64,000 bases of DNA, taken from the NCBI GenBank assembly GCA_002702575.1, contig PAAJ01000012.1, positions 41,386-105,385 on the forward strand, read 5' to 3'. Below the pieces are notes generated by a model, which did no database searches, was not told where the DNA came from, and saw only the letters and a list, made by a program, of their open reading frames with translations. The translations under genes and the position numbers were made by a program. This stretch comes from Phycisphaerae bacterium. Lineage in GTDB: Bacteria > Planctomycetota > Phycisphaerae > Phycisphaerales > SM1A02. Shown in pieces: positions 1 through 64,000 of the stretch (positions within the stretch are counted from its first letter, which is position 1; every line of letters begins with the position of its first letter).

Positions 1-422
1 TGATCAAAAACGATGCATACGAGTTTTTCATCTGGCCTTGGAACAGTGACTCCCATTCGACGGCAGAAGTTCCGGTACTCGATCCAGGATCGTCCAAGGA
101 CATTTCGGATCTGGGTCAGCGAATCCCAGTCCGCGTCCGTGTAGACCACGTGGCTTGAGCATCGGTTTCTTCGAAACTTGGACGGAAGCAGTTGTTCGAT
201 CAACTCGACGGTCGCTTCCCCTGATGCCGTGGTCGGCAGCGGGATGCCATCAAGTTCCTTCGGATAGGCAGGTGGGGCTTGTGAGGCCTCCTGAGGATCC
301 TGAGGATCCTGAGTGGACTGAGCCTGTTGGTGAGGTTCCGCAGATGAATCAGGTGGGAGGGCAACCAGAAGGGCGGATGCCAGCAGGAGGCCTTTCAGAA
401 TGGAAACTGAATGATTCATCAT
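1..422 (-). CDS. Exported protein of unknown function, C-terminus beyond the window edge
   Basis: Open minus-strand frame from ATGATG at 422 to the window edge: MMNHSVSILKGLLLASALLVALPPDSSAEPHQQ..., a signal-peptide-like start. Not in the ORF track because it lacks a stop. Confidence 0.6.
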   Translation of the reverse strand, partial: MMNHSVSILKGLLLASALLVALPPDSSAEPHQQAQSTQDPQDPQEASQAPPAYPKELDGIPLPTTASGEATVELIEQLLPSKFRRNRCSSHVVYTDADWDSLTQIRNVLGRSWIEYRNFCRRMGVTVPRPDEKLVCIVFD

Positions 423-616
423 GGTCTGTAGACAGTAACGGCATATGGAGGGGTGATATTTCCCGAATGTTCCGATTCTGACGGTTCCATCGCTGCTCAA
501 GGGGCTGCAAGGTGGATTTGGTGGGGTTCTGCAGTGAAGTCGGGGGTGAAGTCTGTCGATGCCTGCGTGGGCCAAAGGGCCTCGACAGTGATTACGTCCG
601 TGGAGGGAATAAGAAG

Positions 617-991
617 ATGTCGATGACTGCACAAGCAACCAAAGCCTGCCAATTGCAACAAGGACTCCTGAAGATCCGGCCCAGTGGGCCCCGCCTGAGT
701 GACCGTGAGGCCTCCATCCTCGCCTCCAAGGTGGGTTCGATCATGCGTGAGCGTGGAAAGAGCGTGAAACGGCTGGAGCTGGACCTCTCGGAGGTCTACA
801 CGATGTCGATCACGGCACTCGGGATGTGCCTCGAATTCGAGCGAATGGCCAAGGAACGCAAGGTCCCGCTGGTTCTCCATGATGTGAGTGAGCCGATCTG
901 CGAGGTCCTGAGGCTCCTTCGCCTCGACCGGCTTCTGGGTGGGACCCCGAAGCCTCGGCCCTGGTCAATCAGACGACGACGTGCTGCCTGA
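617..991 (+). CDS. STAS-domain protein (anti-sigma factor antagonist-like)
   Basis: ATG at 617 inside ORF 512..991; KRLELDLSEVYTMSITALGMCLEFERMAKERKVPLVLHDVSEPICEVLRLLRLDRLL has STAS-like pattern. Confidence 0.6.
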   Translation: MSMTAQATKACQLQQGLLKIRPSGPRLSDREASILASKVGSIMRERGKSVKRLELDLSEVYTMSITALGMCLEFERMAKERKVPLVLHDVSEPICEVLRLLRLDRLLGGTPKPRPWSIRRRRAA

Positions 992-1040
992 GGGCTTTCC
1001 TTGAATTCCCAGTGGCCCTGAGGCGGCATGTGTCGATACC

Positions 1041-1655
1041 ATGGACTCTAGAGCGAAGCGGGTGCTTCGTCCGGAGTCTTTGGTCATGGGTCTTGAAGCA
1101 GCCATTCCAGTCGACGGATATCTGACCACTCAACTGAGTCGTGTGGTCAACTGGGCTCGTCGGTCCGCATTGTGGCCGATGCCTTTCGCCACGGCGTGCT
1201 GTGGCATTGAACTCATGGCGACGGCCTCAAGCCGCTATGACCTGGCGCGATTTGGCGCCGAGGTCTTCCGCTTCAGTCCTCGTCAGGCAGATCTCATGAT
1301 CGTCGCAGGTCGGATCAGCGTGAAGATGCTCCCTGTCCTCCAACACATCTACCAGCAGATGTGCGAGCCCAAATGGGTCATTTCGATGGGGGCGTGTGCT
1401 TCCACCGGCGGAGTCTTCGACACCTATGCAGTCGTGCAGGGCGTGGATCAGTTCCTGCCAGTCGATGTCTATGTTCCAGGATGTCCACCTCGGCCCGAGA
1501 TGCTTCTGGAAGGCGTCATGGCCATCCAGCGTCTCATCGATGACGACAACATTCCAACCGACAGTGGTGGCAGACGTGTGCCGCTTTCACTCGCGATGGA
1601 GCCAACGCATCATCCCTCGCCACAGCCTGTGGATGTCAGCATCGGCTCAACCTAG
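1041..1655 (+). CDS. nuoB: NADH-quinone oxidoreductase subunit B
   Basis: [51 protein letters not shown]2 cluster Cys pattern of NuoB. Confidence 0.92.
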
Positions 1656-1676
1656 CGGACCGCCCATTTCGACTAT

Positions 1677-3263
1677 TCAGTGACGGAAGGATCGGATGCC
1701 TGTCAGGAGGCATGTGGCGTCATGGTCCTTGCATGCCTGAAGTGTTTCTTCATCGCGTTTGGATCCGCCTGGTTGGACAAGGCAGCGAATGCCAGCCTTG
1801 AGCAGAATCTCAGGGCCATCTGCGAATGGAAAGAATGCGTCCGATGCCGCAACGGCATCCGTACAGGCACCAAGTGCCTCACCCGCCTTCTCGACGGCCA
1901 GTCGACAGGCGGTCACCCGATCCACCTGGCCAGAGCCGACGCCCAGCAGGCGGCCACTGCCCGCGACAGCGATGGCATTGGAGGTGAGGTGCTTCGCGAC
2001 GGTCCATGCGATGACGGCATTGGTCGACGTGGCTTCGTCTGGATCCTTGCCGACGGCGACCTGCCAGCGAGTCGGTGTGGCCAGCTGACGATCACGATCC
2101 TGTACGAGGAATCCACCACCAATGGATCGAATGTTCCATGCGTTGCGTGGGAGGCTTGTGATGTCCGCAACTTCCAGAAGACGAACGTTGGGCCATCGTG
2201 ATGACAGTTGTTCAATGGCTTCGGGGTCATATCCGGAGGCAATGATGACTTCCAGGAACCGTGCTGTTCCAGTGATGGCCGAGGCGATCGTGGCATCAAT
2301 GTCACTCGTCATGGCGAGAATGCCGCCATAGGCCGCCAGTGGATCGCCTTCATGGGCAGCTTCAAACGCCATGGCTGGTGAATCCGAAACAGCCGCACCA
2401 CATGGATTGGTGTGCTTTACCACGACGGCCGCGAACTGACTGGTTGCCAGATGAAGATCCCGGCAGGTCTCGAGGGCTGCTGCGGCATCATTGATGTTGT
2501 TGAAGCTCAGGGGCTTTCCCGAATGCTGGATTGCCGAGGCGATCCCGGCTTCCTGGCTTGATGGATCGATGTAGAGCGCGGCATTCTGGTGTGGGTTTTC
2601 GCCGTAGCGGAGCAGTTGTTCCCGAGTCGCAGCGATTTCGATGGCTTCCGGCATGCTGTCGCCCGAAGAACTGCTCATCCACGCCGTGATGGCCGCGTCA
2701 TAACGAGCGGTTCTGGCAAACGCAGCTGCCGCCAGAGATCGTCTGAGGTCCATGGTCGTGCAGCCATCATGCGTATTCAGTTCACTGATGACTTTGTCAT
2801 ATTGAGCGGGGGAGGTGACGACGCAGACGGACTCGTGATTCTTGGCTGCGGATCGGACCATCGAGGGTCCGCCGATGTCGATTTGTTCGATGGCCTCCAT
2901 GTCCTCGATGCCGTCCTTCTGGATGGTCAGCTCGAAGGGATAGAGGTTGATGCAGGCGAGGTCGATTGGCTGGATGGCGTGGGTTTCCATCGCCGCGACA
3001 TGAGATGGTTCGCTTCGTCGTGCAAGAAGACCGCCATGGATCGCAGGATGGAGGGTCTTCACACGTCCATCCATGATCTCCGGAAACTGGGTGACCTCCG
3101 AGACATCCGTCACCGGAACATCAGCTTCCCGGAGTGCGCGTGCCGTGCCTCCGGTGGAAAGGATCTCAACACCCTGTTTGATCAGGGCCTTGGCAAAAGG
3201 AACCAGGTCTGATTTATCGCTGACTGACAGCAGGGCTCGCTTGACCGAAACCAGATCGGGCAT
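1677..3263 (-). CDS. purH: Bifunctional AICAR formyltransferase/IMP cyclohydrolase
   Basis: KRALLSVSDKSDLVPFAKAL, EILSTGGTARAL, MDGRVKTLHPAIHGGLLARR, LRYGENPHQNAALY. Confidence 0.96.
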   Translation of the reverse strand: MPDLVSVKRALLSVSDKSDLVPFAKALIKQGVEILSTGGTARALREADVPVTDVSEVTQFPEIMDGRVKTLHPAIHGGLLARRSEPSHVAAMETHAIQPIDLACINLYPFELTIQKDGIEDMEAIEQIDIGGPSMVRSAAKNHESVCVVTSPAQYDKVISELNTHDGCTTMDLRRSLAAAAFARTARYDAAITAWMSSSSGDSMPEAIEIAATREQLLRYGENPHQNAALYIDPSSQEAGIASAIQHSGKPLSFNNINDAAAALETCRDLHLATSQFAAVVVKHTNPCGAAVSDSPAMAFEAAHEGDPLAAYGGILAMTSDIDATIASAITGTARFLEVIIASGYDPEAIEQLSSRWPNVRLLEVADITSLPRNAWNIRSIGGGFLVQDRDRQLATPTRWQVAVGKDPDEATSTNAVIAWTVAKHLTSNAIAVAGSGRLLGVGSGQVDRVTACRLAVEKAGEALGACTDAVAASDAFFPFADGPEILLKAGIRCLVQPGGSKRDEETLQACKDHDATCLLTGIRSFRH

Positions 3264-3297
3264 TCCCTTGTCTCCTTGGGGAATCTTGTTGTTCTTC

Positions 3298-4527
3298 TCA
3301 GTTTGCCAGCGGGATCAGGCAATCCAGGCGGCCACGATCGTCCAGGGTGTAGATCCGGCCCTCTTCCATCTTGTCTGTAATCAGCATCTCGACGGAGTCC
3401 AGGTTCATGATCATTTCAACCGTTCCAGTCGAGGCGCTGATGATTCCAAGTTGGCGGGCCTCTTCGTCCCAGGTGATGAGGTTGTTTCCTCTTGTGGTGA
3501 CCACGGAGCCTGTGATCTCAGGTGTGATCCACTTTCTGAGGCCATCGAACCGGTTGACCGGCAGCGCTTCGTAGCATGCCAGCCCATACCCTGGAATCTG
3601 CTGATAGACATTGCTTCCAAGTGGGGTGGGTGAGTCTCTCAGCGGGCTTTCCGTGAGTGCACGCCAGAGGATGTTGCCATTGACGAGGCTGAACGCTCTC
3701 AGGTACTGGTCCATGCTGGCGACATACAAGGCATTGTCATTGACGCCCGGTTCGGCCATGACCCGATCCAGCACTCTCTGTCGCCAGATCTTGGTGAGCT
3801 TGCGGCCGTCGATGGCGACGATCTCGCCTGTTGAGGCAACACCGATGACGGTGTCGCCGGTGACCAGAGGCTTCATGTTGACGTGTTCGCCGATCTTGTA
3901 GGCCTTGAAGGCGAAGCCGATCTCGTAGGTATGCCAGACCAGTTCACCAGCCCGGGCTCCATAGATCAGGTTGTCTCCCAGAACGACAGCCGCCGTGTTG
4001 GCGAGCCACTGGAGTTTCTGGATCGGTGTATCCGTCTTGTCGAGTGCGAGGATGCCGTTGCCGGAGTCCAGGGTCATGATGCTGCCGTCACGCAGGACGT
4101 ACACGCGATTGATACCCGGGATGTAGTTGATGCCAAGAATGTTGTCGCCGGGCGTGCCCGCCGTCGCGGTCCAGATGCGGGTGCCGCTGTCGGCTGTCAG
4201 TCTGTGCAGCAGGTTCTCATCGGAGAGTGTGAAGACGGAATCACCCTGAGGGAAGATCTTCAAGAGGTTCTTGTTTCCCTGAGGGGCCTGCCAGCCGATC
4301 CTGTAACCGAAGGACCTCGCCTTTCGGGGACCGATCGCATATTCGTTTTCGAGCTGCTGCAGAACGCGTTCATCCTGACGCATGTCCGAGGCGGCTTTGG
4401 AGGAAGCCGTCTTCTGAGTCGTTTGACAGCCGGTCAATCCTGCGGGCATGACCAGAAGGCATACAAGCAGGGCCGGTAACAGGCCGTTTGAAATCATGGT
4501 TCCGATGCGGGTCGCAGCGGTAGGCAT
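3298..4527 (-). CDS. PQQ-like beta-propeller lipoprotein
   Basis: Lipobox-like LVMPAGLTGCQTT and repeated blade-like motifs (DSGTRIWTATAG, VNGNILWRALTES). Start may be internal. Confidence 0.65.
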   Translation of the reverse strand: MPTAATRIGTMISNGLLPALLVCLLVMPAGLTGCQTTQKTASSKAASDMRQDERVLQQLENEYAIGPRKARSFGYRIGWQAPQGNKNLLKIFPQGDSVFTLSDENLLHRLTADSGTRIWTATAGTPGDNILGINYIPGINRVYVLRDGSIMTLDSGNGILALDKTDTPIQKLQWLANTAAVVLGDNLIYGARAGELVWHTYEIGFAFKAYKIGEHVNMKPLVTGDTVIGVASTGEIVAIDGRKLTKIWRQRVLDRVMAEPGVNDNALYVASMDQYLRAFSLVNGNILWRALTESPLRDSPTPLGSNVYQQIPGYGLACYEALPVNRFDGLRKWITPEITGSVVTTRGNNLITWDEEARQLGIISASTGTVEMIMNLDSVEMLITDKMEEGRIYTLDDRGRLDCLIPLAN

Positions 4528-4679
4528 TGGTCAATTCTCCAGGCAACTCAAAGGCCATTCAGGGCGTTCTGCTCGCCCGGCTGTATTCAGGGAAGGCAGT
4601 ATAGATCGGGCTCGGGATCGATGGGTTCATGCTCGGGAATGACCGACTTCCGGGACGGGTCGAGGCTACAGTGGTGGAC

Positions 4680-5318
4680 ATGTTCACTGGCCTCGTTCAA
4701 GCAGTCGGCAGCGTCATTTCCGCTCAGAGGGCCTCCTCGGGCGGCATGACGCTCGAGATCCAGTCTCCGGCATTCACCTCATGCCCCGAGCCTGGAGATT
4801 CGATCGCGATCGATGGATGCTGCCTCACCGTGGTTCGGTCGGAAGAGGCCTCCGGGGGCCGCTTCCTGATGGTCTTCGAGCTGGTCGAACAGACGCTTGC
4901 GATGACGACCCTTGGTCATTGTTCAGAAGGCGATCGTGTGAATCTGGAGAGTGCGGCGACGCCAACGACCCTGTTGGGGGGGCATCTCGTCCAGGGCCAT
5001 GTCGATGGCATGGGTGTCGTCCAGAAAGTCCTGACGGATGCTGGAGACTGGCGGGTCTCCATCCAGGTGAATGCCGAATTGGCGGAACTCATCGTGCCTC
5101 AGGGGTCGGTCACCGTCTCGGGCGTGTCCCTGACCGTGGCAGATGCGTCCGCTGAGTGCTTTCAGGTCGCGCTCATACCGGCCACGCTTGAAGCGACCAA
5201 CCTCGGACAGCTGGTTGAGGGAGACACGGTGAACATCGAAACGGACATTCTGCTGCGATCCGTCCGTCACATGCTCGCCTCCCGGGGGCTCCTCGGAAAG
5301 TTGTCTAACGAGGGCTAA
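4680..5318 (+). CDS. ribE: Riboflavin synthase alpha subunit
   Basis: ATG at 4680: MFTGLVQAVGSV, DSIAIDGCCLTVV, LGGHLVQGHVDG, VSGVSLTV, VNIETDILLR. Confidence 0.94.
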   Translation: MFTGLVQAVGSVISAQRASSGGMTLEIQSPAFTSCPEPGDSIAIDGCCLTVVRSEEASGGRFLMVFELVEQTLAMTTLGHCSEGDRVNLESAATPTTLLGGHLVQGHVDGMGVVQKVLTDAGDWRVSIQVNAELAELIVPQGSVTVSGVSLTVADASAECFQVALIPATLEATNLGQLVEGDTVNIETDILLRSVRHMLASRGLLGKLSNEG

Positions 5319-5823
5319 CAGCGGATCGCTGTCGAATCGAATCCAGATACGTCATGTCGAGTCCCGTGCTTTGCTGCGGTTTCAGATCGAGTCGCTGGAT
5401 CGTTCCGGGTGGGAACTCAAGAGCCACTCGTGCGGGAAAACGGCTTGGATATCCGGGCATTCGCAGACGGTAGGCGGTCTCGGATTCATCCGGGCGTCTG
5501 GGCGCTTCCGATGTCATTTCGTGTGTCGCTGTCACTCGGCCTGTACCATCGACATAGATCAGATCGATGTCCGTCAGACAGTTGCCCATCCAGAACGAAC
5601 GCATCTGACTGTCCTCGAAGATGAAGATCATTCCAGTGCCTTCAGGGATGGCTTCCCGGTGCATCAGCCCCTGTTCGATCTCCGCTGGAGTGACTGCAAG
5701 CTCCATGACCCATGTCTCACCACCCAGTTCGATCGTGACATGGGTTGGCGGTGGAGGGGGTGCACAGCTCGACAGCAAGAGCAGTGCAAGCATCCAGATG
5801 GCATGGGTCACGCTCGAAGCCAA
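5305..5823 (-). CDS. DUF192-family lipoprotein
   Basis: LSSCAPPPPPTHV lipobox; LAVTPAEIEQGLMHREAIPEGTGMIFIFEDSQMRSFWMGNCLTDIDLIYVD is typical of DUF192. Confidence 0.8.
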   Translation of the reverse strand: MASSVTHAIWMLALLLLSSCAPPPPPTHVTIELGGETWVMELAVTPAEIEQGLMHREAIPEGTGMIFIFEDSQMRSFWMGNCLTDIDLIYVDGTGRVTATHEMTSEAPRRPDESETAYRLRMPGYPSRFPARVALEFPPGTIQRLDLKPQQSTGLDMTYLDSIRQRSAVSPR

Positions 5824-6749
5824 TCGTCGTCCTCCTGTGTGAACACGATATCTTCTCCAGGCAGAACATCGGGGTCGAACAGATCGATCGCCTGGTTCGC
5901 GCTCAACCGATTCCGTTCAGGAATCAGGCCGCACCAGAAGCAGAGCAGGCCGATGATCTGCTCAGGGGTCGTTCCACGTTCCCGATAGGTCTCCAGTCTG
6001 GTATCGCCGTGCCGCTTGGCGAGTCTTCTGCCATCGGAGCCCCTGACAAGTGGCATGTGCCACCATCTGGGCGGCGGTGCGTGGATCGCTGCATAGATCA
6101 GCTGTTGTCGGGCGGCACTGGGAAGCAGATCGTCCCCCCGGATCACATCCGTCACGCCCTGTTTCACATCATCGATGACGACGGCAAGCTGATAGGAAGG
6201 TTCGTTCCGGACCGTCCAGACCACAAAGTCCCCGCACTCACGGGCAAGGTTGAAGCGGTGGCATCCTTTCAGAAGATCCTCAACGGTTTCTTCTTCCGCC
6301 TCTACCAGCAGTCTCCAATGAACCCCTTCCTTTGGATCAAATCGACATGGCTGGCCGGCTTCTGTGGGTCGCAATGATGTGGGAAACGAAGTCTCATGAT
6401 CGCCTTCCTGCGGTGCCGAGGCGGCCGAAGCGATATCACTCCGGCTGGCGGTACATGGATAGACCAGACCGGCTTCGGCCAGATCCTGCATGATCCGGTG
6501 ATATCCGGAGAGATCGTCGGATTGCACCTCCGGCGATCCGTCCCAGTCCAGTCCGATCCAATCAAGCGTCTCGAGTGTCTTCTGCTTCGATCCGGCACGA
6601 ATCCGTGGGCCGTCCAGGTCCTCGATTCGCATCACCAGCTCCCAGTTTCTTGAACGGGCGAGGGCCCAGTTCCAGAAAAACGTCCGGGCATTGCCCAGAT
6701 GGAGTGCACCTGTCGGTGAAGGAGCCAGTCGAGAACGTTCGGGCTGCAT
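5808..6749 (-). CDS. gluQ: Glutamyl-Q tRNA(Asp) synthetase
   Basis: RLAPSPTGALHLGNARTFFWNW (class I HIGH-type), MRIEDLDGPR, RLAKRHGD (KMSKS-type); short, no anticodon-binding domain. Confidence 0.88.
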   Translation of the reverse strand: MQPERSRLAPSPTGALHLGNARTFFWNWALARSRNWELVMRIEDLDGPRIRAGSKQKTLETLDWIGLDWDGSPEVQSDDLSGYHRIMQDLAEAGLVYPCTASRSDIASAASAPQEGDHETSFPTSLRPTEAGQPCRFDPKEGVHWRLLVEAEEETVEDLLKGCHRFNLARECGDFVVWTVRNEPSYQLAVVIDDVKQGVTDVIRGDDLLPSAARQQLIYAAIHAPPPRWWHMPLVRGSDGRRLAKRHGDTRLETYRERGTTPEQIIGLLCFWCGLIPERNRLSANQAIDLFDPDVLPGEDIVFTQEDDDWLRA

Positions 6750-6862
6750 CTCCGCATGCTACGTCCGGGAGCCGGTGTTCGGCAGGACATTGACAGGAGG
6801 GATTGGACCGGTGAATGTATGGTCAATCCTGCAGGCGGCAGGGCTTACATCAGGACCACACG

Positions 6863-7138
6863 ATGGACAAACTCGAAACGGATGCAATTGAATCCCACAT
6901 GGAATCCCTCACGGACTGGACCTTGAGCGGGGACAACCTGCAGAGGACCATCAGTTTCGATGACTTCCGGTCCGCCATGGCCTTCGTCAACAAGGTGGCG
7001 GATGCCGCCGAGGCGGCCGCTCATCATCCTGACATCATGATTCGCTACGGCAAGGTCACCTTGACACTGACCACGCATGATGCCGGTGGTCTGACGGAAA
7101 ACGACTTCGACATGGCCCGGAAGATCGACGCGATCTGA
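6863..7138 (+). CDS. 4a-hydroxytetrahydrobiopterin dehydratase (PCD/DCoH)
   Basis: Internal ATG at 6863; FVNKVADAAEAAAHHPDIMIRYGKVTLTLTTHDAGGLTENDFDMARKID. Confidence 0.9.
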   Translation: MDKLETDAIESHMESLTDWTLSGDNLQRTISFDDFRSAMAFVNKVADAAEAAAHHPDIMIRYGKVTLTLTTHDAGGLTENDFDMARKIDAI

Positions 7139-7156
7139 CTCGGCTGAACAGCCGCC

Positions 7157-8233
7157 TCATTCACCGATCAGAATGTCTCTGACCAGATCGGCCCGGACGC
7201 CTCTGGCATCTTCTGGTGAGATCTGCGTGCCAACATGCTGACGAAGATGGCCTGGCTGCACCATCAGCATCAGGGTGTTGACCGTATCGAGCGTGATGGT
7301 GTCTGCGGCATCCTTGAGCATGTCGAGGCAGACCCCGAGGCGAAGTCGGCTGAGAAGCTTCATGGCTTCATCAAGCTTGAGCATTCTCGCCGTTCCGAGC
7401 GTGCCGAATGCGCGGAAGACGCGATCTTCCAGAGAGCGTCGATGCTTGTCCAGCAGCACTTGTCGAGCGGTCTGTTCAAACTGCACCAATCCAGGGATGA
7501 TGACGCCCTCGAACTCCTCGAGGATGTCCTCCTCGCTCCGACCGAGTGTGATCTGGTTGCTGACCTGGTAGAAGTTGCCGGTTGATTCCGAGCCTTCGCC
7601 ATAGAAGCCTCGAACAGCCAGGTGGAGATCCTTGGCTGCCTGGCGGACCTTGCCGATCTCATTGACCAGTCTCAGCCCGGGAAGATGGAGCATCGCGGAC
7701 ATTCGAATTCCGGTGCCGACATTCGTAGGGCAGGCGCTGAGATAGCCCCATCTCTCGCGATAGGCGTAATCGACATGTGTGCCGATGGACTCGTCGAGCC
7801 TGAGGCACGCCTTGGCGGCATCCTGAATCTGCAATCCGGGCCTGAGCACCTGGATTCGGACATGATCCTCTTCATTGACCATGACACTGGCCTGTTCATT
7901 CTCGGCTACGGCAACGCCACGGTGGATGGTGTTGTCGGCATGCTGTCGTGAAATCAGGTGGCGTTCAACGAGCAGTTGGCGTTCATGGCTTGAGGACTGT
8001 TCAAGATCGATCCAGATCATCTGGTCCTCGAGTGGAACGTGAAGGAGCAGATGCCTCGCGGTCTTGACGACATACTCGCACTGCTCCGAGCTGGCCTTGT
8101 TGACGAACGGGATCCCGTCGAGATTGCGGGCGATCCGGACTCGCGAACTCAGGACGACATCGGCACCAGGCGTCGCCTGTTGCCCATCCTGTCCGGTCTG
8201 ATCACCGTCATTCATGCCATCGTGATCGCTCAC
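7157..8233 (-). CDS. mcsB: Protein arginine kinase McsB (ATP:guanido phosphotransferase)
   Basis: VVLSSRVRIARNLDGIPF, LSACPTNVGTGIRMSAMLHLPGL, FYQVSNQITLGRSEEDI. Confidence 0.93.
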   Translation of the reverse strand: MSDHDGMNDGDQTGQDGQQATPGADVVLSSRVRIARNLDGIPFVNKASSEQCEYVVKTARHLLLHVPLEDQMIWIDLEQSSSHERQLLVERHLISRQHADNTIHRGVAVAENEQASVMVNEEDHVRIQVLRPGLQIQDAAKACLRLDESIGTHVDYAYRERWGYLSACPTNVGTGIRMSAMLHLPGLRLVNEIGKVRQAAKDLHLAVRGFYGEGSESTGNFYQVSNQITLGRSEEDILEEFEGVIIPGLVQFEQTARQVLLDKHRRSLEDRVFRAFGTLGTARMLKLDEAMKLLSRLRLGVCLDMLKDAADTITLDTVNTLMLMVQPGHLRQHVGTQISPEDARGVRADLVRDILIGE

Positions 8234-8739
8234 GCCGGATCGCCTTCCGCCGACTCTTCGGGGGACTCTTCGCTGAGCTGATTGATCTGGTCTCGGATTT
8301 CCGCGGCACGTTCGTACTGTTCACGACTGAGTGCGGAGGCCAGCGCCTGCATCAACTGACGTTCCTCTCGTTGTCGTTTGGATTGCTGATCTTCTCGATG
8401 CACGCCTTTGCCGATGTGATGGGTGGCACCGGCTTGCGCTCGTTCGATCAGTCGGCCAAGCGGTTCCTCGAAGGCGTCGTAGCAGGCAGGGCAGCCAATC
8501 AGGCTGTGTTGTCGAACCTGGGCGAAGCTTGTGCCGCACTGCGGGCATCGTGGTGCCATGACATTCGGCTTGCCACCAACGGCGAACTTGGAAATCAGCT
8601 TGTTGCCCTGCTGCTGCCCGGGCATGGCCACTCCGGCCTCACGGGCATGGTCCACGCAAAGGTGCACTTCCTTCTTCACACCATGGGAAATGGTCACTTC
8701 GTGGACGACGGCCGGTTTGTCACATAGGTCGCATTTCAT
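8230..8739 (-). CDS. mcsA: McsA-like zinc-binding UVR-domain activator
   Basis: MKCDLCDKPA, CPQCG, GCPACYDAF Cys pairs and C-terminal UVR-like ALSREQYERAAEIRDQINQL; overlaps mcsB start by 4 nt. Confidence 0.9.
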   Translation of the reverse strand: MKCDLCDKPAVVHEVTISHGVKKEVHLCVDHAREAGVAMPGQQQGNKLISKFAVGGKPNVMAPRCPQCGTSFAQVRQHSLIGCPACYDAFEEPLGRLIERAQAGATHHIGKGVHREDQQSKRQREERQLMQALASALSREQYERAAEIRDQINQLSEESPEESAEGDPA

Positions 8740-8811
8740 CTGCTGACTCAACTTCTCCACAAGTCTAGCAGGCTGGCTGCCCAAGACCTCACGCGGAAAT
8801 CAGGAACCTGT

Positions 8812-9660
8812 TCAGGTTGTCGCGGCGGGGCTGGATTGTTCCGATACAAGGGCTTTTCGAATCGCCACGACCTGTCGGAGCAGTTCGGGAATGACGGTCA
8901 GATCCAGCACGGTCGCGGCGTCACTCGATGATGCCGAGGGGTTTGGATGGCACTCCATGAAAAGCGCATGCACGCCTGCAGCGGTTGCGGCTCTGGCCAG
9001 CAGGTCGGCTCTGTCCGGGCGGCCTCCGGACTGACCCTGGCCAGCTCCAGGCAACTGAGTGGAATGGGTCACATCGAAACAGACGGGGCGTTCCAGTGAC
9101 ATCATGTCTCCGAGCCCGATGAAGTCATTGACAAGCCTCTGGTAGCCGAAGAACGTGCCACGTTCGGTGAGCATCATGTCCTGGCATCCTGCCGTCTCGA
9201 GCTTGTTCACGACGTGTTGCATTTCCTGTGGGGAAAGGAACTGGCCTTTCTTCACGTTCACGGCTCGACCGGTCTCTGCACATGCCTTCAGAAGATCCGT
9301 CTGACGGCAGAGGAACGCAGGAACCTGCATCAGATCGACATGCGGTGCGGCTTCACGAGCCTGATCCGGCTCATGGATGTCTGTGCACACCGGCAGTCCC
9401 GTGGCTTCCCGGATGGAGGAGAGCTGCCTGAGGCCCTCCTGGAGGCCGGGACCCCGGCTGGAGGAAAGGCTGGTTCGATTGGCCTTGTCGAAGCTGGCCT
9501 TGAAGATGAGGGGGATTCCCGCCTCTGAAGCCGCCACCGCCAGCGATCTGGCGATCTGAAGGTCGATTTCGCCTCCCTCCAGCACGCATGGGCCGGCAAT
9601 CAGGACGAGCGGATGGCCAGGACCGACCGTGATATCACCAATTCGACACATGTTTGGCAT
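8812..9660 (-). CDS. kdsA: 3-deoxy-8-phosphooctulonate synthase
   Basis: LVLIAGPCVLEGGEI, FKASFDKANRTSLSSSRGPGLQEGL, LMQVPAFLCRQTDLL, VNVKKGQFLSP. Start choice 9651/9660/9699 uncertain. Confidence 0.93.
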   Translation of the reverse strand: MPNMCRIGDITVGPGHPLVLIAGPCVLEGGEIDLQIARSLAVAASEAGIPLIFKASFDKANRTSLSSSRGPGLQEGLRQLSSIREATGLPVCTDIHEPDQAREAAPHVDLMQVPAFLCRQTDLLKACAETGRAVNVKKGQFLSPQEMQHVVNKLETAGCQDMMLTERGTFFGYQRLVNDFIGLGDMMSLERPVCFDVTHSTQLPGAGQGQSGGRPDRADLLARAATAAGVHALFMECHPNPSASSSDAATVLDLTVIPELLRQVVAIRKALVSEQSSPAATT

Positions 9661-9878
9661 GACAACAGCGTATCCGGGGCAGGCCGGCATTGAAAACAAC
9701 CGGTTTATCGGTGCCGGAAAGCGGGTTGGCGAACCTGGTGGTGGGGTGATGACTAGTACTGAATGAGCGAATGATCGATTCAGCCAGACATTCTGCTTGA
9801 CTGGACCCCAGTCCGAGCCGATCTATTTGTAAGGCCCACTTGATCCTCATGGGGAGGTATGGGCCATGGAGGCCAGAG

Positions 9879-10670
9879 ATGTCGCAGATGCCAAGGGAAC
9901 CAGAGGCTTTTTCCGAGCAGGTACTTCGTATCCTGCGCCGGTTGAATCCAGAGGGTGAAGCGTCGCTCGCTGGCCCAATGGATCTGATCTACAACGGTCG
10001 ACAACTGGCCTTGAACAACCTCTACCGCATGGTCTGCTGTGACCCGGATCGTGGCGTCGAAATTGTCGATGAATTCCTTGATCGGATGGCTGAGGGTGAT
10101 TCTCTTGGCAGTGTCCCGATGCCGTTGGAACTCGTTCGCACCCGGGTCATGCCACGCATCCAGCCGGAATCGATCTTCGAGCGATTGGATCGACAGCAGG
10201 TTGCTCATCTGCCGTTCGTCAACGGTACGGTCATCGTCTTCGTGATCGACATGCCCCGCCTGACGGTCAGTATCACGACCGAGCAGATGCTCCGCTGGGG
10301 GATCACCGTGGACGAGCTGGACGATTGGTCTCGTGAGAATCTTCAATCGTATACACCTGATCTCAAGGTTCAGTTCATCGAGGGCGATGATGGAGGTCGT
10401 GCCGCCGTCTTCTCGGTTCAGGACGGTTATGACGCTGCAAGGCTTCTGCTCGGAACCCTGCATGAACGGCTGGCGCCCGAACTCCGTGGAGATTTCTTCG
10501 TGGCAACTCCTGCACGGGATCTCTTCGTGGCACTGTCGATCGCTCCCGATACCTTCGTCGAGCGACTGCGCAAGCGGGCAAACCGGGATTTCCGTCGCCT
10601 TCCCTATCCAATCACGGACGACTTCTTCGTCGTGACCCGTGATGGTGTTGCTGGAACACGGGCAGCGTAA
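9879..10670 (+). CDS. Conserved protein, possibly DUF1444-like
   Basis: ATG at 9879 in ORF 9840..10670; NGRQLALNNLYRMVCCDPDRGVEIVDEFLDRM resembles DUF1444 N-terminal pattern. Confidence 0.45.
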   Translation: MSQMPREPEAFSEQVLRILRRLNPEGEASLAGPMDLIYNGRQLALNNLYRMVCCDPDRGVEIVDEFLDRMAEGDSLGSVPMPLELVRTRVMPRIQPESIFERLDRQQVAHLPFVNGTVIVFVIDMPRLTVSITTEQMLRWGITVDELDDWSRENLQSYTPDLKVQFIEGDDGGRAAVFSVQDGYDAARLLLGTLHERLAPELRGDFFVATPARDLFVALSIAPDTFVERLRKRANRDFRRLPYPITDDFFVVTRDGVAGTRAA

Positions 10671-10717
10671 AAGCAGCGGTGACCGCAGCAGGTCGACGGG
10701 GTATCATCCCGCAAGCC

Positions 10718-11332
10718 ATGCTCCTGCTGATAGACAACTACGACTCGTTCACCTGGAATCTGGTTCATGCCTTCGGTGCCTTGAGCCGGGATCTTCCAGT
10801 CGAGGTCGTCCGCAACGATCAGATGTCGTTGGAAGAGGCCATTGGTCTGTCACCAAGTCATCTCGTGATTTCTCCTGGCCCATGCACGCCCGAGGAGACT
10901 GGAATCTGCCGTGATCTGGTGCGTCACTTCACAGGTCGCATCCCGGTTCTGGGAGTCTGTCTTGGTCATCAGGCCATTGCGGATGTCAACGGCATGCAGG
11001 TCGTTCAGCATTCCAGCCCGATGCACGGCAAGACATCGATGATCCATCATGATGGCAAGGGACTCTTCAAGGGGCTGCCCAATCCATTCGAGGCAACGCG
11101 ATATCACTCGCTTGTCGTCCGTCGCCATGACATTCCCGAAGACATGGAAGTCAGCGCCTGGACCGAGGAAGAGGACATCATGGCCCTGCGTTGGAAGCCG
11201 GGTTGGCCAGATGGCGATCAGGCCGCTCTGGTCGGTGTCCAGTTCCATCCGGAAAGCTTTCTCACCGAGCAGGGGCCCACTCTGCTTGGCAACTTCCTGG
11301 CGTCATCCGTACAGGGAGGGATCCCGTCGTGA
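10718..11332 (+). CDS. Glutamine amidotransferase, anthranilate/aminodeoxychorismate synthase component II
   Basis: MLLLIDNYDSFTWNLVHAFG, ISPGPCTPEETGI, LGVCLGHQAIAD, GVQFHPES. TrpG versus PabA not resolvable from sequence alone. Confidence 0.92.
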   Translation: MLLLIDNYDSFTWNLVHAFGALSRDLPVEVVRNDQMSLEEAIGLSPSHLVISPGPCTPEETGICRDLVRHFTGRIPVLGVCLGHQAIADVNGMQVVQHSSPMHGKTSMIHHDGKGLFKGLPNPFEATRYHSLVVRRHDIPEDMEVSAWTEEEDIMALRWKPGWPDGDQAALVGVQFHPESFLTEQGPTLLGNFLASSVQGGIPS

Positions 11333-12243
11333 TCACTGTCATGATGACCCTGCTCCTGGTTGTTTCCGGTCTTGTCCTTCAGGGAGAGGATCCGATCAAT
11401 GCGCTTGATGGAGTCGAGCGATCCGGCGACGTGATCATCGTCGATGATGTTCCGTACGGAACGGTCAAGAACGGTTCAATGCATGAGAGGCAGGTCATGG
11501 ATGTGGCGATGCCCATATCTCAGGACTCGCTGCTCCCGGTTGTCGTCATCATTCATGGAGGAGGCTGGGCAGGCGGTGACAAGTCCGACATGAGATTGTT
11601 TCTTGAACCTCTTGCCAATGCCGGGTGCCTCGCCATCAGTCCCAACTACAGGCTTGCACCCTCTGATCCAGCGCCCGCTGCGATCCATGACATCAAGATG
11701 CTGCTTGATTGGTTGGGGAAGCATGCAGAGGCGTTGGCCATCGACCCGAATCGCATTGCGCTGGTCGGTTTCAGTGCCGGCGGTCATCTCTCTGCGATCG
11801 TGGGTATGACGGGGGACACAGGGGTGCTCGATGCCCCTGGCGATTCCAGCCAATTCGAGCCGGTGACGGTGAAGTGCATCGCATCGATCGGGGGCCCCAT
11901 GGATCTCTCGAAACCATTCGCGCCTCGGGTCGAGCCTCTGGTCAAGGGCTGGGCGGGGGCGGTATCGGGCACGCGTGGGCCTCGTTCGCTCTACAGTCCA
12001 GTGCGATGGGTCAGTCCAAATGATCCGCCCATCATGCTCATTCACGGCGAGCAAGACGATATTGTCCCTCTTGACAACATCAGCGGGATGAAGACCCAGT
12101 GTGATCGCCATGGGGTGGGATGTCGGATCCACATCGTTGATGACGGTCCGCACATCCCCGCACCGCAGACGTTCGCAGAGCCGCTCGCTGACTTTCTCGA
12201 CGACCATCTCGGCTCCACGATCTCATTCGGAACACAACCGTGA
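11329..12243 (+). CDS. Exported alpha/beta hydrolase (esterase/lipase-like)
   Basis: GTG start overlaps the previous TGA; LPVVVIIHGGGWAGGDKSD, SPNYRLAP, IALVGFSAGGHLSA, PPIMLIHGEQDDIVP, DGPH. Confidence 0.85.
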   Translation: MITVMMTLLLVVSGLVLQGEDPINALDGVERSGDVIIVDDVPYGTVKNGSMHERQVMDVAMPISQDSLLPVVVIIHGGGWAGGDKSDMRLFLEPLANAGCLAISPNYRLAPSDPAPAAIHDIKMLLDWLGKHAEALAIDPNRIALVGFSAGGHLSAIVGMTGDTGVLDAPGDSSQFEPVTVKCIASIGGPMDLSKPFAPRVEPLVKGWAGAVSGTRGPRSLYSPVRWVSPNDPPIMLIHGEQDDIVPLDNISGMKTQCDRHGVGCRIHIVDDGPHIPAPQTFAEPLADFLDDHLGSTISFGTQP

Positions 12244-12313
12244 TGGCCTGCTGGAGCGGATGCCCTGGACACGCTACCGTGGTGGTGTGGAGTTGACCCA
12301 GCAGGAGTGCCCG

Positions 12314-12718
12314 ATGAGACACGACCCCAGTTTCGAAGCGTTGCTTGAATCCGCGAAGGACCATCTCGTCGTTCTCAGCCCGCCTGGAAACAGCTATGAA
12401 GTGCACCTCGCGGTGGACTCGCCATTGGCGGAATCCTCCATCGGTCATCGGATCACCGGAACCGCCCATGCACGAGCACTGCGAGTCCATCGAGCATCTG
12501 GTGGCGGCGCGTTCATCGAACCGATCGTCGGGGAGCCTCGCATCGTTGCAGGTCGTGTTCTGGCCAGGAATGATGATGGTCGGATCCTCGTGAAGTCCGC
12601 CATTCCGCTGCTGATCGAACTCGAGAACGAATCCGACATGGATCACTGCGTCCCCGGTGAGTTCATCAATTTTCATGTTGAGTCTGGCGTGACCTTCCAC
12701 CCGTCGACTGCGTCGTGA
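12314..12718 (+). CDS. Hypothetical protein
   Basis: MRHDPSFEALLESAKDHLVVLSPPGNSYEVHLAVDSPL...; ends overlapping the next start. Confidence 0.55.
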   Translation: MRHDPSFEALLESAKDHLVVLSPPGNSYEVHLAVDSPLAESSIGHRITGTAHARALRVHRASGGGAFIEPIVGEPRIVAGRVLARNDDGRILVKSAIPLLIELENESDMDHCVPGEFINFHVESGVTFHPSTAS

Positions 12719-13356
12719 GTGAGACGATTTCATCCAATCGGCCGACGATCATCAGCGCGGATACGCTTCGCGGAAATGGCGATCATGATGCCCGCACTCC
12801 GCCGGGGCAGACGCTGACTGCCAAGTGGCCGGTTCTCCATTACGGCGATGTTCCCGATATCGATCGTGGTCGCTGGTCTCTGGTCGTTGATGGTCTCTGC
12901 AGATCACCGATCACGCTCAACTGGGATCAGTTCATGCAGCTTCCGCAGGCGGATGTCGTATGTGACATTCACTGTGTCACCAGGTGGTCCAGGCTGGACA
13001 ATCGGCTGACTGGAGTGCTGACACGAGTTCTGCTGGATCTTGTTCAGCCCCTGCCCGAGGCCAGATATGTCATTCAGCATGCCGATTCCGATCCGGACGG
13101 TGCCTGGTCGACCAATCTGCCTATCGACGTGTTCGGTGAAGAGGACTGCATCCTGGCGCATTCGCATGATGGACAACCGTTGAGCCCGGATCACGGTGGA
13201 CCGCTTCGCACCATCGTGCCACGGCGATATTCATGGAAGGGTGCCAAGTGGCTTCACAGGATCGAGCTGGTTGATGAGGATCGGCCTGGATTCTGGGAAC
13301 TCAACGGCTACCACAACGAGGGTGATCCCTGGCTTGAAGAGCGTTGTGGTTGGTAG
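12715..13356 (+). CDS. Sulfite oxidase-like molybdopterin-dependent oxidoreductase
   Basis: WSLVVDGLCRSPITLNWDQFMQLPQADVVCDIHCVTRWSRLDNRLTGV, LSPDHGGPLRTIVPRRYSWKGAKWL, NGYHNEGDPWLEER. Confidence 0.88.
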   Translation: MSETISSNRPTIISADTLRGNGDHDARTPPGQTLTAKWPVLHYGDVPDIDRGRWSLVVDGLCRSPITLNWDQFMQLPQADVVCDIHCVTRWSRLDNRLTGVLTRVLLDLVQPLPEARYVIQHADSDPDGAWSTNLPIDVFGEEDCILAHSHDGQPLSPDHGGPLRTIVPRRYSWKGAKWLHRIELVDEDRPGFWELNGYHNEGDPWLEERCGW

Positions 13357-13373
13357 TGGAGACCTGTTGACTG

Positions 13374-14084
13374 CTACTGATCAGTCGTCAGATTCTGGAT
13401 CAGTTGCCTGTACCCATCCGCATTGGCGTCGATGGTTTCGGCGGGACCAAGCAGCTTGATGAAGACGGATCCGTCCGAGGTTTCGACGATCGTCACCATC
13501 ATTCGGTATCCGGCTTTGTGCCAGCCTCCGCCCATTCCAAGATATTCACCCTTGAGATCCACCATCGTCGTGGGCATCCCATTCACGGTCTGTGGGGTGA
13601 CTTCCGGCTGAGGTGGTCCTCCGTCGGTGCTCCGGAACTGACGGGTCCATCGGTCGATGTTGTTCTGGACGGTGTTGCCGCTGGCTTCGGGAAAGGTCGT
13701 CACGACCAGTTCGGCTGGTTCGGCGCCTTCCCGTCCAGGGACAATCCACTGGGCAACCCTGAAGTGATGCCTTGGTGGTTCCCATGTCCATGTCACGGGA
13801 ATGGGACCCTTCAGGCCCGCGAAGGAGGCCTTGCCCGGTTCCTGCGGAGTATTGCGTGTCGTTTCGTCGTTGTTTCCTGATTCGACAGGCTGTTGCCATG
13901 AGGGCGTCCTGGAAGGCGTTGCGGCGATCGGTGGCGGGGAAGTTCCCGGCATGGAGGTCGCTTCGTTTTCGCCTTCAACAGGGGGTGGGAGCGTGGTCTC
14001 ATCACAACCCGGTGCCAACAGCATGCACAACGATCCCAGCAGCAGAGACAGGCTTCTTCGGGAACAGGACGGTGAAATTGCCAT
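13374..14084 (-). CDS. Hypothetical lipoprotein
   Basis: Internal start MAISPSCSRRSLSLLLGSLCMLLAPGCDET has a lipobox. Confidence 0.65.
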   Translation of the reverse strand: MAISPSCSRRSLSLLLGSLCMLLAPGCDETTLPPPVEGENEATSMPGTSPPPIAATPSRTPSWQQPVESGNNDETTRNTPQEPGKASFAGLKGPIPVTWTWEPPRHHFRVAQWIVPGREGAEPAELVVTTFPEASGNTVQNNIDRWTRQFRSTDGGPPQPEVTPQTVNGMPTTMVDLKGEYLGMGGGWHKAGYRMMVTIVETSDGSVFIKLLGPAETIDANADGYRQLIQNLTTDQ

Positions 14085-14152
14085 GGAGAATGGTCCGGGA
14101 GTGGGGGAACGATCGTTGCCAGAGCCCATAGCATAGGCATTTCAGCGGGAGC

Positions 14153-15727
14153 ATGGCCATGGGCGAGACCATCTATCACAACGCGCGTGTCTGGACCGGT
14201 CTGGATTCGCCCAGATTTGTCTCGAGCTTTCGTGTGGACGGGGGTCGCATTGTCGAGCTTGATTGTGAACACGAAGAGGTTTCATGCGAGTCAGTCGATC
14301 TCGGAGGTCGTTTCATCTCACCTGGATTGATTGATGCGCATCTCCATCTGCTCTCTGGCGGCGAATCACTCATGCAGGTCGACTTGTCGACAGTCTCCAG
14401 TCGTGAAGAATTCCAGGATGTGCTGGCCGAAGCCCACGAGAAACTGGCCCCCGATCGTTGGTTGATCGCATCGGGATGGTCGGAGAATCGTTGGGAGTCC
14501 AAGCAGGTTCCAGACAAGTCATGGTTGGCGTGTTGCGGGACTCGGCCGGTCGTCTGCTGGCGAATGGATCTTCATACGGCAGTCGTGAATGATGCTGTGC
14601 TCGCTCATCTTTCATTGCCTGATGATGAGACGCTCGAAGCCGAAGGTGGCCGAGTACTCAGGGGTGATGACGGAGGCATGACCGGGGTTCTTCAGGAAGC
14701 GGCGGCCTGGTATCACCTGATCCCGGCCCTTCCAGACCTTCCCATCGAAGATCGTCGTGTCGCCCTTCAGTCAGCTCATCAGCATTGTCTTCGACTGGGA
14801 ATCACCTCCGTTCGTTCCATGGAGTATTCGGAAGATGTTCAGTCATTGCACATGAAACGCACCGAGTCCGGAAGTCTCAGGGTGTCCATCGTGCTCCTTG
14901 ACAGAACACTGCCGCTGTCTCTTGATTGGCTTCAGGAGGCGCGTCGAGACGAGTGGTTCAGGATCACGGGATGCAAGTCCTTTCTGGATGGAACACTTGG
15001 TTCCAGAACAGCTCGTCTTGAGCAGCCCTACGCGGATGCCCACGGCAATCAGGGGGTGTTCACGGAGCATCTTCTCGAAGGCACCTTGGCCCAATGGGCT
15101 CAAGAGGTGGTCGCTGGTGGTTGTGCGCCGGTCATGCACGCCATCGGTGATTCAGCGATTCTCGCGGGCCTGGACATCGCCAGAACAGTGGGGCCCGATA
15201 TCCGGACGAGTGTCGAACACGTTGAAGTCGTCACGGACGGGGTGCTTCTTGAACTGGATCGACTTCCCGGAGTGCGTCTGTCGGTTCAGCCTCTGCATCG
15301 GGCCGACGATGCCGTCTTCGCGGAGTCTGCACTGGGGGCTGAACGTGCCGCAGGTCTGCTGCCTCTGGCTTCGCTGATCAAGTGTGGCGCACGCCTGTCA
15401 TTTGGTTCGGACTGGCCGGTGGTTTCGGTCGATCCACTGGAGGGCATGGCTGCTGCCATCACCGGACATGATGTTCGGGGGACTGCTTTTCATCCCGAGC
15501 AGGTGATTGGAGTCGAGGATGCCTTGCAGGGGTACAGTGTCCATGCGGCCGAAGTCGCCGGATTGGATCACGTCGGCTCGCTCGGTATCGGGCAGACTGC
15601 AGATTTCATCGCTTGGAGCGAGGACCCCTTCAAGTTCGACTGGACGCAAGGGAAGCCGAGTATCGTGGCGACATTCATGGCCGGAGAACTGGTCGAAGGA
15701 ACCCTTCAGGGAGCGGAGGCGATTTGA
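14153..15727 (+). CDS. Amidohydrolase family protein (YtcJ-like)
   Basis: GRFISPGLIDAHLHLLSGGESL, CKSFLDGTLGSRTARL, PVMHAIGDSAI, LSFGSDWPVVSVDPLEGMAAA, HAAEVAGLDHVGSLGIGQTADF. Confidence 0.9.
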   Translation: MAMGETIYHNARVWTGLDSPRFVSSFRVDGGRIVELDCEHEEVSCESVDLGGRFISPGLIDAHLHLLSGGESLMQVDLSTVSSREEFQDVLAEAHEKLAPDRWLIASGWSENRWESKQVPDKSWLACCGTRPVVCWRMDLHTAVVNDAVLAHLSLPDDETLEAEGGRVLRGDDGGMTGVLQEAAAWYHLIPALPDLPIEDRRVALQSAHQHCLRLGITSVRSMEYSEDVQSLHMKRTESGSLRVSIVLLDRTLPLSLDWLQEARRDEWFRITGCKSFLDGTLGSRTARLEQPYADAHGNQGVFTEHLLEGTLAQWAQEVVAGGCAPVMHAIGDSAILAGLDIARTVGPDIRTSVEHVEVVTDGVLLELDRLPGVRLSVQPLHRADDAVFAESALGAERAAGLLPLASLIKCGARLSFGSDWPVVSVDPLEGMAAAITGHDVRGTAFHPEQVIGVEDALQGYSVHAAEVAGLDHVGSLGIGQTADFIAWSEDPFKFDWTQGKPSIVATFMAGELVEGTLQGAEAI

Positions 15728-16188
15728 TGAGTCAAGAGTCTTTGACGCATGTGGACGATCAGGGGCGTGTCACGATGGTGGACACATCCGCGAAGCCCGC
15801 CGTGCGGAGACGAGCTGTGGCGGAAGGCTTTTTCATGGGAGCCTCGAGCACGCTTGATCGTCTCTTCGATGGCAGCCTTCCCAAGGGAGACGCCCTGGCA
15901 ACCGCCAGGATTGCCGGTATTCAGGCAGCCAAGGACTGCGACCGTCTGATTCCCCTGTGCCATGGCCTGCCACTCGATCAGGTGACTGTGGATTTTCAGC
16001 GAATCGATTCGGATCGGATCCGGATCGAGGCTTCAGCCACGGTGATTGCTCGGACGGGTGTCGAGATGGAGGCCTTGACCGCCGTTGCCGTTACGGCATT
16101 GACGCTCTACGACATGACCAAGGCTGTCGACAAGGGACTGCGGATCGAGGGCATCACACTGGTCAGCAAGGAAAAGGCCAGCGTCTAG
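15727..16188 (+). CDS. moaC: Cyclic pyranopterin monophosphate synthase
   Basis: LTHVDDQGRVTMVDTSAKPAVRRRAVAEG, RIAGIQAAKDCDRLIPLCHGLPL, TGVEMEALTAVAVTALTLYDMTKAVDKG. Confidence 0.95.
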   Translation: MSQESLTHVDDQGRVTMVDTSAKPAVRRRAVAEGFFMGASSTLDRLFDGSLPKGDALATARIAGIQAAKDCDRLIPLCHGLPLDQVTVDFQRIDSDRIRIEASATVIARTGVEMEALTAVAVTALTLYDMTKAVDKGLRIEGITLVSKEKASV

Positions 16189-16823
16189 CGAAGGCTGGAG
16201 TCCGCATCACGTACGGCATCGCAGAACGCCTTGATCCGCTGTGGATCCTTCACACCTCTCTGGGATTCCACGCCACTGCTGACATCGACACCCCAGGGCC
16301 GGAGTACGCTGATGGCTTCTCCGACCGAATCGGGATCAAGTCCACCCGCGATGACCAGAGGTGTCTTGATGGTCTCTCGGATCTCGGCAAGGTCATCGTG
16401 TCTGAATGACGTGCCGGCGCCTTTGCCCGGTCCATCGACAAGCAGGATGTCGACGTCAGGGCAGGCATCCCATCGCCGAACGGCTTCCATCGAGAATGCG
16501 AATCCTCGGACAACAGGCCCTCTGGCCCGGGTGATCAGATCTTCGGATTCTTCGCCGTGAAACTGGATCCAGTTCGGGCAAAGACGAAGTCCATCGGGGT
16601 CTGGATCAACGACCACGTCAATGCATGGGAACGCGTCCGGCATCTGCTTGCGGATCTGCATGGCGGTGTTGTCGGAGACATGTCGAGGCGATGGCTCATG
16701 TCGGACGAGGCCGATCGCCGACGCGCCCGCTTCGATTGCAAGCAAGCCCATGTCCGGGTCCTGGATTCCACAGATCTTGATCCGTGTGGATCCGGGCCTG
16801 GATGGCCACATCGTTGAGCTCAT
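16185..16823 (-). CDS. trpF: Phosphoribosylanthranilate isomerase
   Basis: TRIKICGIQDPDMGLLAIEAGASAIGLV, IQFHGEES, DGPGKGAGTSF, PLVIAGGLDPDSVGEAI, GVDVSSGVESQRGVKD. Confidence 0.94.
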   Translation of the reverse strand: MSSTMWPSRPGSTRIKICGIQDPDMGLLAIEAGASAIGLVRHEPSPRHVSDNTAMQIRKQMPDAFPCIDVVVDPDPDGLRLCPNWIQFHGEESEDLITRARGPVVRGFAFSMEAVRRWDACPDVDILLVDGPGKGAGTSFRHDDLAEIRETIKTPLVIAGGLDPDSVGEAISVLRPWGVDVSSGVESQRGVKDPQRIKAFCDAVRDADSSLR

Positions 16824-18001
16824 GACATCGACTCCTGGTTCGTATCCTCCAGGAGTCTTCGGGCCAACGCCCGATGCCCATCGGATTTCAGGTCGGGCAG
16901 GGCTTCTTCAAGCAGTGGTTTGGCGTCCTCGGGCCGTTCCAGAAACCGAATCAGCAATGATGCAAGCAGCAGTCGGACTTCCGGTGCCTGTCTCGAAGAG
17001 GGATACGCGTCGAGAAATCGTTCGTAGGCTCCAGCAGCTGCTTCGCGGTCCCCCTGCGACTGCAATCTGTTGGCGATTTCAAGTTGAGTCGATTCCGGAA
17101 GAACCGCGCGTGGATGCGAGCTCATCAGGTCCCTGAAGGCGACCTGAGCTTCTTCCATCCGATCGTGACGAATCAGTCTGATGACCTTGCTTCGGAGAGT
17201 CGCTTCTTCCGGATCCTGATCGGTCTCCGTGAGAACCGGAATCGGTTTCGAATCCGGCGACTGATTGAGACGTGACGTCGAACCGGTCTCGTTGACCACC
17301 CGTCGATAGGCCGCTCGGCGTCTTCTCTGTTTCATGAGGAACAGCAGATCGAATTCATCCGATTTGACGATGCCGGTCGCGACCAGCAGGACGGCGAGCA
17401 GAAAGCCGTAGGCATAGCCCGCAAGGTGAGCGCTGTAGGCCACCGCTCCCTGTGGATTGAACCAGCCGACCATGTCGACGATGACCTGGAAGGCGACCAC
17501 CCACATGGCGGGAATCATGTACACCCCGATCAGGAAGAAGAACAGCAGGATCCTGATCCGTGCTCTCGGGAAGAGGACGATGAAACCACCTGTGGCAGCA
17601 CAGACGGCCCCGCTGGCGCCGATCACGGGTGCGATCGAAGTCAGCGTGTGTGCCAGGCCGGCGACACCGCCGCCCATGACCAGAAAGATGACGAAATTGA
17701 CATGCCCCATGCGGTCTTCAAGGGCGGAACCGAAGATCCAGAGGAAGAGCATGTTGAATGCGAGGTGAAACAGGTCGACCGGGCTGTGGGCGAACTGGTA
17801 GGTCAGCAGTTGCCAGAATTCGCCATCAGCCAGGCCCGCTTTGCTGAGGGCCATTGCATTCATGAAGGCGTCGAGCCGAGCACCGCCGCCGGCTTCCAGC
17901 ACCATGGCGAAGAGGTAGACCAGCATGTTCAAGACGATGATCGTCCCTGTTGCCCTGGGGCGGCGTCGACGGGGCCTGTCTGTCCCGATTGGGATGAGCA
18001 T
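16820..18001 (-). CDS. Rhomboid-family intramembrane serine protease with C-terminal TPR-like region
   Basis: HSPVDLFHLAFNMLFLWIFGSALEDRMG, PVIGASGAVCAATGGF (catalytic Ser), AYSAHLAGYAYGF (catalytic His), then a soluble helical C-terminus. Confidence 0.9.
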   Translation of the reverse strand: MLIPIGTDRPRRRRPRATGTIIVLNMLVYLFAMVLEAGGGARLDAFMNAMALSKAGLADGEFWQLLTYQFAHSPVDLFHLAFNMLFLWIFGSALEDRMGHVNFVIFLVMGGGVAGLAHTLTSIAPVIGASGAVCAATGGFIVLFPRARIRILLFFFLIGVYMIPAMWVVAFQVIVDMVGWFNPQGAVAYSAHLAGYAYGFLLAVLLVATGIVKSDEFDLLFLMKQRRRRAAYRRVVNETGSTSRLNQSPDSKPIPVLTETDQDPEEATLRSKVIRLIRHDRMEEAQVAFRDLMSSHPRAVLPESTQLEIANRLQSQGDREAAAGAYERFLDAYPSSRQAPEVRLLLASLLIRFLERPEDAKPLLEEALPDLKSDGHRALARRLLEDTNQESMS

Positions 18002-18053
18002 GATGAGAGTGTAGGTTCCATGGCATCATCTGGCCGATCTGACCGCTGTCTCG

Positions 18054-18082
18054 TTGCGTCTGGATCACCCGGTTCCTATAGT
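18054..18082 (+). promoter_or_regulatory. Candidate sigma70-type promoter for citrate synthase
   Basis: TTGCGT (18054-18059), 17-nt spacer, TATAGT (18077-18082), about 90 nt upstream of the gltA start. The -35 box is weak. Confidence 0.4.
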
Positions 18083-18171
18083 GGAGGGCTCGCATCGCCT
18101 GCGGACGGAGGTGGGTTTCCTCCGACAGGCCGAAACAATCGACAGCTTCTACAAGAGGGAAGGCTCAGCTC

Positions 18172-19344
18172 ATGGCCGACGCTACCGCCACTCCAGCGAT
18201 GGTGACAGACAAGGGACTCGACAACGTCATCATTGGTGATTCGACCAAATCATTCATTGATGGCACCGCCGGCGTTCTCGAATACGTCGGTATCGACATC
18301 GACGATCTGGCTCGTAACTCGACTTTCGAGGAATGCTGCTATCTGCTGTGGTACGACCGGCTGCCCACCACGGCGGAGCTTCAGTCATTCGAGGCCGAAA
18401 TTCGGTCTCACTATCAGCTCTCGGACGAGATCAAGCAGATGATCATGGCGACCCCCAAGTTTGCATCCCCGATGCATGTGGTGAGGACCATGGTCTCCGC
18501 GCTGGGCTGTGAAGACCCCGATTGCAATGATCAGAGCATGGAGGCCGAGGAGCGAAAAGCCCTGCGGGTTCTGGCCAAGACACCTGCGATCATCGCCGGT
18601 TTCGACCGACACCGCCGCGGAGAGTCCCTTGTTGATCCGGATCCGTCGCTGAACATCGCGACGAATTTCCTGATGATGCTCAATGGCGACATGCCCGGTG
18701 AGCAGACAGCTCGAGCCCTGGACGTCTGCCTGATCCTCCATGCCGATCACGGCATCAATGCCTCCACCTTCGCCACCATGGTGGCCATCGGTACCCAGAG
18801 TGACATGTACTCCGCCATCACGGCCGCCATCGGAACCCTTCGTGGCCCGTTGCATGGGGGTGCCAATGAGCGTGTGATGAACATGCTCCAGCAGATCGGA
18901 ACGATCGACAATGTCGAATCCTTCATTCGATCTCGTCTGGAAAACAAGGAAAAGGTTCCTGGATTCGGCCATCGCGTCTACAAGGCATACGATCCTCGAG
19001 CCAAGTATCTGAAGACCTTCGCCGAGACCATCGCCGAGGAGACCGGGAATCACGATCTCTACACGATGAGCAGCACCATCGAACAGATCATGGAAGAGGC
19101 TGTCGGCTCCAGGGGTATTCACCCGAACGTCGATTTCTTCTCCGCGACCTCGTACTTCTCGATGGGTCTTGCAATCGATCTCTTCACGCCGGTCTTCGCC
19201 CTGGCTCGTAATGCGGGCTGGGCGGCTCATGCCTTCGAGCGGATCGAGGACAATCGGCTCATTCGACCCAGGTGCAACTACACGGGGCCACATCAGGCTC
19301 CGTATGTTCCCATCGAGGATCGTGCGAGCACCGCATCAGGATGA
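18172..19344 (+). CDS. gltA: Citrate synthase
   Basis: MLNGDMPGEQTARALDVCLILHADHGINASTFA, GPLHGGANERVMNML, VPGFGHRVYKAYDPRAKYLK, NVDFFSATSYFSMGL. Confidence 0.94.
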   Translation: MADATATPAMVTDKGLDNVIIGDSTKSFIDGTAGVLEYVGIDIDDLARNSTFEECCYLLWYDRLPTTAELQSFEAEIRSHYQLSDEIKQMIMATPKFASPMHVVRTMVSALGCEDPDCNDQSMEAEERKALRVLAKTPAIIAGFDRHRRGESLVDPDPSLNIATNFLMMLNGDMPGEQTARALDVCLILHADHGINASTFATMVAIGTQSDMYSAITAAIGTLRGPLHGGANERVMNMLQQIGTIDNVESFIRSRLENKEKVPGFGHRVYKAYDPRAKYLKTFAETIAEETGNHDLYTMSSTIEQIMEEAVGSRGIHPNVDFFSATSYFSMGLAIDLFTPVFALARNAGWAAHAFERIEDNRLIRPRCNYTGPHQAPYVPIEDRASTASG

Positions 19345-19356
19345 CTTCAAATGACA

Positions 19357-19382
19357 CTGCCCGCTTCCGAGGAAGCGGGCAG
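19357..19382 (+). terminator. Intrinsic terminator downstream of gltA
   Basis: CTGCCCGCTTCC-GA-GGAAGCGGGCAG perfect 12-bp hairpin followed by TTGTTCTT, 13 nt after the gltA stop. Confidence 0.75.
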
Positions 19383-19421
19383 TTGTTCTTGATGAAGGTG
19401 CCGTTCAATCCAGTGAAGAGA

Positions 19422-21725
19422 TCACTGCGGGTAGATCAGCACACGGTCGTGGCAGAGCATGACCACATCATGTCGACCGTCTCCGGTCAGATCGGTGATG
19501 ATCATCTCTCGCGGCTGGGTTTCCCGGCCTTCGCCACCTGAGAACATCTTCGACTCGAAGATCTGGAAGCCGCGAACATGCAGCATGTCGCCCGAGCTGT
19601 TGTACGTGAAGATGTCGAAGTTCTGATTGCCGGCATCAAGCGAGACCATGTCGCCGTATCCGTCGGCGTTGATGTCGCCGATGGCCAGTCTGTGTGGGAC
19701 ACTTCGATCATCCTCGCTTCGCCAGGAGCCGACTTCCTCAAGTGCTCTTCGCTCTCCGCCCAGGCGAACGACGGCGTATCCATCACGGCCCATGACCAGG
19801 ACGCTGGGTTCTCCGTCGCCGGTGAAGGAGCCCGTATGGATGGCGCCGATGGGGAATCCCTGGAGTCTGAGTGTTTCCGTCTGAGACCATTTGCCGTCCT
19901 TGCCGGATTCGAAGATGACAAGTCGGTTGCCGGGTTTGTCGGCAGCCACGATCCTGCGGCCTTCGGCGGCCACGGCGACCAGTTCCGTCGTGGGATCATC
20001 CGTGTTGAACTGTTCCACGACCTGCCACCCGGGGCTGGAACCGTCATCGGGCGTCATGTCGTACCGGACTGCTCTGACGAAGTTCTTGTCGGCAATCAGG
20101 AGTTCGGGAATGCCATCACCTTCGATATCGAACGGGACGGTGTTGTCGGCCGAGGCTGAACTGACCAGTCCGAACTGGCCCATCTCATCCTTTTCAAGTT
20201 TCTCGAATCGGGCACCGTCCTCAGATGGCTCGATGGCATGCAGCATGATCATCGGTCGGTCCTGTGTGAACAGGAGAAGATCCATCATGCCGTCCTGATC
20301 CGCATCCAGCGCGACAACCGTCTCGGGTGCCTTGCTGATCTGACCCAGCTCGATCGTCTCGCGACTGTTGTCTTCTCCGATGAGATCGATCACATAGTCG
20401 CGTTTCTTGCTGGCAACGACCGCGACGTGCGGACCGTTCTCGAGTTGCACCAGATTCATGGCAACCGGTGTGTAGCCATCGGAGATGCCGAGGGGGCGGG
20501 GGAAGGGGATCTCATCCATGCCGATATCGGATCGCCCGATCACACCTTCCTTCTCGGAGAGAACGAAGAGTTCCGCGGGCTCATCATCCTTGCGGTCGGA
20601 CGCGGCCAGGTAGCCGATTTCCGAAAGACTTGAGAAGGTCTCGCCTGGCAGCATGCCGCGATTGGCGGCTTGCCGATGGACCACCACTGCATTGGCGCGG
20701 GTATCCGTCGTGATCAGATCCTCAAGACCATCGCCATCAATGTCGAGGATGACCTCGTCACGGTTCCGATTGCCGGGATCGGTGTAGCTGTACACGACGA
20801 AAGAGGCTTCTCGATCGCCGGTGCCTTCAGCGGGTTCGGTGCCCAGGTCGTATACCACGACACGGTGGGAGGATCGCTCGATCACGGCGATCCGGTCATT
20901 GTCCCTTCCGGGGACACCGACTGCCTGAAACTCGTTGATGGGGGGCATTTCAAAGATCGTCTGGGCACCCAGCATGCGTTCGTTTCGATGATTCTGTCCG
21001 AACCAGATCCTCACAGGTGCCATGTCGTCCGGAATGATGCCGGCGATGTCCTTGAGTCCATCACCGTCATAGTCAGCGGGGACGAATCCCTCAATACGGG
21101 CACCTGCGGACAGCGTCTCGGGTGATCCGAGAGACGTTTTGTCGAGTGGCCAGATGGAGATCTTGCCACCTGTGATGGCGGCCAGTTCAGGTGTGTCATC
21201 ACCCATGATGTCGATGATCCGAAAGCCGCTTGGCCCGGCTTCGAGCTTCGAGACCGAGCGGCGTGCAGCGACCTTGAAGGACCCTGGTTCATCCTGCTCG
21301 AGAAAAACGACCTTGTCGTTCTTTGAGGCTGCATAGACCAGATCCATGTCGCCATCTTCATCGAAGTCATAAGGCTGCAAGGCCGAGATCTCATGTGCGA
21401 CTCCGACGGATTCGCGTGTGAACATCCAGTGATCAGGCAGCTCATTGACGCGATCCGTAGCCTTGACCGGCGCGTCGCGTTCGGCGTCCTGCTTCTGGTA
21501 CAGCAGATCGATGCGGCTGTCTCGATTGTTCACCACGATGATGTCCTGCAGGCCGTCACCATTCAGGTCGGCGATCTTCATCGGGCCGGGCTTGTCTCCG
21601 ATCGCGATGATTTCCAGGCCAGAGAAGCCGAAGTGGTCTCTCAGCGGACTCTCGGCAAATGACATGGTCGAGATCGCCAGCAGCGGCATGGTGAGAGTGA
21701 ATGGGATCTTGCTCAGGGTCGTCAT
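19422..21725 (-). CDS. Exported FG-GAP/VCBS-repeat beta-propeller protein
   Basis: Repeated Ca-binding-like blades: DLNGDGLQDIIVV, DFDEDGDMDLVYA, DYDGDGLKDIAGI, DIDGDGLEDLITT, DADQDGMMDLLLF, DIEGDGIPELLIA, DINADGYGDMVSL, DLTGDGRHDVVML. Confidence 0.85.
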   Translation of the reverse strand: MTTLSKIPFTLTMPLLAISTMSFAESPLRDHFGFSGLEIIAIGDKPGPMKIADLNGDGLQDIIVVNNRDSRIDLLYQKQDAERDAPVKATDRVNELPDHWMFTRESVGVAHEISALQPYDFDEDGDMDLVYAASKNDKVVFLEQDEPGSFKVAARRSVSKLEAGPSGFRIIDIMGDDTPELAAITGGKISIWPLDKTSLGSPETLSAGARIEGFVPADYDGDGLKDIAGIIPDDMAPVRIWFGQNHRNERMLGAQTIFEMPPINEFQAVGVPGRDNDRIAVIERSSHRVVVYDLGTEPAEGTGDREASFVVYSYTDPGNRNRDEVILDIDGDGLEDLITTDTRANAVVVHRQAANRGMLPGETFSSLSEIGYLAASDRKDDEPAELFVLSEKEGVIGRSDIGMDEIPFPRPLGISDGYTPVAMNLVQLENGPHVAVVASKKRDYVIDLIGEDNSRETIELGQISKAPETVVALDADQDGMMDLLLFTQDRPMIMLHAIEPSEDGARFEKLEKDEMGQFGLVSSASADNTVPFDIEGDGIPELLIADKNFVRAVRYDMTPDDGSSPGWQVVEQFNTDDPTTELVAVAAEGRRIVAADKPGNRLVIFESGKDGKWSQTETLRLQGFPIGAIHTGSFTGDGEPSVLVMGRDGYAVVRLGGERRALEEVGSWRSEDDRSVPHRLAIGDINADGYGDMVSLDAGNQNFDIFTYNSSGDMLHVRGFQIFESKMFSGGEGRETQPREMIITDLTGDGRHDVVMLCHDRVLIYPQ

Positions 21726-21875
21726 GACGTACTCCTCTGGGTTCCTGTTGGCAGGGGAACATCATCGTAGCACTCATGAGGGACTTCCAGCCCCTGATGC
21801 TGTTCGGGGTGGGATCCGCCCTCTCTCTCGGCCTGGGGCCTATACTCGGGGGCCATTCATTCGGGAGATCAATCG

Positions 21876-22823
21876 ATGAGAGCATTCCTGGCACCCCTCG
21901 CATTCGCCATCTTTTCAATCACAGGTGGGACGCTGCTGGCAGATGTCATCACGCTTGAAGGCGGTGACGAGATTCGTGGAGACGTCGTCTCGCAGGACAA
22001 CGCCCATCTCTGGATCAGAGTTGGGTCTCAGGTCATCAAGGTCCAGCGGAGTCAGGTGATCGAACACGAAATGACCGCTCAGGAAGAAGGTGGCCAGACC
22101 GTTCGCCGTTTTCTCTTTCATGTGGATGACGACCCGACGGAGCTGAGCATCGAGCAGCAGGCCAATCTCGTGAAGCCCAGCGTCATCAAGGTCCAGACGC
22201 CGGCTGGACTCGGTTCAGGCGTGATCATCAATGAGGATGGCTATGCCATCACCAACGCCCATGTCATCCAGGGGGAGACCAATCTCCGTGCGACGATCTG
22301 GCTTCCCGTCGAGGGCGGCAAGACACGTCGGACCACTCTGGAGGATGTCGAGATCGTCGCCGTCAACAATCATCTTGATCTGGCCCTGTTGAAGTTCACG
22401 CATCCTGATGGAGAGGCCTTTCCCTACTCACCTCTTGAATGGGATGAGGGGATCATGGTCGGTCAGCCTGTTTTCGCCATCGGCAACCCGCTCGGCCTTG
22501 AACAGACCACGAGCGATGGCGTCGTTTCGACGACCCAGCGCAACTTCCAGGGTCTCACCTACATCCAGACCAACACCGCCATCAATCCAGGCAATTCCGG
22601 TGGGCCACTCTTCAACACCAGGGGAGAAGTGATCGGAATCACCAACATGGGCATCCTGGCAGGAGAAGGTCTGAATTTCGCCATTCCAACCCGTTATGTG
22701 AAGGATTTCATCCGAAATCGAGAAGCCTTTACATACGACACCAAGAATCCCAACTCTGGTCACAACTACCACGTGCCACCCGCTCGAAAGAACACGGGTG
22801 TCGCCGATGAGTTGAAGAACTGA
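21876..22823 (+). CDS. Exported trypsin-like (S1C) serine protease
   Basis: LGSGVIINEDGYAITNAHVIQG (His), NHLDLALLKF (Asp), TNTAINPGNSGGPLFNTRGEVIGI (Ser); N-terminal signal peptide. Confidence 0.9.
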   Translation: MRAFLAPLAFAIFSITGGTLLADVITLEGGDEIRGDVVSQDNAHLWIRVGSQVIKVQRSQVIEHEMTAQEEGGQTVRRFLFHVDDDPTELSIEQQANLVKPSVIKVQTPAGLGSGVIINEDGYAITNAHVIQGETNLRATIWLPVEGGKTRRTTLEDVEIVAVNNHLDLALLKFTHPDGEAFPYSPLEWDEGIMVGQPVFAIGNPLGLEQTTSDGVVSTTQRNFQGLTYIQTNTAINPGNSGGPLFNTRGEVIGITNMGILAGEGLNFAIPTRYVKDFIRNREAFTYDTKNPNSGHNYHVPPARKNTGVADELKN

Positions 22824-22862
22824 TAGTCAAACGTCCTCCCTGAGGACTGAGGAGAGATCGCC

Positions 22863-24653
22863 GTGTTGCTAGCTACTGCCTTCATTGCCGCATCAAGTGT
22901 TGTCGCGTCCGAACTTTCGATCGAACAGGTTGCGCCGGAACATTCCGTCCTGGTGATGTCTCTCGATGAGGTGGGGGGCATGATGGATCGAATCATGGAG
23001 ACGCCTGCCGGTCAGAACATGAAGCCGATCGAGGATGTACGCGATCGGTTCATGGATGGTCTTCCAGAGTCGATGTCGGATGCTTTCGGCGAATCGATGG
23101 AAAGCACCGAAGACTTCATCAAGATGATGTCGGACATGAAGATGGGGTTGGCGATCTATCCAGAGGTCGATCCTGAAACCACGGCCGTGACCATCGGATT
23201 CACCATGTTCATGGACCTCGGAGAGGCCGGAAAGCCGATGGGCAAGCTCTGGGATGAGGCCATGGAGCAGGCTGAGGAAGAGGACAGTGAACGCTTCGAG
23301 ATCATCGAAGTCGCTGAAACCGATGTCATCCGCATCGACATGCAGGACGAGGAGATGGAGGAGGAGGACGATCCCTTCGGTGGCGGAATGGGCCGTGGTG
23401 GAATGGGCATGGGAATGGATATCGAGAATGCCATGCCGGACCGCTCCTACATGGTCCGAGTGGAAGACAACATCATGATCAGTACCTCCAGGTCCCAGAT
23501 GGCGAGAATGCTCGACATCGTCGCGGGACAGGAGATCGAGGGTGGACTCGGCGAGTCCACGATCTGGAAGGGCATGACGGGGTACATCGGTGAGCGTGGG
23601 CTGCGGATGATTCTGCTGACCGATCACCTGGGTGAACTCATGGGCGCCTTCGGTCAGCCATTCATCGTGAACATGATGAGGCCGACGGTAGCTGCCATGT
23701 TCGGCAAGATCGAAGCCCTTGGATTCGCTGTCGAGTCGGCGGAGTCACCGGCCCTGGCGACCTTCCGCATGGGTGCCTGGATTCCAGAAGGCAAGACCGG
23801 TCTGATGAAGCTGATGTCCAAGAACACGCCAAGAGAACCCATTCCGGCATGGGTCACGGCTGAGACCGTCGACTATGGACGACTCAATTTCGACTTTGAA
23901 GGCGTCATCTCCTGGCTCAACGATGTGATCGACTCCAATCCGATGCTGGCCATGCAGGCTGGACAGATGATGGAGCAGATGGAGCCCATGATGGACAAGG
24001 TCCTCTCGGGAATCGGCAATCGCATCCAGATGTCCTCAAGCATCAGCTATCCCCTCACTGCAGAGAGCATCAACAGTCTCTGGAACATGCCCGCCAAAGA
24101 TGGCAAGGCCTTCACGGACGCCATGGCGGAAATGGCGCCACAGATGGGCTTCGAGCCTCGTGACTTCCAGGGCCATCAGATCTATTCGATGGACATGGGC
24201 GGCATGATGGGCGCCATGGGCGGAGGCTCGATGGAGATGGCGGTCGCCGTTGGCGGCGGAGACATCTTCATGGGTTCGCTTCCTGCCGTGGAGCAGTCAT
24301 TGCGTTCAGTCGGCAAGCGATCCTCCGAGGACAGCGAGATCTCCAAGAAGTTCGCCAGCGTCGAGCAGTACTTCTCATCCGAGCCCGTGGTCTACTGGCA
24401 GGTGGGTGATCTTGGAACCAAGATGGCCGCCGAAGCCGAGGTCAACAGCATGATGTGGTCCTCGGAGCTCGATGAGCTTCAGGCGGAAGATCCAGAGCTG
24501 GCAGCCGAGCTGGCCGAGATGATGGGCGAGGACGACGATGCCAGTTTCATCGAGTCCGTGACCAAATGGTTCGGAGTCACTGGTCTTGAAATCATGTCGG
24601 TCGAGGATGGCTTCAAGGGGCAGGGTTGGGTGCTCTCGCCTGTCGAAGAGTAG
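22863..24653 (+). CDS. Exported methionine-rich protein of unknown function
   Basis: GTG start, signal-like MLLATAFIAASSVVAS; roughly 10% Met by hand count, e.g. GGGMGRGGMGMGMD, MDMGGMMGAMGGGSMEM. Confidence 0.75.
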   Translation: MLLATAFIAASSVVASELSIEQVAPEHSVLVMSLDEVGGMMDRIMETPAGQNMKPIEDVRDRFMDGLPESMSDAFGESMESTEDFIKMMSDMKMGLAIYPEVDPETTAVTIGFTMFMDLGEAGKPMGKLWDEAMEQAEEEDSERFEIIEVAETDVIRIDMQDEEMEEEDDPFGGGMGRGGMGMGMDIENAMPDRSYMVRVEDNIMISTSRSQMARMLDIVAGQEIEGGLGESTIWKGMTGYIGERGLRMILLTDHLGELMGAFGQPFIVNMMRPTVAAMFGKIEALGFAVESAESPALATFRMGAWIPEGKTGLMKLMSKNTPREPIPAWVTAETVDYGRLNFDFEGVISWLNDVIDSNPMLAMQAGQMMEQMEPMMDKVLSGIGNRIQMSSSISYPLTAESINSLWNMPAKDGKAFTDAMAEMAPQMGFEPRDFQGHQIYSMDMGGMMGAMGGGSMEMAVAVGGGDIFMGSLPAVEQSLRSVGKRSSEDSEISKKFASVEQYFSSEPVVYWQVGDLGTKMAAEAEVNSMMWSSELDELQAEDPELAAELAEMMGEDDDASFIESVTKWFGVTGLEIMSVEDGFKGQGWVLSPVEE

Positions 24654-24660
24654 AACTCGA

Positions 24661-25503
24661 TCAGGTCCATCCCAGCTCGAGGAAGACTGCTGTGAAGATC
24701 AGGTCGACAATGATCACCAGTACGATCGTCTGAACGACCGTATCCGTGGTCGCCTTGCCGACACCCGCAGCGCCACCGGTGACCCGAAGGCCGTTGTAGC
24801 ACGCGATCGCGGCAAGGATGACGCCGAACACGAGAGCCTTGACGACTCCGGAGAAGAAGTCGGAGGTTCCAAGTTGGGCCAGTGTGTTGTCGATGTAGAC
24901 CTGAGAGCCGACGCCCAGAAACAGCGTCGAAATGAGGCCTGAGCTCACGACAGCGGTCACATCCGCCAGGACAGTGAGCAGAACCAGGCTGATGACCGTG
25001 GCGATGACTCTGGGGACGACCAGGAATCGGATCGGGTTGAGGGCGTGGGCTTCAAGCGCCTCGATCTCCTCGCCGACCACCATGGTTCCGATTTCCGCTG
25101 CAATCGAAGCGCCTGCGAACCCGGTGAGCACGATGGCGGAGATCAGGGGGCCCATCTCACGGAATACGGCAATACCGACGATGTTGGGAATCTGATTCTG
25201 CTGTCCGAGTTCCGCCAGAGCGGGGTACATCGACATGGCCAGAATGAGTCCGATGCAGCTGGAGACGACCATCACGATCCCGATGGACTTGACGCCGACT
25301 CGAACCATCTGAGCGACGACCGCATCCTTGCCGAGACGGACGTCCGGCGAGAACAACGATCGGAAGATCCATTTTGCCGATGTGCTGACGATGTTCCAGA
25401 CACCACCGAGCAGTGCGAAGATCGCCAGCCAGAAACCGCCCCAGCGAGCGAGGCCTCGCATGAAGGCGTTGGGAGTCGGAGACATGTCGCCTGGAGAGTT
25501 CAT
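24661..25503 (-). CDS. MlaE-family ABC transporter permease
   Basis: IPNIVGIAVFREMGPLISAIVLTGFAGASIAAEIGTMVVGEEIEALEAHALNPIRFLVVPRVIA is the MlaE signature. Confidence 0.92.
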   Translation of the reverse strand: MNSPGDMSPTPNAFMRGLARWGGFWLAIFALLGGVWNIVSTSAKWIFRSLFSPDVRLGKDAVVAQMVRVGVKSIGIVMVVSSCIGLILAMSMYPALAELGQQNQIPNIVGIAVFREMGPLISAIVLTGFAGASIAAEIGTMVVGEEIEALEAHALNPIRFLVVPRVIATVISLVLLTVLADVTAVVSSGLISTLFLGVGSQVYIDNTLAQLGTSDFFSGVVKALVFGVILAAIACYNGLRVTGGAAGVGKATTDTVVQTIVLVIIVDLIFTAVFLELGWT

Positions 25504-25857
25504 TCAGCTCTCATGTTCCCTGGCGGCGTCAAGTGTGTCGGCAATCGTGAACACTCCGTCCAGCCGAGCAATCTGAAAGACGGACAGCACGCGTTCGCCA
25601 AGCTGGCACAGCACGAGTTCGATTTCGTTGCGCCGGCATGACTGAAGCAGTTCGACCAGTGTGGCAACACCGGAGGAGTCCATGTATGGCACTCCCTTGA
25701 GGTCGACGATGATCTTGCTCTGTGTGGATTCGGTGATGTCTCGAAGCTGAGCACGAAGTCCCGGAGAGCTGGAGAGATCGATATCGCCTTCTGGTCGGAG
25801 GACCGTGAAGTCGTCATGTCGATCGACTGCCATTGTCATGGGTGCCTGTTCATCCAT
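25504..25857 (-). CDS. STAS-domain anti-sigma factor antagonist-like protein
   Basis: LRPEGDIDLSSSPGLRAQLRDI, IIVDLKGVPYMDSSGVATLVELLQ with the conserved phosphorylatable Ser context. Confidence 0.88.
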   Translation of the reverse strand: MDEQAPMTMAVDRHDDFTVLRPEGDIDLSSSPGLRAQLRDITESTQSKIIVDLKGVPYMDSSGVATLVELLQSCRRNEIELVLCQLGERVLSVFQIARLDGVFTIADTLDAAREHES

Positions 25858-26413
25858 TGGTCTTCAAACTCCCCTTGGTGCCGCCTGCGGGCAATGCGTG
25901 CCTCAGGCGGAGCCTCATGCCGCCACCGTCGCGATGACTGTATTCCACGTGGCTCATGATCTCCTTGATGATGTGAACGCCAAGTCCACCAGGCCGAACC
26001 TCATCGAGATCACGTGAGCGGATCGTATCAAGATCGACCGCTTTGGCACGATCCAGAATATCGATTTGAAGTTGGGGTTCCGAGCCACCAATCCGGCTGA
26101 TTTCGAGCTCGATACGGCCATCCGGATCATTCTCATATCCGTGCCTGATGACGTTGCAGATGGCTTCATCGATCGCCAGGCAGATTCTGGCGGCCTCCTT
26201 GGAGGGCAGTCCGAGCCGTCCGCACAGTGCATCAAGCATCTGGCGAATGCAGCCGAGATAGATCGGTCGGCTGTAGAACGAAATGCTCAGTTCTGGCTCC
26301 ATGGCCATGGGCGTCTGAGTCCTCTCTGAGTCCACTGTCCGATGCTTCGAATCGGACATATCTTCTTCTGCCACAGCATCCTGCGGGGGGCTGGTTCCCA
26401 TGCTGGGCATCAT
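25850..26413 (-). CDS. RsbW/SpoIIAB-like HATPase (anti-sigma regulatory factor)
   Basis: ICLAIDEAICNVIRHGYENDPDGRIELEI, LDEVRPGGLGVHIIKEIMSHVEYSHRDGGGMRLRL (N and G1 boxes). Start among 26413/26401/26359 uncertain. Confidence 0.82.
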   Translation of the reverse strand: MMPSMGTSPPQDAVAEEDMSDSKHRTVDSERTQTPMAMEPELSISFYSRPIYLGCIRQMLDALCGRLGLPSKEAARICLAIDEAICNVIRHGYENDPDGRIELEISRIGGSEPQLQIDILDRAKAVDLDTIRSRDLDEVRPGGLGVHIIKEIMSHVEYSHRDGGGMRLRLRHALPAGGTKGSLKTNG

Positions 26414-26547
26414 AGGGGATGGAGTCCACCTGTCTCGATCGGTGGGGAAGCGGAGCGTGGAGGGGGCTCTCTGGTTGAGCGTGATACCATGGTCGCTTCG
26501 AGCCCCTGCCCGGGCTCGACTCAGGTAATGCCAAGGGAGTTCACAGC

Positions 26548-28140
26548 ATGACGCTCGATGGAGATGCTCGATGTCCCGCACCGCGTGACGTCGAGACGAT
26601 CCTCATTCTCGACTTCGGAAGCCAGTACGCCCAGCTGATTGCCCGGCGTGTGCGTGAGGCCGGCGCGTTCAGTCTTCTCGTGGCTCCCGATACGCCTCTT
26701 GAGCGTCTTCAGGAACACAACCCAAAGGGGTTGATCCTGTCTGGTGGGCCTTCGAGCATTCACGATGAAGGCGCTCCAAGATGCGACGAACGCCTTCTCG
26801 AGCTGGGAGTTCCCGTACTGGGTATCTGCTACGGCATGCAGCTTGGCTGCCATCTCCTTGGATGTGATGTCGAGGCTGCCGAAGCACGTGAATATGGTCG
26901 CAGTCGTTTGAAAGTCGAGTGTTCAACAGGCTTGTTGGCAAGCATTCCACGCGAAACGGCAGTCTGGATGAGTCACGGAGATCAGGTCGTCGGTCTACCT
27001 GATGAGTTCGAGACCCTCGCATCGACCCCGACGTGTCCTCATGCGGCAGTGAAGCATCGCACGCTCAATTTTCATGGTCTCCAGTTCCATCCAGAAGTCA
27101 CGCACACGCCTCATGGTGTCGATATCCTTCGCAACTTCCTCTATGACGTCTGCGGCTGCAAGGGAACGTGGAAGATGGCGGATTTCCTGGAATCCGCATG
27201 CCATTCGATTCGCGAGGAAGTCGGCGAGGATCGGGTCATTTGCGGTCTCAGTGGGGGGGTCGACTCCTCAGTGGTCGCGGCGCTGCTTTCCAGAGCGATC
27301 GGCGATCAGCTCACATGCATCTTCGTGGACAATGGCCTGCTTCGGAAGAAGGAGCGGGACCTTGTCGAGGCGACCTTCAGAGACCACTTCGATATCGATC
27401 TGAGAGTCGTTGATGCAACAGATGCATTCCTTTCAGATCTCGAGGGTGTTACGGATCCCCAGGAAAAGCGGCGGCTCATCGGCCACCGTTTCATCGAAGT
27501 CTTCAAGCAGTCTGCGGCTGAAGTGGCCGGAGAAGGTCGGGGTGAAGCACGCTTTCTTGCTCAAGGGACACTCTATCCCGACGTGATCGAATCAGGTCAT
27601 GGTCATGCTGGACAGGCTGCGAACATCAAGCTGCACCACAATGTCGGCGGGTTGCCCGAGGATCTGGGTTTCGAACTGATCGAACCGTTGAGAGATCTCT
27701 TCAAGGACGAAGTCAGGGCACTGGGTGATGTTCTCGGGTTGCCACCGCATATCGTCTGGAGGCATCCATTCCCGGGCCCTGGCCTGGCGGTCCGGGTGCT
27801 GGGTGAAATCACACGTGACAAGCTGGATCTGATTCGTGAGTGCGATGAGATTCTGCTCGAGGAAATCGTCGCAAGAAATCTCTACAGAAGCACCGACCAG
27901 GTATTCGCCGTCCTGTTGCCAGTCCAGTCCGTGGGTGTCATGGGGGATGGTCGGACCTACGATTCCGTCGTTGCGGTCAGGGCCGTGGAGACGTCCGATT
28001 TCATGACTGCCGACTGGGCACGTATTCCACACGATGTTCTGGCTGTCATCAGCAGTCGCATGATCAACGAGGTCGATGGCGTCAATCGTGTCGTCTACGA
28101 CATCTCCAGCAAGCCGCCGGCCACGATCGAGTGGGAATAG
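26548..28140 (+). CDS. guaA: GMP synthase (glutamine-hydrolysing)
   Basis: [111 protein letters not shown]. Confidence 0.97.
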
Positions 28141-28152
28141 ATTGATCTCGAG

Positions 28153-29388
28153 TCAGCGACGCGGGTTTCGGCCCGGCCTGCTCCGTCTTTGATCCGTGGG
28201 TCTTCTTGGAGGCTGATCTTCCGGTGAGACGACCGGCTCAGGCCGATCCGGTACTTCAGGTGTTCCGGGGTCCTCATCGATTCTGGCGAAGACAAGTCGG
28301 CCAGCACTGGTCTGAACGGAGTTGTTGATGGTGACGAGGACTTCCTCACCGATGTAGCTGAGCGCATTTTCGACGACCACCATGGTGCCATCCGGCAGAT
28401 AGCCGATGCCTTGCCGTTCCGATTCTCCTTGGCGGATGATGGTCAGCTGCATGGTGTCCCCGGGAACGACGTTGCCTCGCAGCAAGCCGCTGAGATCGTT
28501 CAAGTTCAGGACGGGGACATCCTGGATCTCGGCCACCCGCGCCAGGTTGTAGTCAGTCGTGACGACGCGGAAGTTCTTTTCCGCTGCCAGTCCCATCAGA
28601 GCCTGATCGACACCATCGTCTTCGGACTCGAACTGTTCGATGGTGATCGTCGTGCGGGAGCTGTCCTGCAGCAGTCGGAGATTCGAGAGGCCACGGCGTC
28701 CACGTTCGCGTTTGCCTCCTTCGCTTGAATCCGCAAGCTGGTGGAGTTCATCCAGCACGAATTGCGGGACAATCAGCGGTGCATCCAGAAAGCCTGTTCT
28801 GGAAAAGCTGTTGATTCTGCCATCGATCAATGCGGATGAATCCAGAAGCATGGGGCGGACACCACGCACCTGTCGAGAGAATTCCACATAGGGAATCACC
28901 ATTCTGATGTTGTCCTTGGTCGTCAACACGATCGAGACGGCGATATAGCAGAGGCTCAGGCCCACAGCGAGTTTCAGAAGGGTGAGGTACTTGAGTGCGG
29001 AGTCGCCTCGGTCAAGGCCCCAGGCGTCGGCAATGAGATCGATCAGGGCACCCACTGCCAGTGCGGCAAAGAGACCGGCGACGACAGCCAGGTAGAGCCC
29101 GAACACGTTGGCAAGTCGTTTTCGGGGGTTGAGGATGTCAAGCAGCAGTACGATTGCCGCGAGGGCCGTTGTGGACACGACCGGCGCCGCGTAATCCCAG
29201 AAGACGAGTCCCTTGTCGGCGGGACTGATGATGCTGATGAAGGGGAGCGTCGAGACCGCGATCATCAGGACCACGTAGACGAGTCTGGTCGAGAGCAGCA
29301 GGAGATGGTCGGATTCACCCTCTGGCTGTGCTGTCAGGTTCGTGCCTGTGACCGCAGGTGTGGTGTGCTGGTGATCCTGATCGCTCAT
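28153..29388 (-). CDS. Membrane PIN/TRAM-domain protein (YacL-like)
   Basis: N-terminal TM helices; LLDSSALIDGRINSFSRTGFLDAPLIVPQFVLDELHQLADSSEGGKRERGRRGLSNL; TRAM-like GYLPDGTMVVVENALSYIGEEVLVTINNSVQTSAGRLVFARI. Confidence 0.9.
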   Translation of the reverse strand: MSDQDHQHTTPAVTGTNLTAQPEGESDHLLLLSTRLVYVVLMIAVSTLPFISIISPADKGLVFWDYAAPVVSTTALAAIVLLLDILNPRKRLANVFGLYLAVVAGLFAALAVGALIDLIADAWGLDRGDSALKYLTLLKLAVGLSLCYIAVSIVLTTKDNIRMVIPYVEFSRQVRGVRPMLLDSSALIDGRINSFSRTGFLDAPLIVPQFVLDELHQLADSSEGGKRERGRRGLSNLRLLQDSSRTTITIEQFESEDDGVDQALMGLAAEKNFRVVTTDYNLARVAEIQDVPVLNLNDLSGLLRGNVVPGDTMQLTIIRQGESERQGIGYLPDGTMVVVENALSYIGEEVLVTINNSVQTSAGRLVFARIDEDPGTPEVPDRPEPVVSPEDQPPRRPTDQRRSRPGRNPRR

Positions 29389-29531
29389 GGCGCGAGTGTA
29401 CCAAGGGACCATCCCATCCCGTCTCCCGATTCCGAGGGTTCATGGGTTGTTCAGGCGTTCGTGGCCGATGGGAACGGGAATCCGATGACGTTCTGATCGA
29501 CACCCATCGTCCTGCTAAGATGCTGGTCAGT

Positions 29532-29659
29532 GAGGGTGTGGAAAGGGCGGCCGGGCCCCTCGGGCAGGTGGCTCGTGAACCTGGTCAGAGCCTGACCGCA
29601 GCAGCCATAAGCGTCGTCATCTTCGCCGTGGATGTCCTGGTCGCCCTTTTCGCACCCTC
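29532..29659 (+). ncRNA. ffs: Bacterial signal recognition particle RNA (small SRP RNA)
   Basis: Domain IV-like GTGAACCTGGTCAG-AGCCTGACCGC-AGCAGCCATAAGC; ends pair as GAGGGTGTGGAAAGGGCGGCC / GGTCGCCCTTTTCGCACCCTC with only G-U deviations; lies directly upstream of dnaX-ybaB-recR. -10-like TAAGAT at 29516-29521. Confidence 0.85.
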
Positions 29660-29695
29660 GCCTTCCTAGTCCGCCATGCATGTCTGGCCTGCCTC

Positions 29696-31348
29696 TTGAC
29701 CTATACCGTCCTTGCACGTCGTTACAGATCCCGCACCTTCGATGAAGTCGTAGGGCAGGCCGCCGTTGCCAACACATTGAAGACGGCGATCGAGACGGAC
29801 CGGGTCGGGCACGCCTATCTCTTCTGCGGCACCCGGGGAGTCGGCAAGACCACCATGGCCAGGCTCTTCGCTGCGGCCATCAATGTGCCGGATTCGATCT
29901 CCAGTCCTGAGGAAACTCGCGATGCCATCATGCGAGGTGAGGATCTGGATGTCATCGAGATCGATGGTGCATCGAATCGTGGTGTTCAGGAAGCACGTGA
30001 TCTGATCGCGAATGCAGGGCTCGCGCCTGCTCGATGCCCGTACAAGGTCTACATCATCGATGAAGTTCACATGCTCACGACGGAGTCGTTCAATACGCTC
30101 CTGAAGACGATGGAGGAACCGCCTCCGCACGTGAAGTTCATTCTCTGTACGACCGAACCCAACAAGGTTCTGAGTACGATCCAGAGTCGATGCCAGAGAT
30201 TCGATTTCAAGCCGATTCCCTCCGCCAGTATTGCCGGGCACCTTCGAGATGTGCTCGATCGCGAGGGCGTTGAAGCTGCGGACGAAGTGGTTTCCAGAGT
30301 TGCTGAACTCGGAAACGGATCGATGCGCGATGCGTTGAGTGTCCTGGAGCGACTTCTTGCCGCAGGCCATCTCGCACTGGATTGCGAGACCGTCGATCAG
30401 GTCCTTGGGCTGCCTGATCAGCAGCGAGTAGCGTCCATTGTCGAAGCGGTGCTAGAAGGTGATCCAGGTCTGTCCTTGAAGCATTCCGCATCGTTGCTCG
30501 CCGATGGTTCGAGCCTGGAACAGGTTCTGGGAAGTCTCATCGATACCCTGAGAATCATGTTGCTGATGTCGACATGTGGTTCCGATACGGATCTTGTCGA
30601 GATTACGGAGACCAGTCGCTCCCAGCTCTCCGCACTGGTTGACCGCATGGATCCTCAGGGGATTCTTCATCTCCTGGCACTGTGTGAGCATGCATCTCGA
30701 TCGGCCCGTCTCTCCAGTTCGGCAAGAGCGGTCTTCGACGCCACGATCGTGCGGATGGCACTGGCTGACAATCTTCTTGATGTCCAGGCGGTCCTTGCAG
30801 GGCAATCGCCTACGGGTGCCGCGGCATTGCCGGAAAAAAAAACGGCTGACAAGCCTCTGATCAATGATCGGAAGCCGTCTGTACGAACGTCATCGGTGAC
30901 GCCTGATGCCGTGAAGCAGTCATCTGAACAATCCAAGGATCGTAGGGCTGAGCCACGAACGGAACAGCCGGTCGCAGCGACCTCGCTGAATCTCGAAGGC
31001 CTCTGGGAACGGACGAGATCCCTGGCTTCGAGTGCGGGCATGAAGGCCAAGATCGATTCATTCAGGCCGGTCGCCATGTCCGATGGTGTCCTCCAGCTGG
31101 AGGTTCGGACGGCAGGTGGTGGTGATTTTCTTCGAAGTACCGTCGGAACTCTGGAAGAGGTCGTTGCCGAAGCTGCGGGGATGACGCTGCGACTCGAAGT
31201 TCTGCCCGGCAATGAGCCGAAGCCCGCACCCGTTCGATCTTCCATGGAAGACTCCGTTCAGCAGGATCCGGCTGTTCGGCTGGCATCCGATTTGCTCGAG
31301 GCTGTTGTTGTTGAAGTAGAAACACCGGATCGGAAAAACGGGGCGTAA
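29696..31348 (+). CDS. dnaX: DNA polymerase III subunits gamma/tau
   Basis: TTG start; TYTVLARRYRSRTFDEVVGQ, GHAYLFCGTRGVGKTTMARLFA, DVIEIDGASNRGV, VYIIDEVHMLTTESFNTLLKTMEEPPPHVKFILCTTEPNKVLSTIQSRCQRFDF. Confidence 0.95.
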   Translation: MTYTVLARRYRSRTFDEVVGQAAVANTLKTAIETDRVGHAYLFCGTRGVGKTTMARLFAAAINVPDSISSPEETRDAIMRGEDLDVIEIDGASNRGVQEARDLIANAGLAPARCPYKVYIIDEVHMLTTESFNTLLKTMEEPPPHVKFILCTTEPNKVLSTIQSRCQRFDFKPIPSASIAGHLRDVLDREGVEAADEVVSRVAELGNGSMRDALSVLERLLAAGHLALDCETVDQVLGLPDQQRVASIVEAVLEGDPGLSLKHSASLLADGSSLEQVLGSLIDTLRIMLLMSTCGSDTDLVEITETSRSQLSALVDRMDPQGILHLLALCEHASRSARLSSSARAVFDATIVRMALADNLLDVQAVLAGQSPTGAAALPEKKTADKPLINDRKPSVRTSSVTPDAVKQSSEQSKDRRAEPRTEQPVAATSLNLEGLWERTRSLASSAGMKAKIDSFRPVAMSDGVLQLEVRTAGGGDFLRSTVGTLEEVVAEAAGMTLRLEVLPGNEPKPAPVRSSMEDSVQQDPAVRLASDLLEAVVVEVETPDRKNGA

Positions 31349-31363
31349 GGAGACGCATCACAC

Positions 31364-31735
31364 ATGTTTGATGGACTCAAGAATCTGGCTGGCATGGCTT
31401 CGATCATGAAGGACCTGCCGAAGATGCAGGCTCGACTCGAGGAAGTGAAGAAGGAACTCTCCTCTCTTCAGGTCGAAGCTGAAACAGGTGGTGGAGCCGT
31501 ACGAGTGGTTGCCACCGCGGAATTGAAGATTGAATCCATTCAGATCGATCCTGCGGTGATGGGCTCACTCATCGAGGCGGGTTCCCAGGAGGATCACCGC
31601 ATGGCGGAGGAGCTTGTCGCTGGCGCCGTGAATACCGCCATGGAGCGAGCCAAGGAGCTTGCCAAGGATCATCTGGCAGCCGCTGCGCGGGAGATGGGGC
31701 TTCCGACGCCTCCTGCTGGACTGCTCGGGTCCTAG
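31364..31735 (+). CDS. YbaB/EbfC family nucleoid-associated protein
   Basis: MFDGLKNLAGMASIMKDLPKMQARLEEVKKELSSLQVEAETGGGAVRVVATAELKIESIQIDP. Confidence 0.92.
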   Translation: MFDGLKNLAGMASIMKDLPKMQARLEEVKKELSSLQVEAETGGGAVRVVATAELKIESIQIDPAVMGSLIEAGSQEDHRMAEELVAGAVNTAMERAKELAKDHLAAAAREMGLPTPPAGLLGS

Positions 31736-31755
31736 TTTCTGGAGTACGGCTTCTC

Positions 31756-32418
31756 ATGTCACCTCAAGGTGGATTGCACGCATTTCCAGAACCGGTGGAT
31801 CGGTTGGTTCGCGAACTTGAGCGACTGCCGGGTATCGGTCGTCGGACAGCCACACGGTTGGCCTTTCATATTCTGAAGGATGACGGTGGGCATTCTCAAT
31901 CGCTCGCGGACGCCATTCGGGATGTGAAGGAACAGGTTTCCTGCTGTAGCACCTGCTATCAGTTGACCGATGTCGATCCATGTCGTCTCTGTTCCGATCC
32001 GAAACGAGATGCCTCGACCGTGCTCGTGATCGAGCAGCCGGGTGATCTCATGACATTCGAGGCGACGGGCATGTACCGGGGCATCTACCACGTCCTGGCT
32101 GGCCGCATTGATCCACTCGCTGGAATTGGTCCGGATGATCTCACGGTTCAATCCTTCCTTGACAGAGTCGACGATCCCGCCAGGAACGCACGCGGTATCA
32201 GGATCGAAGAGGTCATCCTGGGCCTCAATCCCAATCTGGAAGGTGACAGTACGACCTTGTATCTCGCTGAGGCACTTGAGCAGCGGGATGTGAGAGTCAC
32301 TCGGCTGGCTCGAGGGTTGCCGAGTGGTTCACAACTCGAATTCGCCAATACCGCCATCATTGCCGATGCGTTGCATGGTCGGCAGGGGCTGGCCGGTTCC
32401 GGTGATTCCAGTGCGTGA
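31756..32418 (+). CDS. recR: Recombination mediator protein RecR
   Basis: PVDRLVRELERLPGIGRRTATRLAFHIL, CSTCYQLTDVDPCRLC zinc motif, TOPRIM VLVIEQPGDLMTFEATGMYRGIYHVLAGRIDPLAGIGPDDL. Confidence 0.96.
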   Translation: MSPQGGLHAFPEPVDRLVRELERLPGIGRRTATRLAFHILKDDGGHSQSLADAIRDVKEQVSCCSTCYQLTDVDPCRLCSDPKRDASTVLVIEQPGDLMTFEATGMYRGIYHVLAGRIDPLAGIGPDDLTVQSFLDRVDDPARNARGIRIEEVILGLNPNLEGDSTTLYLAEALEQRDVRVTRLARGLPSGSQLEFANTAIIADALHGRQGLAGSGDSSA

Positions 32419-32475
32419 CGCTTTGTCATTCTTGATCGGTATGGCTGGCGTTATGATGGCATCGGAGCCCAGAAG

Positions 32476-33993
32476 ATGATGCGTTTCGATACATCACAGC
32501 AGATGAAACTTGGTCAGCAGATGAAGCTGAGTCCAAGGATGATCCAGTCCATGGAGATTCTCCAGATGCCGATTCTGGCCCTCCAGGAACGCATCGATCA
32601 GGAGCTTGAAACCAACATCGCTCTGGAAGTGAATGAGGAACAGGCTGCTGGTCCAACCGAGACGGATCGTGATCGGGACATTGAAAGCCAGGAAATGGTC
32701 GTCGGGGATACGACTCATGACGGCGCCGACGATTTTGCGAGGCTGGACTCGATGGAGAAGACCTATCGAGAGGCCTTTGACAATGAATATTCTTCAGGCA
32801 GCCTCTCGTCATCAAGGCTTTCGGGTGAGCGTGATGCCAAGATGGATGCCATGGCGAGCATCCGTGCTCGTGGCGAACGATTGTCCGAGCAGGTTCTTCA
32901 TCAATGGACGTTTGCCGAGGTCGATGAAGAGATCGGCCGTGCGGGTCGGATCATTCTCGAGTATCTCAATGATGATGGATTGCTCGAGGCCGATCTGGAG
33001 ACCATCCTCGAGCAGCGTGGTGGAAGTGAAGAGGCGAGGGGACTTGATCTCGACAGTTTCCAGGAGGCGCTGACAGCGATCCATCACTGGATCGAGCCGG
33101 CAGGACTGGCTGCTCGAAGCATCAAGGAGTGCTTGCTCCTTCAGGTTGATGCGTTGGAGCGGGCGAAGGATGCCGAGGAATCAGAGCCTTGGGAGGATGT
33201 CCGTCGACTCATTGATGGTCACATGGATGATCTCGTTCAGAATCGACTGCCTCGCATCGTTCAGGAGACCGGGCTGGACATGGACCGTGTCCGTGAGGCC
33301 ATGAACCTGATGCATCGTCTGGATCTGGCTCCGGGAAAGCGACTTGTCAGTGAGGACGTGAAGCCCATTCTGCCGGATGTCATCGTGGAGTATGACGAAG
33401 AGAATGATGCCTACATTGCTGCTTTGTGCGACGGTGTGATTCCACCACTTCGAGTCTCACCACGATACGAGGAGATGTCGAAGGACAAGGAGTTCGACAA
33501 GGAGACCCGTGAGTTTCTGGGCCGGAGCGTCGGAAATGCACGCTGGATCATCGAATCGATCAATCAACGGAAGAACTCGTTGTTGCGTGTAGTCAATGTC
33601 GTTCTCACCAGGCAGCGTGAGTACTTCGACATTGGTCCTCAGCAGTTGAAGCCACTTCCGATGGTGGAAGTAGCGGATCAATTGGGGATCCATGTGGCGA
33701 CGGTCAGTCGAGCAGTGGCCGACAAGTGGATGCAGACGCCACGAGGTATTGTTCCTCTTCGTCGCTTCTTCTCCGGAGGAACCGAGACGGCTACTGGCGA
33801 AAACATGAGCTGGGAGGCGGTCAAGGCGGTCCTTCAGGAAATCGTCGCGGCCGAAGACAAGTCCCATCCCCTGAGTGACGAGGCGATCGCCGCAGAGCTC
33901 AAGGAGCGGGGGATCGACATCGCTCGCCGAACGGTTGTGAAGTATCGACAGCAGCTGGGCATTCCACCCGGCAGGCTTCGCAAGCAGTATTGA
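32476..33993 (+). CDS. rpoN: RNA polymerase sigma-54 factor
   Basis: QQMKLSPRMIQSMEILQMPILALQERIDQELETN; DQLGIHVATVSRAVADKWMQTPRGIVPLRRFFSGG; RpoN-box-like ARRTVVKYRQQLGIPPGRLRK. Confidence 0.96.
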   Translation: MMRFDTSQQMKLGQQMKLSPRMIQSMEILQMPILALQERIDQELETNIALEVNEEQAAGPTETDRDRDIESQEMVVGDTTHDGADDFARLDSMEKTYREAFDNEYSSGSLSSSRLSGERDAKMDAMASIRARGERLSEQVLHQWTFAEVDEEIGRAGRIILEYLNDDGLLEADLETILEQRGGSEEARGLDLDSFQEALTAIHHWIEPAGLAARSIKECLLLQVDALERAKDAEESEPWEDVRRLIDGHMDDLVQNRLPRIVQETGLDMDRVREAMNLMHRLDLAPGKRLVSEDVKPILPDVIVEYDEENDAYIAALCDGVIPPLRVSPRYEEMSKDKEFDKETREFLGRSVGNARWIIESINQRKNSLLRVVNVVLTRQREYFDIGPQQLKPLPMVEVADQLGIHVATVSRAVADKWMQTPRGIVPLRRFFSGGTETATGENMSWEAVKAVLQEIVAAEDKSHPLSDEAIAAELKERGIDIARRTVVKYRQQLGIPPGRLRKQY

Positions 33994-33996
33994 CAA

Positions 33997-34572
33997 TCAG
34001 ATCGAGGTGATCTCATCGACCTTCTTGGACACGATCTGATCGATCTGGGCCACCCGACCTTTGGTGGCATCGTCAATATTCGACTTCGCAGCCTTGCCCT
34101 GATCTTCGGACATCGTGCTGTTCTTGTCCTTGACGAGCGAGTCGATCTGCTTCTGGGCATCCCGGCGTTCATTCCGGATGGCGACCTTGGAGTCTTCGCC
34201 CATCTTCTTGGCCTGGGTGGCAAGCTGATTTCGGCGTTCGGCAGACGGTGACGGTACGGCAATCCGCACGGTATCGCCGTCGACTGTTGGATTCAGGCCC
34301 AGATCGGATGACTCGATGGTCTTCACGATGCTGCTCTTCGAAGAAGGATCGAATGGCTTGACGAGAAGCTGTGTCGGCTCGGGAACGCTGATGGCGGCAA
34401 GGTCCCGCAGGTCCGTGCTCGAGCCGTAGTAATCCACTTTCAGGTACTCGATCAGAGCCGTAGAGGCTCGGCCGGTGCGGATGCCGCGAAGTTCCTTCGT
34501 GAGGTAATCGACGGCCTTGTCCATGCCCTGCTCGGCAGACTTGAGTATTGATTTCTCGTCCATCTTGTTCAC
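33997..34572 (-). CDS. frr: Ribosome recycling factor
   Basis: ELRGIRTGRASTALIEYLKVDYYGSSTDLRDLAAISVPEPTQLLVKPFD, SDLGLNPTVDGDTVRIAVPSPSAERRNQL. Confidence 0.96.
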   Translation of the reverse strand: MNKMDEKSILKSAEQGMDKAVDYLTKELRGIRTGRASTALIEYLKVDYYGSSTDLRDLAAISVPEPTQLLVKPFDPSSKSSIVKTIESSDLGLNPTVDGDTVRIAVPSPSAERRNQLATQAKKMGEDSKVAIRNERRDAQKQIDSLVKDKNSTMSEDQGKAAKSNIDDATKGRVAQIDQIVSKKVDEITSI

Positions 34573-34614
34573 TCCACGTTTCTATGCGGAAGGCGGTGCT
34601 TCCGACTCATGTCG

Positions 34615-35370
34615 TCAGGTGCTGACCGGGCTGGGATTGCTGGATGCGTTGGCATTCACGAGCGTTCCGATGTTGTCGCCCTGAACGACTCGTCGGATAT
34701 TGCCTTTTTCGTGGTAGTTGAAGACCACGATCGGCAGATTGTGCTCCATGCACATGGACATGGCGGTGATGTCCATGACGCCGAGTTGCAGTTCGACGGC
34801 CTCACGGAAACTGAGTTGCTGGTACTTGGTGGCATCAGGGTTCTTCTTCGGGTCGCTCGTGTAGATGCCATCCACCTTCGTGGCCTTGAGAAGCACGTCG
34901 CAATTGAGTTCCGTTGCCCGCAGTGATGCACAGGTGTCGGTGGTGAAGAAGGGGTTCCCCGTTCCTGCCGAGAGGATCAGGACCCGGCCTTTCTCGAAAT
35001 GTCGAAGGGCTCGCTTGCGGATGAATGATTCCGCCAGGGCGGGCAGGGAGATGGCCGACATCAGTCTGGCAGGCTGGCCCATCTGCTCAAGCCGTTCCTT
35101 CAGGGCCATGCCATTCATGACGGTGCCGAGCATGCCCATGTAGTCGGCGGTGGACTGGTCGATTTCAAGCCTTGCGGCCAGATCAGCACCACGGATGATA
35201 TTGCCGCCTCCAGTCACGACTGCGATCTGAGCTCCCGTCTTCGCCGCGTCTGCGATCTCATTGGCGATATGCGAGAGTGATTCCGGGTCGATCCCGGACT
35301 CCCCAGGTCGGCAGAAACTCTCGCCGCTGATTTTGAGCAGCACTCGGCGATACGGTGATGAACCTGCCAT
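34615..35370 (-). CDS. pyrH: UMP kinase
   Basis: YRRVLLKISGESF, VVTGGGNIIRG, DYMGMLGTVMNGMALKERLE, GRVLILSAGTGNPFFTTDTCASLRATELNCDVLLKATKVDGIYTSDPKKNP. Confidence 0.96.
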   Translation of the reverse strand: MAGSSPYRRVLLKISGESFCRPGESGIDPESLSHIANEIADAAKTGAQIAVVTGGGNIIRGADLAARLEIDQSTADYMGMLGTVMNGMALKERLEQMGQPARLMSAISLPALAESFIRKRALRHFEKGRVLILSAGTGNPFFTTDTCASLRATELNCDVLLKATKVDGIYTSDPKKNPDATKYQQLSFREAVELQLGVMDITAMSMCMEHNLPIVVFNYHEKGNIRRVVQGDNIGTLVNANASSNPSPVST

Positions 35371-35569
35371 TGAGCAATCCTTTCGGGAGGGCATTGGACC
35401 CGCAACCGGCGGGTTGGTCAAGGCGAATGGAAAAGGGGGTCCATCTGGTGGCCCCTCATGCCGGGAATCAGGTTTCTGATCATTCCCGGGAGGAACATCT
35501 CAGCGGGATGGAGAGTAGGCTGGGATGGGCTCCGTCCCTGGTCGCCAGCGGTTCGTATCGAGGTACCCC

Positions 35570-36514
35570 ATGCGTCTCCCAGATCGCAAACAAGTCGAAC
35601 AGTCCGAGCAGCTTCGTCGGGAAGTGATGAAGCGGAAGCTCTGGCAGTTGATTGCGATCGCAGCGGCATGTTCGCTCCTGTTCCATGTGGGGGCCATGAT
35701 CTATCTGGGCTTGATCCAGCGGGCCGGCCCGCCCGGTCAGGTGGTCGAGATGGTGGTCGAGTTTCCGACTTCCCGTGTCGTCGAGGAACTCACTTCGATG
35801 TCCAATACCGAGCTTTCCGAGCCGGATCAGCAATCCAACTCGGAGCTTGATCAGCTTCTGGAGCCGGAGACGCCATCACCCCAGGAATCCTCTGCTGCGC
35901 AGCTCTCCGAATCGGATGTCGGTGCAACGCCTGTCATGGGAGGCGCCGGGAGCAGGGGGGTCAGCGGCCAGAGCGCGCTCGGCGGTGCCGGCGGAGCGGC
36001 ATCCTTCTTCGGGATCTCGAGCAAGGGTGAGCGATTCGCGTACATCGTCGACAAGTCGGGTTCGATGTCGCGTCAGAAGATGGCGCTGGCGACTTCGGAA
36101 CTGATGAGGTCGGTCAGAAGCCTCCCGGATTATGCCTCCTTCTTCGTGGTGTTCTTCTCGAGCAGCATGGACCTGCCTTCCTGGCAGAAAAACTGGGTCC
36201 GTGCCAGGCAGAAGGAATTCACGGCCCTCTCAAGATGGGTTTCCGGAATCGATACAGGCGGAAGTACCGAGCCGCTCGGTTCGTTCCGTCGTGTGCTTGG
36301 TTTGAACCCCAAGCCCGATGTCATCTATTTCCTGACTGATGGCGAAGTCTACGGAGTGACCGCTGAGGAAATCGCCAATCTCAACAGGCGTGGTCAGCCT
36401 ACGGTGATCAATACGATTGCCTATGCGACACAGCAGAGCCAGCAGCTCCTCGAGCAGATCGCCCGTGAGTCCGGTGGGGTCTATCGATTCGTTCCCGTCA
36501 GGACTGCACCATGA
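35570..36514 (+). CDS. Membrane-anchored VWA-domain protein with TonB/TolA-like SxxxH transmembrane motif
   Basis: N-in TM LWQLIAIAAACSLLFHVGAMIYLGL; VWA MIDAS IVDKSGSMS ... DTGGST ... YFLTDGE; start of the ExbB/ExbD operon. Confidence 0.85.
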   Translation: MRLPDRKQVEQSEQLRREVMKRKLWQLIAIAAACSLLFHVGAMIYLGLIQRAGPPGQVVEMVVEFPTSRVVEELTSMSNTELSEPDQQSNSELDQLLEPETPSPQESSAAQLSESDVGATPVMGGAGSRGVSGQSALGGAGGAASFFGISSKGERFAYIVDKSGSMSRQKMALATSELMRSVRSLPDYASFFVVFFSSSMDLPSWQKNWVRARQKEFTALSRWVSGIDTGGSTEPLGSFRRVLGLNPKPDVIYFLTDGEVYGVTAEEIANLNRRGQPTVINTIAYATQQSQQLLEQIARESGGVYRFVPVRTAP

Positions 36515-37617
36515 TTGTTCTCTTGTCAGCCTGGCTTGGTCTCAGTCTCTCTCTGGGTCTCGATGTCATCGATCTGAGAGGTGATCGTGGTGAGTTGAAG
36601 GGTTCCATTCTCTCCTCGGACGAGTCATCGCTCCGCTATGAAGATCAGGACGGCAATCGTCAGCGTGTGGCCTGGGATCTGGTTCGGGATATCAGGCTTG
36701 ATGACGATGCTCAGCCAACCGCGATGATGAAGACGCAGTTGAAGCGTGCTGATGACATCTGGCGAGCGCGTTCGCGGCTTCAGCGTGGAGATGTTCTTCT
36801 GGCGGAGCCGTTGTTCGAGAGGCTCTTCCGTCCATCCGCCCAGAATCGAGATGAGACCTCTCTGATCATCGCAGAGGGGCTGCTTCGTTGTCGTCTGAGT
36901 CGGGGTCGTCTCGTGGATTCGATTCTGCCTGCACTGGAAACGATGAGATTGAAGCGACTTGGTGTCGAGACCGATCGGTATGCACAGATGGGCATTCTGA
37001 GTGATCCGGAATCGCAGCTGTGCATCTACCTTCCCCCGGCCTGGGGCCATGAACGTGTCGGGCCTCGAGTGCTCGCTCAGATCGACGAATGGGATGCGGG
37101 TGGGGACGACTCGCTGGCCGAGATCGCCAGGGCCTACCGGATTCTGGCAGCCCATCCTTCGGGACTGATTCCGCTTGATGTTCTCGATGGGCAGGACTGG
37201 TCCAAGGGCCCCGGAATCGAACTGCTGACGCTTGCGCTGGAATCCCGTTCAGAGTCTTCGGAACAACGGCGAACTGCGCGAGATCGCCTTCGGCAGATGT
37301 TCAAGAAGGCATCCGTCTGGAATCGACCATGGCTGCGTTACATCCTTGGTGTTTCTCTCCTTCTGGAACCCGGTGAAGGGATGAGAAGAAAGGGTCTGGT
37401 CGAGTTGGCCTGGCTGCCGGCATTTCACGCAGAAACACATCCCTATCTGGCTGGGAGGGCGATGGCTATGATGGCCGCCGAACTGGAACGCCAGGGCGAG
37501 ACGCGGTCAGCGACCATGCTTCGGCAGGAACTGCTTGCCATCTATGGAGATCATCCGGCGTTTCAATCGGGAACACTCGAGGATGATCGTCAATCAAGTA
37601 AGGAACCGAATCAATGA
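36511..37617 (+). CDS. Exported protein of unknown function
   Basis: ATGA overlap with the previous gene; MIVLLSAWLGLSLSLGLDVIDLRGDRGELKGSILSSDESSLRYEDQDGNRQRVAWD... Confidence 0.75.
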   Translation: MIVLLSAWLGLSLSLGLDVIDLRGDRGELKGSILSSDESSLRYEDQDGNRQRVAWDLVRDIRLDDDAQPTAMMKTQLKRADDIWRARSRLQRGDVLLAEPLFERLFRPSAQNRDETSLIIAEGLLRCRLSRGRLVDSILPALETMRLKRLGVETDRYAQMGILSDPESQLCIYLPPAWGHERVGPRVLAQIDEWDAGGDDSLAEIARAYRILAAHPSGLIPLDVLDGQDWSKGPGIELLTLALESRSESSEQRRTARDRLRQMFKKASVWNRPWLRYILGVSLLLEPGEGMRRKGLVELAWLPAFHAETHPYLAGRAMAMMAAELERQGETRSATMLRQELLAIYGDHPAFQSGTLEDDRQSSKEPNQ

Positions 37618-38357
37618 TGATTGTGCCGTGCAACTTGCTTCCATGGCTTGCCGTCGGGGCGCCTGTCGTCGAAATGCCAGCTGCTCGAACATGGTGGGAT
37701 ACCGTCATGGATGGTGGCCTGGTCGGGTTCATCATCATCGGTCTGAGCATCATCGCACTGGCGCTCTGCATCATTCATTTCATACAGATTCGGCGGGCAT
37801 CCCTGCTGCCCGCAGACCAGCTCGATGCCATCGATCGGCATCTGGTCGCTGGAGATGTCGAAGGTGCAACGGCCTATTGTCTTGATCCTGCCAACGACAG
37901 TTTTCTGACTCGTGTCATGGCAGCAGGTCTTTCGAGGTACCAGGCTTCGGCGTTCGGTGTCTTCGAGATCAAGAACACCATCGAGGAGGCCGGACAGGAC
38001 CAGGCGGCTCGTCTCTACAGGTCAACGGATGGTCTTGGTGTCATCGGAACCATTGCGCCTCTGTTGGGTCTTCTGGGGACAGTCGTCGGCATGGTGGGGG
38101 CATTCGAATCCATGTCCATGAGTGGTGGCTCGAACTACGAGCAACTGGCCGCCAACATCAGCATGGCTCTGGTCACGACACTCATGGGGTTGTCGCTGGC
38201 GATTCCCTGTGTAGCGCTCTTTACGTGGTTTCGAAACAGGATTGATGCACTTGCCTCCGAAGCGGGCCGGCAGGTGGAACGTCTTGTTACGCATCTGGAG
38301 AGTGGGGCAATCGTGGATTCCAAACTGGCGAGCAATCCTCAGGGCAGGAACAGCTGA
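37614..38357 (+). CDS. exbB: MotA/TolQ/ExbB proton-channel family protein
   Basis: GVIGTIAPLLGLLGTVVGMVGAFESM...ISMALVTTLMGLSLAIPCVALFTWFRNRID. Confidence 0.92.
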   Translation: MMIVPCNLLPWLAVGAPVVEMPAARTWWDTVMDGGLVGFIIIGLSIIALALCIIHFIQIRRASLLPADQLDAIDRHLVAGDVEGATAYCLDPANDSFLTRVMAAGLSRYQASAFGVFEIKNTIEEAGQDQAARLYRSTDGLGVIGTIAPLLGLLGTVVGMVGAFESMSMSGGSNYEQLAANISMALVTTLMGLSLAIPCVALFTWFRNRIDALASEAGRQVERLVTHLESGAIVDSKLASNPQGRNS

Positions 38358-38776
38358 TGCGATTCTCGCCACATGGAAAACGCGACAGGCGGCTGATCGT
38401 CGAGTTGACCTCGATGGTCGACATCGTCTTCCTGTTGATCATTTTCTTCATGGTGACATCGGACTTCGCAAGAGATGCTCGAGCTGAAGTGGATCTGCCG
38501 CGTTTGCAGGGAGAGCAGTCGGGCGACTCTGAGGAGGCTGGATTGTTCATCAACATCGATGCCTCCGGGAACATCATTCTTTCGACTTCGGAATCGCCTG
38601 TGACAATCGAGCAGTTGCGAGCACGGCTGGCCGTCATGGTCCGGGAGGAGTTCTCGCCGAAGGTCACTGTTCGTGCGGATCGAGAGGCATCGATCGTTCG
38701 ATTCAATGAAGTCATTCTCGCGCTGGATGAAAGTGGTATTTCTTCTGCACGCATCGCGACCGAGGTACCTCGCTAG
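38357..38776 (+). CDS. exbD: ExbD/TolR family biopolymer transport protein (copy 1)
   Basis: RRLIVELTSMVDIVFLLIIFFMVTSDFARDARAEVDLPRLQ with the conserved TM Asp. Confidence 0.92.
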   Translation: MRFSPHGKRDRRLIVELTSMVDIVFLLIIFFMVTSDFARDARAEVDLPRLQGEQSGDSEEAGLFINIDASGNIILSTSESPVTIEQLRARLAVMVREEFSPKVTVRADREASIVRFNEVILALDESGISSARIATEVPR

Positions 38777-38782
38777 ATCATC

Positions 38783-39202
38783 ATGAAATTCACCACGAGA
38801 CAGCATCGAGCAGGAAACAGGCTGGCCATGAACATGACCAGCATGATCGATGTCACCTTTCTGCTTCTCGTGTACTTCATGGTTTCGACCGTACTGGCGA
38901 GTCCTGAAGACAGGTTGACGCCGACGATTCGCACTCAGAAGGAAGCCGCCAGTGGCAGCGATGCGGATTTTCAGCCTCAGATCGTTGATGTCATGCTCTT
39001 TGATGGGAAGCCCGTCTATCGACTTGGTCAACTGGATATCCGTTCTGCCACGGAGTTGACACAGCGACTCTCGAACCTTCCGACGGAACTTGGAGTATTC
39101 ATCCGAGGGGGGGAAGGTGTTTCGGTCGGATTTACCATGGCGGCTGTCCAGGCGGCGCGTGACGCCGGCTTCGATCAGGTGACCTATGTTCCACTTGATT
39201 AG
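38783..39202 (+). CDS. exbD: ExbD/TolR family biopolymer transport protein (copy 2)
   Basis: NRLAMNMTSMIDVTFLLLVYFMVSTVLASPEDRLTP; conserved TM Asp; QAARDAGFDQVTYVPLD C-terminus. Confidence 0.9.
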   Translation: MKFTTRQHRAGNRLAMNMTSMIDVTFLLLVYFMVSTVLASPEDRLTPTIRTQKEAASGSDADFQPQIVDVMLFDGKPVYRLGQLDIRSATELTQRLSNLPTELGVFIRGGEGVSVGFTMAAVQAARDAGFDQVTYVPLD

Positions 39203-39218
39203 TGATCATCGCTCGTTC

Positions 39219-41807
39219 ATGTCACTCATCCGATTGATCCTTGGGGTGCTCGTTGCCGGACTGTTGTCCGTGCCAGCATCTCCAGCATCGGCCGATGAGG
39301 TCGACGTCTGGCTCGAGGAACGGGGATTGACTCGTCTGCTGATCGATCATCTCGAGCAGAGTCTCTCCTCGATGGGGTCTGAGAAACGAGCGGAGACCAC
39401 TCTGCGACTTGCTCGACTGTATTCGGAGCTCCTTGCCGAAACCGATGACCGGGCACAGCGCATCATTCTCGAAGAACGCAGCAAGCGTTTGCTCGATGAA
39501 GTCAGTGGCGTGGCTGCAGAAGCCTTGCGGCTGGAAATTCTTCATAGTGCATACCTGAACATTGAGGAATCAGCGGAACGTCATCGCCTCCGTGTTCTCG
39601 ATCAATCTGATGTTGGAAAGATCGTCGATGACATCAGGGTCCTCATCGATTCTCTCGACATGCAGAAGAAGCGTGTACAGGGTCTCATCAAGCAGAGAAG
39701 TCGATCGCTTGGCACTCGGCGAACGCGTGGGACTGGATTGAGCGCACTGAATTCGCTTGAGGAGATGGAGTCCCGGATCGAATATCTGTCGGGCTGGTGT
39801 CACTACTATCTCGGGTGGCTGACGGGATCCATCGCGGATATTGAAGTTGCCGAGCAGGCATTTTCCAGGATTCTGAAGTTGGAGCAGGTCGATCCGGAGC
39901 AGGTCTCACGCGATCTGCGATCCTCTCCGGCCATCTCATGGACCATCATTGGAATGGCCTTGACCAGTTCCATTCGATCATCCGATTCGATTGCGCTTCG
40001 ATGGCTGGATCTCCTGGATGAATCGAACGTTCCTGAAGACATCAGGGATCAGGTACCGGGATGGAGATTGGCTGTTCTGCTCGAACATGGCCGCTTCTCA
40101 CAGGCATTTCAGTTGCTGAAAGCCATGGAGTATCTTCCCGGAGGTCGACCCATTTCATGGGTTCGGTTGGCTGCCGTCGTTGCCTTGGAGCATCACGGCG
40201 AGCCGGAGGCGGATCTTCTGGCGGCCGAAGCGTTGGTGATTCTCGCGGTCAAGGGAGAGCTTGCTCAGATCCAGGACATCGTTGATCGCTATGGCGATGC
40301 TGTTGGTCTGGATGCGTTTGCATTCAACTATGCCAGAGCGATCATGGATTTTCGCTATGCACAAGAATTGACTGATGCTGTGCCGCCGGCCTCCGAGGCG
40401 GATCGTGGAGATGCCTGGCGACGCGCGTTGAATGCCATCGAGCATGCGATGAATTCGGGAGATGCCGTTGAGTATGAATCCGCTTCGAATCAGGTACTCC
40501 TGCTGAAGGCATGGTGTCTTTACCACCTTCACAGATATGAGCAGTCTCGAGATCTGTTCCTCGCACTTTCGAACGACTTGAAGGATCTCGAGGCGGCCGA
40601 GTCGTTGTGGATGGCCTATGTGTCCGAGGAGCGGCGTTGCGTACGGGATTCGATCAGCGACGGTGATCTGAGAGACGATCTTGCATCCCAGTATTTCGAC
40701 CGTTTTCCAATGGGCCAGAGAGCAGGTGAACTCAGACTGCAGCGAGCTTCTCGCAGCAGTGATCCGACTCGTGCTCAGATCGATGAGCTCATGCGTGTTC
40801 CGCTTGATTCCGATGCCTATCCAGCCGCAAGAATGAGAGCCGCGGACATCCTCTACAAACTGTATCGAGAGGGAGATCGCAGTCAGAAGGCGGATGCTGC
40901 TGCGGAGTATCTCGCCATGGCGGTCACCATGATGCAGGAGGACCACCGCCGGGGCGATGATGTTTCTGCGGACAGAAGTGTAGCGCGGGCAAGACGTGTC
41001 CTTGAAGTCGCGACGCATCCGGATGTCCGTCGGTTCGTTGCCGCTGAATCCGCATTGCAGATTCTCAGGAACAGGCCTGACCACATCGAAGCTGCAGATG
41101 CTGAGCTGGATGATGAGGTGGACTATCGGGAACTGCTGATGTGTCTGACTCGTGAGGAGATCCCACGAGCTCAGGCAATTGGTGATCGACTGCATGCCAG
41201 AAACCCGGATTCGATCTGGTCGAAGCTGGGTGTCCGCCGACTCCTTCAGCACGCCAGGCAGCATGTCCGAACTCTGTCCGGCTCGGCAAGAACCACTGCG
41301 CTCGAGTCGATCATTCGAAACGGCGACTATGTCCTCTCGGCTTTTCCATCGCTGAGCACTGCTGTTGAAAGTCCAGATGGACGACTCGTCGCCTTCAGTG
41401 TCGCAGAAGCGTCTGCGGAACTCTGGTTCGAACGTGGCGTGGAATCTCTGAGAGATCAGGCATGGGAGATCTATGGCGCGCTTCTGGAGCACGCTCCACG
41501 AGACAAGTCGTTCCTGACTGCTCGAGGGCGTCTGGCTTCCCAGATCGGCCAGATTGACGAAGCCTTGAGGTGCTGGCGGATTGTCACTGCGGGAAGCCGT
41601 CAAGGGTCCGATGACTGGTTTGAAGCCAGGACTCACATTCTGGAGGCATTGGCAGCTTCGGATGCTGATCGAGCTCGAGAGGTCATGACCCAGCATCTGG
41701 CTTTGTTTCCAGAATACGGTCCGGACCTCTGGGCTGAACGACTCAAGCGGATTGCCGACGAACTCGGAATGGATCGCCCAGCGCCGACGTCAACGGAGGG
41801 ATCCTGA
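39219..41807 (+). CDS. Large exported helical-repeat (TPR-like) protein
   Basis: Signal peptide MSLIRLILGVLVAGLLSVPASPASADEV; long helical repeats. An upstream in-frame ATG at 39186 overlaps exbD2. Confidence 0.75.
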   Translation: MSLIRLILGVLVAGLLSVPASPASADEVDVWLEERGLTRLLIDHLEQSLSSMGSEKRAETTLRLARLYSELLAETDDRAQRIILEERSKRLLDEVSGVAAEALRLEILHSAYLNIEESAERHRLRVLDQSDVGKIVDDIRVLIDSLDMQKKRVQGLIKQRSRSLGTRRTRGTGLSALNSLEEMESRIEYLSGWCHYYLGWLTGSIADIEVAEQAFSRILKLEQVDPEQVSRDLRSSPAISWTIIGMALTSSIRSSDSIALRWLDLLDESNVPEDIRDQVPGWRLAVLLEHGRFSQAFQLLKAMEYLPGGRPISWVRLAAVVALEHHGEPEADLLAAEALVILAVKGELAQIQDIVDRYGDAVGLDAFAFNYARAIMDFRYAQELTDAVPPASEADRGDAWRRALNAIEHAMNSGDAVEYESASNQVLLLKAWCLYHLHRYEQSRDLFLALSNDLKDLEAAESLWMAYVSEERRCVRDSISDGDLRDDLASQYFDRFPMGQRAGELRLQRASRSSDPTRAQIDELMRVPLDSDAYPAARMRAADILYKLYREGDRSQKADAAAEYLAMAVTMMQEDHRRGDDVSADRSVARARRVLEVATHPDVRRFVAAESALQILRNRPDHIEAADAELDDEVDYRELLMCLTREEIPRAQAIGDRLHARNPDSIWSKLGVRRLLQHARQHVRTLSGSARTTALESIIRNGDYVLSAFPSLSTAVESPDGRLVAFSVAEASAELWFERGVESLRDQAWEIYGALLEHAPRDKSFLTARGRLASQIGQIDEALRCWRIVTAGSRQGSDDWFEARTHILEALAASDADRAREVMTQHLALFPEYGPDLWAERLKRIADELGMDRPAPTSTEGS

Positions 41808-44654
41808 ATGAACAGTCATGATCCCATGAGACGATTTCTGGGTCTTGAGCCATCGGCGGATCCGTTCAAGGTCCTTGGACTGGAGCCGGATCAGCTTGAT
41901 GTGAATTTGATTCGCCGTGCAGTTGATCGGCGTCATCAAGAAATCGACGAACACCCTGACGGCCAGTCGGAAGAGGCCCGGGACGTGAGGCAGCATGTCG
42001 AAGATGCGGCATCCTTGCTTCTCGACTCGGCATCCAGGCTGGCAGCCTTGGCCCGTCATATTCCTGAAGACTTGAAGGATTCGGGGCGTTCGCGTCCGGA
42101 AGGTGTCGTCGGCATCACTGAATTTGACCGGGAGGTCCTCGGCATTCTGATGGCCAGCGGTGGCTGGAACAGCCAGAGCAGGGCCCGACTCATGGTGATT
42201 GCTTCTCAGCACGGCGTCACGCCGGCACATCTCATGAATGTCCTCATGGGCATGACCCGCTGGCTTCGAGCAGGTGGTTCCAGTTCGATGCCGAAAAGAG
42301 CTTCTCGGAAGGGCATGTCATCTTCGGTGGAGTCATCGTTCGGGGTCCTCCGGACCGAGTCCAATGCAGCGGCCTTCGACCGATTCGTGGATCGGTGGAC
42401 GCCTGATTTCAGGACCAACGACACGGCGTCAACAGCTCGGCTCTCGATTTTGTTTTCTGGAATCTTTCTGCTGCTGATCATCCTGATCGTGGGTTTCCTG
42501 CTTTCGACGCCTGAGCCTCAGGTTGCTGAGCAGCAGGCGTTTTCGGTCGACTCATCTGCGGCGGACAAGTCTTCGGGATCTTCGAATGATTCCGTGTTGT
42601 CGCCAGTCTCCGAGGGGACACTCACTGAAGTGTTCGAAGAGATGTCGCTTCCTTCCACGTTCGTAGATGCCTCGGATGGCATCCTCTCCACAACAGTCGG
42701 CTTGAGTCTGCTTTGCGAAGCGATCGATCGAGGAGAGCCGGCTTCGAACACCAGGCGGACGTTTGAGGAACTGATGAAAGTGGCTTCGCTGGGTTGGTTC
42801 CTGACAGGGAATACCCAGCGAATCGAACTGGTTGATTCTGTGGTTTCAGTCTTCGAGCATCTGGGTGACGACATCCAATCAGCAATCTCAATGATGGACC
42901 TCCTTCAGATCGGCTCCGGTTGTTCAGGTGATCTGGCGGACATTCCGACGATGGCATTCCATGGAGGTGTTCTCGGTGCCATCAAGGCGAGCCACCGGGT
43001 ATCGCCTTCGATCCGCGAGGATGCCACTCGACGTCTTGCCTCCAGTGGAATCACATCCCTTCGCGGTGATGGATTCGCTTCGGCAGCGTTGGCTGTTTCA
43101 GCCCGCTGCCTGGACGAGTTCCTGCAGGATGCCCGTTCAGGCAATGCCGATGAGCTTGCCTGGTTGGTCTGGATGCAGTGCGTTCTTGCCTTGAATCAGG
43201 ACGCGGAAGGGCAGTCGGTTCTGCTCTTGGCAGTTGAAGGTCTCGTACGGGATGGGTTGGAGGTCGATCGGTCCAGTCCTGTTCGCAACGTGCTGGCTCG
43301 CATCCTTCAGAGGATTGAAGCATCGCGTTCTGAACAACTTCGTGATTTCCTTGTTCGGCTCTATGTCGACAACCAGCTTTCTTCCAGGCGATTGGCGGTG
43401 TTGACAGAACTCATGGGATCCCAGGCTGAGGCAATGTGGTTTGATGAGTCTGTTCGGGTCTCTTCAGAAGCTGACATGGATCTTCGAAAACAGGCAGCTT
43501 CCGAACTCATGGATCTCTGGCCTGCTCGCAATCGTCCTGATTTCAGAAAACCGGCACCGATTCCAAGAGGCTTCGAGCCCGGTGTGGCCAAACTCTGGCT
43601 TGATGGCTGGAGCCAGCTGGAATCCGTACCCGCAAGCCGTTCGGATCTCACCATCCTGAAGGCGATCCTTCAAGCCAGGCTGTTCAATCAAGCAGCGTCT
43701 GCTCTGGTCGACGGCGAGGCGCCGATCGTTCGAACCATTCTGAGAGATCTGGAGGAGGGATCTTCGCTCGCCGATGTGTTCGATGGTCAGGAGAAGGCGC
43801 CTGTATCGACCCGTGCATGGGGGCGAAGGGTTTCCAAGACTCGAGCCGCTGATGATCGGCTTCAGCTTCTCAAGGAACTTGAAACATATGATCCAGGGGA
43901 TCTCGACACCATTGATGCGGTGGAATTGGCTGCGATGGCGTTGGTGTCTCCTGCCAGAATCAGAACGGCGGCCCAGACGATCATCCTTCAGCGTTTTCGC
44001 AAGGACCCCGAGCTGTTGCTGGCACTTGTGAATACCTTTCCTCGAAAGCCACCAGGGGATGTCATCGACTTTTTCTCGAGCCTGTGCGGTACGGTCGTTG
44101 ACAGCAGTGATGATGCCAGTTGGACTCTTGAGACGAGACGGCTGCTGATCGATCTGGCAATGAGATCAAGGGCATCGAATTCGGCTGGTATCGAGCTTCT
44201 GGTCGCACGCTTGCACGAGTCCTATTCAGATGATCTGGAGAGAACTACGGGCCATGCCATGGACCCTTCGAGTTCTCTTCAGGATGTGATGCTTCATCTC
44301 TTTGAAGCAAGGGCTGAAACTGTTCAGGGGGTGATGTCTGTCTACGATACGGATCGACTTGCCGGAGTTCTTCAGAATCATGATGTGAGGTATCGATTGG
44401 CCGAAGGGCCGCTTCAGCAGTCCTTGATCCGATCTCTGGCAATCCTCGACATCATGGTGCTCGAGTGGTCGATCAAGATGCCATCCGAACTCGAATCATT
44501 CGAGTGGATACAGCAGGATCTGGCCTATCGGCTTCCTCTCTCAAGTCACATGCTTGTTCAGATTCTGACGGTGGAGCTGGCTATCGGCGACATCTGGAGG
44601 ATCGTCATTGAAGATTACATGTCGAGAACGCTCGATTCGGAGTCGGTGTCATGA
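41808..44654 (+). CDS. J-domain-like protein with one TM helix and a large C-terminal region
   Basis: DPFKVLGLEPDQLDVNLIRRAVDRRHQEIDEHPDGQSEEARDVRQHVEDAASLLLDSASRLA contains HPD in J-domain order; TM LSILFSGIFLLLIILIVGFLL; starts directly after the previous TGA. Confidence 0.75.
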   Translation: MNSHDPMRRFLGLEPSADPFKVLGLEPDQLDVNLIRRAVDRRHQEIDEHPDGQSEEARDVRQHVEDAASLLLDSASRLAALARHIPEDLKDSGRSRPEGVVGITEFDREVLGILMASGGWNSQSRARLMVIASQHGVTPAHLMNVLMGMTRWLRAGGSSSMPKRASRKGMSSSVESSFGVLRTESNAAAFDRFVDRWTPDFRTNDTASTARLSILFSGIFLLLIILIVGFLLSTPEPQVAEQQAFSVDSSAADKSSGSSNDSVLSPVSEGTLTEVFEEMSLPSTFVDASDGILSTTVGLSLLCEAIDRGEPASNTRRTFEELMKVASLGWFLTGNTQRIELVDSVVSVFEHLGDDIQSAISMMDLLQIGSGCSGDLADIPTMAFHGGVLGAIKASHRVSPSIREDATRRLASSGITSLRGDGFASAALAVSARCLDEFLQDARSGNADELAWLVWMQCVLALNQDAEGQSVLLLAVEGLVRDGLEVDRSSPVRNVLARILQRIEASRSEQLRDFLVRLYVDNQLSSRRLAVLTELMGSQAEAMWFDESVRVSSEADMDLRKQAASELMDLWPARNRPDFRKPAPIPRGFEPGVAKLWLDGWSQLESVPASRSDLTILKAILQARLFNQAASALVDGEAPIVRTILRDLEEGSSLADVFDGQEKAPVSTRAWGRRVSKTRAADDRLQLLKELETYDPGDLDTIDAVELAAMALVSPARIRTAAQTIILQRFRKDPELLLALVNTFPRKPPGDVIDFFSSLCGTVVDSSDDASWTLETRRLLIDLAMRSRASNSAGIELLVARLHESYSDDLERTTGHAMDPSSSLQDVMLHLFEARAETVQGVMSVYDTDRLAGVLQNHDVRYRLAEGPLQQSLIRSLAILDIMVLEWSIKMPSELESFEWIQQDLAYRLPLSSHMLVQILTVELAIGDIWRIVIEDYMSRTLDSESVS

Positions 44655-45394
44655 CGAGCCTCATTGTCCGCTTTCTTGTGCTTGTCACGGTGTTTGGCCT
44701 GTTGGCAACGACCGGCGCAGGCAGTCCGTTCAAGGAGCGATTGAGTTCGCTTCGATCCAGTGACGCCGCCGCTTACTTCAAGCTGGGAGAGGACATCGCC
44801 GATGCGGCAAGGTCCCAGGCTGATCGCGATCTGGCTATTCATCTGTTCGTGCTTGCAGATCATCTTGATCGCAATCGCTATCACAGGAGTGCTCTTCTGG
44901 CGATTCTTCCGATGATCGAGGATCCTGCCGTCATCAGTCTCATTCAGACGGATCTGAGATCCATTACCGACGTCACGGATCTGGTTCCGGTGATCAGCGA
45001 GCCTGCGGACCGTCGCATCGACGCCATCTCAGCAGTCGTTGACTTTCTTTCCGCCTTCCGGCGAGCGGACCGTGAGGCCATGGAGGAGATTCTTCAGCAG
45101 GAGGGTGTGTCGGAGCAGCTTGGGCTGTTGCAGCATCGGTTGCCCGGCGATGTCGACTGGATGCTCACCAGAGTCTCCACGGCACGACGGGATATCGGTT
45201 TTCTGACCGAGGATGACATCATGTCCACCCTCAGAGTTCAGGCGGCATTGTTGGGCAGCCGCAATACACCCTGGTCGACGGAGTTGCATGCCACGAACGG
45301 AAGGCCCATGACGGTCATCGAGCCTGTGCCGTTGACTGAGATCTTCAACATCGATCCCCAGCAGTTGATCTGGCGAAACGGCCAATGGGAATAG
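44651..45394 (+). CDS. Exported protein of unknown function, last gene of the ExbB/ExbD operon
   Basis: ATGA overlap; signal peptide MTSLIVRFLVLVTVFGLLATTGAGSPF. Confidence 0.7.
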   Translation: MTSLIVRFLVLVTVFGLLATTGAGSPFKERLSSLRSSDAAAYFKLGEDIADAARSQADRDLAIHLFVLADHLDRNRYHRSALLAILPMIEDPAVISLIQTDLRSITDVTDLVPVISEPADRRIDAISAVVDFLSAFRRADREAMEEILQQEGVSEQLGLLQHRLPGDVDWMLTRVSTARRDIGFLTEDDIMSTLRVQAALLGSRNTPWSTELHATNGRPMTVIEPVPLTEIFNIDPQQLIWRNGQWE

Positions 45395-45429
45395 GCGAGT
45401 TCCGGAATCCTGCTTGTCTTCCAGTTCGA

Positions 45430-45951
45430 TCAGTCTTCGGTTTCTGGTGGGGGAAGCATGCTGTCTCCTTCGTCGAGAAGGCCTCGTTCGGTGGAGGCCT
45501 CGTGCTCTCCGAGTGACAGCTGGTCAAATCGACGTTTGAGAATGCCGAGTTCAAGGAGTGAACGGACACGCGTGATCAGCTCATGCTTGTTGACTGGCTT
45601 GGCGATGAAATCATTGGTCCCGCATTCCTTGGCACGCTCGTAGTCACCTACTTCGTTGAGCGCCGTGACCATGATGATGATGATGTCACGGGTCGAGGGC
45701 TGGGACTTGAGCTTCTCGCAGACCTGGAACCCGGACACTCTCGGCATCATGACATCCAGGAGCATCAGATCAGGTGGTGAATGCTCGACCATCTCGATGG
45801 CTTCATCGCCATCGGTCGCGGTCAGAATGCTGCAGCCGAGGCCCTCGAGATACGCCTGCATCAGTTCCAGATTCTGCTGATTGTCATCGACGATCAGGAT
45901 GGTGGCTGTCGACAGATCCGGGAGGGGCGTTGTGGTTTTCTGGTCAGTCAT
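45430..45951 (-). CDS. Response regulator (receiver domain)
   Basis: ATILIVDDNQQNLELMQAYLEGLGCSILTATDGDEAIEMVEHSPPDLMLLDVMMPRVSGFQVCEKLK...VTALNE...GTNDFIAKPVNKHELITRV. Confidence 0.93.
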   Translation of the reverse strand: MTDQKTTTPLPDLSTATILIVDDNQQNLELMQAYLEGLGCSILTATDGDEAIEMVEHSPPDLMLLDVMMPRVSGFQVCEKLKSQPSTRDIIIIMVTALNEVGDYERAKECGTNDFIAKPVNKHELITRVRSLLELGILKRRFDQLSLGEHEASTERGLLDEGDSMLPPPETED

Positions 45952-46148
45952 GAAATCCGCTCCATGCAGCTCCGGATGCTCCACATCCAGTCTCCAGGCC
46001 CTGCTGGATGTCGGCCATGGTATCGACAAGCCGCCCTGGGGGATATTCAGGGCAGGCGTACCCCGATTCCAAGGTCTGGAAATTGAACCGAAAACCAGCG
46101 TGGATGCTAAACTGGGTGATTCCACCCGAACCATGACCGGAGTGCCCC

Positions 46149-46622
46149 ATGGCCGAGATCCAGAAGCCAGACTGCTGGACCGATGAGTTCAACGTTCCGA
46201 CCCCTGAAGCCTTGCGCAAGGGGCTCGTCGAGGAATCTACCGAAACCTATGACCAGTTGAGGACGTTGATGAATGGATTCGATGGTGTCCAGGAGCAATG
46301 CCGCTGGTATGGCGACTGCTGGCATTGGACCCTGGCCTATCTGCTTGATGAACAGCCGCTCCGTGATCCTTCCATCGAGTGGGAGCCGTTGGCACTTGTC
46401 ATTCCAGCACCAGAGGATGTCCAGCTGGCCATGTCGATGGATCCCGATTTCGTGGCTTCACTCAATACCCGTCGTCTGAAAAGAGGCGTTCGGGATGGTC
46501 TGGAACTCGGCAGCCCACCCTTTACGACACGGTGGGGCGTCTGGTCGATCACGACACCTGGCCTCCTGGCCGAACTGGCCGGTCTGATCAAACAGAAGAT
46601 CGCCTGGATGCGAACCCACTAG
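46149..46622 (+). CDS. Hypothetical protein, possibly DUF3788-like
   Basis: MAEIQKPDCWTDEFNVPTPEALRKGLVEESTETYDQLRTLMNGFDGVQEQCRWYGDCWHWTLAYLL; compact complete ORF. Confidence 0.5.
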   Translation: MAEIQKPDCWTDEFNVPTPEALRKGLVEESTETYDQLRTLMNGFDGVQEQCRWYGDCWHWTLAYLLDEQPLRDPSIEWEPLALVIPAPEDVQLAMSMDPDFVASLNTRRLKRGVRDGLELGSPPFTTRWGVWSITTPGLLAELAGLIKQKIAWMRTH

Positions 46623-46709
46623 GGCGATCACGACGCTCACGAGGCGCAGCGACACACCCGGTCCCACCAGAGATCCCGGGTGCATCACATTGAATCAATT
46701 GGAATCTGC

Positions 46710-46907
46710 TCAGGCAGCGGGCTTCCTGCAGACCACGGCGGTGGTATCGCCCAGTCGTGTCCAGGAAGAGCCTCTTGGCTCCAGCGTCTGCTGAAGATGG
46801 TTGAGGTAGCGCTCCAGGTCCTGCGGAGAAAACTCGTCGAGCCACCCAAGATCGGCGGTCGGGTTGATTTCGTGGATAAGCTCGATCAAACCTGTCTTCG
46901 TCAGCAT
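46710..46907 (-). CDS. Small hypothetical protein (65 aa)
   Basis: MLTKTGLIELIHEINPTADLGWLDEFSPQDLERYLNHLQQTLEPRGSSWTRLGDTTAVVCRKPAA; plausible folded composition. Confidence 0.45.
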   Translation of the reverse strand: MLTKTGLIELIHEINPTADLGWLDEFSPQDLERYLNHLQQTLEPRGSSWTRLGDTTAVVCRKPAA

Positions 46908-47157
46908 CCTGGTGTCTCCCTTGCTTGGTGTCTCTCGGTGCTGAAAACACTTTCGGCATGATCGAGGTCGACTGGGGAGGGGATAACAACCGCATCACGG
47001 CGATTCGGGATCAGTCGGACCTGTTCGGGCACCACAAGCAGCGGGGGTCTGGGACCCGAGGCACATCATCTTGTATGACAAAAAAAACAGCTCGCCAACG
47101 TCCGGGAATGGCCTGGTCATTTGGAACGTCCGAGAATGGACCCCTTCATCGGGCGCT

Positions 47158-48879
47158 TCATTGATCGGCTGAAGCCGGCCCTTCGGGATCTGAGCCATTC
47201 ATCCTGCGGACTTCATGTACCTGGTTGGCGGTGAGGTCGCCGAATGATCCACGAGTTCCATCGGGCCAGAGGATTTCGACCGCTTCCAGACGATCCGCCG
47301 GGCCCAGGCCGATGTGGATTCTGGGGTCATTAGCCGCGAAGTAGCTGTGGGCCGTCTGGACAGGTCTTGTGATCGTGCGTTCACCCAGCTGGCCGGTCAG
47401 AACCGCTCCGATGGCATCCTGCCCATGTTCATTCAGGACACGGATCACACACCAGTTGCCTGGCGAAGCGACGACATTGCGATAGAGATTTGCGGGAGCA
47501 TCTCGATTGACGACCAGGACATCCACAAGTCCGTCATCGTCAAGATCACCAAAGACCGCTGCGCGACTTGTGCGATGAAGCTTCGCTGATGTTCCACCCG
47601 AGGGTTTGACCATCTCGAAACGCCCGCCTGGTGTTCCCCGCAGGAGAAGATCTTCCTGTGCATACGGATCATCGCTTTTGGAATCTGCACGACGTTGAAC
47701 ATGGCCGGTTGCTTCATAGAGATCAAGATGGCCGTCGTTGTCGAGATCGATCCATCCAAGTCCGAATCGGGTGTATGAACTCGTGGCTCGCTTGACACCT
47801 TTTCTCGCCGTGGCATCGATGAAATAGTCGCCCTGATTCAGAAACATCGAATCGGATTCATTCACCAGGTTGCAGACGACGAGATCCAGGTCACCATCAT
47901 CGTCAAGATCCGTGCTCCCGACGCCCATGCCGGCCTTCTCCTTGCCGTCCTCGTCCATGGCGCAGCCGGCCCGCATGCCGACATCCAGGAATGTTCCATC
48001 GCCCTGATTGCGCCACATCGTGTCAGGCTTGCCGTCATTGGCAATGAAGATGTCCATGTGGCCATCCCCGTCGTAATCTCCAGTGGTGATTCCAAGCGCC
48101 GTGCGATTCTGGGTCTTGATACCGGCGGCCTTGCTGACATCCTCGAACGTTCCGTCTCCGCGATTCCGATAGAGCAGGTCCGATGCGGCGACCGGATAGT
48201 TGCCGGGGGCGCAGTAGTCTTCCTTGCCAAGGCTGGAGTAGCAGGTGATTTCCGTTTCCGGTGACCATTCCAGATACTTGCCGACATAGAGATCGAGATG
48301 GCCGTCGGCGTCATAGTCGACGAAAGCCGTAGCGGAACCCCAGCCGGTATCGCCAAGGCCTGCTGCTTCAGTCGCATCCACGAAGCGTCCGCCGTCATTC
48401 CGCAGCAAGGTGTCTCGACCGACATTGGTGATGTAGAGGTCCGTATCACCATCATTGTCATAGTCACCTGTCGTCACGCTCATTCCGTAGCCACGATCAT
48501 CCGCACCAGCGGCGCCCGGTACTTCGACAAAGTTCCAGTTGCCGTCATTGCGAAAGAGTTGGTTGGGCAGATTGTCCTGTTGGCCTTGTCTGAGGATCTG
48601 TCCGCCTTGCAGGAAGTACAGATCCAGATCGCCGTCACGATCGTAGTCGATCATTGCGGCGCCGCCACCAATGATTTCAGGGAGGTTGAAATCACCGTCA
48701 GCACCGGACTGCCACGTGAACTCGAGCCCGGACTGCTTGGCGACATCCTTGAACCAGGGCTCGGCTGTGACTTGGACGGCCGGCCTGGTTGCTCCGGTTG
48801 TGTCACTTTCCGAGTCGCCACATCCACTGAATGAGAACGCGATCAAAGCCAGGATCAGATGGGGGATTCGAGAAGTCAT
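47158..48879 (-). CDS. CRTAC1-family lipoprotein (FG-GAP repeats + ASPIC/UnbV)
   Basis: Lipobox FSFSGCGDSE; DYDRDGDLDLYFL, DYDNDGDTDLYIT, DYDADGHLDLYVG repeats; ASPIC/UnbV DAIGAVLTGQLGERTITRPVQTAHSYFAANDPRIHIGLGPADRLEAVEILWPDG. Confidence 0.92.
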   Translation of the reverse strand: MTSRIPHLILALIAFSFSGCGDSESDTTGATRPAVQVTAEPWFKDVAKQSGLEFTWQSGADGDFNLPEIIGGGAAMIDYDRDGDLDLYFLQGGQILRQGQQDNLPNQLFRNDGNWNFVEVPGAAGADDRGYGMSVTTGDYDNDGDTDLYITNVGRDTLLRNDGGRFVDATEAAGLGDTGWGSATAFVDYDADGHLDLYVGKYLEWSPETEITCYSSLGKEDYCAPGNYPVAASDLLYRNRGDGTFEDVSKAAGIKTQNRTALGITTGDYDGDGHMDIFIANDGKPDTMWRNQGDGTFLDVGMRAGCAMDEDGKEKAGMGVGSTDLDDDGDLDLVVCNLVNESDSMFLNQGDYFIDATARKGVKRATSSYTRFGLGWIDLDNDGHLDLYEATGHVQRRADSKSDDPYAQEDLLLRGTPGGRFEMVKPSGGTSAKLHRTSRAAVFGDLDDDGLVDVLVVNRDAPANLYRNVVASPGNWCVIRVLNEHGQDAIGAVLTGQLGERTITRPVQTAHSYFAANDPRIHIGLGPADRLEAVEILWPDGTRGSFGDLTANQVHEVRRMNGSDPEGPASADQ

Positions 48880-50273
48880 GGGGTCTTGTCCGGCTCTTCA
48901 GGTTGCTGGCTGAACCGTTTCTGAAGTTCAAGCAGAACGGGATGGCCCGGAGAGACGGCAATGCCGTTCCTCAAGGCATCGATGGCGGCCAGGGTCTTGC
49001 CCTGGGCCTGTCGTGTTTCAGCCAGAATCGCCCATCCGATCGGATTCTTCGAATCCACGGCCGTGACCTGTTCGGCTTGTCGCTCACCATCCTCGAATCG
49101 TCCTGTTCGAAGCAGGGCATGGGCATACTGCAGTCGTTCTCTTGGATCCTGAACGCCAAGCTTGAAGGCTTCATCGAGTGCAACGACTGCTCTCTCAGGG
49201 CTGCCCTGGAGAAGGAAGAGTCGGCCAACCTGCAGGTGGGCCTGAGGCAGAAGCGGATTGAACTTGACGGCCGCCACGGCATGATTGAAGGCCAGGGAGC
49301 CCTGTTCGTCCTGGAGGTAGGCAATGGACAGGTTCAGATGGGTGACGCCGTTCTCCTCATCGAGGCGAAGTGCCTTCTTCAGTTCCAGGATCCATCGACT
49401 CGTGTTGCCTCTGATGCGATAGATCTCGCTTCGACGATGAATGAGATAGACCTCTTCGGGCCAGGTCTCCAGGCTGTCTGTGATCAATTCGGATGCCTTG
49501 TCGAGTTGGCCGACCTCGATGAGGCGATCAATGCGATTCATGGTGGCGTCCAGCCCCTGAGCGGCATCCTTGATCTCTTCATTCCATGGATCTGGATAAT
49601 CCGGCTGATTGGCTTCACCGTTGGCGAAGAACGCATCCGCCTGTGCCTTGTTGCCGGCTCGCTGATAGGCCTGGCCCAGCAGGTAGAAGATGTAGGGGTG
49701 CGTGGTCTTGCCTCGTAGTTCATTCAGGATGTCGATGGCTTCATCGATCTTGTCGAGTGCCATCAGGGTTCTGGCGAGCGCGATGTAGCCCCCGGCGTTG
49801 TTGGGATCCAGTCTGATTGCTTCCCGTGCCAGAGGTTCAGCCTGCTGCGGGCGACCCATGTCCAGTTCCCAGATGGCCGGTCGCCACCAGCTTGGTGCAA
49901 AGGAGCCGTTCAATTCGCGTGATCGTGCTGCGGCAGACAACGCGTCCTCGTATTGGCCGCTTTCCTCGAGGGCGAGGGCCAGCCAGTACCACTGCCTGGC
50001 TTCATTCGGGGAGGCGTCGACGATCTGACGCCATGACTGGATCGATTCATCCAGGAGCTCATTGGCCTGGTAGATCTTCGCAAGCTCGATCCTGGCCTTG
50101 AGATCGGCAGGGTTGGCTTCAATCGCTGCGAGCTGCTGGTCGATGGCCTTGCGGACTTCGCCCTGAACGACTTCCTGATTGGCCGGACTCGGTGGAGGCG
50201 GCATGTTCGATCCGGGCTCAGAACATCCGATCAGGATCAGGCAGGGGATCAGCAGTGTGCACAGAAGTTTCAT
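48876..50273 (-). CDS. TPR-repeat lipoprotein
   Basis: Start MKLLCTLLIPCLILIGCSEPG; tandem TPRs (ARIELAKIYQANELLDESIQSWRQIVDASPNEARQWYWLALALEESGQYEDAL...). 4-nt overlap with the CRTAC1 gene. Confidence 0.9.
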   Translation of the reverse strand: MKLLCTLLIPCLILIGCSEPGSNMPPPPSPANQEVVQGEVRKAIDQQLAAIEANPADLKARIELAKIYQANELLDESIQSWRQIVDASPNEARQWYWLALALEESGQYEDALSAAARSRELNGSFAPSWWRPAIWELDMGRPQQAEPLAREAIRLDPNNAGGYIALARTLMALDKIDEAIDILNELRGKTTHPYIFYLLGQAYQRAGNKAQADAFFANGEANQPDYPDPWNEEIKDAAQGLDATMNRIDRLIEVGQLDKASELITDSLETWPEEVYLIHRRSEIYRIRGNTSRWILELKKALRLDEENGVTHLNLSIAYLQDEQGSLAFNHAVAAVKFNPLLPQAHLQVGRLFLLQGSPERAVVALDEAFKLGVQDPRERLQYAHALLRTGRFEDGERQAEQVTAVDSKNPIGWAILAETRQAQGKTLAAIDALRNGIAVSPGHPVLLELQKRFSQQPEEPDKTP

Positions 50274-50338
50274 GTCCAGATGATACTGCCCCGGGCCGAT
50301 GGGGCCGGAGGCGTATCTGCGGGGTACCATGACATGTG

Positions 50339-51325
50339 ATGGCCAGCATCCCCTATGCCGCAGCGTGCCAGACGGCGTTTGAATCGCCCCGGCACCGAGA
50401 CCAGATTGGTGAGCGAACGGCTCGAATGATCGGCATGGTCGAACAGACCATTGTCGGTTACGAGCCTTTCTTCGATGTCCGTTTACTGGTGTTTCCGGAG
50501 TTCGCGCACTCGGTTCCGATTCATGATTCCGTAGACAAGTTGCGTCGAGATCTCGCAGTTGAGGTCCCCAACGAGCACATCGATGCCTATGTGAAGGTGT
50601 GTCGTAAGCATGGTTGCTGGATCCAGACCGGATCCTTTCTGGAGATCGACCCGGCTCTGGGAGATGACATCATCTTCAATACGACGATGTTGGTTGGTCC
50701 CGAGGGGCCACTGCTGAAGTATCGGAAGGTGAATCCATGGATTCCCTGGGAAGTCCATGCTTCGCCACACGACATTGATCCGACCGGTGATCATTTTCCT
50801 GTTGCCGATACCGAGATCGGCCGCATCGGAGTGGCGACCTGTTACGACTGGCTCTTTCCTGAAAGCATTCGCCAGATCGCATTCAATGGTGCGGAGATCA
50901 TCTGCCGGATTTCCGCTTACATGGATCCCTGGGGTGCCACGCCACCCATGGACTGGTGGACAGTCATCAATCGAGCGCGAGCCATAGAAAACCGGGTCTT
51001 CGTGGTCGCTGCCAATCAAGGTGCTTCCATGTCGGACTATCCTCCGTTCTCCTGGCCCGGTGGGAGCATGGTCGTGGACTATGACGGCCGGATCCTGTCC
51101 CAGGCGGACTCGGGTCCGGGGGAGAAGGTGGTCGTTGCCCCGATCGACGTCCGAGCCTTGCGGGAAGAGCGGGCCCGTCGAAGAGGTCATGACATGCAGG
51201 CGCACTATCGTGCAGAGGCGCATGCCTATGCTTCAAGGCCATCCTTGAAACCAGCAGATTCCCATCCCATCACGATCCAGTCCCTCAACGACAGAATCGA
51301 CGAAGCCAGGAGCCAGGAGCCATGA
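50339..51325 (+). CDS. Carbon-nitrogen hydrolase (nitrilase/amidase family)
   Basis: LLVFPEF (Glu), KYRKVNPW (Lys), IGVATCYDWLFPE (Cys), NRARAIENRVFVVAANQG. Confidence 0.92.
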   Translation: MASIPYAAACQTAFESPRHRDQIGERTARMIGMVEQTIVGYEPFFDVRLLVFPEFAHSVPIHDSVDKLRRDLAVEVPNEHIDAYVKVCRKHGCWIQTGSFLEIDPALGDDIIFNTTMLVGPEGPLLKYRKVNPWIPWEVHASPHDIDPTGDHFPVADTEIGRIGVATCYDWLFPESIRQIAFNGAEIICRISAYMDPWGATPPMDWWTVINRARAIENRVFVVAANQGASMSDYPPFSWPGGSMVVDYDGRILSQADSGPGEKVVVAPIDVRALREERARRRGHDMQAHYRAEAHAYASRPSLKPADSHPITIQSLNDRIDEARSQEP

Positions 51326-54300
51326 TCAGGTCTGTTTCAGTTGCATCGCTTCTCGTGTTCGGTCTGCTGGCAAGCTGTGGCCAGGATGAGATGGGGAATG
51401 AGGCTCCTGTCGCCAAGAAGCTGACCGACGAAGCAATTGCCCAGAACAATCGGGGCGTCGGGCTGATGGGCAGCTTTGATTATGACGGAGCCTGGCAGAC
51501 GTTCAGTCCACTTGCAGAGCAGTACCCGGACAACCTCCAGTTGCAGGTCAATCTGGCGATCTCTCAGCTGAATCGGCAGCAGGAGGGTGATGAAGATCGT
51601 GCGTTGGAGATCCTGGAGGGCGTGCTCCAGAAGGATCCCGAGCATCTCAACGCGCTGTATGTCGCGGGGGTCCTGCAGACCAACAACGGCAACACGCCTG
51701 AATCTCACGAACGCTTTCGAGTCGTCGCCGAGCGGGATCCCGAGGACGCCTATGCGGCGTACTTCACAGGACAGACTCTGTTGCAGATGGATCGTGCCGA
51801 AGAAGCATTGGAGTGGTACGAACGTGCCATGTCGCTGGATCCCTATCTTCGCAGTGCAACGTACGGAGCGGCTCAGGCTGCACGACGGCTCGGCAAGAGG
51901 GATGAATCCGGGCTCTATTTGGAGCAGTTCCAGGCGATGGCGGAAAACCCGCGAGCTCGACTGGCGGAGATCAAGTACACACGCATGGGGCCACGTGCCG
52001 AGGTGAAGGTCCTCGGAGAGGATCTCGCCATGGCGTCGGTGAAGCCATCAGGACCCTTGTGGTCTTTGTACAACTGGATTCATCAAAAGAAATTCATAGG
52101 CGAAACAATGCCCAATGTGACCGCCTGTGATATCGACCTGGACGGCAAGGTCGAGGTCTTCATAGTCGGGGTGCACCAAGCCAATGACAACAGATCATCC
52201 CGTGTATACAAGCACAAGCCTGATCGTGGCTGGATGATGGACTCAAGACCTGCTCTGTGTGCCGTGGATGATGTGAATACCGTCCTCTGGGGAGATGTTG
52301 ACGGGAATGGTTGGCCCGATGCCTACCTGTGTCGAAAAGGTGGCAACCAGCTCTGGTTGCAGGATGATGGTCAATGGAAGGTGGAGCTTTCGATTGAGGC
52401 GGCTGAGGGTATGCCTCGAGACACTGTTGATGGTGCGATCTTTGATGCGGACCATGATGGTGATCTTGACATCTTCGCGGTCAATGCTGATGGTTCCAAT
52501 GTCCTGTTGAACAACAATCGTGACGGTACTTGGAGGCAGGTCGGCAGTGAAGAGGGACTTCCGACGGGTGATCACGGCTCACGACAGATCGTCGTAGCGG
52601 ATCTTGATAACGATCGTGACCTCGATCTTGTGATCATCAATGAGACGGCCCCCAATGAGGTCTATCTCAACGATCGACTGTGGCGATACCAGAAGGCGCC
52701 CGGTTTTCTGGCCTTTGAGTCGATGCCGATCACGGCGGCCATCGCCGGAGATATCGACTCGGATGGCCAGGTGGAGTTGATCAGTTTCTCACAGGACAGG
52801 GAAGTCCATGTGTGGCAGAAACAAAATGATTGGTTGCCGAAGCTGATCAGATCTTTTTCATCTGATGATGGATCAGATGGAGCAGGTCAATCAATGTTGA
52901 CACTGCTGGATGTTGATGGCTCGGGCAAGAAGACGCTGCTGGTATCAGATTCAGGCAAGGTGGTGTCGGTCAATCCAAACTTGCCCGACCAGAGCGGTGA
53001 GTTGAATGATCCGCTGTTCCTCAATTGTCTAACGATGACTCCGGTGATTTTCGAGCCAGGTAAGGGTTATTCTCTCTTCGCCATCACCGGAAACGCGACT
53101 GGCAAGGAATTGAAAATGAAGATCCTGGACCCTGGTTCTGGGCGTTATCCCTTTGTGGATGTTTCATTCACCGGGAAGCATGACGAAGGTCAGTCCATGC
53201 GATCCAATGCCAGCGGCATCGGGACGCGCTACGCCGCACGGAGTGGGTCCCGTTGGCACATGGGTCGTGTTCTGAGGGATGATTCAGGGCCGGGTCAGAA
53301 TCTGCAGCCAGTAGCCATCGGATTGGGGCCCCAGCCACGGCTGGACTTCCTGGCCATCGAATGGTCCGATGGTGTCTACCAGACGGAACTGGGGCTCTCC
53401 GAATCCACCGTCATCGAAGAAACCCAGAGGCAGCTTTCCAGTTGTCCTGTCCTCTTTGTTCGTGATGGTGATGGACAGATGTTTGTCAGCGATCTGTTGG
53501 GAGTCGGGGGGATCGGTTTTCGTACCGGACGAGATTCGGTGGTCACGCCGCGTCCATGGGAGCGGTTCCTGATGCCCGAGTCGGTTCTCATGGAACATGA
53601 TGGCCGATATGAAATCACGATTGCCGAGCCGATGGAGGAGTCGTGCTATCTCGATTCGCTCCGACTGGTGAGATGGTTCCTGCCGCCAGGCTGGTCGATG
53701 ACTCTGGATGAACGCATGGGAACGGGGGCGCCACTTCCCACTGGAGATCCGGTCTTCTATCGAACGGCGCTGAAGCCATCGATGTGCAAAGACAACATGA
53801 GTGGCGAGATCACGGAGGCCCTGCTTGAAGTCGATGGTGTAGCAGTGGAACCGGTGGATCATGATGTTCGCTTCATGGGCCGACTTGCACGGAATCATCA
53901 GCTGGAGTTGTCATTCGATCAGCCGCTTGATTCCCTGCCTGGAACACCGGTCCTGGTCCTCGACGGTTGGGTGGAGTATCCGTATTCACAGACCAACTTT
54001 GCTGCCTGGCAGGCCGGTGCGACCTACGATCCGCCGACGATTGAAGCTCGTGGCGAAGACGGAACGTGGATCGTAGTCGCTGAAAAAGCGGGGTATCCAG
54101 CCGGCATGCCACGGCAGATGTCCTTGCCGCTTGCATCACTTCCACAAGGTGCGGATGCGCTTCGAATCACGAGCAATCTTGAGATCTATTGGGATGCCGC
54201 CATGGTGATCGGAAGTGAGCCTTGCCCGGGAGCCCGGAAGCAGTCCCTGCCGCTGTACTCGGCGGTTCTGTTTGATGCCGGGTATCCCGAGCGTCGCAAC

Positions 54301-54663
54301 GGTCCTCAGAAAAGGCCTGGATTCGATTGGTCGAGGCGGGCGCCGCTCTGGGATACGAGGTTCCAGCGCGGAATGCACAGCTTGCATGGCGATGTCTTTC
54401 CATTGATCGAGAAGACCGATTCGGCGCTGGCGATCTTCGGGCCGGGAGAAGCGGTCGAATGTGCCTTCACTGCCGTGCCGCCGCCATCGGGCCTGGGAGC
54501 AGGGGGTTCCTTCCGATTCGTTCTGGAAATCGACGGATGGTGCAAGGACAAGGATCTCTTTACTCAGGATGGTGATACGATCGAGCCGCTTCCGGTCGAT
54601 CTTGCCGGAGAAGCACAACGCCTTCATGAGCAGTACAACACTCGATGGATGGGTGGTTACTGA
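51322..54663 (+). CDS. Large lipoprotein fusing TPR, FG-GAP and ASPIC/UnbV (CRTAC1-type) regions
   Basis: LLASCGQDEMG lipobox; N-terminal TPRs; DIDLDGKVEVFIV, DVDGNGWPDAYLC, DADHDGDLDIFAV, DLDNDRDLDLVII; ASPIC-like ASGIGTRYAARSGSRWHMG...IGLGPQPRLDFLAIEWSDG; ATGA overlap with the nitrilase. Confidence 0.85.
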   Translation: MIRSVSVASLLVFGLLASCGQDEMGNEAPVAKKLTDEAIAQNNRGVGLMGSFDYDGAWQTFSPLAEQYPDNLQLQVNLAISQLNRQQEGDEDRALEILEGVLQKDPEHLNALYVAGVLQTNNGNTPESHERFRVVAERDPEDAYAAYFTGQTLLQMDRAEEALEWYERAMSLDPYLRSATYGAAQAARRLGKRDESGLYLEQFQAMAENPRARLAEIKYTRMGPRAEVKVLGEDLAMASVKPSGPLWSLYNWIHQKKFIGETMPNVTACDIDLDGKVEVFIVGVHQANDNRSSRVYKHKPDRGWMMDSRPALCAVDDVNTVLWGDVDGNGWPDAYLCRKGGNQLWLQDDGQWKVELSIEAAEGMPRDTVDGAIFDADHDGDLDIFAVNADGSNVLLNNNRDGTWRQVGSEEGLPTGDHGSRQIVVADLDNDRDLDLVIINETAPNEVYLNDRLWRYQKAPGFLAFESMPITAAIAGDIDSDGQVELISFSQDREVHVWQKQNDWLPKLIRSFSSDDGSDGAGQSMLTLLDVDGSGKKTLLVSDSGKVVSVNPNLPDQSGELNDPLFLNCLTMTPVIFEPGKGYSLFAITGNATGKELKMKILDPGSGRYPFVDVSFTGKHDEGQSMRSNASGIGTRYAARSGSRWHMGRVLRDDSGPGQNLQPVAIGLGPQPRLDFLAIEWSDGVYQTELGLSESTVIEETQRQLSSCPVLFVRDGDGQMFVSDLLGVGGIGFRTGRDSVVTPRPWERFLMPESVLMEHDGRYEITIAEPMEESCYLDSLRLVRWFLPPGWSMTLDERMGTGAPLPTGDPVFYRTALKPSMCKDNMSGEITEALLEVDGVAVEPVDHDVRFMGRLARNHQLELSFDQPLDSLPGTPVLVLDGWVEYPYSQTNFAAWQAGATYDPPTIEARGEDGTWIVVAEKAGYPAGMPRQMSLPLASLPQGADALRITSNLEIYWDAAMVIGSEPCPGARKQSLPLYSAVLFDAGYPERRNGPQKRPGFDWSRRAPLWDTRFQRGMHSLHGDVFPLIEKTDSALAIFGPGEAVECAFTAVPPPSGLGAGGSFRFVLEIDGWCKDKDLFTQDGDTIEPLPVDLAGEAQRLHEQYNTRWMGGY

Positions 54664-54675
54664 TGGGAGTCGGGC

Positions 54676-55140
54676 ATGCGTGATCAGGACCAGCGGCAAT
54701 CCGTGCTCCTCGATGTCCTCAGAAGGAATCAGGTCCATTCACAGGTGGAGTTGCTGAACCTGCTGAGTGTGGAAGGCGTGGAGGTCACCCAGGCGACCCT
54801 TTCCCGGGACCTTCGTTCCATCGGAGTCGTGAAGGGGCCAGAGGGGTACGCGGCACCCGAATCCGCGGGTCTGGACAAGGCGGCCAGAAAACGTCTGGGC
54901 ACTCAGATGAAATCCCATCTCACGGGCATTCAGGCAGCGGATTCGATGCTGGTCCTCCGGACCCGGCCAGGCCATGCAGGAATCATGGCCGCTGAGATTG
55001 ACTCACTCGGCATGGCCTCCGTTCTGGGGACCGTCGCCGGCCGGGACACCATCTTCGTGGCGACCTCCATGCCCGGGCATGCCAGGCGTCTGCTGGCGGA
55101 ATTCGTCAAGTTGAGTGGCAGGGCGGATCTGAAGGCCTGA
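54676..55140 (+). CDS. argR: Arginine repressor ArgR
   Basis: RQSVLLDVLRRNQVHSQVELLNLLSVEGVEVTQATLSRDLRSIGVVK; LVLRTRPGHAGIMAAEIDSLGMASVLGTVAGRDTIFV. Confidence 0.92.
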   Translation: MRDQDQRQSVLLDVLRRNQVHSQVELLNLLSVEGVEVTQATLSRDLRSIGVVKGPEGYAAPESAGLDKAARKRLGTQMKSHLTGIQAADSMLVLRTRPGHAGIMAAEIDSLGMASVLGTVAGRDTIFVATSMPGHARRLLAEFVKLSGRADLKA

Positions 55141-55260
55141 GAGGGCTATGATTCAGGCCTGAATAATCTCAATTTTTCAACGGAATAATGGTCCTGTTCA
55201 TGCATGAGTGATGAATAATCGCCTTTGTTCCCCACCGGCAGCCGATAGGGTTCTTGGCCC

Positions 55261-58149
55261 ATGCCCAGTCCCAGATCCACACCTGAGAATTCAAAGCCGG
55301 CATCGCCTTCAAGGAGGCGATACCGGCCTGTGATCGGCCCACGGCTGAAGATCCTGCTCATCGTGATCTTCGCCCTGTTTGCTTTGATGGTCGTCAATTC
55401 GGTCTACCTGGTGGCGATCAGGATGATGGGGCTGGCGACCCAGGATTCCTATGAGAACTGGTTCTATCTGATCATGTTCCTGGCCCATCTGGTCGTGGGC
55501 CTGTTGCTGCTTGTGCCGTTCATCATCTTCGGAGCAGCCCATATTCGAAATGCCCACAATCGGCCCAATCGCAGGGCTGTCCGTGCGGGCTACGCGCTGT
55601 TCATCAGCGCCATCATCCTTTTGGTGACAGGCGTTGTCCTGATGCGGGTGGACGGGATCATCGACATCCGGGATGAAACAGCGCGATCGATCATCTGGTG
55701 GATCCATGTCCTGGTACCGCTGATCGTGGTCTGGCTCTTCATTCTCCATCGTCTCGCTGGCCGTCGCATCCGCTGGAAGGTCGGCATGGCCTGGAGTGCC
55801 GTGGCAGCAGGCTTCGCCATCGTGATGGTCGTCTTCCAGTCACAGGATCCACGGCAGTGGAACATCGCGGGCAATCCCGAGGGTGACCAGTACTTCTACC
55901 CGTCCCTGGCCAGAACGGTTTCCGGAGATTTCATTCGAGCGGAAGTTCTGCAGAACGACGAGTACTGCCTCGAGTGTCATGCTGACATCCATGATTCATG
56001 GATGCATTCCGTCCACAAGTTCTCGTCTTTCAACAATCCGGCATATCTGGCATCCGTCAAGGAAACCCGTGAGATGAGCATGGAGCGGGATGGTGACGTG
56101 AACGCCTCGCGTTTCTGTGCGGGCTGTCATGATCCGGTTCCATTCTTCAGTGGTGCCTTCAACGATCCGGACTACGACATGGTGCATGATCCGACGGCCC
56201 ATGCCGGGATCACCTGCACGGTGTGCCACGTGATCAGTCACGTCAATTCACCGAAGGGCAACGCGGACTACACGATCGACGAGCCGCAGCATTATCCCTT
56301 TGCGTTTTCGGACAATCCCGTGCTGTCATGGGTGAACAAGCAGCTCGTCAAGGCCAAGCCGGAGTTCCACAAGAAGACCTTCCTCAAGCCGTTGCATCAG
56401 ACCGAGGATTTCTGCGGTACGTGCCACAAGGTTCACCTTCCCGTCGAACTGAATGACTACAAGTGGCTGCGAGGTCAGAACCACCTGGATTCCTATCGCC
56501 TCAGCGGTGTTTCCGGGCATGGCATCATGAGTTTCTACTACCCGCCCGTCGCCGAGGTGAACTGCAACGACTGCCACATGCCTCTGATGCCCTCAACCGA
56601 TTTCGGTGCTCAGGTGCGTGACGACTCGGGAGTTCCCAAGGTGCATGATCACATGTTCCCATCGGCCAATACGGCGATGCCGATGATGGTCAACATGCCC
56701 CGGGCGGAAGAGGCGATCGAGAAGCATCGCGAATTCCTCGAGGGGGTGATGCGTGTCGACATCTTCGGGCTCAAGAAGGGCGGCGAGATCGACGGTGAAC
56801 TGCTGGGGCCGATCCGGCCTGAGATCCCTGAGCTTGATCGTGGTGAGGATTATCTCGCTGAGGTGGTCATACGAACGGTCAAGATGGGCCATCTCTTTAC
56901 TCAGGGCACGGCGGACTCCAATCAGGTCTGGATGGATGTGACGGTGACCTGTGGCGACCGTGTCATCGGTAGAAGTGGTGCCATGGACGAGGATGGCCAG
57001 GTTGATCCATGGTCGCACTTCGTCAACAGTTTCGTGATCGATCGCGATGGCAATCGAATCGCCCGTCGAAATGCCCAGGATATCTTCACGTCGCTCTACA
57101 ACCATCAGATCCCGCCGGGGGCTGCTGATTCCGTCCATTACCGGTTCCATGTGCCCGATGATTGTGAAGGTCCGGTGAAGATCCACGCCGCTCTGAAGTA
57201 CCGCAAGTTCGATACGGAGTACATGCGTTTCGTGCATGGTGATGCAGCCTGGGTGAATGAGCTGCCTGTGACCTTGCTGGCCGAGGACGTGGTGGAGCTG
57301 CCCGTGAAGGGTGGCGTGCCTGTCTCGCCATCGGAAGAGATGACGGTGCCGGAATGGGTTCGATGGAACGACTATGGCATCGGACTGTTCCGCAAGGGCG
57401 ATCTGGGAGAACTCCGTGATGCCGAAGAGGCGTTTCTTGAAGTGGAAAATCTGGGCCGTTCCGAAGGTCCGATCAATCTGGCTCGTGTCTACCTGAAGGA
57501 AGGTCGTGTCACTGAAGATGCTCCAGAGGCGCTCACACGGGCGGCGAACATGACACATCCTGCCAGGGAATGGCATCTGCTCTGGTTCGGCGGGCTCGTC
57601 GACAAGCAGAACGGGCGACTGGATGCCGCCATCGACAAGTTCAGGCAGGTTGTGGAAGGCGGCTTCGAACAGGCGAAGGGCCGAGGCTTCGATTTCTCTG
57701 AAGATTGGCGTGTGCTCAACGAACTGGGCAACACGCTCTATCAGCGTGCTCGACAGGAGCGTGGCCCTGCCAAGCGGGAGAAGCGTGAAGCCCTGATGAG
57801 AGAGGCGGCCGAGGTCTTCGAGGCCAGCCTCGAGCTGGATCCTGAGAATGCGGATGCCCATTACAACCTCAAGCAGGTCTGGGCGGATCTGGATGACATG
57901 GAGCGTTCTTCCGTGCATGCAGAGAGGCATGCCACGTACAAGATCGATGACAATGCCAGGGATTTCGCGATCTCCGAGGCACGTCGCAAGTATCCTGCTG
58001 CCAACAAGGCCTCGGAGGCCGTGGTGATCTATGAATTGCTTCCTCCTGAAGACGTCCGTCCAACCGAATCGGAACCGGATCTTCCTGAGGACAAGCCCGA
58101 CTCACAGGTTTCAGCTGAATCAGCCGGCAGCAAGAAAGATGAATCATGA
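55261..58149 (+). CDS. Multiheme cytochrome c with N-terminal cytochrome b-like TM domain and C-terminal TPRs
   Basis: Five hydrophobic helices; CLECH, CAGCH, CTVCH, CGTCH, CNDCH; C-terminal TPRs (SLELDPENADAHYNLKQV). Confidence 0.88.
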   Translation: MPSPRSTPENSKPASPSRRRYRPVIGPRLKILLIVIFALFALMVVNSVYLVAIRMMGLATQDSYENWFYLIMFLAHLVVGLLLLVPFIIFGAAHIRNAHNRPNRRAVRAGYALFISAIILLVTGVVLMRVDGIIDIRDETARSIIWWIHVLVPLIVVWLFILHRLAGRRIRWKVGMAWSAVAAGFAIVMVVFQSQDPRQWNIAGNPEGDQYFYPSLARTVSGDFIRAEVLQNDEYCLECHADIHDSWMHSVHKFSSFNNPAYLASVKETREMSMERDGDVNASRFCAGCHDPVPFFSGAFNDPDYDMVHDPTAHAGITCTVCHVISHVNSPKGNADYTIDEPQHYPFAFSDNPVLSWVNKQLVKAKPEFHKKTFLKPLHQTEDFCGTCHKVHLPVELNDYKWLRGQNHLDSYRLSGVSGHGIMSFYYPPVAEVNCNDCHMPLMPSTDFGAQVRDDSGVPKVHDHMFPSANTAMPMMVNMPRAEEAIEKHREFLEGVMRVDIFGLKKGGEIDGELLGPIRPEIPELDRGEDYLAEVVIRTVKMGHLFTQGTADSNQVWMDVTVTCGDRVIGRSGAMDEDGQVDPWSHFVNSFVIDRDGNRIARRNAQDIFTSLYNHQIPPGAADSVHYRFHVPDDCEGPVKIHAALKYRKFDTEYMRFVHGDAAWVNELPVTLLAEDVVELPVKGGVPVSPSEEMTVPEWVRWNDYGIGLFRKGDLGELRDAEEAFLEVENLGRSEGPINLARVYLKEGRVTEDAPEALTRAANMTHPAREWHLLWFGGLVDKQNGRLDAAIDKFRQVVEGGFEQAKGRGFDFSEDWRVLNELGNTLYQRARQERGPAKREKREALMREAAEVFEASLELDPENADAHYNLKQVWADLDDMERSSVHAERHATYKIDDNARDFAISEARRKYPAANKASEAVVIYELLPPEDVRPTESEPDLPEDKPDSQVSAESAGSKKDES

Positions 58150-60017
58150 GTGAGCCTGAGGGCGTTGAGCCTCAGAACCAGGACGAGACTTCATTGCATG
58201 AAGACATCGTCCAGGACGACGAGATCATCGGGGTCGTCTTCCGCTGGTCGATCCTGGTGGTCTTCTGCCTGGGCGGAGTCGGCGCGATCATCTGGCTGCT
58301 TTTCTCGATGGGTTCATCGCAGGAAGAGCAGATCATCGAGAAGGAAGTTGTGGCCCCGGAAGCCCTCGTGCCCGACCTGGCTGTTCTGCCGGACGTCTCC
58401 TTCCAGAACATCACGCGTGATGTGGGCGTTGACTTCGTTCACCAGTCTGGAGCCGAGGGTGAAAAGCTCCTGCCCGAGACGATGGGGTCGGGTGTCGCGT
58501 TCTTCGATTACGACAACGACGAGGACCAGGATCTGCTGCTGGTGAACAGCATGCGATGGCCACACGCTTCCCAGGCGGATGAGGCCAGCCCCATGGCGCT
58601 CTATCTCAACGACGGTTCAGGATCGTTTACAGACGTCTCGGAATCGGTTGGTTTGACTGATTCCTTCTACGGAACCGGTGTGGCCGTGGGGGATGTCGAT
58701 GGAGATGGTCGGCGTGATCTGTTCATTGCCGCCTATGGCCCCAATCGCCTCTACCTGAATACCCCTGATGGCTTCGTGGATGCCACCCAGCAGGCGGGGG
58801 TGGCCGGTGATGCTGGCGAGTGGAGCAGCAGTCCTGCCTTTCTGGATTACGACCGGGATGGCGACCTGGATCTGTTCGTGCCCAATTACATCAACTGGAC
58901 CCGCGAGAAGGACCTCTCGCTGAACTTCACGCTCAACGGGACGGATCGGGCCTACGGGCCGCCCAAGCAGTACGAGGGCAGTCAGCCCCGTCTGTATCGC
59001 AACCAGGGTGACGGCACCTTCGAGGAGGTCTCCGAGGCCGCTGGAATGCACGTGATGAATCCAGCCACGGGTGTCCCTGTCGGGAAATCACTCGCGGTCG
59101 TCCCGGTCGATCTGGATCGTGATGGCTGGATCGATCTTGTGGTCGCCAACGACACGACCAGGAACTTCCTGTATCGCAACCTGGGAGATGGCCGGTTCGA
59201 GGAAATCGGAGTCGTCTCCGGTGTCGCCTACGACGATCGGGGGCAGGCAACAGGCGCCATGGGCATCGATGCGGCTCACTATCGCAATGACGATTCCTTC
59301 GGCATCGGCATCGGCAACTTCGCCAACGAAATGACGAGCTTCTATGTCGGAGAAGGTGATCTGTTCTCCGATGAAGCCATTCTCGAGGGGATCGGCTCGC
59401 CGACGCGGCCACTGCTTTCCTTCGGTCTGTTCTTCTTTGATTACGACCTGGATGGCCGCCTCGACATGTTCCAGACGAACGGTCATCTCGAGGAAGAGAT
59501 CAACGAGATCCAGTCCTCGCAGCATTACCGACAGCCGGCACAGCTTTTCTGGAATGCCGGTCCGGATCGTCCGGCCTGTTACGAGATTGTTCCATCCGAG
59601 ACGGCAGGGGACCTCGTGATCCCCATCGTTGGTCGCGGCGCGGCGTATGCCGATATCGACGCGGACGGAGATCTTGATGTCATCGTCACGCAGGCAGGGG
59701 ATCGCCCCTTGCTTCTTCGCAATGATCAGGTCCTTGGTCATCACTGGCTGCGGGTGAGGCTCGAGGATTCCACCTCCGCGAATCGAGATGCCATCGGAGC
59801 CTGGATCGAGTTGACTGCTGACGGGATCACCCAGAGGCGACAGGTCATGCCCACGAGGTCCTATCTTTCACAGGTTGAGCTTCCCGTGACCTTCGGCCTG
59901 GGTGATGCCAAGTCGATTGAATCCTTGGCGGTGACCTGGCCGGATGGTCAGGTTCAGAACTTCCCTGTGACCGGGCTTGCGATCGATCAACAGCACACGC
60001 TTCAACGAGCACGTTGA
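58146..60017 (+). CDS. Membrane-anchored CRTAC1-family protein (FG-GAP + ASPIC/UnbV)
   Basis: ATGA overlap with the cytochrome gene; N-terminal TM; DYDNDEDQDLLLV, DVDGDGRRDLFIA, DYDRDGDLDLFVP repeats; ASPIC NRDAIGAWIELTADGITQRRQVMPTRSYLSQVELPVTFGLGDAKSIESLAVTWPDG. Confidence 0.92.
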   Translation: MSEPEGVEPQNQDETSLHEDIVQDDEIIGVVFRWSILVVFCLGGVGAIIWLLFSMGSSQEEQIIEKEVVAPEALVPDLAVLPDVSFQNITRDVGVDFVHQSGAEGEKLLPETMGSGVAFFDYDNDEDQDLLLVNSMRWPHASQADEASPMALYLNDGSGSFTDVSESVGLTDSFYGTGVAVGDVDGDGRRDLFIAAYGPNRLYLNTPDGFVDATQQAGVAGDAGEWSSSPAFLDYDRDGDLDLFVPNYINWTREKDLSLNFTLNGTDRAYGPPKQYEGSQPRLYRNQGDGTFEEVSEAAGMHVMNPATGVPVGKSLAVVPVDLDRDGWIDLVVANDTTRNFLYRNLGDGRFEEIGVVSGVAYDDRGQATGAMGIDAAHYRNDDSFGIGIGNFANEMTSFYVGEGDLFSDEAILEGIGSPTRPLLSFGLFFFDYDLDGRLDMFQTNGHLEEEINEIQSSQHYRQPAQLFWNAGPDRPACYEIVPSETAGDLVIPIVGRGAAYADIDADGDLDVIVTQAGDRPLLLRNDQVLGHHWLRVRLEDSTSANRDAIGAWIELTADGITQRRQVMPTRSYLSQVELPVTFGLGDAKSIESLAVTWPDGQVQNFPVTGLAIDQQHTLQRAR

Positions 60018-60257
60018 TCCGGGATCCTGTTCCTTAGACGGTTTCCTGCCATCTGCCACGCGGGCCATTGGAGAACCAGTGTTCTCTTGGCCTGATCAGC
60101 TCCCACTCAGGGTCTCATCTATCGACAACCGGGTTTGCGAGTTGCCGTGGCGATCTTCCTGGGCATGCCCAGCTGCCAGGTTCATGACCAGTTCAGAAGC
60201 GAACGCCGACATGAACCCATCCATGTCATGGGTTTGTCAGGGTCTAGGCAAAAAGAA

Positions 60258-60287
60258 CATCCCCCCGATCCGAAGATCGGGGGGATG
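60258..60287 (-). terminator. Intrinsic terminator for the 60344..63019 gene
   Basis: CATCCCCCCGATC-CGAA-GATCGGGGGGATG 13-bp stem; on the minus strand it is followed by TTCTTTTT. Confidence 0.8.
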
Positions 60288-60343
60288 CATAAGGTGCGTT
60301 TGGAGTTGATCGTCAGAGGACGATCTCATCCGTCAGACACGAC

Positions 60344-63019
60344 TCATGGCGTGATGCAGTAGTTGACAGCGAAGGTTTCTTCGATGTAACCAGTGCCGTC
60401 GTTGCCATATGAGGTGCCTTCGTCAGCTGACATCCACAGGAACCAGCATTCGCCCTGGCCGCCCGAGTTGGACTCGACCATGAGTGAGTTGAGCTGGGCA
60501 CCGTTGTAGCCAACGTCTGGGAATGTCCAGCCGCTCAGCGGGTAGACGCCAGCGTACACGATGGTAGTGGCTTCGTAGTTGCTGATTGTGCTGAAGTATT
60601 CAAAGGTACCACTTGAAGGTGGAACCTCGGTTGACAGACCCATTGCCATGACGAGTGACTCGCCATTGTCAGTGCATGCGCTGAATCCACCGGAGTAGAC
60701 CAGGCCGAGACCGTAAACGGTCACGTCGCTGACTGTGCTGGCGTCGATTGCAGCTGCACGCTGGAAGCCGCCACCAACATCTGAAGTACCAGCAGTCCAG
60801 GCACCGTCTACCGTGGTTGGATTTGCACCGTTACCGGTAGTGCAATTCAGAACCTGTGGGCAGGTGGTGTCTGCACATGCCTGCTCCTGGAACCAGGAAC
60901 CGCCGAGTGCGTCGCAATCGGAGGAAGTCTGGCCATCGATGCAGGACTCGTCTGCAAGGCAGCAAGCGCCTTCGACGTCAGCACCAACGCAGTTCAGAGT
61001 CATTGTGCCAGGACCAGTGGCGCCCTGCCATCCACCGATGCGGATGTAGAGAGTGTCGCCAGCTGAAACTGGGAGACCGTAAATGCCGGAGTAGTAGCTC
61101 TGGCAGCCAGTCTCGACTGATGCATCACCGTTACAAGCAACCTGTGCGAGGCTGCCGCAGTCGCTACCGGAGTAGACGACGAGTGATGTGTCATATGAAG
61201 CTGCATCGCAGAGGCTGATGTCGATTGTGCCGTCAGCATCGATGGTGGTTGAGAACCATACATCTGGGCTTGCGGTCCAGTCGAGATACGTGCCGTCGCA
61301 CTGTGTGGCATCAGGCTCACCGAAACCACTGTCAGCAGCGGTCGATGTGTCGAATGCAGTGCTGCTTGGGCAATCAACAGCGATTGCATCTTCGCAAGTG
61401 TCATTGGAGGTACCGCACTCATAGGTAGCGCAGTCGCCTTCGTTGTAGACGCCGCCGAAGTCAGCGCAATCACTTGGAAGCAGTGAGAGGCAGTCCTCAC
61501 CGACGCAGCATGCACCTGTTACAGGAACATCACATGAGATGCTCAGGACGCCAGTGCCAGTAGCACCTTCGCTCCATGAACCAACACGGACGATGACGCT
61601 GTCGCCAGCGGTCATGTCGTATGCGAGCTCTGAAGTGAAGCCAGTGCAGCCAGTAGCATCATCGTTACAGGCGAGCTGGGTGCCATCACATGCGTCATAA
61701 AGAGCAATGATGGTGTCCACGTCGAACTGGCTGCATGTGCTGAGTGTGACTGTTCCGTCACACGTAGCGGTGTAGCTGTAGTACAGATCGTTGAAGATCT
61801 GAGGATCAGTCTGGGTGGTGCAGTCGTCAACAAGTGCTGGACCAGTCGTGGTTGCCAGGTTGTTGTCGATGCCGGTGTCACCATCGAAGATTTCGATAGC
61901 GCCAGAGCAATCGTTGTTGTCAGGAGCAGCTTCGCAGACGACGTCTGCACATGAAGTGCTGTCACCCTGGTAGGTGCCTGAGCAATCTTCTGGAGTTGCC
62001 TGGATGCAGGAAGCATCAGCAAGGCAGCAAGCACCACTGACGCATGCTGCACATGAGGAGCCCTGGCCGAGCCAGTCGCCGCCAGCATCGCCGCAATCAG
62101 CTTCTGTCTGATCTTCAGTACAGCCATCAACACCGAAGCAGCATGCGCCGCGTGGGGTGCAGTCCTGGCCGAACTGCTCGATGCAGGTCAGAAGGTCATC
62201 AACGTTGACAACGCAGTCGCCGTTAGGCAGTGGAGCGCAGTCGCCCTGAGGACGGCTCTCGCCGTTACCAACCTGGTTGAACGTTTCGATGATCGTCAGG
62301 ATGTCATCGACGCCAACGACTCCGTCAGGTACGCCGTTAGGACCACTGACGTCAGCCTGGCATGCTGCTGGAAGAGGCAGATCGCAAGGATCGCCGGTTC
62401 CACCAAGAACGCGGTAAGCAGCGTTGTTGGCAGCTTCCTGGATGGTGCCGAAGCCGAACCCGCCATTGGGGTTGGCCTGCCAGCACTGCAGGTTACCGAT
62501 CGTGGAGATCGCACAACCGGTCTGACCGTTGGTGCCGAACTCGTTGACAGGAATCATGCTGAAGCCAACCTGAGCACCGTTGCCAGCGTTCCAAGGAACG
62601 GTAGCTGCAACACCGATCAGGTCATAGCCTGCGAGTGTCCAGTTGGGATCAATATCAGGTGTACCAGCGTAATCGATGGAAGTCAGGTCACCAGCAAGGC
62701 TGATGCCACCATTGATAGGGCTGGAGTAGAAGTTGACCTGGAGACCGGTGATGCCTGCAGCACCTGTGTAGCCGTTCCAGCCACCAACGACCATCTGAGC
62801 GGATGTGCCAGAGTAGCCAGCGGTGTTGTCAAAGTCGTCAATGACACCGATGTCATAAACAGAGAACGAGGCCTCGAAGTACTGGTTAGCCAGGATGTTG
62901 GCCGGATCGATACTGGAACCATCGTCCAGACCAATCTGGTCCATCATCACGGCTGCGCCGCCCATGGCGGTACCAGCGGTGAGACCCAAAATACAAAGAC
63001 AAGACGGTAGAGTTTTCAT
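60344..63019 (-). CDS. Secreted Cys-rich multidomain protein with dockerin/EF-hand-like module
   Basis: Signal peptide MKTLPSCLCILGLTAGTAMGGA; dockerin-like GVPDGVVGVDDILTIIETFNQ...GDCVVNVDDLLTCIEQFG; four GACC-type Cys repeats. Confidence 0.85.
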   Translation of the reverse strand: MKTLPSCLCILGLTAGTAMGGAAVMMDQIGLDDGSSIDPANILANQYFEASFSVYDIGVIDDFDNTAGYSGTSAQMVVGGWNGYTGAAGITGLQVNFYSSPINGGISLAGDLTSIDYAGTPDIDPNWTLAGYDLIGVAATVPWNAGNGAQVGFSMIPVNEFGTNGQTGCAISTIGNLQCWQANPNGGFGFGTIQEAANNAAYRVLGGTGDPCDLPLPAACQADVSGPNGVPDGVVGVDDILTIIETFNQVGNGESRPQGDCAPLPNGDCVVNVDDLLTCIEQFGQDCTPRGACCFGVDGCTEDQTEADCGDAGGDWLGQGSSCAACVSGACCLADASCIQATPEDCSGTYQGDSTSCADVVCEAAPDNNDCSGAIEIFDGDTGIDNNLATTTGPALVDDCTTQTDPQIFNDLYYSYTATCDGTVTLSTCSQFDVDTIIALYDACDGTQLACNDDATGCTGFTSELAYDMTAGDSVIVRVGSWSEGATGTGVLSISCDVPVTGACCVGEDCLSLLPSDCADFGGVYNEGDCATYECGTSNDTCEDAIAVDCPSSTAFDTSTAADSGFGEPDATQCDGTYLDWTASPDVWFSTTIDADGTIDISLCDAASYDTSLVVYSGSDCGSLAQVACNGDASVETGCQSYYSGIYGLPVSAGDTLYIRIGGWQGATGPGTMTLNCVGADVEGACCLADESCIDGQTSSDCDALGGSWFQEQACADTTCPQVLNCTTGNGANPTTVDGAWTAGTSDVGGGFQRAAAIDASTVSDVTVYGLGLVYSGGFSACTDNGESLVMAMGLSTEVPPSSGTFEYFSTISNYEATTIVYAGVYPLSGWTFPDVGYNGAQLNSLMVESNSGGQGECWFLWMSADEGTSYGNDGTGYIEETFAVNYCITP

Positions 63020-63107
63020 TTCTTCTATTCCCCTCCAAATGGGAACACGGGTTTGGCGTACCGGCTCATGCCGGTCGCGGGTGAAGCCTCACAACACTTC
63101 CCCCACA

Positions 63108-63151
63108 CAAATCACACACGAACAAACACACACGAACAAACAACACACGAA
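63108..63151. repeat. Three contiguous 14-15-nt tandem repeats in the 5' leader of the 60344..63019 gene
   Basis: CAAATCACACACGAA / CAAACACACACGAA / CAAACAACACACGAA (+ strand). Confidence 0.85.
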
Positions 63152-63474
63152 GAATCGAGCATGCCGTGAGGCATGCACCGATCGTGGACAATATGGGACC
63201 CAGGAAGGTTCTCCTCCTGCCTGCGAAAAAGGTCACGCGACTGGCCTGAAACGCAGCTTCCCTCTCAAACACCTGCCTTTTCCAAGGGCAGGACTCCTAT
63301 CCACTGTGCCCGGCAACAGTCCTATTGTCAAGGAGTTGTCGAGCATTCCGTGAATTGGATTCGCCGAAAAAACGGCTATGCGGCCTGCCTGCACCTTTGT
63401 GAGGGCCCTGAAGCCCCAGAGAGCCGGTTTGAGTCTCCATAAACTCATTGAATTCAGGGATTTGTGCATGAAAA

Positions 63475-63502
63475 ATCCCCCCTCCAGAGCTGGAGGGGGG
63501 AT
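63475..63502 (-). terminator. Intrinsic terminator for the gene entering from the right edge
   Basis: ATCCCCCCTCCAG-AG-CTGGAGGGGGGAT 13-bp stem; on the minus strand it is followed by TTTTCATG. Confidence 0.8.
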
Positions 63503-63543
63503 GAAAAGGACGAATCAAGGGCCTCAGGGGTGCAATGATCCGG

Positions 63544-64000
63544 TCAAGGCCCTTCAGGGAAGCTGATCGTAGCCGTGGCTCCACTGGTCGAAACCGAGAG
63601 GTCCTTGGCATAACAGCTTGGATCGGCTCCTGTATAGGAGTAGATCCTGGCTTCGATCACCAGGCCGTCTCTGGCACCACTGTCAGAGTCGAAAGTCCAC
63701 TGGTGAGTCAGTTCGGTCCAGGCTGTTGCTGAATCGCTGTAGTTGCCAGGGCCGCTGGCAGAGCCAGCGTAGGAAGTGATGTCATCAACGACCGTGTAGT
63801 GGGCCCAGAGCCTGATCTTGCTCGTGGTGTCTCCGTCACCCAGGCCAAACATGCTGACATCAACCGTATCGCCATCAGTCAGGCCAGTGACCCAGGCAAC
63901 ATAGCCTTGGGGTGTGCCTTGCAGCGGGTCTTCAGTGATCTTGAGGCACCGATCGTCACCACCGAGTGGATCGGACACGTTCTCGAAGGTCACATTGTCT
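63544..64000 (-). CDS. Probable exported protein, 5' end beyond the window
   Basis: Open frame toward the window edge, DGDTVDVSMFGLGDGDTTSKIRLWAHY...WTFDSDSGARDGLVIEARIYSYTG, beta-sandwich-like; terminator just downstream. Confidence 0.6.
   Translation of the reverse strand, partial: DNVTFENVSDPLGGDDRCLKITEDPLQGTPQGYVAWVTGLTDGDTVDVSMFGLGDGDTTSKIRLWAHYTVVDDITSYAGSASGPGNYSDSATAWTELTHQWTFDSDSGARDGLVIEARIYSYTGADPSCYAKDLSVSTSGATATISFPEGP

What the first reader, a model, noticed from the sequence alone, without database searches (positions are those of the whole stretch)
47158..60017. Three CRTAC1 proteins, each paired with TPRs in a different architecture
Within 13 kb: (a) a CRTAC1 lipoprotein with a separate 4-nt-overlapping TPR lipoprotein (47158-50273); (b) TPR and CRTAC1 regions fused in one 1113-aa lipoprotein (51322-54663); (c) CRTAC1 overlapping a cytochrome that ends in TPRs (55261-60017). 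Split, fused and transferred forms of one pair are a Rosetta-stone argument that TPR and CRTAC1 parts work together in the envelope, perhaps with electron transfer.
Basis: partly seen in the sequence, partly recalled or inferred. Interest (0 to 1): 0.7.

Follow-up and report, generated by a model that had tools for sequence, protein, structure and literature searches.

The report
Conserved CRTAC1–TPR–cytochrome envelope gene cluster
Three odd beta-propeller (CRTAC1) genes in this marine planctomycete-like genome turn out to be parts of one six-gene cluster, found again in unrelated phyla including a cultured Pseudoalteromonas, that probably builds an undescribed electron-transfer complex in the cell envelope held together by TPR scaffolds.

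Summary
Around ASPIC/CRTAC1 genes in Planctomycetota, TPR domains are enriched: 34 of 71 genes carry a TPR in the same protein, in an adjacent gene or in an adjacent TPR-cytochrome. Adjacent TPR genes occur for 12/71 against 6/275 controls (p=1.6e-5); adjacent multiheme cytochromes for 10/71 against 1/275 (p=7e-7). The link holds in one Acidobacteriota genome (15/19) but not in one Verrucomicrobia genome (1/15, the cytochrome pair). The three window CRTAC1s are not recent copies re-wired with TPRs. They fall in three separate ortholog clades, each with a fixed partner, in one conserved cluster: CN-hydrolase – TPR/CRTAC1 fusion – [ArgR] – membrane cytochrome b/pentaheme c/TPR – CRTAC1, with a divergent TPR + CRTAC1 pair. 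All six recur together in cultured Pseudoalteromonas sp. P1-9. The cytochrome family spans several phyla, all 79 copies examined carry TPRs, and CRTAC1 follows directly in 61 of 69 testable loci. Best reading: a quinol-linked multiheme cytochrome complex with CRTAC1 propellers docked on TPR scaffolds. Substrate and physical assembly are untested. I found no paper describing it.

The parts
47158..48879 (-). crtA: CRTAC1-type protein (FG-GAP propeller + ASPIC/UnbV), weak lipobox FSGC at residue 20
   Evidence: ortholog clade with Pseudoalteromonas, Gemmatimonadota and betaproteobacterial copies; lipobox seen in 9 of 29 relatives by a simple pattern
48876..50273 (-). tprA: TPR lipoprotein (lipobox LIGC), translationally coupled (4-nt overlap) to crtA; ORF is open to 50330
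   Evidence: TPR genes form the second most frequent neighbour family of the cytochrome (16 loci)
50336..51325 (+). nit: cytosolic carbon-nitrogen hydrolase, overlaps fusB by 4 nt
   Evidence: PF00795 E 1e-35; 55% identical ortholog directly upstream of the cytochrome in Pseudoalteromonas; 36 of 39 Planctomycetota genomes with it also have a fusB homolog
51322..54663 (+). fusB: lipoprotein with N-terminal TPRs, FG-GAP propeller, degenerate ASPIC and a C-terminal beta domain
54676..55140 (+). ArgR-type arginine repressor inside the operon; present in a few close relatives only, probably a passenger
   Evidence: PF02863/PF01316; argR-family genes near the cytochrome in 6 loci
55261..58149 (+). 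cytC: 5-TM diheme cytochrome b-like anchor (invariant His 76, 94, 149, 163) + pentaheme cytochrome c + beta sandwich + C-terminal TPR superhelix
   Evidence: PF13435 over cut-off
58146..60017 (+). crtC: CRTAC1 propeller + ASPIC on one N-terminal TM anchor, 4-nt overlap with cytC
   Evidence: directly downstream of cytC in 61 of 69 testable loci

Best explanation
The region encodes one conserved functional unit, a cell-envelope redox complex. cytC sits in the inner membrane: its TM bundle binds two b-type hemes and exchanges electrons with the quinone pool, passing them to or from a periplasmic pentaheme c domain. The C-terminal TPR superhelix of cytC, the TPR arm of fusB and the lipoprotein tprA act as scaffolds that hold the calcium-bound CRTAC1 propellers crtC, fusB and crtA at the periplasmic face and on lipid anchors, so that substrate binding or the next redox partner is positioned at the hemes. 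The cytosolic CN-hydrolase handles a nitrogen-containing (amide or nitrile) compound linked to the pathway. Shown by sequence: the parts, their order and coupling, cross-phylum conservation, distinct ortholog clades, conserved heme and His motifs, TPR and CRTAC1 folds (predicted). Inferred: physical complex, TPR-propeller docking, electron route and direction, periplasmic location, role of the hydrolase. Unknown: substrate.
For: Five-part cluster in Pseudoalteromonas (L276), Phycisphaerae (L228, L229) and Phycisphaerales; related CRTAC1-TPR-CRTAC1-fusB-cytC clusters in Acidobacteriota L218 and Latescibacterota L225. nit included in Pseudoalteromonas, L203, L263, and with fusB-cytC-crtC in L253 and L232. 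crtC next to cytC in 61/69. Separate clades for fus (99), crtC (99) and crtA (99) across phyla. Four invariant TM His and five invariant CxxCH in 27 sequences. Foldseek: cytC best hit pentaheme c552 5ze8, then TPR proteins; fusB best hit murine CRTAC1 9etn, then TPR proteins. TPR and heme neighbours enriched. Granulicella plasmid pACIX901 carries CRTAC1, pentaheme-TPR protein, cytochrome c, 2 CRTAC1 and TPR together.
Against: TPR-less multiheme cytochromes also neighbour CRTAC1 genes, so the TPR arm is not required for that pairing. Many genomes keep only cytC-crtC without fusB, tprA or crtA nearby (fusB-type within four genes in 25 of 79), so the full set is not obligatory. Verrucomicrobia CRTAC1s mostly lack TPR neighbours. 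The hydrolase link may be regulatory or metabolic only.
Confidence: 0.55

Rival explanations
1. Three lineage-specific duplicates: the CRTAC1 genes multiplied in this genome and picked up TPR partners by chance in a TPR-rich phylum.
For: CRTAC1 genes are numerous in Planctomycetota (206 of 292 genomes, many with more than five) and TPR proteins are common.
Against: The three are in separate well-supported clades with orthologs in other phyla; TPR enrichment exceeds random loci of overlapping genomes; the same cluster recurs in Pseudoalteromonas.
Confidence: 0.04
2. A co-regulated but not physically joined set: genes for one pathway (for example breakdown or sensing of a nitrogenous compound) kept together by operon selection, with TPR and CRTAC1 parts acting separately.
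For: Divergent transcription, optional members, a cytosolic CN-hydrolase and an ArgR in the unit.
Against: Repeated gene fusions of TPR with CRTAC1 in different arrangements and 4-nt overlaps of the pairs favour assembly.
Confidence: 0.25
3. An outer-membrane uptake or surface-binding system: TPR and CRTAC1 lipoproteins act like SusD-type substrate binders for TonB receptors, and the cytochrome is a side branch.
For: In Acidobacteriota a CRTAC1-TPR pair is followed by a beta-barrel with a carboxypeptidase-regulatory domain (L286), and the Granulicella cluster abuts a TonB-dependent receptor and a glycoside hydrolase.
Against: No TonB receptor was recognised next to the window genes and none was identified among the recurrent neighbours of cytC in 80 loci (not all of those families were annotated); crtC carries a TM anchor, not a lipobox.
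Confidence: 0.12

Closest known systems
Metazoan CRTAC1 (murine structure 9etn) / Pfam UnbV_ASPIC
   Same: FG-GAP propeller followed by an ASPIC domain; crtC matches by sequence (E 5e-18), fusB by fold
   Different: Bacterial proteins are lipid- or TM-anchored and associated with TPRs and cytochromes; fusB adds TPRs and a C-terminal domain
Penta-heme cytochrome c552 of Thermochromatium tepidum (5ze8)
   Same: Best fold match of the pentaheme region of cytC (TM 0.60 on the target)
   Different: 17% identity; the c552 chain is about 385 residues, without the cytochrome b-like membrane part or the TPR superhelix
Hydrazine-synthase-like clusters with a CRTAC1 gene (PMC12758564)
   Same: A CRTAC1 family gene sits between or beside heme proteins, some with cytochrome c554 domains, in Planctomycetota and others
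   Different: The passages read mention no TPR-cytochrome, TPR lipoprotein or CN-hydrolase; no hydrazine synthase homolog was identified among the window cluster proteins
Granulicella tundricola plasmid pACIX901 cluster (ACIX9_RS19980 to RS20005)
   Same: CRTAC1, pentaheme-TPR protein, two more CRTAC1 and a TPR protein together
   Different: Cytochrome homolog is 28% identical and lacks the cytochrome b membrane part; TonB receptor next to it

Membership tests
CRTAC1 / ASPIC-UnbV proteins | FG-GAP repeats with Dx[DN]xDG calcium motifs | tested here: met
   PF13517 in all three; 7, 3 and 5 motifs in crtA, fusB and crtC
CRTAC1 / ASPIC-UnbV proteins | UnbV_ASPIC domain over Pfam cut-off | tested here: inconclusive
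   met for crtA and crtC; fusB 14.3 of 23.4 bits, though its Pseudoalteromonas ortholog passes (25.4 bits) and fold search gives CRTAC1 first
Cytochrome c554-type multiheme cytochrome | several CxxCH heme motifs and PF13435 | tested here: met
   five CxxCH invariant in 27 sequences; PF13435 22.7 bits over cut-off 20.8
Diheme membrane cytochrome b | four His ligands in TM helices | tested here: met
   His 76, 94, 149, 163 invariant and within predicted TM helices; heme binding itself not tested
Diheme membrane cytochrome b | Pfam match to a known cytochrome b family | tested here: not met
   no significant match of the TM region; the term cytochrome b-like is therefore by analogy
Hydrazine synthase | alpha and beta/gamma subunits | tested here: not met
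   none among Pfam or NCBIfam matches of the cluster proteins
TPR scaffold | tandem TPR helices | tested here: met
   Pfam TPR matches in tprA and fusB; weak in cytC by Pfam, clear in a tandem profile (E 1e-18) and fold

The most novel reading that the evidence does not exclude
An undescribed type of quinol-linked envelope redox complex, spread across phyla, in which CRTAC1 propellers are docked on TPR scaffolds around a cytochrome b/pentaheme c core; it would give the bacterial ASPIC/CRTAC1 family a concrete function.
Probability: 0.4. Interest if true: 0.85.

Novelty: new variant of a known kind. Interest (0 to 1): 0.62.

Why it matters
I found no function described for bacterial CRTAC1/ASPIC proteins, although planctomycetes and acidobacteria can carry dozens of them. 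A conserved cluster that ties three of them to a membrane cytochrome, TPR scaffolds and a CN-hydrolase, and that occurs intact in a cultured Pseudoalteromonas, gives concrete partners and a tractable host in which their role can be tested. The abundance of TPR-CRTAC1 pairs then suggests one shared design (propeller on scaffold) reused with different enzymes.

Tried and rejected
Chance adjacency in a TPR-rich phylum: rejected by control loci and by independent Pfam scans of neighbours against random genes. Recent tandem duplication: rejected by the tree. Hydrazine synthase membership: no matches. First TPR seeds by regular expression found nothing; replaced by an iterated profile that recovers tprA, fusB and cytC. 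The first greedy gene caller lost eight focal genes to shadow ORFs; replaced by a composition-scored caller. Literature searches found no description of the cluster. Sigma-70 promoter scan found nothing. Plasmid search gave only the distant Granulicella copy.

Full report
OBSERVATION. On the minus strand tprA (48876-50330, probable start 50273 before lipobox LIGC) overlaps crtA (47158-48879) by 4 nt. On the plus strand a carbon-nitrogen hydrolase (nit, 50336-51325) overlaps fusB (51322-54663) by 4 nt; an ArgR (54676-55140) follows; then cytC (55261-58149) overlaps crtC (58146-60017) by 4 nt. Pfam gives FG-GAP_3 in all three CRTAC1s, ASPIC in crtA and crtC, TPRs in tprA and fusB, and Cytochrome_C554 plus weak TPRs in cytC. 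The ASPIC domain of fusB is sub-threshold. cytC has five TM segments, five CxxCH motifs and C-terminal TPRs. The window genome holds five ASPIC genes; three lie here, p about 5e-4 for such clustering under random placement. A fourth, on contig C1, is again a CRTAC1 lipoprotein overlapping a TPR lipoprotein gene by 4 nt. The fifth is cut by a contig start.

IS TPR ADJACENCY ABOVE BACKGROUND? UnbV_ASPIC occurs in 206 of 292 Planctomycetota genomes. I fetched 60 loci around strong ASPIC hits and 40 arbitrary-position loci from overlapping genomes, called genes and scored TPRs with an iterated profile. Of 71 ASPIC genes, 17 carry TPRs themselves, 12 have an adjacent co-directional TPR gene without hemes, 6 an adjacent TPR-multiheme cytochrome and 4 an adjacent TPR-less multiheme cytochrome; 34 have a TPR in some form. 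Controls: adjacent TPR 6/275 (p 1.6e-5), adjacent multiheme protein 1/275 (p 7e-7), TPR in the protein itself 10/176 against 17/71 (p 1.5e-4), adjacent ASPIC 0/275 against 12/71. Independent Pfam scans agree: TPR_19 in 13 of 65 adjacent neighbours, Cytochrome_C554 in 6; no TPR family among the commonest families of 88 random genes. Caveats: loci came from the best-scoring ASPIC hits, some genomes gave two or three loci, and the gene caller is ad hoc. In one Acidobacteriota genome 15 of 19 ASPIC genes have a TPR partner, against 2 of 46 distant genes being TPR genes; in one Verrucomicrobia genome only 1 of 15, the cytC-crtC pair.

ONE CLUSTER, NOT THREE REWIRED COPIES. cytC homologs occur in 113 of 292 Planctomycetota genomes, about 60 of them full-length at 42-69% identity. 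A scan of bacterial and archaeal genomes gave 80 loci (limit) in Planctomycetota, Acidobacteriota, Verrucomicrobiota, Latescibacterota, Gemmatimonadota and Proteobacteria (MAG labels may contain binning errors, but Pseudoalteromonas sp. P1-9, Rhodopirellula and Roseiconus are named isolates). All 79 parsed cytC proteins carry TPRs; a CRTAC1 gene follows directly in 61 of 69 testable loci; a fusB-type gene lies within four genes in 25. The set crtA, tprA, fusB, cytC, crtC occurs together in several Phycisphaerales loci, in Phycisphaerae L228 and L229 and in Pseudoalteromonas L276. Acidobacteriota L218 and Latescibacterota L225 have the related order CRTAC1-TPR-CRTAC1-fusB-cytC; their CRTAC1s group outside the window's crtA clade. 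In Pseudoalteromonas the gene just upstream of cytC is a nit ortholog, 55% identical, and fusB is 40% identical over its full length; its only other ASPIC hit is in an 80-aa open frame. nit-fusB-cytC-crtC also occurs in L253 and L232. In Planctomycetota 36 of 39 genomes with nit have a fusB homolog, against 105 of 292 overall (p 4e-15; genomes are related, so the p-value is optimistic). After CRTAC1 proteins, TPR lipoproteins are the most frequent neighbours of cytC, then nit and ArgR.

PHYLOGENY. A tree of 103 propeller-ASPIC regions (quick method, SH-aLRT only) puts fusB proteins on one side of a branch (99), crtC proteins in one clade with two unassigned rows (99), and the window crtA in a 13-row clade (99) with the Pseudoalteromonas, Gemmatimonadota and betaproteobacterial copies. 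The window fusB itself was left out of the tree because its ASPIC domain was too weak for the row filter; it is placed with the fusB family by full-length similarity. A second TPR-CRTAC1 fusion group sits near the crtA side, apart from fusB: a separate fusion. A third arrangement, ASPIC-AhpC/TSA-TPR with FG-GAP in the neighbouring gene, occurs in L106. Repeated fusion in different orders is the strongest Rosetta-stone evidence.

STRUCTURE. cytC model: mean pLDDT 81.6. Best PDB match is the pentaheme cytochrome c552 5ze8 (target TM 0.60), followed by TPR proteins. Across 27 homologs His 76, 94, 149 and 163 are invariant within predicted TM helices, as expected for two bis-His b hemes, and five CxxCH are invariant; His 252, 370, 379, 392 and 464 are further candidates for distal ligands. 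No Pfam cytochrome b family matches, so cytochrome b-like is by analogy. fusB model: mean pLDDT 84.1, best match murine CRTAC1 9etn, then TPR proteins such as MamA. crtC has a TM anchor with no lipobox in 58 of 59 homologs, whereas fusB and tprA often have lipoboxes (23 of 44 and 8 of 11 by a simple pattern).

MECHANISM. Most likely a quinone-linked envelope redox complex: b hemes, pentaheme c, and CRTAC1 propellers held by TPR superhelices. The heme motifs, predicted folds, gene coupling and conservation are shown; the complex, electron path, substrate and the role of nit are inferred. TPR-less multiheme cytochromes next to CRTAC1 genes show that the TPR arm is not essential for that pairing. 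In Acidobacteriota a CRTAC1-TPR pair can precede an outer-membrane beta-barrel, and the Granulicella plasmid cluster lies beside a TonB receptor, so a surface-binding role remains open for the lipoprotein pairs.

KNOWN OR NEW. The nearest published context found is a CRTAC1 family gene beside homologs of hydrazine synthase subunits (PMC12758564). No paper found describes the TPR-cytochrome/CRTAC1 cluster (most subscription journals are not held). All domain families are known; the combination appears undescribed.

Noticed in passing
L106 232-9463 (G101): Three ASPIC-AhpC/TSA(redoxin)-TPR type proteins alternate with separate FG-GAP proteins: domains of CRTAC1 split over neighbouring genes, with a redoxin added (Pfam checked on one).
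   Followed up: partly
L123 3329-9755 (G147): FG-GAP propeller and ASPIC domain lie in alternating adjacent genes, twice in a row.
   Followed up: partly
L303 5837-15737 (Granulicella tundricola plasmid pACIX901): Plasmid-borne CRTAC1 / pentaheme-TPR / cytochrome c / CRTAC1 / CRTAC1 / TPR cluster beside a TonB-dependent receptor.
   Followed up: partly
G000 contigs C25/C30 and C3/C31: FG-GAP hits with identical scores on pairs of contigs suggest duplicated or strain-redundant contigs in this assembly (contamination 8.2%).
   Followed up: no
G000 C13:1-699 (L009): ASPIC gene cut off by the contig start; its upstream context, and any TPR partner, is missing.
   Followed up: no
window 60257-63019: Large secreted protein with a T9SS-associated galactose-binding-like domain, conserved beside crtC in five loci (window included), with a 14-bp hairpin plus T-run between the two convergent genes.
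   Followed up: no
L294, L298, L300-L302 (Verrucomicrobia G294): Family of about 1250-aa ASPIC proteins with 9-11 calcium motifs and no adjacent co-directional TPR genes.
   Followed up: no
window 54676-55140: ArgR-type repressor inside the operon between fusB and cytC; present in only a few close relatives.
   Followed up: partly
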